Translations under genes and position numbers: made by a program
Shown: positions 1 to 23,618 of the stretch, in pieces
Layout: every line of letters begins with the position of its first letter
Numbering within the stretch: position 1 is the first letter of the stretch
The notes under the pieces: model-generated
What the model saw: only the letters and a program-made list of their open reading frames with translations
What the model was told of the DNA's origin: nothing
Databases searched by the model: none
Source of the DNA: a virus
Reading direction: 5' to 3' (one strand)
IMG/VR virus record: IMGVR_UViG_3300044911_001066
Location: 1 to 23,618 of that record
Length of the DNA stretch: 23,618 nucleotides

Positions 1-2
1 GG

Positions 3-920
3 TCGCTGGTGCCGGTTGGCATCCATGCAGCATTGCCCACGCCGCAGCCACGCCTAAGCGTAAAGGTCTGGGAAGAGCAAAACCTGGTGCCCAAGTTTGA
101 TGGCACCAAAACCAACTTCATCTACGACGCTGGCAAGGTTGCGCTGTATTTGAACCCAGCGACTGCACTAACTGGCACCTATGTCTACAAGGACACGCTG
201 GACCTGACGCAGGTTTATGACATCAACCTTCGCCGCCGGATCATTAGCTATCCGGTCAGCACATCAATCAACTTTGATAGCGTCGGGGTGGCATTGTCCG
301 TGACTGGAATTGTCGCAGGCAAAAGGTATAAAATTGTTTCCATCGGTACAACAGATTTTCTTGCCATTGGCGCAGACAGCAATACCGTGGGCCTTATTTT
401 CACGGCAACAGGCCCTGGCACAGGTACTGGCACGGTGGATAGCTTTTTTGACGACCAGCCCGGCAACTTCGACGGTAGTGACCTTGACCAAACCAACTGC
501 ATTACCTACGTCCGCACAACTAACGACAACCCAGCCGGCACGCCAACGTGGGGACCGTGGAACGAGTTCGTTAATGCCGTGGTGCGAGCACGCGCCATCC
601 AGGTGCGGGTGATTGGCATTACCCAAAGCAACCTAATCGGCTTGGCGATCTCAGACCTTGGTGCAACGGCTGAACTGCAGCAGCGGGTTGAATCTGGCAA
701 CCGCACTGGCGCCAACACCTACACGGTCACGTTTGCCCAGGCGTTTTATCAGACGCCGAACATCGTGATCAGCCCGTCGAATATGGCAACCGGCGACTAC
801 TACACCGTCACCTCTACCAGCCGCACCGGCTTCACTGTAAACTTCTACAACAGTGCCAATGCAGGCGTGACTCGCAGTTGCGATTACACTGCTACTGGCT
901 ACGGCAGAGAGATCGTCTAA
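3..920 (+). CDS. J-like central tail fibre protein, C-terminal part (partial)
   Basis: The frame is open to the left edge, so this is the C-terminal end of a larger gene; the GTG at position 9 is probably not the true start. The stretch WGPWNEFVNAVVRARAIQ and the ISDLGATAELQQRVESG that follows look like the end of siphovirus host-specificity (J-like) tail proteins. Near the middle (about nt 299-440) lies a cassette containing GKRYKIVSIGTTDF and ending in GTGTGTV, of a type seen repeatedly in cyanophage tail proteins. The last ~70 residues (YTVTFAQAFYQTPNIVISPS onward) resemble an H-type-lectin or gp53-like receptor-binding domain. It should sit at the tail tip and contact the host surface. 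The stop codon overlaps the next start (TAATG), which suggests translational coupling. The role is inferred from motif style. Confidence 0.7.
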   Translation, partial: SLVPVGIHAALPTPQPRLSVKVWEEQNLVPKFDGTKTNFIYDAGKVALYLNPATALTGTYVYKDTLDLTQVYDINLRRRIISYPVSTSINFDSVGVALSVTGIVAGKRYKIVSIGTTDFLAIGADSNTVGLIFTATGPGTGTGTVDSFFDDQPGNFDGSDLDQTNCITYVRTTNDNPAGTPTWGPWNEFVNAVVRARAIQVRVIGITQSNLIGLAISDLGATAELQQRVESGNRTGANTYTVTFAQAFYQTPNIVISPSNMATGDYYTVTSTSRTGFTVNFYNSANAGVTRSCDYTATGYGREIV

Positions 921-1966
921 TGGCGCAAGCTGACCAGACCGTTCAGAACGACACATTCCCGACGGTCCGCGCTGACATCAACAACAACCTGGCCGCACTG
1001 TTTTCAAACAGCAGCGGCGTTCCTCAGCCATCAAGCACGGTGGCGTTTCAGGATTGGATCGACCTTGGAACGACAATCGATCCAACATCCACCTCCCCAG
1101 TCTGGAGAAAGCGCAATTCCAACAACAACGCCTGGATCAAGGTCGCCACGATTGTTGGTAATACAATCACCTTTGAAGGCACGCTGCCGTCGCAGACCAG
1201 CCAAAGCGGCAAGTATCTAACCACCAACGGCACTGTCGCTAGCTGGGGCGCAATCCCGCCCGGCTCTAGCAAGGAAGTTTTTACTGCTAACGGCACATGG
1301 GTGAAGCCCACCGCTGGCACCATTGCACTGATCACGCTATGGGGTGGCGGTGGCAGTGGTGCGCGATTTGGGAGTTCAGCCGCTGGCGGTGGCGGCGGTG
1401 GTGCTTGCGTGCAGCGGTTATTTCAGTTGTCGGATTTGCCTGGTTCTGCTGCGGTCACAATCGGCGCAGGTGGTGCAGCGATTGGATCCACGACTGATGC
1501 CAACGGCAACGTCGGCGGCACCAGCAGCTTTGGCAGCTTGATGAGTGCTTATGGTGGCGCTGGTGGTAGCCGGACCTCTGCGGGGGGCACTCCTCTTGCT
1601 AATGGTGGCGGCGGTGGTGGCAGCCTGGCTGCTGGATCTAGCAGTACAGGTGGCGCTGGCCACGGCTCTACATTGACCGGTGGCAATGCAGGGGATAAAG
1701 GTGATTATGGCGGTGCCGGAGGCGGCACTGGCACCCTCTCGCCTGTTGGCGCGACTGCTTTCTGGGGCGGTGGCGGTGGCGGCGGTGCTAATAATGGTTC
1801 TGCTACCCAACGCGCAGGTGGCGACAGCCTGAACGGCGGTGATGGCGCAACATCCAACACCGGCACGACTGCATCAGTGCCCGGTGGCGGTGGCGGTAGC
1901 TCCAATCAAACAGCAGTCGCTAGTGGTGCTGGCGGTGCTGGTCTCTGCATCGTCTACATCTGGTGA
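920..1966 (+). CDS. Glycine-rich tail fibre / adhesin (348 aa)
   Basis: I chose the ATG at 920 because it overlaps the upstream stop in a TAATG junction; an in-frame upstream start at 878 would lie inside the previous gene. The N-terminal ~120 residues (MAQADQTVQNDTFPTVRADI...) look like a virion-attachment region. From about residue 125 the motif EVFTANGTWVKP leads into a glycine-rich domain with many GGGG runs (WGGGGSG, AAGGGGGGACVQ, FWGGGGGGGANNG) that continues to the C-terminus (LCIVYIW). Such glycine-rich tips in phage fibres pack as polyglycine-type helices and display receptor-binding loops. It follows the J-like gene and precedes a second fibre, so it belongs to the adsorption module. 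The stop overlaps the next start in TGATG. Function is by domain style; the receptor is unknown. Confidence 0.75.
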   Translation: MAQADQTVQNDTFPTVRADINNNLAALFSNSSGVPQPSSTVAFQDWIDLGTTIDPTSTSPVWRKRNSNNNAWIKVATIVGNTITFEGTLPSQTSQSGKYLTTNGTVASWGAIPPGSSKEVFTANGTWVKPTAGTIALITLWGGGGSGARFGSSAAGGGGGGACVQRLFQLSDLPGSAAVTIGAGGAAIGSTTDANGNVGGTSSFGSLMSAYGGAGGSRTSAGGTPLANGGGGGGSLAAGSSSTGGAGHGSTLTGGNAGDKGDYGGAGGGTGTLSPVGATAFWGGGGGGGANNGSATQRAGGDSLNGGDGATSNTGTTASVPGGGGGSSNQTAVASGAGGAGLCIVYIW

Positions 1967-2151
1967 TGACTATGAATTACGCAATCGTCGAAAATGGCAT
2001 CGTCATCAATGTCACCGTCTGGGATGGCGAGGCGTCATGGCAACCACCTGAAGGTTGCGATCTGGTGCCATTGCAGGATGGCGCAGGTATTGGCTGGGGA
2101 TATGTAGACGGCAGCTTTGTGGCGCCCGAAATCCCAGAAGCAGTAGAGTAG
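1966..2151 (+). CDS. Small tail-fibre-associated protein (61 aa)
   Basis: Translation begins MTMNYAIVENGIVINVTVWDG, and an ATG three codons in (1972) is an alternative start. I prefer 1966 because it overlaps the upstream stop (TGATG). The body (WQPPEGC, GIGWGYVDGSFVAPEIPEA) is of a kind found as small standalone proteins next to tail fibre genes in many phages. It has no signal peptide or membrane segment. Its position between two fibre genes suggests an accessory or assembly role, but the exact function is unknown. Confidence 0.7.
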   Translation: MTMNYAIVENGIVINVTVWDGEASWQPPEGCDLVPLQDGAGIGWGYVDGSFVAPEIPEAVE

Positions 2152-2173
2152 GCCATAAAGCACTGCTCCAGCA

Positions 2174-4165
2174 ATGGCTGACCGTAAGATTTCGGACCTG
2201 ACAGCACTGACTGCACCAGCGGCTGGTGACTACCTGCCCATCGTTGACATCAGCGAGGTTGCTGCTGCCAGTAAGAACAAGCGGATCACCATCGAGGAGC
2301 TGTTCCGTGGCGTGCCTGACGGTACTGCCGCTGCACCTGCCATTGCACCTGAGAGCGATCCCAACACTGGCATTTATAGCTCTGGTGCCGACCAGCTAAG
2401 TATTGCCACCAATGGCACCGAACGCCTGCGTATTGATAGTGCTGGTCAAATCGAAGCCGTATCTCTTGGCACTGCCGCCGCGCCTACTTTTAGCTTTACC
2501 GGCGACCCCAACACCGGCATCTACAGCCCCGGTGCAGATCAACTCGCCATCAGCACAGGTGGCACGGGGCGGTTGTTTGTTGATGCGAATGGAAATGTTG
2601 GGATCAGTACGGCGTCAATCACTCCAGTCACTGGTTACAGATTCCTTGTAATTAATGGCGTGGACGGCGCAGTACTTAGTTTTCAAACTTCCTCAATCGG
2701 AGAAGGGGCTATTGTCTCATACAATCAAGGGGCAAATTTTAGCGTAGGAAGCGTTACAAGTATCCCACTAATCTTTTATACCAACAACACCGAGCGGATG
2801 CGCCTAACCTCCGCTGGCCTTTTAGGTCTGGGGACTAGTAGCCCCGGGACGTTACTTGATATTTCAGTAGCGGGGGGAATGGCAAGAATTGGAAGTGGCA
2901 GTGGTAATAATTTGATTCAGGCGTACACCGGAGCTAGCGGCCTTGGAATGTGGGCAGGTGGCTCAACACGTTTCTACTCGTCTGCAAATATTACATTTTC
3001 GACTAACGCAACAATTGGTACAGGCACACCCACTGGATACGTCGATGCGATGACCATCGATAGCTCCGGGCGAGTAGGGATTGGCACTACGAGCCCTCTA
3101 TTCCCCTTGGATGTCAACGGTGTTATTTACACAAGGGGTAGGGGCAGCACATTTGGCGTTCTATTTGATGACTGGAGAATTTATAACTCAACAGCCCCTG
3201 GAGCCCTTGTTTTTGACAATGGTTCCGAACGCGCCCGCATCGACAGCTCCGGCAGGTTGCTGGTGGGCACGTCTAGTGCGCGTGCAAACTTCACAAGCGG
3301 CGCAAGAACCAGCCCCTTCCAAATAGAAGGCACCTCTCTTAACAACTCAGCATTGTCAATTCTTAGGAACTCAAACGATACCGGGCAAAGCGGAATTTAC
3401 CTCGCTAAATCACGCTCCACAACAGTAGGCGATGCAACTCCTGACATCGTTGCTGATGGTGATTCGCTGGGCTCGATCTTTTTCCAAGGTGCCGATAATA
3501 CAAACTTTGTCAGTAGCGCATCAATTACAGCACAAGTAGACGGCACCCCCGGCGCTGATGACATGCCGGGCAGGTTAGTGTTCTCCACTACGGCAGATGG
3601 CGCGGCAAGTCCTACGGAGCGGATGCGGATCAATAGTGCTGGCAGAGTTTTCATTGGAAAAACAGCAGATGACGATAGCGTTGGCATTACCGCCGCCACA
3701 CTTGGAAATATTTATATCGTACGGGATGGCGGTGTAGTACTAGGCCTTAATCGACTTAATAGTGACGGAACAATTGCAACTTTTGGAAGAAGCAATACAA
3801 CCGTTGGCACTATTAGCGTAACCACTACCGCTACTGCTTACAACACTTCTTCTGACTACCGCCTCAAAGAAAACGTCGTTGAAGTCACTGACGGCATAAC
3901 CCGTCTGCAGCAACTAAAGCCCAGCCGCTTTAACTTCATCGCTGCTCCTGGTCACACTGTCGACGGCTTCATTGCCCACGAGGTGCAGGAAGTAGTTTCT
4001 GAAGCCATCACTGGCGAAAAGGATGCAGTCGATGATGACGGCAACCCCGTTTACCAAGGCATCGACCAATCCAAGCTGGTGCCCCTGCTGACGGCTGCCC
4101 TTCAAGAAGCCATTGGTGAAATCGAATCACTGAAGGCTCGTGTCGCAGCCCTTGAGGGCGCGTAG
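2174..4165 (+). CDS. Tail fibre with repeated beta modules and C-terminal S74 intramolecular chaperone (663 aa)
   Basis: The N-terminus (MADRKISDLTALTAPAAGDY) is typical of cyanophage fibre attachment regions. The shaft carries repeated short units: DPNTGIYS.GADQL at residues 62-75 and 111-124, and several copies of ERxRIxSxGRxxxGT at intervals. The C-terminus is a peptidase S74 chaperone: SDYRLKENV holds the Ser-Lys dyad (S560 and K565, spaced as in endosialidase), followed by the conserved FIAHEVQEV and a terminal coiled coil (EIESLKARVAALEG). In this family the ~104-residue chaperone drives trimerisation and then cleaves itself off before the serine, so the mature fibre would be about 559 residues. 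A factor-independent terminator follows the gene. Fibre identity is secure; host receptor unknown. Confidence 0.88.
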   Translation: MADRKISDLTALTAPAAGDYLPIVDISEVAAASKNKRITIEELFRGVPDGTAAAPAIAPESDPNTGIYSSGADQLSIATNGTERLRIDSAGQIEAVSLGTAAAPTFSFTGDPNTGIYSPGADQLAISTGGTGRLFVDANGNVGISTASITPVTGYRFLVINGVDGAVLSFQTSSIGEGAIVSYNQGANFSVGSVTSIPLIFYTNNTERMRLTSAGLLGLGTSSPGTLLDISVAGGMARIGSGSGNNLIQAYTGASGLGMWAGGSTRFYSSANITFSTNATIGTGTPTGYVDAMTIDSSGRVGIGTTSPLFPLDVNGVIYTRGRGSTFGVLFDDWRIYNSTAPGALVFDNGSERARIDSSGRLLVGTSSARANFTSGARTSPFQIEGTSLNNSALSILRNSNDTGQSGIYLAKSRSTTVGDATPDIVADGDSLGSIFFQGADNTNFVSSASITAQVDGTPGADDMPGRLVFSTTADGAASPTERMRINSAGRVFIGKTADDDSVGITAATLGNIYIVRDGGVVLGLNRLNSDGTIATFGRSNTTVGTISVTTTATAYNTSSDYRLKENVVEVTDGITRLQQLKPSRFNFIAAPGHTVDGFIAHEVQEVVSEAITGEKDAVDDDGNPVYQGIDQSKLVPLLTAALQEAIGEIESLKARVAALEGA

Positions 4166-4186
4166 TCACCTTCAATACTGAGCGTG

Positions 4187-4214
4187 AGCCCGCTGTAACC
4201 GGCGGGCTTTTCTT
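4187..4214 (+). terminator. Rho-independent terminator after the tail module
   Basis: AGCCCGC (4187-4193) and GCGGGCT (4202-4208) form a perfect 7-bp stem with an 8-nt loop, followed directly by TTTTCTT. It lies 21 bases past the S74 fibre stop and before the integrase start, so it should end transcription of the adsorption genes and separate them from the integrase. Confidence 0.85.
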
Positions 4215-4227
4215 GTAGGGTTGGTAC

Positions 4228-5076
4228 ATGACACTTGTAGAACTCTGGGACGCCTTCCTCGCTGAGCGTTCTATTGCCTTGTGCCCAACAAGCCTTACCT
4301 CTGACTACCGGCAGGTTCGCAAGTGGTTGATTCGATGTCCTGTGCAGGACCTCAGCCACGCAAGACAGGTGATGATCTGGGTCCTAGGCGAAAAGCCTGT
4401 GCTGTCGTCACGGCGCGTGGCGATGTACACCAAAAGCATGTACAAGTGGGCGGCGCAAGAGGATGTTGGCTACCTAGAACGCAACCCGCTGGCCAGCTTC
4501 AAAATGCCGAAGGCGCCGCAAAAAGACGAGGAGATTGTCGTAATACCACGCAATGAAGTCGGCATAGTGCTTGCTGCACTTGCTGCAAAATGCAGCTATC
4601 AAGATGTCAACTGGTCGTGGTACACCGAGTTCATGCTGCAAACTGCAATGCGCACTGGTGAGGTGCGAGCTTTGAGATGGTCAGACATCAGGGAAAATAA
4701 GATCCTTGTACATAGCAACTGGACACTGACACACGGTTATAAAGACAGCACTAAAACCAACAAGAAGCGATGGGTGCCGTTGAACAGTAAATGCCAAGCC
4801 ATCCTTGAGCAACTGCCACAGGAAAACGAGTGCATCTTCCCGTGGAATCGAGTGGCGTTTCAGAGTTACTTCCGTAAAAAGCTGCAGCCGTTGCATGGCG
4901 CTGGGTTGATCTCCCACCTGTACCGTCCGTACGACTGCAGGCATACGGCAATCAGCCGCTGGATTGAAGCCGGAATCCCAGTGCCACAGGTGGCTGCATG
5001 GGCCGGCAACACCAGCGAGGTGATTTTCAAGCACTACTGCAATACCACCCAAGAGTACGAGATGCCTGTACTATGA
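4228..5076 (+). CDS. int: Tyrosine recombinase / phage integrase (282 aa)
   Basis: It would catalyse site-specific integration of the phage into the host chromosome. The N-terminal ~90 residues fit a SAM-like core-binding domain. The catalytic part shows R142 (AMRTGEVRALRWSDI), a lysine-bearing beta turn near K176-K180 (TKTNKKRWVPL), R238 in YDCRHT, and the nucleophile Y270 in FKHYCNT. Two usual positions differ: the first His of HxxR is Tyr (Y235), and the His of the 'LGH' position is Asn (N261 in WAGNTSE). Similar substitutions occur in some phage and cyanobacterial integrases, so I do not read this as inactivation. Length and completeness suggest a functional gene. It sits after a strong terminator, and I found no good promoter in the short gap before it. 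Confidence 0.9.
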   Translation: MTLVELWDAFLAERSIALCPTSLTSDYRQVRKWLIRCPVQDLSHARQVMIWVLGEKPVLSSRRVAMYTKSMYKWAAQEDVGYLERNPLASFKMPKAPQKDEEIVVIPRNEVGIVLAALAAKCSYQDVNWSWYTEFMLQTAMRTGEVRALRWSDIRENKILVHSNWTLTHGYKDSTKTNKKRWVPLNSKCQAILEQLPQENECIFPWNRVAFQSYFRKKLQPLHGAGLISHLYRPYDCRHTAISRWIEAGIPVPQVAAWAGNTSEVIFKHYCNTTQEYEMPVL

Positions 5077-5099
5077 GCCATTGAAGGCCTCTATACTCA

Positions 5100-5167
5100 T
5101 GCCTACCGCAATCCCCACCACCGTCATCACCTGGGCGTAGGCAACTGCTTTGTGCTACTATTGCCTA
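5100..5167. repeat. Three alternating TGCCTA sites after the integrase (possible integrase or regulator sites)
   Basis: The block TGCCTA(C/A) occurs at 5100-5106, inverted as GTAGGCA at 5137-5143, and again at 5162-5168. The second and third form a perfect 7-bp inverted repeat, TAGGCAA/TTGCCTA (5138-5144 and 5161-5167), with a 16-base gap that contains an extended -10 sequence. The position directly 3' of the integrase fits an attP or an operator. No tRNA 3' end or other host-like core is visible, so the att assignment is a guess. Confidence 0.35.
5153..5161 (+). promoter_or_regulatory. Extended -10 promoter upstream of the HNH gene
   Basis: TGC-TACTAT matches an extended -10 (TGnTAnnnT) with no recognisable -35. 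Transcription would start near 5168, about 22 bases before the HNH start codon, and could also feed the virion genes that follow. It lies between the arms of an inverted repeat, so a repressor could cover it. Confidence 0.4.
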
Positions 5168-5189
5168 AGTAGAGCGCACACCTAGCGGT

Positions 5190-5864
5190 ATGAATCTTTC
5201 GGGGCAGTCCTACGGGCTTCTGACTGTTGTCGCAGAAGCAGGAAAAACCACAGGGGCCAGGCCAGAAAAGTTATGGCTGTGTATGTGCCTTTGCGGCACA
5301 AATAAAACAGTACGGCAAAATAACCTACGAAGTGGTCATACCAAAAGTTGCGGGTGCCAAGCAAAAGAGATAAATAGAAAAATTCATACCACTCATGGAA
5401 TGAAACATACAAGTACATATATTACGTGGTGTCAAATGAAAGCACGTTGCAACTCTCCCACCAGTACCTCTTACGGTAACTACGGAGCAAAAGGAATAAC
5501 TGTTTGCGATAGATGGGGCACTTCTTTTCAAAACTTTTTGGCAGATATGGGCGAAAAACCAGACTCTACCTACTCTATTGAAAGAATTGACAATGCAAAA
5601 GGATACTTTCCCGAAAATTGCCGTTGGGCTACCTCTTCCGAGCAAAATAGAAATTACGGACGGAATGTTTTTATTGCCTATGCCGGGCGTGAGCAATGCT
5701 TGACCGACTGGGCAAGTGAGCTTGGCATAGGCAGGGCCACACTGCGCTACCGCTTAAAGGCTGGTTGGACGGTAGATGACGCTTTTAATTTGCCTGCTAG
5801 CATGGCCAATAGCCCTGCTACCCGAAATGGCGACAACGATTCAATGGCGTATCGCGCAGCTTGA
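5190..5864 (+). CDS. HNH homing-type endonuclease with zinc-ribbon N-terminus and DNA-binding tail (224 aa)
   Basis: Residues ~25-58 form a Cys motif (CMCLCGTNKTVRQNN ... SGHTKSCGC), then THGMKHTSTYITWCQMKARC, YGAKGITVCDRW, and the conserved block SIERIDNAKGYFPENCRWAT followed by SSEQNRN. This arrangement is characteristic of a phage HNH/His-Me-finger family that behaves as selfish homing genes. The C-terminal part (QCLTDWASELGIGRATLRYRL) looks like a helix-turn-helix DNA-binding module. The gene is visibly richer in A+T than its neighbours, and its last 38 bases overlap the start of the next gene, both consistent with recent insertion. An extended -10 lies just upstream. Nuclease family is fairly certain; target site unknown. 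Confidence 0.8.
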   Translation: MNLSGQSYGLLTVVAEAGKTTGARPEKLWLCMCLCGTNKTVRQNNLRSGHTKSCGCQAKEINRKIHTTHGMKHTSTYITWCQMKARCNSPTSTSYGNYGAKGITVCDRWGTSFQNFLADMGEKPDSTYSIERIDNAKGYFPENCRWATSSEQNRNYGRNVFIAYAGREQCLTDWASELGIGRATLRYRLKAGWTVDDAFNLPASMANSPATRNGDNDSMAYRAA

Positions 5865-6138
5865 GCGCGAAACCAGCGACGGCTTCGTTTTCGTGGCCCA
5901 CTACACCGTGGACGCCAATGACGGCACCTACAGTGCAGGTGCGTATGGCTCGATTGGTTTCGAGCGTCCTGCAGAGGATGCCCTGATCCCCTTTGCCGAC
6001 CTGACCGAAGAGATCGTGGTCGGCTGGGTGCAAAATGCCCTCGGCGATGAAAAGGTTGCCGAAGTTGAAGCAGCCCTCCAAGGTCAGCTCGATGAGCAGC
6101 GCAACCCAACCAAAGCGGCAGGCGTGCCCTGGGCTTGA
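5827..6138 (+). CDS. Conserved phage structural-type protein (103 aa, DUF7936-like)
   Basis: I start at the ATG at 5827 because MATTIQWRIAQLERETSDG is the expected N-terminus of this family; an earlier in-frame ATG (5776) would add an unrelated hydrophobic stretch from within the HNH gene. The following FVFVAHYTVDANDGTYSAG and YGSIGF are typical of a short protein found in many tailed phages, including cyanophages, near tail or baseplate genes. I recall the family as DUF7936 but could not check. The C-terminus (GDEKVAEVEAALQGQLDEQ) is an amphipathic helix. Function is unknown; context suggests a virion component. Confidence 0.75.
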   Translation: MATTIQWRIAQLERETSDGFVFVAHYTVDANDGTYSAGAYGSIGFERPAEDALIPFADLTEEIVVGWVQNALGDEKVAEVEAALQGQLDEQRNPTKAAGVPWA

Positions 6139-6167
6139 CGCTAGAATCGGTCTAACGCGCCAAGGCA

Positions 6168-6506
6168 ATGTCAGTTCAGCCCGGCATTTACAACATCCCG
6201 TTGCAACGCCGGGCGGACTACACCGTCACGCTTCAATTCAAAGATGCCTCGGCAACACCGATCAACCTCACCAGTTGGACGGTTGCTGCACAGGTCTGGA
6301 ACAAAGCCCGCAGCACCAAGTACGCTGACTTCACTGTCACCTACACCAACCGCAGCACCGGCACGGTTGCGATTGCGCTGACAGACGAGCAGACCGCTAC
6401 GTTCCCGGATGAGGCATACTACGACGTGCTCCTGACCAATCCATCCGGCCTAAAGGAGTATTACCTTGAGGGCCTGGTATTTGTCAGTGAGGGCTACACA
6501 GCATGA
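6168..6506 (+). CDS. BppU-like baseplate upper protein, N-terminal-domain type (112 aa)
   Basis: The sequence PLQRRADYTVTLQFKDAS, then INLTSWTVAAQVWNK and DEQTATFPDEAYYDVLL, shows the beta-sandwich pattern of the N-terminal domain of phage baseplate upper proteins and of several cyanophage tail proteins. It is short, so it is only the attachment-type domain without a receptor-binding extension. The stop overlaps the next start (ATGA at 6503). It is the second member of a tight chain of small virion genes. Family call by motif; precise location in the particle is inferred. Confidence 0.7.
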   Translation: MSVQPGIYNIPLQRRADYTVTLQFKDASATPINLTSWTVAAQVWNKARSTKYADFTVTYTNRSTGTVAIALTDEQTATFPDEAYYDVLLTNPSGLKEYYLEGLVFVSEGYTA

Positions 6507-6667
6507 CCTCCGTCAATGTCACCACTGATGTCAACACCGTCACCGTATTGGATGATGGCGCAACGATCATTGTGACAACTGGCAGCGTCAGCAAAGACAC
6601 GTTCGACGCACTTGAGGCGCGAGTGGCAGCACTCGAAGCCCTTGACATCATGTTGCTAGAAGGCTGA
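6503..6667 (+). CDS. Small coiled-coil virion-type protein (54 aa)
   Basis: A short frame begins with an ATG that overlaps the upstream stop by 4 bases and ends in a TGA that overlaps the next ATG. The first ~30 residues (MTSVNVTTDVNTVTVLDDG, ATIIVTTGSVS) are beta-rich. The last 20 carry a heptad segment, DALEARVAALEALD, close to the C-terminal coiled coil of the S74 fibre. The double overlap strongly supports a real gene. Function is unknown; the context suggests a small oligomeric baseplate or fibre-linking protein. Confidence 0.7.
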   Translation: MTSVNVTTDVNTVTVLDDGATIIVTTGSVSKDTFDALEARVAALEALDIMLLEG

Positions 6668-6804
6668 TGGCTGTCAAATCCAAGACTGGCGCGGCTCGCA
6701 TTGAGCACCAACCCGGACCTCCCAAAACCACTAGCCAGGGCTACGGCCAACACAGCCGCCCACGCCGTCGTGGTAAGAAACCACTGCGCGGTCAAGGCCG
6801 GTAG
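6667..6804 (+). CDS. Basic 45-aa conserved cyanophage protein
   Basis: The start overlaps the upstream stop (TGATG). The product has no acidic domain and is strongly basic: MAVKSKTGAARIEHQPGPPK, then TTSQGYGQHSRPRRRGKK and the end PLRGQGR. Short proteins with the HQPGPPK core and an RGQG(R/K) end recur next to tail genes in cyanophages as I remember them. It lacks hydrophobic segments and is probably disordered, possibly binding nucleic acid or a structural partner. The function is not known. Confidence 0.75.
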   Translation: MAVKSKTGAARIEHQPGPPKTTSQGYGQHSRPRRRGKKPLRGQGR

Positions 6805-6832
6805 CTACAATGCAAAAGTAGCCACTGCTGCC

Positions 6833-7102
6833 ATGATCGAAGTCATCGCCGCAGTAGCTGGCGCAAGTATCTCAGTTGCTGCCATGGGCGCAATGGGATT
6901 CAGCCGAAAAAATGACGAGGCGAGAGATGCCGTGGTGCGTTTGACTTCGGCCGTCGAACACATAGCCACGCAGTTGGAAGTGCTCCACACGGACATCAAG
7001 GATGATCGCCGCGAAACATTCCAACGCCTTGGTGCCGTCGAACAGCGGGTAGTCAAACTAGAAGCCAAGGACAACTGGGTAGGCGACGAACGACGTAGGT
7101 AA
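6833..7102 (+). CDS. Membrane-anchored coiled-coil protein, possible holin or spanin-like (89 aa)
   Basis: I chose the ATG at 6833; the frame extends further upstream but only through the antisense-like coding of the previous gene. Residues 3-23 (IEVIAAVAGASISVAAMGAM) form one hydrophobic helix, followed by a charged helix from about 29 to 78 (VEHIATQLEVLHTDIKDDRR, ETFQRLGAVEQRVVKLEAK) with coiled-coil heptads. This layout fits a small inner-membrane phage protein, such as a class III holin-like or membrane-docking protein. The stop overlaps the next start (TAATG). The family is not identified with confidence. Confidence 0.65.
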   Translation: MIEVIAAVAGASISVAAMGAMGFSRKNDEARDAVVRLTSAVEHIATQLEVLHTDIKDDRRETFQRLGAVEQRVVKLEAKDNWVGDERRR

Positions 7103-7293
7103 TGGAATCCACCGTTGTCAACATCCGCGATCTAGGCCAAGGCTTCACGATCGAACAGCTGGAAAACGAAGCCGGCCACATCTTTTACCGCATGTGCCAT
7201 GGCAGTATCTGCCGGTATTGCGAAGACGAGTACATGGCCTACATGTACGCCGAAGGTGCCGGCTGGGACCGCCTGCTACTGGCTGATCCATAG
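7102..7293 (+). CDS. Conserved hypothetical protein (63 aa)
   Basis: The ATG overlaps the previous stop by one base. The product (MESTVVNIRDLGQGFTIEQL ... GHIFYRMCHGSICRYCEDEY) has a small Cys cluster (CHGSICRYC) and many aromatic residues. I do not recognise a function. Tight coupling to the preceding membrane protein supports co-expression. Its end overlaps the end of the convergent HNH gene by 18 bases. Confidence 0.6.
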   Translation: MESTVVNIRDLGQGFTIEQLENEAGHIFYRMCHGSICRYCEDEYMAYMYAEGAGWDRLLLADP

Positions 7294-7587
7294 CTTGATC
7301 GCGTCTTCAAGGTGCGGCTCCCAGAAATGCTGCGCCCGAAACCACTCGAGCCAATCAGTACACGACCCTTTACTCATGTTGCAGGCGTAACAGCAACCAA
7401 CCAAGTTGCTGCGTCGCGTCTCACCACCTTTGGACTTGGGGCGTACGTGATCCAACGTCCCGGACCTACCCAAAGGTTCCCGGCAGTAGGCACACTTATT
7501 CCCCCAAAAGTTAAGGATATGTTGTCTAAATCGTGCCTTCGCCTCACGTTTACTAAAGAATTCCGTGCCCTCGATGTGATGTTCCAT
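7276..7587 (-). CDS. HNH endonuclease (103 aa)
   Basis: A compact HNH fold is visible: zinc knuckle C32-x2-C35 (NKCAYC), the core LDHVRPKSKGG with D46-H47, N61, the second knuckle C66-x2-C69 (CCYAC), and N70 with K73 (CNMSKG). It is complete and of usual length for small phage HNH proteins. It is the only leftward gene between the rightward virion and lysis modules, which marks it as an independent insertion. It may be a homing-type enzyme or a packaging-associated HNH; since no large terminase or portal gene is adjacent, homing seems likelier. Confidence 0.85.
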   Translation of the reverse strand: MEHHIEGTEFFSKREAKARFRQHILNFWGNKCAYCREPLGRSGTLDHVRPKSKGGETRRSNLVGCCYACNMSKGSCTDWLEWFRAQHFWEPHLEDAIKLWISQ

Positions 7588-7686
7588 GTGGGCACGGCTC
7601 TGTAGTGAATTTAGCTACAAACCCAGGTCGCTACTTGCTTTTTACCCTTCAGGCTATAGACTTACACACAGCACTAATTTGCTGCC

Positions 7687-7827
7687 ATGGAATTTTTGTC
7701 CCATCCCGCCTTCTGGATCGTGGTCGCTGCTGCCAGCGAACTGATCGCCGTGTCACCCCTCAAAAGCAACAGCATCATCCAGCTGGTGCTGCAAATCCTG
7801 ACGCTGATCAAGGCAAAAAAGGTCTGA
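7687..7827 (+). CDS. Small holin-like membrane protein (46 aa, zero-frame product)
   Basis: Translation reads MEFLSHPAFWIVVAAASELI, then AVSPLKSNSIIQLVLQILTL and a basic end (IKAKKV). It has a hydrophobic segment around 8-23 and a second amphipathic or hydrophobic helix at 28-41. Short proteins of this exact style occur in cyanophages, usually unannotated. The gene lies directly upstream of the endolysin, which points to a lysis role such as a holin. The codons AAA AAG just before the stop form a slippery heptamer (see the entry at 7815). No clear ribosome-binding site precedes the ATG. Confidence 0.75.
   Translation: MEFLSHPAFWIVVAAASELIAVSPLKSNSIIQLVLQILTLIKAKKV
7815..7821 (+). other. Candidate -1 programmed frameshift site (A AAA AAG)
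   Basis: The heptamer A-AAA-AAG is in the exact zero-frame phase (GCA AAA AAG GTC TGA) used by bacterial dnaX-type -1 frameshifting, and the zero-frame TGA comes one codon later. A -1 slip enters an open frame that runs to 8066 and lacks any ATG, GTG or TTG start of its own between 7687 and 7824. A weak stem (TCGGC 7834-7838 with GCCGA 7855-7859) begins 12 bases downstream. A one-base deletion in the six-A run, biological or from sequencing, would look the same. Confidence 0.5.
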
Positions 7828-8066
7828 TCGGTTTCGGCAAAGCAGGCTGGCAGCGCCGACTGGAACGTGCCATCAATGACTGGTGGTTTCACAAAACGCT
7901 GCCCGCCAAGCTGGACAAGGCCGAAGCCGACTGGCACGCAACTCAACCACCGGCCACCCCACCGCCCGTTGTCGTGGAGCATCCCATCGACGAAACACGG
8001 CAGACTGGTGAAAGCCGCTTGTTGGGCGGCCCCATGAGTATCCACGCACCCTGGCGCCGTGACTAA
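7821..8066 (+). CDS. Second-frame cytoplasmic extension (81 aa), probably made as a fusion to the 46-aa membrane protein
   Basis: The -1 frame reads GLIGFGKAGWQRRLERAIND, WWFHKTLPAKLDKAEADWHA, then a proline-rich linker (TQPPATPPPVVVEH) and a C-terminal tail ending APWRRD. The Trp- and Lys-rich amphipathic pattern looks like real protein, and no other frame covers this stretch. No standard start codon opens it near 7824, so it is best explained as a 126-residue fusion product made by frameshifting at 7815-7821, or by initiation at a rare CTG or ATC codon. Its stop overlaps the endolysin GTG start by 8 bases, so its translation would feed the endolysin. Function unknown. Confidence 0.5.
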   Translation, partial: GLIGFGKAGWQRRLERAINDWWFHKTLPAKLDKAEADWHATQPPATPPPVVVEHPIDETRQTGESRLLGGPMSIHAPWRRD

Positions 8067-9240
8067 CAAGATCCGCCTAGTCGATCTATTCCGTTACTAC
8101 AAGTCACTGCCCCATCAGATGGCAGCCGTAACCGAATTAGAGGAACTTATCAATAAAGCCAACCCACACATCTTCGGGCGCGAGCAGTCCTGGTTCAAGA
8201 CCTGGAGCCAATCCGGTAAGCAGCAGGACTACACGCCGGCATTAAAACTTATCAAAGAATTCGAAGGTTCCCATTTGAGCGCCTACCCAGATCCACTGCA
8301 CGGCTGGGACGTTGCAACCATCGGCTTTGGCACCACCCGCTACCAGGACGGTCGCAAGGTAAAGCAAGGTGACAAGGTAACCGTGATCGAAGCGGACCAG
8401 TTACTACTGCAGGAAGTCGAACGCATCGCCAAGCATTTGTACGGCAAAATCCCGCACTGGGACGAAATGCGCGTGACGCAGCAGTCCGCGTTAATCAGTT
8501 TCGCCTACAACCTCGGTGCCGATTTTTACGGTGCCAAGAACTTCGAGACAATCAGCAACCGTCTACGCGACAAGCAATGGGACAAAGTAGCTGCGGCGAT
8601 GCTGCTTTACCGCAACCCGGGTACATCGGTAGAAGCCGGCCTGTTGCGTAGACGCGAGGCAGAAGGTCGCCTATGGGCACAGAACACAACAGCAATGCCA
8701 GCGCAGACCAGCAACTCTGCGGTCAATTTGAAAGTCCCGTACGAGTACCAACTCGACAATGGGGCCACCGGTTACCGGGAATGTTTCAGTTCCAGTTGCG
8801 CGATGGTCGCCCGCTACTGGGGCAAGATCGCCGGGGACCACGAGTACAACCGTATCCGCTGCCAGTTTGGAGACACAACTGACGCCAAGGCCCACATCCT
8901 GGCGTTAAAAACCCTCGGTTTACGGGCAACGTTCGAGATGGAAGGCACTGCCAGCATCCTCGAAGGTGAAATTCGCTCGGGCTACCCCACACCAGTCGGC
9001 TGGCTACACAAAGGTCCCGCCACAGATCCAAAAGGTTCCGGCCACTGGAGCGTTGTGACCGGCTTCACCAGCACCCACTTCATCCACAACGACCCCAACG
9101 GTGAAGCGGACATGACAAACGGTGGCTACGTTAACCACAAGGGTGGTGCAGGAATTGCATACTCCAGGCGTAACTGGCTGCGACGCTGGCTCGTCGATGG
9201 TCCGGAATCCGGATGGTTTATGAGAGTTCGCCCCACCTAA
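8059..9240 (+). CDS. Bifunctional endolysin: GH24 lysozyme fused to C39-like peptidase (393 aa)
   Basis: The GTG at 8059 is the only start compatible with the upstream overlap. Residues 1-55 form a helical N-terminal region (IRLVDLFRYYKSLPHQ) also found on other cyanophage hydrolases. Residues 60-210 are a T4-lysozyme-type (GH24) muramidase with the triad E69 (EFEG), D78 (YPDP) and T87 (TIGFG). A linker (residues ~208-222) leads to a papain-like C39 domain at ~225-392, with C242 (RECFSSSCAMV), H329 (GSGHWSVVTG) and D345 (HNDPNG). The enzyme would cut both the glycan and a peptide bond of peptidoglycan, or cleave protein, during lysis. The fusion of these two domains is uncommon. Both active sites look intact. 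Confidence 0.85.
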   Translation: MTNKIRLVDLFRYYKSLPHQMAAVTELEELINKANPHIFGREQSWFKTWSQSGKQQDYTPALKLIKEFEGSHLSAYPDPLHGWDVATIGFGTTRYQDGRKVKQGDKVTVIEADQLLLQEVERIAKHLYGKIPHWDEMRVTQQSALISFAYNLGADFYGAKNFETISNRLRDKQWDKVAAAMLLYRNPGTSVEAGLLRRREAEGRLWAQNTTAMPAQTSNSAVNLKVPYEYQLDNGATGYRECFSSSCAMVARYWGKIAGDHEYNRIRCQFGDTTDAKAHILALKTLGLRATFEMEGTASILEGEIRSGYPTPVGWLHKGPATDPKGSGHWSVVTGFTSTHFIHNDPNGEADMTNGGYVNHKGGAGIAYSRRNWLRRWLVDGPESGWFMRVRPT

Positions 9241-9242
9241 AT

Positions 9243-9464
9243 ATGAACAACTTCGAGCAACCAGTCGAACAACAGCTAAGCCAAAACGCCCGCGACAGGT
9301 GGCTGCGCGAGCGTTACGACGCAAAGGACTGGAACGGCCTATTCGAGGCAGCCATCCTACTTAACACGCTGTATCACATGGAACGCACCAAGTCGTCTTG
9401 GGCAATCCGCGAGGCAGCGTCAAACCTCTCCGGTATCTGCGGGCTGGACCGCGATTCCTGCTAG
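9243..9464 (+). CDS. Conserved small cyanophage protein (73 aa)
   Basis: I use the ATG at 9243, two bases after the endolysin stop; the longer frame from 9213 lies inside the endolysin. The product (MNNFEQPVEQQLSQNARDRW, then LFEAAILLNTLYHMERTKSS) is largely helical, charged and soluble. I recall similar short proteins beside cyanophage lysis genes, without a known function. Its end overlaps the end of the convergent gene 9420-9590 by 45 bases, the point where the rightward late genes meet the leftward replication genes. Confidence 0.7.
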   Translation: MNNFEQPVEQQLSQNARDRWLRERYDAKDWNGLFEAAILLNTLYHMERTKSSWAIREAASNLSGICGLDRDSC

Positions 9465-9590
9465 ATACGCCTGGTACAGCCCGGTGTACAGGGAGTACAT
9501 GGGATGGTCCCGGTTGTCCCGGCCATCTTTCACATAAAGGGCCTCAAGTTCGTCATACCTTTTTTGATCGAACAGAACGGATGTGGTCAT
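9420..9590 (-). CDS. Small hypothetical protein at the end of the replication operon (56 aa)
   Basis: A short leftward frame with an ATG start reads MTTSVLFDQKRYDELEALYV, then KDGRDNRDHPMYSLYTGLYQ and an end AYLAGIAVQPADTGEV. The many Tyr and Asp/Arg residues and the continuous coverage of an otherwise empty stretch argue for a real gene. It overlaps the upstream leftward gene by 38 bases and the convergent gene by 45 bases, which lowers certainty. No domain is recognised. Confidence 0.55.
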   Translation of the reverse strand: MTTSVLFDQKRYDELEALYVKDGRDNRDHPMYSLYTGLYQAYLAGIAVQPADTGEV

Positions 9591-9801
9591 TACGCAGACG
9601 TTTCAGTACAGATGGACTTGTGCTGGAGCGTGCCAGGCGAGGTTTGGCCGCCGCAGCAGGCGGCACTTCAACCAGGCACCCACCATAGGTAAGTTCAGCC
9701 AGTTCGATGGCTTCCTGCAGTGTTGGGGCCGCGAACAATTTCCGCAGGGGACCTTGTCCAGGCAACCACACCACCAACTCAAAGTATTCAGTGTTGGCCA
9801 C
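9553..9801 (-). CDS. Hypothetical protein (82 aa)
   Basis: The likely N-terminus is MANTEYFELVVWLPGQGPLR from a GTG at 9801; a TTG at 9813 overlapping the upstream stop is the alternative and would add four residues. The middle (FAAPTLQEAIELAELTYGG) looks like a short alpha/beta element. The C-terminal third is basic (KRLRNDHIRSVRSKKV). It follows 9810-10037 closely and probably shares its transcript. The small beta-strand plus helix pattern resembles the neighbouring protein at 9810-10037. No function is assigned. Confidence 0.6.
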   Translation of the reverse strand: MANTEYFELVVWLPGQGPLRKLFAAPTLQEAIELAELTYGGCLVEVPPAAAAKPRLARSSTSPSVLKRLRNDHIRSVRSKKV

Positions 9802-9809
9802 AGTGTCGA

Positions 9810-10037
9810 TCAACTGGCTTTAGCCCAGCTGCTGGGGTAGTCGGGTTCATCGACGCCATGAACAGTAACAAAACCACCAAGGCATTGAGCAACAACCCGC
9901 GCCGCTTCGACGGCACGTTCGTAGGTAACCCAGGTCCCGGCGTCATCTTTCTCAACAGTCAAACCAATCCCTGAACCCTTGGGACCGTACAGGGCAGTGA
10001 CGTACTGCCCATCGGCCACAACCAGATAGCGAGTCAT
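9810..10037 (-). CDS. Hypothetical protein (75 aa)
   Basis: I start at MTRYLVVADGQYVTALYGPK (ATG at 10037); a longer frame would run through a palindrome and so is unlikely. Strands alternate with one helix (ERAVEAARVVAQCLGG). The layout, beta-turn-beta then helix then beta (FVTVHGVDE), suggests a compact single-domain protein like its downstream neighbour. It is preceded by a 78-base gap with three inverted repeats, which implies independent regulation. Confidence 0.6.
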   Translation of the reverse strand: MTRYLVVADGQYVTALYGPKGSGIGLTVEKDDAGTWVTYERAVEAARVVAQCLGGFVTVHGVDEPDYPSSWAKAS

Positions 10038-10050
10038 CGGAAATACCGAA

Positions 10051-10116
10051 CTACTGTGCAACAGTAGCCCCCTAGGGGCCTTTAGGTCAGACTTGTTACT
10101 GATTACAACTAAGTCT
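10051..10116. repeat. Tandem inverted repeats between an RHH-like gene and its downstream gene pair
   Basis: Three symmetrical elements fill the 78-base gap: CTACTGT-GCA-ACAGTAG (10051-10067, perfect 7-bp arms), CCCCTAGGGG (10069-10078), and AGACTT...AAGTCT (10089-10094 and 10111-10116, with further GTT/AAC pairing inside). None is followed by a T tract on either strand, so they are not obvious terminators. The first contains TACTGT on both strands, a -10-like hexamer, which suits an operator over a promoter for the gene at 10037. The upstream gene encodes a possible RHH DNA-binding protein that might bind here. Confidence 0.45.
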
Positions 10117-10391
10117 TATGAGTCTGTTTCTGCCACTGGGGCATCTTCTTTGGATCGTTGGCGTCCTTGCACCCGTCGTTTTACCGAGTCCGCCCACGCA
10201 GCGTGATCTGCCGCTTCTGCAGCCCTGTATTCCGACGACGGAAGTGCCTTTTCCAACGCCGAGTACACCATCTCCCGCAACAAGGCCGTGGTCCGTTTGC
10301 CTTGCTGCTTAGCCATCTCGTCCACCAGCATGTAGCGGTGACGATCCAGCAAGAGTTGGCAGTAGAACTTTTGCCCGTGACGTAGTGGCAT
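10116..10391 (-). CDS. Ribbon-helix-helix-like DNA-binding protein (91 aa)
   Basis: The N-terminal ~45 residues (QKFYCQLLLDRHRYMLVDEM, AKQQGKRTTALLREMVYSAL) show a short strand, then two helices with a turn, the CopG/Arc-type pattern. A helical tail (YRAAEAADHAAWADSVKRRV) and a charged end follow. Such proteins are usually dimeric transcription repressors or plasmid/phage copy regulators. An extended -10 lies 25-33 bases upstream of its ATG and tandem palindromes lie right after its stop, so it may control itself or the genes that follow. Regulatory role is inference. Confidence 0.65.
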   Translation of the reverse strand: MPLRHGQKFYCQLLLDRHRYMLVDEMAKQQGKRTTALLREMVYSALEKALPSSEYRAAEAADHAAWADSVKRRVQGRQRSKEDAPVAETDS

Positions 10392-10415
10392 CGCCGCGTG
10401 AGTCTCTTTTGCTAC

Positions 10416-10424
10416 ACACTAGCA
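10416..10424 (-). promoter_or_regulatory. Extended -10 promoter for the RHH-like gene
   Basis: On the - strand the sequence reads TGC-TAGTGT, an extended -10 without a -35, ending 25 bases before the ATG at 10391. It sits in a 36-base gap between two leftward genes. The same TGCTA core precedes the polymerase gene (12674-12682). Confidence 0.4.
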
Positions 10425-10427
10425 TGG

Positions 10428-10631
10428 TCACCAACGAACATCAGGGTCCACCTTCTTTTTCCAGGCCTGATTTTGTGCCGTCCTTGAGGCAGACCGCTGC
10501 CTGGAACACCCACGACGGACATCCCAGGCCCATTCCAAGAACATGGCTGCTCGTTGCAGGTCAGCCGTAGTCGCCTTCCGCATCGCCGCATGAAGTCGCT
10601 CCAACACAATGTCCCTGCCGGTGCGACTCAT
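10428..10631 (-). CDS. Hypothetical protein (67 aa)
   Basis: The ATG at 10631 gives MSRTGRDIVLERLHAAMRKA, followed by TTADLQRAAMFLEWAWDVRR and a basic, low-complexity tail. The first 40 residues form two amphipathic helices; the tail is Arg/Ser/Gln-rich and may be disordered. It begins 13 bases after the previous leftward gene, in the polymerase operon. I do not recognise a function; a DNA- or polymerase-associated accessory role would fit. Confidence 0.6.
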   Translation of the reverse strand: MSRTGRDIVLERLHAAMRKATTADLQRAAMFLEWAWDVRRGCSRQRSASRTAQNQAWKKKVDPDVRW

Positions 10632-10644
10632 GAGACTCACTTTG

Positions 10645-10812
10645 CTACCAGTCTTCCTCCTTGGTGATTCTGACAAGTCGCAGCGCCGGCCATAGTTCCC
10701 GGATGGTGTAGTGCGCCTGGGTCATCGAGTCGGCGTAGAACGTAGCCTTCTGCACCAGGCCGCCAGGCGTTCTCAATAAGGCCACGTAATTGACTGGAGC
10801 TTTCCTGTTCAT
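10645..10812 (-). CDS. Hypothetical protein coupled to DNA polymerase (55 aa)
   Basis: Its ATG at 10812 overlaps the polymerase stop by 4 bases (ATGA), so it is translated with the polymerase. The product starts MNRKAPVNYVALLRTPGGLV and continues QKATFYADSMTQAHYTIREL, a beta-beta-alpha-beta pattern in a single small domain. I do not recognise it. Fixed linkage behind the polymerase suggests a replication accessory, without direct evidence. Confidence 0.65.
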   Translation of the reverse strand: MNRKAPVNYVALLRTPGGLVQKATFYADSMTQAHYTIRELWPALRLVRITKEEDW

Positions 10813-12644
10813 TTGGCGTCTACCCACGAGTCAGCAGCTTTAGCTTCTGCCAGGGGTGGGACATCCCCAAGCCATTCGGCTTCGGCGTCTTGCATGATGG
10901 CTGCGAGTTGCTCGCACCAAATATCCGCATGTTCTTCGCGCACAAAAAGAATAACTTCGTCATGAACGACACCCGCGATGCGGACGACTTCTTCACCATC
11001 AGCTTTGAGCAATGGCCACAATTTACCGAGTGTCCGCTTAAGTACAGCAGCACCAGCCCCCTGAATTGGCGTGTTCGATCGAACTGTTAGTGAGTTGTAA
11101 TCGCCCGGTAGAAACCGCCGCAACCCGGAGTTACGAATCCTGATCGCGGCATTCGCACGATTGAGATTAGCTTGTGCAGCATTTTCGCGTTGCCACCGGC
11201 TGATTCCTCTATACGCAGCGTGGAACTTGGAGCGGATTTCACCAGCTTCAAGGAGATCCATTTGTATCCCCATGCCTGCTGCATAGTTGCGTAATCCTCG
11301 GGCTCCCGATCCATACAACAGACCAAAGTTCGCAGATTTGCTAACTTGCCGCATGTCCTTGGTAACTTCATCTTCAGGGACGCCATAAATTTGCATCGCG
11401 GTGACAGTGTGCAGATCCAACCCTTGCTGGAACGCCTGGATCATCAGCTCGTCTTGAGCTTCCCAAGCGGCCAGCCGTAGTTCCATCTGGGCGTAGTCCG
11501 CCACTACCAGTTTCCACCCGTCCGGTGCCTTAACGCAGGCCCTAAACCTTGAGTCTCTTGGAATTTGCTGCAGGTTTGGACCAATACAGGACATCCGCCC
11601 AGTGTCCGCCCCAAGCTGCATGTAACTTGCCTTAATAAACCCGTTGCTACCGAGGTGTTTAAGCAACGCTTCTACCATCTGGCGCCGCTTTTCCACTCGT
11701 TTCCAAGCCAGGTATTCGGCCACAACCTTGTGATCCCCGGCATATTCCCTTAGTGCAGCACGACTAGCACTGGGCTTGCCGTTGTTGTCCACCGGCTGCC
11801 TATCCAACAGGGTTGTGAATATATCTAACAACTGCTTGGGGCTATTGAGATTGAAGCCGGCTTCCTTCTTCGTACCAGCCCGGACACTACCTTCCGGCTT
11901 GGAACGCAGATTGAAGGTGCCATCTGGATCACGCGGCAATTTCTTGCGGGCCGGCAAAGCCGCATCGAGTGTTTCGATGAAGGCATCGCCCAACCTGACG
12001 TGATCCTTGGCGAGATCCTCGTGCAGTTCTTCCAGTGCCTGCTTGTCGAACGGCAAACCTGTCCGCCACAACTGCGCCATCGCAGGCAACGCGGCACACT
12101 CCAGAAACCAGGCCCTATGCAAGTTACCTTCAGCCATCCGCTGGTTGATGTGCCCATCCAACTGGGTCAACAGGTACACGTCATAGGCCGCATATTCCAG
12201 CTGACTTGGTGTCAGGTCGCCACTCCAGTCGCTTTTCTGTTCTTCCTTGGAAATGTCCAACTTCAAGTAACGTTTTACAACATGCTGCAAACCGTGTTTG
12301 AGGTTGGGCAGTCCGTTGGTCAGGATCCGACTAGCCAGCATGGTGCAGAGCACCTGCCCTTCAGGATGAAGCTCGTGTTCCTGTAGCCACCCCAAATCGA
12401 ACACAGCGTTATGGGCAATCCAGTAACGCTTGACCGAGAAAAACTCTTCCAGGTCAACCCAGTCCTCGTCACTAAGGTCCCAGCAGTCAATGACCACAGG
12501 TGTCCGGTCTAGGGCCGCCAACTGGAGCAACCGCAACCCACCAAACACGGGCTGCAATCCGGTGGTTTCACAGTCGAACGCGACGGTGGTGGCATTGAAC
12601 ATCGTGTGCAGATGCTCGATGCCGTAGAGGTACTTGTTTGTCAT
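10809..12644 (-). CDS. polA: Family A (PolA-type) DNA polymerase with 3'-5' exonuclease (611 aa)
   Basis: It replicates phage DNA. The proofreading domain shows Exo I (D24, E26 in AFDCETTGL), Exo II (N79, D83 in AHNAVFDLGWL) and Exo III (Y151, D155 in YAAYDVYLL). The polymerase domain has DTGRMSCIGPNLQQIPR (about 347-363), motif A DYAQMELR with D383, motif B RQVSKSANFGLLYG with R432, K436, F440 and Y444, and motif C VVHDEV with H561-D562-E563. There is no 5'-3' exonuclease domain. F440 is the position of E. coli Pol I F762, where phage polymerases vary between Phe, Tyr and Leu. All catalytic residues are present. It starts a transcription unit with an extended -10 upstream and a coupled small gene downstream. 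Confidence 0.95.
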   Translation of the reverse strand: MTNKYLYGIEHLHTMFNATTVAFDCETTGLQPVFGGLRLLQLAALDRTPVVIDCWDLSDEDWVDLEEFFSVKRYWIAHNAVFDLGWLQEHELHPEGQVLCTMLASRILTNGLPNLKHGLQHVVKRYLKLDISKEEQKSDWSGDLTPSQLEYAAYDVYLLTQLDGHINQRMAEGNLHRAWFLECAALPAMAQLWRTGLPFDKQALEELHEDLAKDHVRLGDAFIETLDAALPARKKLPRDPDGTFNLRSKPEGSVRAGTKKEAGFNLNSPKQLLDIFTTLLDRQPVDNNGKPSASRAALREYAGDHKVVAEYLAWKRVEKRRQMVEALLKHLGSNGFIKASYMQLGADTGRMSCIGPNLQQIPRDSRFRACVKAPDGWKLVVADYAQMELRLAAWEAQDELMIQAFQQGLDLHTVTAMQIYGVPEDEVTKDMRQVSKSANFGLLYGSGARGLRNYAAGMGIQMDLLEAGEIRSKFHAAYRGISRWQRENAAQANLNRANAAIRIRNSGLRRFLPGDYNSLTVRSNTPIQGAGAAVLKRTLGKLWPLLKADGEEVVRIAGVVHDEVILFVREEHADIWCEQLAAIMQDAEAEWLGDVPPLAEAKAADSWVDAK

Positions 12645-12673
12645 GGCGTGAGCCTGGTCGGGCGAACTTATGT

Positions 12674-12682
12674 AGTGTAGCA
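12674..12682 (-). promoter_or_regulatory. Extended -10 promoter for DNA polymerase
   Basis: On the - strand the sequence is TGC-TACACT, an extended -10 ending 30 bases before the polymerase ATG (12644). No TTGACA-like -35 is visible at the proper distance. A 16-base inverted repeat lies directly upstream, where a -35 or operator would sit. Confidence 0.5.
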
Positions 12683-12698
12683 GCCTAGTAACCTAGGC
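12683..12698. repeat. Perfect inverted repeat GCCTAG-TAAC-CTAGGC upstream of the polymerase promoter
   Basis: Two 6-bp arms with a 4-base centre overlap the stop codon of the zinc-ribbon/HTH gene and abut the TGCTACACT promoter. On the - strand no T run follows, so it is a better operator candidate than a terminator. Partial termination of the upstream transcript remains possible. Confidence 0.4.
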
Positions 12699-13151
12699 CG
12701 CCTCGTAAAGGACACAATCTGTCGCAAAGTCCCCGCCGGCATCCGGAAACTCAAAACCACAGCTGCTACCACTCCAATGCACGCACTGGTCACAAAGGAT
12801 GCCGCCTTGCCCAGCCAGAGCACAACCATCTTCCTGGAGCTGCCGGTAGATGTAGGCGTAGGACTGCCCCAGTCGAATCTGTGAGATTGCCTGGTGCGAA
12901 ACACCAAACTCTGCCGCCAACGCCAACGTACTTTTGTCGGACAGCATGATCTGCTTAGCCTGCTCTAACGTCAACCGCCGGTTAGCAATCGGCGGAAACC
13001 GCACAATCGGCTCTGCGTCCTTGCCGGTCGAGAAAGTGGACCAACGCTCGTTGCAATCTTTGCAGACGTACCTACGTCGCCGCGTCCCATCCTTGCGAAC
13101 ACGACTATCAATCGCCTTGTAGTTCTCGGACTTACAACTGGGACAGTTCAT
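12693..13151 (-). CDS. Zinc-ribbon plus helix-turn-helix regulator-like protein (152 aa)
   Basis: I use the ATG at 13151; a GTG one codon earlier is possible. The N-terminus is a zinc ribbon with C3-x2-C6 (MNCPSC) and C30-x2-C33 (CKDC), including SRVRKDGTRRRRYVC, close to the NrdR zinc ribbon. Residues 61-99 form a helix-turn-helix (LTLEQAKQIMLSD, ALAAEFGVSHQAISQIRLGQ). The C-terminal ~35 residues carry four more Cys (C120, C123, C131, C146) and may bind a second metal. There is no ATP-cone, so it is not NrdR. It should bind DNA; the gene is upstream of a polymerase promoter with an inverted repeat that could be its operator. Confidence 0.7.
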   Translation of the reverse strand: MNCPSCKSENYKAIDSRVRKDGTRRRRYVCKDCNERWSTFSTGKDAEPIVRFPPIANRRLTLEQAKQIMLSDKSTLALAAEFGVSHQAISQIRLGQSYAYIYRQLQEDGCALAGQGGILCDQCVHWSGSSCGFEFPDAGGDFATDCVLYEAA

Positions 13152-13332
13152 CACTCATTTGGCTGTACACATCTAAAATCGTGTTGCGGTGAAAGCCACA
13201 GGCCTGCAAAAAGTCTGTGAATGTTTCGATCACCTCAGAAGCCAACACACCCGTAACTTTCACGTTGTAGGCAGTGGTGATCTGGGCGGCATCGTCCGAG
13301 CGAATCATCTCGAACTTGTAGTGATTAGCCAT
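13132..13332 (-). CDS. Hypothetical protein (66 aa)
   Basis: The ATG at 13332 gives MANHYKFEMIRSDDAAQITT; a longer frame would lie in the upstream gene. The remainder (YNVKVTGVLASEVIETFTDF, LQACGFHRNTILDVYSQM) is a beta strand followed by two helices. It overlaps the end of the DUF3310-type gene by 8 bases and the start of the zinc-ribbon gene by 20 bases, so the three are translated together. The family is not recognised. Confidence 0.65.
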   Translation of the reverse strand: MANHYKFEMIRSDDAAQITTAYNVKVTGVLASEVIETFTDFLQACGFHRNTILDVYSQMSDELSQL

Positions 13333-13570
13333 TGCGGTACTCCTCGGAATCAAGTTTGTCGATCAACCTATTCAGATACCAGCGAGCTTTGCTGGCGTCA
13401 ATGTGGGGACTGTCTTTAAGCCACAACCGGCTCATGTACTTAAGGACTTGCCACTGGAGCCCACCCACAACAGCGTCAGGGGCTTGCTTTACGCAATCCT
13501 CAATGAAGTCAATGACCTCAATTTTCCCCGCCGTGTAGTGACTGGGGTGGTTTACAACATCCTGTTTCAT
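13325..13570 (-). CDS. DUF3310 protein, T7 gp1.7-like nucleotide-metabolism protein (81 aa)
   Basis: The signature is clear: VNHPSHYTAGKIEVIDFIED followed by LQWQVLKYMSRLWLKD and KARWYLNRLIDKL. This domain is common in phages. In T7 the related gp1.7 has been reported to be an unusual nucleotide kinase for dGMP/dTMP, so a role in nucleotide pools is plausible. It overlaps the dCTP deaminase stop by 4 bases, which links it to nucleotide metabolism. The protein is at the usual length for the domain alone. Confidence 0.85.
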   Translation of the reverse strand: MKQDVVNHPSHYTAGKIEVIDFIEDCVKQAPDAVVGGLQWQVLKYMSRLWLKDSPHIDASKARWYLNRLIDKLDSEEYRNG

Positions 13571-14079
13571 AGTTTGGCGGCAGTAACTTTCTGGTCAAAG
13601 TTGTAGTGCCCGACAACGGAATAATCCTCAGCCGGACGAGCAGACATCACGTGGAACACCAGCTGCCCAATCCGCATCCCGGGCCACAGTGCGACGGGAT
13701 GAATAGCCCGTGCATTCTGTAGTTCCAGTGTGAGCTTGGAACCCTGCCAGCCCGGGTCACAGTAGCCAGCCATCAAGTGCTCAATACCAGAGCGAGCCCT
13801 GGAACTTTTAAGTGCAAACTGCCCGGCCAAAAACGACGGAAGGAAAAAAGTTTCGACTGTTTCCGCCAGAATGAATTCCTTCGGCGGCAACAAAAACGGG
13901 TGTTCTTCGGTGTAACCCCTAATGGAAAAGGGTTGCATCTGTGAAGTCAGTGGGACTTCAACGAGAAGATTCTCACCGAGTCTCACATCGAGACTGGCCG
14001 GGTTGACCAGTGCTGGGTCGTAAGGATCCACAAGGCCCTCTTCGCAGAGAGCCCGGATCTCTGTATCACAGAGGATCAT
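13567..14079 (-). CDS. dcd: dCTP deaminase (170 aa)
   Basis: It converts dCTP to dUTP and ammonia, feeding thymidylate synthesis for phage replication. I start at the ATG at 14079 (MILCDTEIRALCEEGL), which overlaps the upstream stop by 4 bases; a longer frame adds an unrelated 20 residues. Conserved features are PASLDVRLG (27-35), KSSRARSG (91-98), GYCDPGWQG (105-113) and TLEL with the catalytic Glu E119. The family forms trimers with a shared active site. The C-terminus is short but ordinary. A related bifunctional dCTP deaminase/dUTPase cannot be excluded from sequence alone. Confidence 0.92.
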   Translation of the reverse strand: MILCDTEIRALCEEGLVDPYDPALVNPASLDVRLGENLLVEVPLTSQMQPFSIRGYTEEHPFLLPPKEFILAETVETFFLPSFLAGQFALKSSRARSGIEHLMAGYCDPGWQGSKLTLELQNARAIHPVALWPGMRIGQLVFHVMSARPAEDYSVVGHYNFDQKVTAAKL

Positions 14080-14459
14080 GCGTGGACAATCACAGGTGCG
14101 GCCTGTTGCAGGGTGACGTGCTTCCAGGTCTTGCCCCACTTGATGCAGTTGATCGTGGTGAGGTGGACCTTGAAGTCACGGCTGATCGAGGTGGCACCCT
14201 CGCCCTTAGCCAGTCGCCGCTTGATTTCCAGCACCTGCTTGGTGTTAAGTGCCCGGTACCCACGGCGAGACTTACGAGTCTTAGTTTGAGACTCCGCCTT
14301 GGCAGGTGCTGTGGGTGTTTTCACTGCCGGCGTGGTGCCATCGAAGTTGACGGTCTGGGACGTTTCCAGCAGCGTGTGGATCGTGGCCAGTTGTTCGTCG
14401 ATGGTCTTGATACTGTCCGACAGTGTGCGGACTTGTGTGTCAGAGAGGATGGTGAGCAT
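14076..14459 (-). CDS. Coiled-coil plus helix-turn-helix DNA-binding protein (127 aa)
   Basis: I start at the ATG at 14459 (MLTILSDTQVRTLSDSIKTI); the frame extends upstream, but only through another gene and a promoter. Residues ~8-34 form a coiled coil, 38-68 a Pro/Thr/Lys linker, and 70-115 a helix-turn-helix (LNTKQVLEIKRRLAKGEGAT, SISRDFKVHLTTINCIKWGK, TWKHV). The HTH ending GKTWKHV is familiar from homing endonucleases and phage regulators, but no nuclease domain is present. It is the first gene of the nucleotide and regulator operon and could be its autoregulator. Confidence 0.75.
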   Translation of the reverse strand: MLTILSDTQVRTLSDSIKTIDEQLATIHTLLETSQTVNFDGTTPAVKTPTAPAKAESQTKTRKSRRGYRALNTKQVLEIKRRLAKGEGATSISRDFKVHLTTINCIKWGKTWKHVTLQQAAPVIVHA

Positions 14460-14480
14460 TGTGCTAGGTAAAGCGTTGAT

Positions 14481-14486
14481 AGTGTA
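14481..14486 (-). promoter_or_regulatory. -10-like TACACT upstream of the HTH gene
   Basis: On the - strand the sequence TAC-TACACT lies just after the stop of the 14491-14817 gene and ends 21 bases before the ATG at 14459. It repeats the TACACT seen before the polymerase but lacks the TG of an extended -10. It would start a transcript for the HTH, dCTP deaminase and DUF3310 genes. Confidence 0.35.
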
Positions 14487-14490
14487 GTAC

Positions 14491-14817
14491 CTAATGGATG
14501 TTGGACAGGTACTGCGATCGAAGTTGCAACAAGGTTGCCTCGGGCAAATTGAGCATCTCGTACATCGCAATCCGGGCCAGCAGTTCGTGGTTGATGCTTT
14601 CGCTACTGACGAAGGCGTCCACAAGGTGGATGAAGAGCTGGTTGGGCGTGTGGGGCTTGACCCAGCTCGTATCGCATGGAATGGGCTCGGTCCCGTAGGA
14701 CCAGTCGTCGTAAGACTCTTCGTTGCGAAGGGCCTTAGCAGTCGTCTGCCCAATCCGACTGATCCACCACTTCCCAGTTGTCGATTCGTTCGCTGACAAG
14801 GCGCCTAACTCCTGCAT
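14491..14817 (-). CDS. Hypothetical protein (108 aa)
   Basis: The ATG at 14817 gives MQELGALSANESTTGKWWIS. A TTG at 14799 lies nine bases after an AGGAG and would give a shorter N-terminus. The second half is helical (LFIHLVDAFVSSESINHELL, ARIAMYEMLNLPEATLLQLR). It overlaps the preceding gene by 83 bases with the ATG or 65 with the TTG, which is unusually long here. I recognise no domain. Confidence 0.55.
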   Translation of the reverse strand: MQELGALSANESTTGKWWISRIGQTTAKALRNEESYDDWSYGTEPIPCDTSWVKPHTPNQLFIHLVDAFVSSESINHELLARIAMYEMLNLPEATLLQLRSQYLSNIH

Positions 14818-15004
14818 CTGTGGCTGGGATTACGTCGTCTTCACAAAGGTAGAAGGTGCCTCGGCACAAAGCAGGTGCCCATTCGGCGGGGTCTTCGTAG
14901 GTTTCGTTGCGTACCACAACAGCATCTTCCACGAAAGCTTCCACATCGCAGCGCCCATCAGGACCAAAAGTAAGATTGTAAATTTCGAGCACATCAGGAT
15001 TCAC
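14735..15004 (-). CDS. Hypothetical acidic protein (89 aa)
   Basis: I choose the GTG at 15004 because a strong Shine-Dalgarno (GGAGG at 15015-15011 on the - strand) sits six bases before it and the overlap with the upstream gene then falls to 11 bases. The ATG at 15043 is the alternative and would add 13 residues. The product (MNPDVLEIYNLTFGPDGRCD, then DAVVVRNETYEDPAEWAPAL) is acidic and beta-rich. No known family. Confidence 0.6.
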   Translation of the reverse strand: MNPDVLEIYNLTFGPDGRCDVEAFVEDAVVVRNETYEDPAEWAPALCRGTFYLCEDDVIPATDAGVRRLVSERIDNWEVVDQSDWADDC

Positions 15005-15245
15005 TGGACACCTCCAGGCCACTATGGGCACAATTTTCTTCAAGGTCGTCCATCCAGACGTCCCATGTCATCTTGAGGAACTGTTCCATGTCGTCGAGCT
15101 GCGCCAGATGGCGCTCGTCGTAGGCGGTTGATAGGCCGAGGGCCTGTGCGCGTTTGATTTCCTGGATCACGGTCTGTCGGGCCCAGCCGATAGCGAAGTA
15201 CCAAGGGCTGAGTTTTTCGTTGGGTATGTCGGTGCGGATGGCCAT
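14994..15245 (-). CDS. Hypothetical helical protein (83 aa)
   Basis: The ATG at 15245 (MAIRTDIPNEKLSPWYFAIG) is preceded by GGAGG three bases upstream, which sets the start over a longer in-frame ATG at 15290. The remainder is helical with aromatic and charged residues (WARQTVIQEIKRAQALGLST, LDDMEQFLKMTWDVWMDDLE). It appears to be first in a small transcription unit, with a possible promoter at about 15295. No domain is recognised; the Trp-rich helix pairs might be protein-binding. Confidence 0.6.
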   Translation of the reverse strand: MAIRTDIPNEKLSPWYFAIGWARQTVIQEIKRAQALGLSTAYDERHLAQLDDMEQFLKMTWDVWMDDLEENCAHSGLEVSSES

Positions 15246-15294
15246 TGCCCTCCAGTAAAAGGAACGGTGCGGAAGCTTTCGCCCCCACACCTGT

Positions 15295-15323
15295 AGTGTT
15301 ACACACCTCCTAGCTTTGGTCTA
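15295..15323 (-). promoter_or_regulatory. Possible sigma70-type promoter for 15245-14491
   Basis: On the - strand TAGACC (15323-15318) and TAACAC (15301-15296) are 16 bases apart in the only sizable gap (97 bases) of this part of the operon. The match to consensus is modest. The -10 region overlaps the symmetrical GTGTTACAC, a possible regulator site. Confidence 0.3.
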
Positions 15324-15342
15324 GTAGGCCAGTTGTAAAAGT

Positions 15343-15597
15343 TCACACCCGCCTGGTGGCTTCCAGTTCGGCGGCCAGGACGGCGGCAGATCGCAGCAGG
15401 GTGGTCAGGGTGACAGGCCGCATGTGGCGGTCGTGCGCGAATCGGACAGCCCATCGGACACCCATCGACACGTTGCCGTTACCGAGGGTGCGGGCCACGT
15501 CAATTTCTTCCTGGCTCATCCGAAGGTTGACGGTCTTGTTACGCCCCCGATTCTTGGGCCGCCTACCAGGATTCAAGTCGTCCAGCTTGTCAGCCAT
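15343..15597 (-). CDS. RHH-like small DNA-binding protein candidate (84 aa)
   Basis: The ATG at 15597 follows a GGAGG by six bases, which decides the start over a TTG one codon earlier. After a basic N-terminal region (LNPGRRPKNRGRNK) comes KTVNLRMSQEEIDVARTLGN, then GNVSMGVRWAVRFAHDRHMR. The strand-helix-turn-helix (VNLRMS, EEIDVARTLG, SMGVRWAVRFA) resembles short phage RHH/CopG-type proteins. It overlaps the previous gene by 8 bases. The DNA-binding call is tentative. Confidence 0.6.
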   Translation of the reverse strand: MADKLDDLNPGRRPKNRGRNKTVNLRMSQEEIDVARTLGNGNVSMGVRWAVRFAHDRHMRPVTLTTLLRSAAVLAAELEATRRV

Positions 15598-15910
15598 CAA
15601 GGGCCTCCAGGGCGCGGCGGATGATGCCGTCAGGGTCGATGTAGTCGTTGCAGCGTTCCAGTGCCTGTTCCTTCAAGCTCGGCGGCTTGGGGCGGCGGGC
15701 GGCGCGGATCGTTTGGGGGTTTAGGCGGTATGCCCACCCTAAATGTTCACGTTCCTTTTCAAGCCACTCACAGCACGCCTCCAGTTCCTGGTCGGCGCCC
15801 CATTGGGCGGCAATACTGAACACAGCGTGGTCTGAGCGTGAAGACAGCATGTCTGCCCACTGATGTACCAGTTCAAGCGGTGGGGTGATGGAGTTTTGTT
15901 GGTCAGTCAT
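15590..15910 (-). CDS. Conserved cyanobacterial/cyanophage protein of unknown function (106 aa)
   Basis: The ATG overlaps the stop of the AP2 gene by 4 bases. The central motif AAQWGADQELEACCEWLEKE and the later RAARRPKPPSLKEQALER, ending in IRRALEAL, form a pattern I associate with a small protein family found in Synechococcus-type phages and genomes. It is helical with a Cys pair in the middle. Its presence is one of the better taxonomic hints in the window. Biochemical function is not known. Confidence 0.75.
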   Translation of the reverse strand: MTDQQNSITPPLELVHQWADMLSSRSDHAVFSIAAQWGADQELEACCEWLEKEREHLGWAYRLNPQTIRAARRPKPPSLKEQALERCNDYIDPDGIIRRALEALDG

Positions 15911-16161
15911 AGGTCGTTCAGTACGGCATGGGGTCCGATGACGGCCAGCGCGGCACGGTTGTACGCCTTAGCGGCGTCTAGCTCGTTGGTGTAGTTGCCG
16001 AGGTAGTACCGCTTGCCCTGGTACGAGAACTGGGCCCGGTACGGGTTTTTGTCGTTGCCTCGGGTCACACCTCGGTACTGACTGACAGTACCACGTGTCT
16101 GGGGCCGGTTGGCGAGGGCGAGATAGTAGTCCTTGTCTGGGATCTTGACGTAATAGGTCAT
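15907..16161 (-). CDS. Standalone AP2/ERF-type DNA-binding domain protein (84 aa)
   Basis: Residues 27-84 are an AP2 domain: SQYRGVTRGNDKNPYRAQFS, then YQGKRYYLGNYTNELDAAKA and YNRAALAVIG. The three-strand sheet with the conserved YRGV, the Arg/Trp-type contacts and the closing helix are all present. In phages AP2 domains are usually attached to HNH homing endonucleases; here there is no nuclease part, so the protein is either a regulator or a relic. It is coupled on both sides (TAATG upstream, ATGA downstream) and therefore looks like an integrated operon member, not a remnant. Confidence 0.85.
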   Translation of the reverse strand: MTYYVKIPDKDYYLALANRPQTRGTVSQYRGVTRGNDKNPYRAQFSYQGKRYYLGNYTNELDAAKAYNRAALAVIGPHAVLNDL

Positions 16162-16382
16162 TACTTAAAATTTTTTAGTAGGTTGATACCCTTGTACAGG
16201 TAACCATAATTGCGGGTGGCTGTCACGATGCCCTCCGCTGTGCAGACGTCGCAGGTGTCGTGCCAGCAGGTACTGGTCTCAACCCCCCGGTAGGTCCCGT
16301 ATTTGTCGCCGCAGTCGGCACAGCACTGGAACGCGTCGATCAGGCGGTCGAGCAGTTCAGCGGGCTTCAGTTGGGATTCCAA
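16161..16382 (-). CDS. Cys-rich zinc-binding-type protein (73 aa, TTG start)
   Basis: The conserved part starts at ESQLKPAELLDRLIDAFQCC, and a TTG at 16382 gives exactly this N-terminus, overlapping the upstream gene by 26 bases. An ATG at 16454 would give a longer protein with a low-complexity Pro/Ser leader that lies antiparallel in frame to the upstream gene, so I prefer the TTG. Cys/His positions CC..C (20, 21, 24), C39, H41, C44 and C47 (TCWHDTCDVC) suggest one zinc site. The C-terminus (ATRNYGYLYKGINLL) is aromatic. Function is not known. Confidence 0.65.
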   Translation of the reverse strand: MESQLKPAELLDRLIDAFQCCADCGDKYGTYRGVETSTCWHDTCDVCTAEGIVTATRNYGYLYKGINLLKNFK

Positions 16383-16701
16383 GGGCTTCGGCGGAATAGG
16401 TGGTGATGACGGACACGTCGGCCTTTTGGCGTAGGGCCTGGCCGACTGTGCCATGGAAGATGGCGTAGGCGTCGTCGCACTCGAAGATTTGAAATTCTTC
16501 AACTTCGACGGGGCGGCCCTGCTTGAACCAGCTCATGCGGATGAGTGCGAACACGTCATCAGGCACCGACGCATTGATGACGGCCAGCGTGGGGCGTCTC
16601 GGCGGTTTCGGTTTGGACTTGGCGGTAGACACCGAATGACTCCGAAAAAGCCGTGAGGCTGCCAAAAGCAGCCCCAACAGCAGGTTAAAGACAAAGGTCA
16701 T
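16357..16701 (-). CDS. Membrane-anchored hypothetical protein (114 aa)
   Basis: The ATG at 16701, two bases after the primase-helicase stop, gives MTFVFNLLLGLLLAASRLFR, one hydrophobic N-terminal helix with following Arg residues, so the rest is probably cytoplasmic. A basic linker (STAKSKPKPPRRP) leads to a small alpha/beta domain (VPDDVFALIRMSWFKQGRPV, EFQIFECDDAYAIFHGTVGQ). Position right after the replication enzyme suggests it could tether replication to the membrane, but this is a guess. No family is recognised. Confidence 0.6.
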   Translation of the reverse strand: MTFVFNLLLGLLLAASRLFRSHSVSTAKSKPKPPRRPTLAVINASVPDDVFALIRMSWFKQGRPVEVEEFQIFECDDAYAIFHGTVGQALRQKADVSVITTYSAEALGIPTEAR

Positions 16702-16703
16702 GG

Positions 16704-19115
16704 TCAGTCCCACGCCTCGGCTGCGGCCTGCTTGATCTGGTCAAGTTCACCGACAGTGCGTTCCTCGCGCACGGGGGGATATGCCCCAGAGGTGTCCATT
16801 TGCCCAGATCCCTTGGCCTGCAAAGGATCTGCACTGGGACAGGCTTCCGATTCAACGGAAAGTGTCCCAGTACCGAACACGCTGGGACACCCGACGGCAG
16901 AATCACCCCCCTGTCCCACTGTTAATCCGTTGCTGTCACTAGGGATTTGGTCACTGGGACCCCCTGTACCTACCTCTCCCCGCGAGAGAGAAATAACAGC
17001 CTGGTACACCTTGATCGGTGAACCCCCCTTAGAAGTCCGTTTGGTCTCGGTCACGCGGATGAGCCCACGCTTCTCAAGACGCTGGAGCGACTTCCGAATT
17101 GCGGCAACGCTTCCACCGCAGAGGGCGTCGGCGTTCAACTCTTCACGGGTCTTGCTGGAGGGGTAGATCACGCGAAGACGCTGGAGCACCCTGTCAGTGA
17201 TGCCAGAAGGCGCCGTTTCGTTGGGATCGACCTCCGGGGTCCAATCAGCCAACGTGAAGCTCAAATCGGCTTCCTGACGCAGCAGAAGGCTGGTGCCTCC
17301 ACGACCGGACCTGGACTTTTCGATGGTGATGATCCGGGCATTGTGTCCGGTCTGTTCCAGCTGCTTGTCAGAAGGTCGCTTAAGGCTCCAGGTTTCGTCC
17401 ACCGCGTCACGGATAGCACTGGTGCCCCGGAAGCCGCCGTTTTTGTTGGCGTGGTGAATGATGAGGATGGTGCAGGCAGGGAAGGCCACACCGTTGTTCC
17501 GGGTCAGCCAGTACAGGGGTGTGGCGAAGTCGGACTTGTTCTCGTCAAAGGCCCGACCACCCGAGCAACCGATCAGCGAGTCAATCACGATCAGCTTGGG
17601 CTTGATCTTCTGGACCAGCTTCTGAAAGCGGGCATAGGCCTGCAATGACCAGTCAGTACGCACGATGACTGGAGCATCGGCAGGCATTTCAACCTCTTCC
17701 ATCTGTTCCTGCATCTGGACCAGTGGCTGGTCACCGTTCAGCAGAAGGACAGGACCCTGTTCAACTGGAACGTGTTTGCCGCGAATCACGAAGGGTTGGC
17801 CGGTAGCAACGTGCTTGGCCAGCGTCCAGGCGGTCATGGACTTGCCGTCACCACCAGCGCCGTAAATCAGGACAACGGAGGGATTCGGCAGCAGGTCAGG
17901 AATCAAGTAGCTGCGCTCAAAGTTCTGCTGGAGCAGTTCACCAACCGTCATGGTCTCACTTTGAGACTCATGTTGGATTTGATCGACGTACATTTTTTCC
18001 AGCTCAAGAGCGTCGCGCATCCGAGCCTTGTGGGCGATCTTGTGAAGCTCGTACTTCTGTTCAGCAGGATTTTCCAGCTGGAGCGCTTCCCGAACGTCGC
18101 GCATGACGTCCACAAAGCGAGGCAGCACTTCAACGGCTGCGCCCGATTCAAGTTCTGCAACAACTTTGCGAAGGTCTTCGCCAAGCCACAGGCGCCCCGG
18201 CAGTTGCTGATCGGCCAGCCAAAACAGGGTACCCAGGGTGACGGAGCCCTTCTTGAAGCTTTTCCAGACCTCTTCGCAAGGGTTGCCATCAGCCCAATCG
18301 TCACAAAACTCAGGATCTTCAGCCGACCAAGCCGACCAAAGAGTCATCCCAAGGTCGGTCGGCAGTTCCGAGTGGATCGCCATGCCCACTTTGATCCAGT
18401 GGTCCCGGCTGCCAGCGCCTTGACCAGGAATCACCCGCAGTGCGGACTGAATAATTTCAGCCACTTCTTCGGGCGTCCGATCCGAAAAGTCAAGTGCCTT
18501 GCGGTTTTTGATGAAGCCAGCGTCGGTCGGGTCCTTACCAGCCGCTTCACGCATTTCAGCCAGCAACCACGCTGGAGCTTCTGGGATGGCTTCCAGGTCG
18601 CCTTCAAAGCCATAGAAGCCTTCCGCACCCTTCCCATCACTGGAGCCCGGATAAGCCCCGTATAGAAGCCCCTGACGGCCCCAGAGCACTTCGTAGCCCG
18701 CCCCGGTATCCGACAACCCAAAACCCTTCACCTCGCCCCACAGGGCCTCTGGGACGCGGTACAGGTACTTGGCCGCATTGGCCTTGGTACTGGTGACCTT
18801 GGGTGCCCCATCCAGGGTGCTGCCCCACTTCTTGGCCAGCTTGGCGAGGTTGCGGTCCACGTCCAGGATCACCAAGCCTTGGCTACGGGGCCCGGTAAAG
18901 ACACCAACGGCCCGGAAAACAAACGGTTTGCGCTGGATCTGGAGCGCGACGTCAGCCGGTTCCATCACCACATGGTGGGATTTTTCCAGCGGGGTCTTGC
19001 CCTTGCTGATTTTCCCGGACTGGAGCTGTGAATCCTTGACGTAGATGGGCGCGTAGGCAAAGCCGCTGGGCAGTTGCGCTACGAAATCAAGCAGGTCTTG
19101 CGACTCATGCGACAC
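16704..19115 (-). CDS. Primase-helicase: Prim-Pol domain, PriCT-like domain and RepA/DnaB-type ATPase (803 aa)
   Basis: It would prime and unwind phage DNA. The GTG start at 19115 has a Shine-Dalgarno (AGGAG, 9 bases upstream). Residues ~1-190 form a bifunctional primase/polymerase domain with the metal site D85-x-D87 (VILDVDRN). Residues ~215-300 match a PriCT-like helical domain (SRDHWIKVGMAIHSEL, LWSAWSAEDPEF). Residues ~400-620 are an AAA_25/RepA-type helicase: Walker A GAGGDGKS (419-426), Walker B LIVID (508-512), and IIHHANKNGGFRGTSAIRDA (552-571). A winged helix spans ~637-706 (SVAAIRKSLQRLEKRGLI). The ~95-residue tail is low-complexity (Gly, Ser, Pro, acidic) and probably flexible. 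It heads the leftward replication operon. Confidence 0.92.
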   Translation of the reverse strand: MSHESQDLLDFVAQLPSGFAYAPIYVKDSQLQSGKISKGKTPLEKSHHVVMEPADVALQIQRKPFVFRAVGVFTGPRSQGLVILDVDRNLAKLAKKWGSTLDGAPKVTSTKANAAKYLYRVPEALWGEVKGFGLSDTGAGYEVLWGRQGLLYGAYPGSSDGKGAEGFYGFEGDLEAIPEAPAWLLAEMREAAGKDPTDAGFIKNRKALDFSDRTPEEVAEIIQSALRVIPGQGAGSRDHWIKVGMAIHSELPTDLGMTLWSAWSAEDPEFCDDWADGNPCEEVWKSFKKGSVTLGTLFWLADQQLPGRLWLGEDLRKVVAELESGAAVEVLPRFVDVMRDVREALQLENPAEQKYELHKIAHKARMRDALELEKMYVDQIQHESQSETMTVGELLQQNFERSYLIPDLLPNPSVVLIYGAGGDGKSMTAWTLAKHVATGQPFVIRGKHVPVEQGPVLLLNGDQPLVQMQEQMEEVEMPADAPVIVRTDWSLQAYARFQKLVQKIKPKLIVIDSLIGCSGGRAFDENKSDFATPLYWLTRNNGVAFPACTILIIHHANKNGGFRGTSAIRDAVDETWSLKRPSDKQLEQTGHNARIITIEKSRSGRGGTSLLLRQEADLSFTLADWTPEVDPNETAPSGITDRVLQRLRVIYPSSKTREELNADALCGGSVAAIRKSLQRLEKRGLIRVTETKRTSKGGSPIKVYQAVISLSRGEVGTGGPSDQIPSDSNGLTVGQGGDSAVGCPSVFGTGTLSVESEACPSADPLQAKGSGQMDTSGAYPPVREERTVGELDQIKQAAAEAWD

Positions 19116-19149
19116 GATGATAGACTCCTACAAGAAAGGACATAACAAC

Positions 19150-19185
19150 ACACCTCAGGGCTTGCCGGCCCTGGGGTGTTTCTTT
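19150..19185 (+). terminator. Strong stem-loop with T tract in the divergent control region
   Basis: ACACC-T-CAGGGC (19150-19161) pairs with GCCCTG-G-GGTGT (19168-19179): a 12-bp stem with a single T-G wobble and a 6-base loop, followed by TTCTTT. It is a canonical terminator for rightward transcripts, yet no rightward gene lies directly upstream. It may block antisense transcription out of the replication operon, or sit as a leader hairpin in the leftward mRNA. Confidence 0.7.
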
Positions 19186-19208
19186 ATGGTAGACGCCCGG
19201 TCAACCAC

Positions 19209-19223
19209 GTGTTACTGTGACAC
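19209..19223 (+). promoter_or_regulatory. Palindromic operator over an extended -10 (GTGTTACTGTGACAC)
   Basis: This 15-base sequence is a palindrome with one wobble pair (positions 5 and 11). It contains TGT-TACTGT (19210-19218), an extended -10 for the rightward genes starting at 19264, about 46 bases upstream. On the other strand a TAACAC could serve the leftward operon. An operator at this position could control both divergent units. Confidence 0.45.
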
Positions 19224-19263
19224 TCGTTGCCCCCGGGCGACCTTCAAACACCCCTACTGAATC

Positions 19264-19848
19264 ATGGGATTTCTCTCCAAAAAAGCGTCTGCATCAGTCA
19301 ACAGCGGTTCCAGCGGCGGCGGCTACCTGCAGGTCAGCAAGCTGACTGACGGTGGCTCGGTCCGTTTCGCGTTGCTGTCCGACCAACCCCTCGAAGGTTA
19401 CGAGGTGTGGGGCGCCAACACCGAAGGCCAGTCCAAGCCCTTCCGTTTTGATTACGAGCCCACCCCCGAGGATGTGGTCGCTGAAATGGGCGACTTCGAG
19501 CCCCGCGAAGGCCGTGGCGGCCCCGGCACCTACGACGTTAAGTTTTTTGTAGCCACGCCGGTTTACAACTTCGACGCCGGTGCCGTCCAAGTGATGAGCC
19601 TGACCCAAAAGTCGATCATCAAAGAGCTGGATCAGATCAGCCAGATGGACGACTACGAGGACCTGCTTGCCTGGGACTTCAACCTCAGCAAGAAAGGCTC
19701 GGGCCTTCTGACCGAGTACACCTTGCGCCCCGTACCCCGTAAGAAGGGCGCCCAGGAGCACATTGATGCTGCCTGGATCGAGGCCAAGTCCAACGGCTTC
19801 GATCTGACGCGTCTTCTCACCGGAGGTAATCCTTTCAAGGCCGCATAG
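19264..19848 (+). CDS. Possible single-stranded DNA-binding protein (194 aa)
   Basis: The N-terminus (MGFLSKKASASVNSGSSGGG) is a flexible Ser/Gly-rich arm. It is followed by a beta-rich domain (YLQVSKLTDGGSVRFALLSD, then YEVWGANTEGQSKPFRF), an acidic stretch (EPTPEDVVAEMGDFEP), and a second part (YDVKFFVATPVYNFDAGAVQ, LAWDFNLSKKGSGLLTEYTL) in which the aromatic-beta pattern fits an OB-type or gp2.5/gp32-like fold. Similar proteins in cyanophages are usually called hypothetical or SSB. It is divergent from the primase-helicase and shares its control region, which suits an SSB. There is no acidic C-terminal tail like that of T7 gp2.5, so confidence in function is moderate. Confidence 0.55.
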   Translation: MGFLSKKASASVNSGSSGGGYLQVSKLTDGGSVRFALLSDQPLEGYEVWGANTEGQSKPFRFDYEPTPEDVVAEMGDFEPREGRGGPGTYDVKFFVATPVYNFDAGAVQVMSLTQKSIIKELDQISQMDDYEDLLAWDFNLSKKGSGLLTEYTLRPVPRKKGAQEHIDAAWIEAKSNGFDLTRLLTGGNPFKAA

Positions 19849-19860
19849 CAACTGGGGCAG

Positions 19861-19876
19861 AGGTGTCCCCACACCT
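19861..19876. repeat. Inverted repeat AGGTGT-CCCC-ACACCT between two rightward genes
   Basis: Perfect 6-bp arms with a 4-base loop lie 12 bases after the SSB-like gene. No T run follows (TTGTAAG), so it is at best a weak terminator, or an RNA processing or operator element. The ACACCT/AGGTGT arms echo the outer stem of the hairpin at 19150-19179. Confidence 0.4.
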
Positions 19877-19917
19877 TGTAAGCCCCCATTTGTTTACTTT
19901 TATGTACACCAGCAGTT

Positions 19918-20463
19918 ATGACAGCAGTCCCCGCAGGCACTACTTGGCTTGAGTTCACAGAGTTCCACAAAATCCCAACCTCTTCAGGCGGATTTTATTT
20001 AATGTTCAGAAACAGACCATCCATTTGCGTCTGTAAAACCGACCAGCGCTTCGTTTACCTCATTCAGGACGAGCTTGATGCCCTGGAACGAGGCGACACA
20101 GTTAGGCTGGCCTGCATAAAAGATCCAGATCCCCAGCGTGTCGATCACTGGCGCATAAGCCTTCTGTATTACGAAGCTCGTTACGCCGACACGCTACAAG
20201 AACAACAGGCAGAACAAGAAAGGCAACTAGAACCAACCTACGAGAACGTTCTAGAACAAACAACTACCAGCACTAAACCGAGTAAGCACATCACCTGCAA
20301 AGTATCACTAGAAGATCATGCACTTCTGAACGAACTTTACAAAAAAGCAAAGATCGTTCACGGAGAGTGCATACATTTTGGTGATTTTGTAGCTGCTTTA
20401 CTTACTCGCCAACTAGAGGTGGTGAAGCTTTTGCATACAGCTGAACCACAGTTGCCTTTCTGA
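19918..20463 (+). CDS. Hypothetical protein (181 aa)
   Basis: The ATG at 19918 gives MTAVPAGTTWLEFTEFHKIP. The first ~80 residues are beta-rich (FYLMFRNRPSICVCKTDQRF, VYLIQDELDALERGDTVRL). The middle is a charged helical stretch (ARYADTLQEQQAEQERQLEP). The C-terminal ~55 residues (SKHITCKVSLEDHALLNELY, KKAKIVHGECIHFGDFVAAL) show a strand-helix-helix order reminiscent of an RHH-type domain. The gene is somewhat richer in A+T than its neighbours. A strong terminator follows. I cannot name a family. Confidence 0.6.
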   Translation: MTAVPAGTTWLEFTEFHKIPTSSGGFYLMFRNRPSICVCKTDQRFVYLIQDELDALERGDTVRLACIKDPDPQRVDHWRISLLYYEARYADTLQEQQAEQERQLEPTYENVLEQTTTSTKPSKHITCKVSLEDHALLNELYKKAKIVHGECIHFGDFVAALLTRQLEVVKLLHTAEPQLPF

Positions 20464-20475
20464 CCAAAGACAGCG

Positions 20476-20501
20476 GCCCCGTAGTTGCACGGGGCTTTTT
20501 T
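20476..20501 (+). terminator. Rho-independent terminator
   Basis: GCCCCGT (20476-20482) and ACGGGGC (20489-20495) form a perfect 7-bp stem with a 6-base loop, followed by six T residues. It ends the transcript of the SSB-like gene and the 181-aa gene, 12 bases after the stop. Confidence 0.9.
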
Positions 20502-20503
20502 AC

Positions 20504-20512
20504 TGGTATAGT
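20504..20512 (+). promoter_or_regulatory. Extended -10 promoter for the exonuclease
   Basis: TGG-TATAGT is a good extended -10 right after the terminator and 22 bases upstream of the preferred GTG start at 20535. A -35 would fall within the terminator stem, so activity should depend on the extended element. Confidence 0.55.
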
Positions 20513-20534
20513 GAAATTGGGAAAGAGTATCTCC

Positions 20535-21359
20535 GTGCCCTCCAACACACAAGACACCCTAGCCAATCTCCGTAAATGGAAGCTGGTACAAGATAATTCA
20601 GGCCCATTCAGGGTCTACCGCGACCAAAAGGGCAATGTATATTCTAGTGTTACACACATCCTTGGGCAGACGAGTGACCGCACAGGACTGGAGCGCTGGA
20701 TCGCCCGCCTCGGCGTCACAGAAGCCAATCAACAACGCGATGTAGCAGCCAAACGAGGCAACCTCGCCCACAACCAAGCCGAGTATCTCCTCAAAACAGC
20801 CCAACGACTGGCGCGTAACACTGCAAACAAACGCAACGCCATTAAGTGGGATGACAACGGCTTGGCACGCATCCCAGCCCCCATTACCCAGTGGGCCTTA
20901 AAGAAAGTTCACGAAAACCTCCCCCAAGTTGGCTGGAGCGCCGCCGGTTATGCCCGAGGCCTATCCGACTGGATCGTGACTAACGTCACCGAAATTTTTG
21001 CCAGCGAATTCAGCATCCACCACCCAGCCGGCTTCGCCGGCACTTGTGATGCACTGGTATCTCTCAAAGGCCACCCGGGCATTACGATTTGTGACTGGAA
21101 AACCAGCACCAGCAACAAAATGCCCTACATGAACGGCAGCCATTCATACGTCCACCAACTAGGCGCCTATTCACTGGGACTGCAGCACCTCACCGGCCTA
21201 CGCCCATCAGGTGGTACGGTTGTACTAGCCCGCAGGTGTGGCGAGCCAGACGTGTACGGCATCGACCAAGACGCACTGGCACTAGCCGAGGACGCCTACC
21301 TGGAACGCGTTAAGACATACCACGAAAACCTAGAAACCCAGTCACAGCAAGGCGTTTAA
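20535..21359 (+). CDS. PD-(D/E)XK nuclease, phage exonuclease type (274 aa)
   Basis: I start at the GTG at 20535 (MPSNTQDTLANLRKWKLVQD); a GTG at 20511 overlaps the -10 element and so is unlikely. The fold is recognisable from YSSVTHILG, the motif RGNLAHNQAEYLL with H79, ASEFSIHHPAGFAGTCDALV with D172, the core ICDWKTS with D187 and K189, and the helix HQLGAYSLGL with Q208 and Y212. This is the RecB/Cas4-like PD-(D/E)XK order (D...DxK...QxxxY), typical of phage 5'-3' exonucleases used in recombination or host DNA degradation. It stands next to an SSB-like gene, which fits DNA end processing. Nuclease call is good; exact polarity unknown. Confidence 0.85.
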   Translation: MPSNTQDTLANLRKWKLVQDNSGPFRVYRDQKGNVYSSVTHILGQTSDRTGLERWIARLGVTEANQQRDVAAKRGNLAHNQAEYLLKTAQRLARNTANKRNAIKWDDNGLARIPAPITQWALKKVHENLPQVGWSAAGYARGLSDWIVTNVTEIFASEFSIHHPAGFAGTCDALVSLKGHPGITICDWKTSTSNKMPYMNGSHSYVHQLGAYSLGLQHLTGLRPSGGTVVLARRCGEPDVYGIDQDALALAEDAYLERVKTYHENLETQSQQGV

Positions 21360-21404
21360 CCCCTAACTTGCGACAAAACCTCTACATCCGCATTCAAACG
21401 CACC

Positions 21405-21611
21405 ATGTTTGCACTGGTACTTTCTACTGTAGTAGGCCTCCAGAGTCCGGTAGTCAAGGTAGGTACCTGTCCTCTTGGCTGGTACACATCGGGCAGCTAT
21501 TGCGTGCCGTCTCGGGCTACGCCCTCGACAACAAGCCCGGACGTCATTCAACGCACTGGAACATGCCCACTGGGGTGGTACAGGTCCAACAATTACTGCG
21601 TCTCGCGCTAA
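21405..21611 (+). CDS. Small secreted protein with two CPLGWY-type Cys repeats (68 aa)
   Basis: After a short hydrophobic N-terminus (MFALVLSTVVGLQSP), the protein holds two copies of a 14-residue unit: TCPLGWYTSGSYCV (21-34) and TCPLGWYRSNNYCV (53-66). Each has two Cys 11 residues apart, likely one disulfide per repeat, so export to an oxidising compartment is expected. The signal peptide lacks the usual basic N-region; no in-frame start lies further upstream. I have seen similar CPxGxYxSGxYC repeats in short secreted proteins of bacteria and phages, without a known role. It lies between exonuclease and small terminase genes. Confidence 0.7.
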   Translation: MFALVLSTVVGLQSPVVKVGTCPLGWYTSGSYCVPSRATPSTTSPDVIQRTGTCPLGWYRSNNYCVSR

Positions 21612-21636
21612 CGCCCATTCAGGACTGGAATAGCCC

Positions 21637-21642
21637 TACACT
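21637..21642 (+). promoter_or_regulatory. Possible -10 (TACACT) before the small terminase gene
   Basis: TACACT lies 14 bases before the GTG at 21657, giving a leader of only about eight bases. The hexamer is the same as before the polymerase and the HTH gene, but the TG is missing. Weak evidence. Confidence 0.2.
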
Positions 21643-21656
21643 GCATTCAGCAGTTT

Positions 21657-22172
21657 GTGACTGTCACACCCGTGATTGACGACATCAACCAGAACGACGA
21701 CGACATCGAACCGATTGACGGTGGCGTCCAGCCGGAGAAGCCGAGCAAGTTTGTGTCGCCATTCACTCGGGCAGAAAACCGCTATTCAAAGGGCCGCCCA
21801 ACCAATGACGCTCAAATGCAAGAGCGTATCAATGCTGCCTACATGTTGATGTTGCAGGGTGGATCTCGCCGGGAAAATGCTTGCCAACTGTCCACCCGCT
21901 ACGGTGTTAGCTTCCGTCAAGCAGAAAACTACATTCATGAAGCCCAGAAGTTGATGAAGCTGGATTTCGCTGGAGAGCGTGCCGAGTTTCTCAATCAAGT
22001 CAACAACATGCGGATGCACACCGTCAAAAAGGCACTCAAACGCGGCAACTATCAAGTAGTGGCTCAACTACTCGATAGCCTGGGACGTGCAATGGGCGAG
22101 GGAAGTGTGGAGGAAGCCGCCAATCAAGCCCCCAACCTCAACATCACCATCGAAGACAAACGGCAGGGCTAG
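21657..22172 (+). CDS. terS: Small terminase subunit-like protein (171 aa)
   Basis: The GTG at 21657 gives MTVTPVIDDINQNDDDIEPI; a second GTG at 21672 is possible. An acidic, flexible arm precedes a helix-turn-helix region (residues ~52-100: AQMQERINAAYMLMLQGGSR, QLSTRYGVSFRQAENYIHEA). A helical oligomerisation-type segment follows (AEFLNQVNNMRMHTVKKALK, GNYQVVAQLLDSLGRAMGEG). This arrangement matches phage small terminases that recognise the packaging site. No large terminase lies within the window, so the call rests on domain layout. Direct repeats begin six bases after the stop, which fits a packaging site next to its recognition gene. Confidence 0.65.
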   Translation: MTVTPVIDDINQNDDDIEPIDGGVQPEKPSKFVSPFTRAENRYSKGRPTNDAQMQERINAAYMLMLQGGSRRENACQLSTRYGVSFRQAENYIHEAQKLMKLDFAGERAEFLNQVNNMRMHTVKKALKRGNYQVVAQLLDSLGRAMGEGSVEEAANQAPNLNITIEDKRQG

Positions 22173-22177
22173 ATTCG

Positions 22178-22230
22178 CATTCAAGGCGTGTAAGTTGCAT
22201 TCAAGGGCGTCAGAAGCCATTCATGACTGG
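22178..22230 (+). repeat. Three direct repeats (CATTCA-) at exact 20-bp spacing
   Basis: CATTCAAGGCGT (22178), CATTCAAGGGCGT (22198) and CATTCATGACTGG (22218) start exactly 20 bases apart, about two helical turns, on the same strand, immediately after the small terminase gene. Related CATTCA sites occur upstream at 21391, 21545, 21616 and 21644. Phased binding of an oligomeric DNA-binding protein, such as a small terminase at a packaging site or an initiator at an origin, is the natural reading. Confidence 0.65.
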
Positions 22231-22231
22231 C

Positions 22232-22243
22232 GCCCCTAGGGGC
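22232..22243. repeat. Palindrome GCCCCTAGGGGC
   Basis: A perfect 12-bp palindrome one base after the phased repeats. Its 10-bp core CCCCTAGGGG recurs at 10069-10078 in the tandem palindrome region. No T run follows, so it is not an evident terminator. Confidence 0.45.
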
Positions 22244-22269
22244 ACCTCGCCTTGGCTTGATAATGGGAA

Positions 22270-22284
22270 TGAGAATCATTCTCA
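22270..22284. promoter_or_regulatory. Fur-box-like palindrome TGAGAATCATTCTCA
   Basis: A perfect 7-1-7 inverted repeat. Against the classical 19-base Fur consensus I count 15 matches over 22266-22284. It lies between convergent genes and not in an obvious promoter, so classic repression of a neighbour is not evident. A chance palindrome or a part of the packaging patch are alternatives. Confidence 0.4.
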
Positions 22285-22298
22285 ATAGATAGGCACAG

Positions 22299-22329
22299 AA
22301 AAACGCCCCAACCCCGAAGGACTGGAGCG
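22299..22329 (-). terminator. Terminator with UUCG tetraloop for the leftward pair
   Basis: On the - strand CGCTCC-AGTCC, the loop TTCG and GGGTT-GGGGCG make an 11-bp stem (with some G-T pairs) closed by the very stable cUUCGg loop, followed by TTTTT. It stands 8 bases past the stop of the 22337-22498 gene and ends that operon. Confidence 0.85.
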
Positions 22330-22330
22330 T

Positions 22331-22345
22331 AGGGGGTCACCCCCT
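22331..22345. repeat. Palindrome AGGGGGTCACCCCCT over a stop codon
   Basis: A perfect 7-1-7 inverted repeat that overlaps the TGA of the leftward 53-aa gene and directly precedes its terminator. It could form a second small hairpin in the mRNA or bind a protein. Confidence 0.4.
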
Positions 22346-22498
22346 GACCCACCGCCAGCGATCGCGGGGACTGTAGCGCTCCCACGCTGCCAGTTTTTCC
22401 CATGCCTGGGATTCTGTGGCGACCGGTTGGGAGTGGTGCTCCTCCCATTGCGTGGTGCCGTGTGGTTTGACTTGGAGCCTATAGGTTGCGGTCGTCAT
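22337..22498 (-). CDS. Small Trp-rich hypothetical protein (53 aa)
   Basis: The leftward frame from an ATG at 22498 reads MTTATYRLQVKPHGTTQWEE, then HHSQPVATESQAWEKLAAWE and the end RYSPRDRWRWVRG. The strand-turn-strand-helix pattern and many Trp/Arg residues suggest a genuine small protein. It begins two bases after the stop of the 22501-22917 gene and is followed by a strong terminator, which together support a two-gene operon. The family is not recognised. Confidence 0.7.
   Translation of the reverse strand: MTTATYRLQVKPHGTTQWEEHHSQPVATESQAWEKLAAWERYSPRDRWRWVRG
22358..22365. other. HIP1 octamer GCGATCGC
   Basis: A single copy of the highly iterated palindrome typical of many cyanobacterial genomes. 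One copy alone is weak evidence, but it agrees with a cyanobacterial host. Confidence 0.5.
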
Positions 22499-22500
22499 GG

Positions 22501-22917
22501 TTAGGGCGTGCGGGTTTTGTAGGGTTTGCGGGTTTGGCCTTTGTCGTTGCGGGGTTTGCGTGGTGCCCCTGGTGCTTTGCGTGTGGTGGGACGGTTGCGC
22601 GTTTTTTCTGCACTTAATTCTGCGAGCCAGTCCGGTTTAAGGTCTGCCGGACATGGTGCCCCACCATTGAGCAGCTGACACTGTGACCAGTAGGGGATCA
22701 GTTCTAGGTGGAGTTGATTGAGCCCTTCTTTCCCCCATTGCTGGTGCAGGGTCAACATATCGCGCCAATCTGACGCGGTGAGCCTGGATCGTTCGGCCGA
22801 CCACCTAAGGTCTCGGAGCATCCTTTTTTCGAGTCGGATTCGTTCGCGTTCTTGTTCGCGTTGATCTGCTGCCAGCTGCTTGCGTTCGCGGTTGGTGTTC
22901 CACTCACCACCAGTCAT
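22501..22917 (-). CDS. Highly charged coiled-coil and basic-tail protein (138 aa)
   Basis: The ATG at 22917 gives MTGGEWNTNRERKQLAADQR. Residues ~8-50 are a highly charged helix (EQERERIRLEKRMLRDLRWS) likely to form a coiled coil. The centre (LHQQWGKEGLNQLHLELIPY) is helical with a Cys pair nearby (residues 79 and 88 approximately). The C-terminal ~35 residues are Arg/Lys/Pro-rich (RPTTRKAPGAPRKPRNDKGQ) and probably disordered. It is the first gene of a small leftward operon facing rightward genes on both sides. A nucleic-acid-binding role is plausible; no family is recognised. Confidence 0.65.
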   Translation of the reverse strand: MTGGEWNTNRERKQLAADQREQERERIRLEKRMLRDLRWSAERSRLTASDWRDMLTLHQQWGKEGLNQLHLELIPYWSQCQLLNGGAPCPADLKPDWLAELSAEKTRNRPTTRKAPGAPRKPRNDKGQTRKPYKTRTP

Positions 22918-23010
22918 GGTGCCATCCTGCCGGGGTTCGGCTTAAGGTTGCAAGCAGTAGCCTTGCACAACAGAAGCCAAACCGCAAGCCCCGGGGCCGA
23001 TAAGTTTTGC

Positions 23011-23055
23011 TGATACTGTGCAAGGTTGACAGGGTGGCCGACTGGGGTTCACACT
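23011..23055 (+). promoter_or_regulatory. Two candidate promoters for the 125-aa gene
   Basis: An extended -10 TGA-TACTGT lies at 23011-23019. A consensus -35 TTGACA at 23026-23031 is followed after 18 bases by CACACT (23050-23055), a fair sigma70 pair ending 25 bases before the ATG at 23081. TTGACA is the only perfect -35 I found in an intergenic gap here. Confidence 0.45.
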
Positions 23056-23080
23056 GTGAGAGCACTCCGGCAAACCAGCC

Positions 23081-23458
23081 ATGCGCAAAATCGAGGAACA
23101 AATGCTGCACGCCATCCGCCAGGGGAAAAACTGGCGCAGCGGTAATACATCCGTTGACTGGTGCGAGCACTCGCCCACCTTCGGCGGATCGAAGGCCATC
23201 ATCAGACTGCACGGAAACCGGATCGGGATTTATCAGCCGTCAACTGGTGCGCTCAACATCAGCGACGGCGAAGGCTGGCGCACAGTCACCACCAAGTCAC
23301 GGCTCAACGCTCTCCTAACACTGATCCCAGGCCTGCGGTTGTGGGTTTTTCAGTGGAAAGGCGAGTGGAAGTTTCAGCGACACGATGGCACCGCCGAACC
23401 CTGGCAAGGTTGGCGCGTCATCGAGTTTGACCAGTACGAGGCCCGGTGGAACGCTTGA
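23081..23458 (+). CDS. Conserved phage protein of unknown function (125 aa)
   Basis: The ATG at 23081 starts MRKIEEQMLHAIRQGKNWRS, followed by GNTSVDWC, AIIRLHGNRIGIYQPSTG and TKSRLNALLTLIPGLRLWVF. The pattern 'MRKIExQML.AI....NW.sGNT' with a later TKSRLNAL recurs in small early proteins of many tailed phages as I recall them. The C-terminus is Trp-rich (FQWKGEWKFQRHDGTAEPWQ). It seems to be a single beta-rich domain. Promoters lie upstream, so it is the first gene of a rightward unit. Function unknown. Confidence 0.7.
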   Translation: MRKIEEQMLHAIRQGKNWRSGNTSVDWCEHSPTFGGSKAIIRLHGNRIGIYQPSTGALNISDGEGWRTVTTKSRLNALLTLIPGLRLWVFQWKGEWKFQRHDGTAEPWQGWRVIEFDQYEARWNA

Positions 23459-23474
23459 CGGATCCGAGCCCAGC

Positions 23475-23483
23475 TGCTAACCT
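23475..23483 (+). promoter_or_regulatory. Extended -10 promoter for the last gene
   Basis: TGC-TAACCT is an extended -10 ending 30 bases before the ATG at 23514, within a 55-base gap. A small inverted repeat CTTAC-ACA-GTAAG begins two bases after its start and could be an operator. Confidence 0.3.
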
Positions 23484-23513
23484 TACACAGTAAGCCAAAC
23501 CCAGGCAAACATC

Positions 23514-23618
23514 ATGAAAAATTTCGAAGTTTTCCACCGTACCTGGTGGCAAGTAAATCCCAGTTGGCCTGATGGTCGGGAACCGGGAGTCGGTGAGCGT
23601 CACTTCATCGCATGGGCA
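23514..23618 (+). CDS. Conserved small phage protein, 5' part only
   Basis: The ATG opens a frame that is still open at the window edge: MKNFEVFHRTWWQVNPSWPD, then GREPGVGERHFIAWA. Short proteins beginning with the pattern 'MK.FEVF.RTWW..NP.WP.GREP' are widespread in phages, in early regions, without a known function. Only 35 codons are present, so length and domain content cannot be judged. Confidence 0.7.
   Translation, partial: MKNFEVFHRTWWQVNPSWPDGREPGVGERHFIAWA

Follow-up and report, generated by a model that had tools for sequence, protein, structure and literature searches.

A conserved slippery heptamer and a predicted programmed −1 frameshift in a small membrane-protein gene of the cyanophage lysis region

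Why does a small membrane-protein gene, lying directly ahead of an endolysin gene, end on a slippery heptamer that leads into a second open frame? The question arose from a 23,618-base viral record of IMG/VR (IMGVR_UViG_3300044911_001066), which was analyzed at its full length and is called the window here; its relatives are cyanosiphoviruses of the S-CBS3 type. A preliminary description had proposed a programmed frameshift in a holin-like gene. Our comparison of related sequences, made without expression data, leaves us highly confident that, in cyanophages, programmed −1 ribosomal frameshifting is a conserved feature of this lysis-region gene. That confidence does not extend to the function of the gene.

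The locus and its two reading frames

The features of the window that matter here are as follows.
6833 to 7102, + strand: gene for an 89-aa protein (phrog_26178) with a hydrophobic N terminus and a coiled-coil-like remainder, a conserved neighbor
7687 to 7827, + strand: 46-aa membrane ORF (zero frame, predicted short product; phrog_22542, E=1e-21; AlphaFold2 hairpin)
7815 to 7821, + strand: slippery heptamer A_AAA_AAG in zero-frame phase, one codon ahead of the TGA
7821 to 8066, + strand: −1 frame ORF of 81 aa plus TAA, with a predicted helix, a proline linker, and a C-terminal MSIHAPW motif
7825 to 7827, + strand: zero-frame stop TGA (in the family, 0 or 1 codon past the heptamer)
8059 to 9240, + strand: endolysin with a GTG start, a PF00959 phage lysozyme domain, and a C39-like peptidase domain

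The 46-codon ORF translates as MEFLSHPAFWIVVAAASELIAVSPLKSNSIIQLVLQILTLIKAKKV. Its 3′ end, given in the preliminary description as GCA AAA AAG GTC TGA, can be read directly at 7813 to 7827, and the heptamer is in the zero-frame phase, as claimed. The 81-codon −1 frame, with its TAA at 8064 to 8066, and the predicted fusion of 126 aa (45 + 81) were likewise described correctly. An overlap between the −1 stop and the endolysin start had been pointed out as well; it measures 8 nt in the window and turned out to be general, since 139 of the 142 loci that could be checked have an endolysin start lying over the last part of the −1 ORF, with an overlap of 4 to 32 nt. Shifted ribosomes would therefore finish where endolysin translation begins.

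The −1 frame had further been said to have no start of its own nearby. Across the family no start is conserved in the −1 ORF: the first ATG, GTG, or TTG falls anywhere from codon 0 to codon 70 (n = 189), and 7 of the 189 ORFs contain none of the three. An internal start was rejected because its position is not conserved. One refinement concerns the window itself, where the −1 frame is also open upstream as far as a GTG at 7605 (153 aa). We attribute this upstream start to chance, as relatives such as L006, L011, L012, L021, and L026 have a TAA in the −1 frame three codons ahead of the slip-site region.

In the isolates examined, existing annotations do not contain the fusion. The records of S-CBS3 and S-CBS1 have pieces of the −1 frame that start late (gp22 and gp23, respectively), and that of S-B28 annotates neither frame.

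Two other ORFs of the window were noted. A 103-aa HNH-endonuclease-like ORF (7276 to 7587, − strand) lies antisense within the lysis region, flanked by the coiled-coil and membrane genes; in S-CBS3 an annotated HNH endonuclease is placed after the endolysin instead. A 282-aa ORF (4228 to 5076, + strand), with a tyrosine integrase-like reading, is located among the tail and lysis genes.

Conservation of the slip site and explanations of the junction

The −1 frame peptide alone, used as a query, found 78 relatives in viral contigs. A profile of the membrane protein gave 508 or more matches in viral contigs, of which the best 80 were used, and a podovirus-type profile gave 357, of which again 80 were used. 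Pooling 335 loci gave 226 distinct junctions from cyanophage contigs and the isolates S-CBS1, S-CBS3, KBS-S-2A, S-EIV1, and S-B28; these counts are not independent. The −1 domain and a canonical X_XXY_YYZ heptamer occur together in 199 of the 226 junctions. The −1-domain profile recognized 189 of them, and the other 10 are podovirus variants (S-B28, WH11-B, 7B11-B, and contigs) that have CCA AAA AAG TAA followed by a −1 frame of 47 to 62 codons. The extension of these variants typically ends in ...GWSISLTSPW, shares the C-terminal motif, and matches the phrog_6464 profile (E=1.5e-4). Heptamer and domain are both missing in 24 junctions, and exceptions to the pairing number three (L111, L154, and L332). 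The membrane gene was also seen on contigs of MAGs labeled Hyphomonadaceae, Blastopirellula, TMED88, and Planctomycetota (L329 to L331 and L333), some with the frameshift site and the domain; these are probably misbinned phage contigs.

Across the 199 domain-bearing junctions the heptamer varies only within X_XXY_YYZ with Y=A. Most junctions carry A_AAA_AAG, with A_AAA_AAC in 2, C_CCA_AAG in 8, and G_GGA_AAG in 3 (including the isolate S-EIV1). All 188 A-type members have AAA in the P site, and AAG occupies the A site in 197 of the 199 junctions, while lysine codons elsewhere in the same gene are mixed (144 AAA and 241 AAG). Ahead of the site, the alanine codon that supplies the first heptamer base is always GCA. 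Synonymous entropy is 0 at this codon and at both site codons, compared with about 0.6 to 2.5 bits at other degenerate positions. The zero-frame stop, for which all three stop codons serve across the family, lies one codon past the heptamer in 186 junctions and directly after it in 14. Median dN/dS is 0.32 for the −1 ORF (976 pairs) and 0.31 for the membrane ORF, with values of 0.11 to 0.13 for the −1 ORF between the window and L007/L009, which indicates that the −1 ORF is under purifying selection, as is the membrane ORF. The preliminary description had suggested checking relatives for conservation of the heptamer and of both frames and for suppressed synonymous variation, and its proposal passed on each count; the unconserved second frame that would have refuted it was not encountered.

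Several lineages lack both elements. In the L156 type CGC AAA TGA overlaps the endolysin ATG, and podoviruses of the MedDCM-OCT-S37-C6 type have CCA AAG AAA CAG. The domain-less L282, L310, and L311 encode a Phe-Pro-Lys-Arg end with TTC CCC AAG or TTC CCT AAG where domain-bearing relatives use TTC CCA AAG, so that a single synonymous difference separates them from the heptamer. In the membrane-protein relatives of phrog_15106 (P60, S-SRP01, S-CBP1, S-CBP3, S-CBP4, and DSL-LC07; L168 to L172 and L176), the P60/S-CBP-type members have no heptamer, and short charged in-frame C-terminal tails replace the frameshifted domain. Only these members and L332 have longer in-frame tails, which are unrelated to the −1 domain. 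As for the exceptions, L111 (two contigs; junction GTA AAG AAG GGC TAG) is the only lineage in which the domain persists although the heptamer is broken, and it has no start codon at the overlap; L154 has the heptamer and a −1 frame of merely 12 codons without the domain. In L332 (5113 to 5296 of a Cyanobium sp. N5-Cardenillas contig), there is no heptamer, and a GTG that overlaps the zero-frame stop (AAGTGATC) gives the domain a start of its own. L332 probably uses reinitiation, which would be a natural swap of frameshifting for stop-start coupling.

On a tree of the 46-aa protein, which is poorly resolved, the domain state changes about 7 times, and only 2 supported independent pairs speak to co-loss, too few for a powered test; the Fisher p value computed from the junction counts is accordingly no test over independent events. 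With this reservation, the codon pattern indicates that the slip site is held beyond amino-acid constraint and is lost along with the domain. These natural replicates, namely heptamer swaps, co-loss, and replacement by reinitiation, show with unusual clarity that the slip site is under selection.

Could the junction be explained without a ribosomal frameshift? The preliminary description had itself warned that a one-base loss in the A6 run, whether an assembly or sequencing indel or the decay of a pseudogene, would break one gene in the same way, and A6 runs are indeed indel-prone in some technologies; the window reads like a fused gene minus one A. The same state, however, recurs in 199 distinct junctions, isolates included, a continuous fused frame is absent from all relatives checked, and purifying selection acts in both frames. 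S-CBS1 has seven A's at the site and yet keeps the same phase and stop. The occurrence of C_CCA_AAG, G_GGA_AAG, and A_AAA_AAC in divergent lineages excludes indel error and slippage on the A run alike, the first two having no A run longer than three. The heptamer swaps and the independent isolates led us to reject an indel or pseudogene, for which practically no room is left. Transcriptional slippage on the A run, which would yield a mixed mRNA population encoding the same fusion, could appeal to the homopolymers (A6, and A7 in S-CBS1). A run of six is, however, short for slippage by bacterial polymerases, the C_CCA_AAG and G_GGA_AAG lineages carry the fused domain all the same, and the zero-frame phase of the heptamer is always retained; we regard this explanation as extremely improbable.

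Termination followed by reinitiation, with a restart in the −1 frame at an overlapping CTG (cTGA) or another nonstandard codon, would instead give a separate domain protein. The stop always lies 0 to 1 codon past the slip site, a CTG overlaps it in many members, and L332 is a probable user of this route. In many other members, though, a CTA, TTA, GTA, or other codon stands at the overlap (CTCTAG, CGTTAA, AAGTAA), and no canonical start has a conserved position. Reinitiation also leaves unexplained why the heptamer is otherwise invariant and is replaced solely by other X_XXY_YYZ sequences, and we consider it very unlikely as a general mechanism. The slip site, the two frames, their co-occurrence, and the endolysin overlap are established by comparison of sequences; that the slippage is ribosomal and occurs in vivo is our inference.

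We propose that most ribosomes stop just past the slip site and release a two-helix membrane protein of about 46 aa, while a fraction would slip by −1 at X_XXY_YYZ, add a domain of roughly 47 to 93 aa, and terminate atop the endolysin start. The fusion would be membrane-anchored, with an amphipathic, C-terminally conserved domain facing the cytoplasm. Among the 34 of 36 tRNA genes of a Cyanobium genome that were examined, with Rfam and ARAGORN, tRNA-Lys(UUU) is the sole lysine tRNA and no CUU species is present. A tRNA-Lys(UUU) without a CUU partner is a decoding condition known to favor slipping on A_AAG. Stimulators are usual at such sites, though not obligatory, and none is evident here. 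No Shine-Dalgarno-like element was found upstream (GGAG lies 6 to 18 nt upstream in 1 of 199 junctions). Compared with shuffled sequences, 45-nt windows downstream show a slight excess of stability (mean z about −0.7 to −0.8; comparison windows upstream and further downstream have −0.1 to −0.4), and no conserved or covarying downstream stem was found with RNAalifold, which gave 13 pairs, all weak, of which one has a double change. This agrees with the weak stem noted in the preliminary description. Tailed phages do have known −1 shifts that lack stimulators (PMC5009743).

The predicted products and their possible role in lysis

The membrane part is predicted to form two helices, residues 7 to 22 and 29 to 44 (an AlphaFold2 hairpin, pLDDT 76), has invariant Ser17-Glu18 and Asn28, and ends in the basic sequence KAKK. 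If the protein inserts as we infer, the positive-inside rule would place this tail, and hence the −1 domain, in the cytoplasm. The −1 domain is predicted to contain a long helix (residues 9 to 40), a proline-containing linker after it, and short strands at 50 to 53 and 72 to 75 (AlphaFold2, pLDDT 84.5), the second strand being the conserved MSIHAPW. Sequences of named phage records were excluded from the input to these structure predictions. Against the PDB, its fold gave no match and its sequence nothing convincing, and a plasmid search with the domain had no match. Against viral models, good scores were obtained only for cyanophage relatives: two matches have lengths fitting S-CBS3 gp22 and the S-EIV1 protein, and one is an S-PM2 protein. 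The cyanomyovirus homologues (phrog_6464/T4-GC_410 and S-PM2 GC 852) are stand-alone genes of unknown function; an ETGxFGxxGWSI motif is common to T4-GC_410 (phrog_6464; L173 to L175 from P-RSM1, S-SSM7, and metaG-MbCM1) and the podovirus −1 domain. The domain occurs, then, in two settings: as a gene of its own and as a predicted frameshift extension.

What might the short product do? It fulfills the criteria for a holin in being small and in having two predicted membrane helices and a basic tail. The endolysin follows immediately downstream and has, by eye, no hydrophobic N terminus; the phrog_26178 protein on the other side has a spanin-like layout, with only a weak Rz-like profile match (E=0.048). 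In T7-like cyanophages the gene lies between the tail fiber and the small terminase, and the T7 holin gene 17.5 is located between the same two genes. The preliminary description had called the gene holin-like. Position and predicted hairpin shape support this, and family profiles do not: compared with described holin families, the membrane part has no Pfam match, and its profile homologues in PHROGs (phrog_22542 and phrog_15106) are all of unknown function. Holins are polyphyletic, so a missing profile match is not decisive. The short product is most likely a class II-type holin or a holin-like protein, a reading inferred from position and anatomy in the absence of hole-forming data.

It is also conceivable that the frameshift is real but serves a gene unconnected with lysis. 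The pair could belong to the virion or its assembly, the −1 domain being a minor addition at the C terminus, recruited in the manner of the Ig-like domains of phage structural proteins. Phage capsid and tail proteins are known to carry C-terminal extensions reached by frameshifting (PMC5009743), the role of the stand-alone cyanomyovirus homologues is unknown, and the absence of a holin profile match would fit. A 46-aa hydrophobic helix hairpin beside an endolysin and a coiled-coil-like membrane protein is, however, not easily accommodated, and neither are the place of the gene at the T7 holin 17.5 position in T7-like cyanophages and the overlap of the −1 ORF with the endolysin start. We consider a virion or assembly role rather unlikely without dismissing it. 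A tail assembly chaperone (G/GT) does not fit, the gene lying after the tail fiber genes and before the endolysin and having no chaperone profile match.

Returning to lysis, the endolysin and coiled-coil-protein neighbors and the T7 holin 17.5 position led us to a reading in which the short form is holin-like and the fusion is a minority form with a regulatory or coupling role. Resting on position and anatomy, it is a real possibility that we rate just short of even. We hypothesize more tentatively, and with distinct doubt, that a minimal holin and a holin fusion acting as antiholin or endolysin coupler form a lysis-timing switch whose ratio is set by slippage. If this is true, DNA phages would have a holin/regulator pair encoded by frameshifting, distributed over cyanobacterial sipho- and podoviruses. 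In hundreds of aquatic cyanobacterial viruses one small gene appears to yield two membrane proteins, and the frameshift may help set the time at which infected cells burst. The locus offers a testable route to lysis timing in cyanophages, about whose lysis proteins little is known. It is also a clean example of frameshifting in a cyanobacterial setting with no stimulator in evidence.

Comparison with known systems

As a mechanism, −1 frameshifting at A_AAA_AAG is familiar; what appears to be undescribed is the gene, its location in the lysis region, and its wide occurrence among cyanophages. We found no frameshift in a lysis gene or holin of a DNA phage in a search of mainly open-access literature, and this argues only weakly that none exists. 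In tailed phages, tail chaperones and extensions of structural proteins supply most known cases of programmed frameshifting; here it would concern a small membrane-protein gene in the lysis region.

The cyanophage site resembles dnaX- and IS-type sites in having the same heptamer in the same zero-frame phase and, in the one host-type genome examined, only tRNA-Lys(UUU). It differs from them in lacking a detected upstream Shine-Dalgarno-like stimulator or conserved downstream hairpin, in having its zero-frame stop always within 0 to 1 codon, and in that the product is a phage membrane protein. With the gpG/gpGT tail assembly chaperone frameshift of tailed phages it has in common a phage gene with short and C-terminally extended products, a heptamer near the 3′ end, and a downstream structure that is often weak or absent; the cyanophage gene, however, sits beside the endolysin or the small terminase and not upstream of the tape measure gene. 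The phrog_6464 domain is encoded by a stand-alone gene, whereas its cyanophage counterpart here would be attached by frameshifting.

If the short product is a holin, the closest parallel in output is with lambda S105/S107 and phage 21 S68/S71, where one membrane gene also gives two products with a shared membrane part. Those pairs arise from two starts and are 2 to 3 N-terminal residues apart, while the cyanophage products would differ by a C-terminal domain of about 47 to 93 aa added by frameshifting. In MS2, expression of the lysis gene reportedly depends on frameshifting in the coat gene and reinitiation (Kastelein, 1982, is said to have described this), and is in this way likewise tied to a change of frame and to termination. 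MS2 is an RNA phage, and it makes a separate lysis protein rather than a membrane protein fused to an extra domain; it is nevertheless the nearest precedent that we found.

Follow-up and report, generated by a model that had tools for sequence, protein, structure and literature searches.

Our sequence analysis revealed an array of CATTCA hexamers upstream of TerL, and in TerL's orientation, across a large and widespread group of mostly uncultivated viruses of picocyanobacteria. The best single explanation, which we put forward tentatively, is that this array constitutes a pac/cos-like packaging-initiation region, i.e., a polar recognition site for a sequence-specific phage factor.

The array and its surroundings in the window

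The window (the whole stretch of DNA that was analysed) is a 23.6-kb fragment of a virus record. Its CATTCA zone (Table 1) contains 12 copies, all on the plus strand, compared to 0.7 expected in 2.2 kb, and the remaining 21 kb contains two, both on the minus strand. A preliminary description had singled out three CATTCA direct repeats at 20-bp steps within the patch 22173-22345; their spacing is indeed exact, and they are the visible end of the larger array. In a first-order simulation with the same composition, any hexamer occurred three times at equal spacing in 0.05% of the simulated 173-bp regions, and at least three times irrespective of spacing in 7% of them. The 20-bp phasing did not hold up as an organising feature, being one of many spacings (9, 13, 18-25, 34 bp and more), and the spacing analysis found no clean 10.5-bp phasing. 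A second strand-biased word, GACTGGA/GCTGGAG, is present in the same zones (GACTGGA: 47 forward, 0 reverse and 7.6 expected in the k-mer table), and its enrichment partly reflects the terminator stems of the convergent gene.

Most of the palindromes that had been listed for the patch are incidental or part of the opposing gene's terminator. The 12-bp palindrome GCCCCTAGGGGC and the 15-bp Fur-like palindrome TGAGAATCATTCTCA are both present as described, and the Fur-like one is the only patch element besides CATTCA that recurs. This 7-1-7 palindrome and its near variants are found within the exo-TerL interval of relatives (also in G006, G010, G015, L192, L250, L237, L221, L198, L215 and L216). 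Their position is immediately beyond the array or, alternatively, about 170-550 bp ahead of TerL, and they may act as a late-promoter operator or an iron-responsive element. The UUCG-loop terminator exists, with a 12-bp stem and a T-run, but on the minus and not the plus strand, so that it would terminate the convergent minus-strand gene. The last element, AGGGGGTCACCCCCT (22331-22345), had been called a perfect 15-bp palindrome and is not fully palindromic, because its 6-bp arms flank a 3-nt centre.

Immediately before the three repeats lies the gene of a 171-aa HTH protein, the putative small terminase (TerS). This protein had no match in Pfam, matched phrog_34910 only (function unknown) and matched no named TerS family. 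Its AlphaFold model (mean pLDDT 67) consists of an HTH and long helices and weakly matches G20c TerS (6ejq; Z 5.2 over 100 residues) among many generic HTH matches, while PDB, BFVD and profile searches returned generic HTH folds and nothing more specific. The HTH and the helical C-terminus suggest a small terminase, and so does the gene's place in the relative G001, where a 99%-identical homologue (24392-24907) precedes the confirmed TerL (27434-28681) by about 2.5 kb. Peptides with CPLGWYxSxxYCV repeats similar to those of the small ORF between exo and terS are encoded after terS in L024 and L025. The integrase gene of the window shares 83.6% nucleotide identity with the integrase gene of Synechococcus phage S-LBS1, which suggests a temperate relative or a recent gene exchange.

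Table 1. Positions of the array, the neighbouring genes and the patch elements in the window
Feature	Position	Strand	Remarks
Tyrosine integrase-domain gene	4228-5076		PF00589, 7e-14; about 15 kb from the array
SSB-like protein	19264-19848	+	Start of rightward operon; phrog_1607, E 1.4e-5
Whole CATTCA zone	20061-22223	+	Coding and non-coding; exo, CPLGWY ORF, 171-aa gene and the spacer after it
CATTCA starts	20061, 20605, 21141, 21391, 21545, 21616, 21644, 21760, 21932, 22178, 22198, 22218	+
EXO, PD-(D/E)XK-type exonuclease	20511-21359	+	phrog_298, E 3.6e-27
Small ORF with two GTCPLGWYxSxxYCV repeats	21405-21611	+	Between exo and terS; one CATTCA; sequence read directly
171-aa HTH protein, putative TerS	21657-22172	+
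Three CATTCA, 20-bp step	22178-22223	+	Densest, terminal part of the array in the window genome; directly 3' of the 171-aa gene
Palindrome GCCCCTAGGGGC	22232-22243		Clear conservation not seen in relatives
Fur-box-like palindrome TGAGAATCATTCTCA	22270-22284		Recurs in relatives
UUCG-loop intrinsic terminator	22303-22330	-	RNA fold -17.4 kcal/mol, z -1.5
Convergent gene, family F3	22501-22917	-	In 35 of the compared loci; its terminator is the right part of the patch

Conservation, placement and orientation among relatives

The relative G001 is a 43.3-kb contig coding for TerL (Terminase_6N, phrog_2), a portal and a tyrosine integrase, and its 127-bp end repeats indicate a circular assembly. 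G010 and G046 are circular contigs as well. Among the near-complete relatives, two with 127-bp and one with 101-bp end repeats are circular assemblies, which is compatible with circular permutation. Since TerL relatives (about 80% identity) are present on a contig of a Prochlorococcus single-cell genome (L266) and in a cyanobacterial MAG, the phage group probably infects picocyanobacteria. The usual gene order is PRIM (-), SSB (+) and EXO (+), followed by TerS and TerL (+). Besides the main group (group A), we distinguish the AT-rich group B (G021, G022, G023 and L266; TerL about 80%), in which homologues of the group A primase and SSB were not detected, and group C (G025, G026 and G028; GC 0.62-0.63), with TerL about 25% identical and PRIM, SSB and EXO related to those of group A. 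TerS-like HTH proteins occur in all three groups. Phages of GC 0.30 (L113 and L123) and of GC 0.55-0.60 (G001) have TerL proteins with about 80% identity to each other, whereas their TerS share only about 30%; in this comparison TerL is unusually conserved and TerS is fast-changing or swapped.

In 20 relatives found by means of the 171-aa protein, the cluster zones contained 210 forward CATTCA and 1 reverse, with 4.7 expected; these zones were picked as the densest, so the enrichment figure leans upward, while the strand bias is independent of that choice. A gene-blind DNA-pattern scan for three CCATTCA retrieved about 30 loci with 171-aa homologues, mostly distant ones (28-46%). Loci with three CATTCA in the ParB-like gene f44, which codes for EWEWDILANEWD on the other strand, were excluded as a coding coincidence, and other CATTCA-rich loci of the pattern scan (e.g., L073, L074, L085, L086 and L108) were excluded as having no TerS/TerL neighbourhood.

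Selection on the motif is avoided in a homology-first set, which pools loci obtained by TerL homology with the 171-aa-protein loci; here an array was defined as three or more CATTCA in 150 bp, and the counted loci have at least 4.5 kb upstream of TerL. A forward array relative to TerL was present in 42 of the 50 loci and a reverse array in none, with 524 forward and 73 reverse CATTCA in the 7 kb upstream of TerL. Two of the eight array-less loci bear a CTTTCA variant array. The array is absent from some loci with the same TerL and from named isolates with related TerL or other genes (S-LBS1, S-2L, HTVC202P and HTVC111P). The direct repeats thus persist in relatives, and their absence there was what the preliminary description had named as evidence against its own proposal. 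L248, a relative without a CATTCA array, has a 29-bp-spaced tandem array of TTGCAA and GAGAATCACTCTC (6734-6895) directly upstream of TerL and adjoining a minus-strand TerS.

The CATTCA zone lies mostly 1.5-5 kb upstream of TerL and comprises 5-20 copies of one hexamer over 0.1-2.5 kb or more, running through coding sequence. The motif context is AAAnGC-CATTCA-TG, and it is the same in group C (A-rich, then GC-CATTCA-AGG). The gene immediately before an array may be exo, terS or another small plus-strand gene, and some loci have arrays at two of these positions. About 20 of 52 loci carry an array at the 3' end of exo, mostly about 2 kb from terS; in many relatives the TerS-like gene follows such an exo-adjacent array only after 1.8-2.9 kb and has no copies beside it. 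The window, G004, G006, G018, G020, G045, L202 and L442 have the array directly 3' of terS (terS sits between exo and the array in the window's sub-family), and in all three group C genomes it directly follows a plus-strand TerS-like HTH gene. Adjacency to the TerS-like gene is real in several clades without being a rule; the features common to the arrays are their place in the interval upstream of TerL and their orientation, which is that of TerL in groups A, B and C. The contig starts near the array share no common base or sequence, and contig-end clustering was rejected as a sign of a physical terminus.

DNA-level selection, motif switch and absence from hosts

Synonymous shuffles, which rest on our ORF calls and treat related sequences as independent once near-duplicates are removed, gave 34.8 ± 5.3 sense CATTCA for the EXO homologues of group A compared to 149 observed, and 17.2 ± 3.3 for TerS compared to 48 observed, with no excess in TerL (14 vs 25.9). 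The zone of group B consists of minus-strand genes and the motif still points with TerL (84 forward, 10 reverse); in these genes the forward motif occurs 65 times in the zone vs 39.8 ± 3.5 in shuffles, and 4 times vs 4.0 outside it. These data show that selection acts on DNA inside coding sequence. Purely intergenic arrays of group B are also antisense to the local operon (L113 7061-7108, L119 130-169 and L076 5121-5196), and some intergenic arrays of this group are antisense to both neighbours. Because the group B arrays are antisense to local genes, motif orientation follows the late-gene direction and not transcription. The antisense intergenic arrays disfavour an RNA-sense motif, and a polar DNA-level signal is the simplest account.

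In L225 and L229, CTTTCA replaces CATTCA in the same layout, with 11 and 17 forward copies upstream of TerL and one reverse copy each. A scan for CTTTCA arrays found L442, L479, L489 and L493, all with the same kind of TerL; their arrays follow exo, except that those of L442 and L479 are located where terS ends. Together with L265, the whole array is switched in all these phages. A switch of the whole array in concert, which took place in one sub-clade, implies a sequence-specific reader that changes with the phage and is thus probably phage-encoded. A single change accounts for the switch on both the EXO and the SSB tree, with support 1.0 and only four and three variant tips, respectively; the TerS and TerL trees need two each. 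The two changes on the TerS tree are due to L265 and L493, which carry TerS of a lineage otherwise paired with CATTCA.

No phage-like arrays were found in 201 Cyanobiaceae genomes, in which three-copy matches (27 of 201 genomes) were few and mostly coding-like or simple repeats. CATTCA was observed 137 times vs 143 expected in 200 kb of an AT-rich Cyanobiaceae genome and in slight excess, 51 vs 37.7, in 200 kb of a GC-rich one. A host-derived element or host Chi was rejected because the host genomes examined had neither phage-like arrays nor a strong CATTCA enrichment.

Proposed packaging role and competing explanations

We tentatively infer that the process marked by the array is packaging, which fits best because of the fixed relation to TerL, the closeness of terS in several clades and the compatibility with circular permutation. 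Counting against packaging are the unlike sequences of the contig starts near the array, the loci with this TerL that have no array, the roughly 2 kb between terS and most exo-adjacent arrays, and a motif type that changes twice on the TerS and TerL trees but once on those of EXO and SSB. The preliminary description had proposed a pac/cos site at which the oligomeric small terminase binds repeats near its own gene. The pac/cos part of that proposal gains from repeats that are conserved, upstream of TerL, in the same orientation and 3' of a TerS-like gene in several clades; as in pac/cos sites, the array lies near terS/terL with matched polarity, here the late-gene direction. Its TerS-beside-own-gene version is weakened, since many arrays are about 2 kb away and the motif type does not follow TerS phylogeny. 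Under the packaging interpretation, the many asymmetric, variably spaced CATTCA copies between exo and terL would form a polar cis-acting recognition region. A phage-encoded sequence-specific factor would read the array and load on it, alone or with TerS, and the fixed orientation would make TerL set off toward the late genes. It is a real though uncertain possibility that the reader is a conserved phage factor other than TerS and that the array is a lineage-wide, oriented hexamer code determining where, and in which direction, packaging or recombination-coupled replication begins. As part of this same reading, the array may, again with some uncertainty, be a distributed, redundant start signal extending through genes and spacers, and not a single pac, cos or ori site.

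Known packaging sites offer partial parallels. The pac site of P1 is formed by multiple hexanucleotides (TGATCA/G), Dam sites within about 160 bp; the CATTCA array likewise consists of multiple hexamers, but CATTCA is not palindromic and implies no methylation. The SPP1/SF6-type pac of headful phages is also a polar initiation region with direct repeats near the small terminase gene and upstream of terL (PMC4737164). SPP1 pac is, however, a single short region in which boxes of three types surround the cut, whereas the CATTCA array repeats one hexamer 5-20 times, through coding sequence and often 2 kb from terS. We found no description of CATTCA repeats in cyanophages in the open-access literature searched.

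The main rival, somewhat unlikely in our assessment, is a replication/recombination signal, either origin iterons or Chi-like sites read by the EXO and SSB module, which would set the replication start or nuclease action. Its best support comes from the position of the array beside exo, which it overlaps and follows in many loci, and from the EXO and SSB trees, on each of which the motif type changes once. Furthermore, groups A and C have PRIM, SSB and EXO in common and TerL hardly, and a remote EXO-type nuclease lies within the CATTCA zone of group B. Iterons and Chi sites are, like the array, multiple oriented short repeats, and Chi-like sites are typically of fixed polarity. Yet the spacing of the array is variable, the CATTCA enrichment in hosts is below Chi size, and no homologues of the group A primase or SSB were detected in group B, whose EXO-like gene runs opposite to the motif. 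Cumulative GC skew, a weak test given the small genomes and the influence of gene orientations, has its genome-wide extremes elsewhere than at the array in G001 and G010.

Binding of the array by TerS alone, i.e., with its HTH reading CATTCA directly beside its own gene as first proposed, appears improbable. The array does directly follow terS in the window and several divergent clades, and TerS-like HTH proteins occur throughout the three groups. The cosB R sites of lambda-like phages, several short TerS-bound repeats upstream of terL (PMC4669245), are comparable in layout. They are, however, few and of mixed orientation, and in lambda and 21 the TerS helix and the R sites co-vary (PMC4669245), whereas the CATTCA array is strictly oriented and its motif stays stable while TerS varies. 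CATTCA phages have completely different TerS recognition helices (SFRQAENYIHEA, SVATAWRDWEAV and SETTAWDDWNRV), and CTTTCA is found alongside two TerS lineages, each of them most closely related to TerS of CATTCA phages. This variation of the helix under a constant motif, unlike in lambda and 21, makes TerS doubtful as the only reader, as does the 2-kb distance of many arrays from terS. This doubt is tempered by the pac phages, in which TerS binding frequently shows no clear preference for a sequence (PMC4737164, PMC9611059).

We consider about equally improbable a transcription/RNA element. The sites would then mark the 3' ends of rightward early operons (termination/stability) or, in the manner of stoperators, bind a repressor in short intergenic regions. 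Many arrays of groups A and C begin right after the stop codon of a plus-strand gene (exo, terS or f43) and before the convergent F3 gene, and cluster A mycobacteriophages offer a precedent in their stoperators, which are short, asymmetric repressor sites of fixed orientation, often near stop codons, that stop transcription (PMC9283540). But stoperators are spread over the genome, oriented with transcription and act on it, whereas the CATTCA sites occupy a single zone, are under selection within coding sequence as well, and run antisense to the local operon in group B, including the purely intergenic arrays. Chance, a composition artefact or the spread of a functionless repeat is very improbable: tandem expansion has evidently produced some of the copies (units of 9-13 bp in G010, G020 and L442), but the near-complete strand bias in the cluster zones, the lack of any reverse array in the 50 loci, the persistence across GC 0.3-0.6, the excess over synonymous shuffles and the concerted motif switch argue against it.

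Overall, the CATTCA array is a strong cis-acting DNA signal in a widespread, largely uncultivated picocyanobacterial virus group, and it provides a simple DNA signature by which metagenomes can be searched for these phages. The natural CATTCA/CTTTCA switch is a genetic handle for finding the reader protein. A distributed layout of this signal would alter the picture of packaging or replication starting at one compact site.
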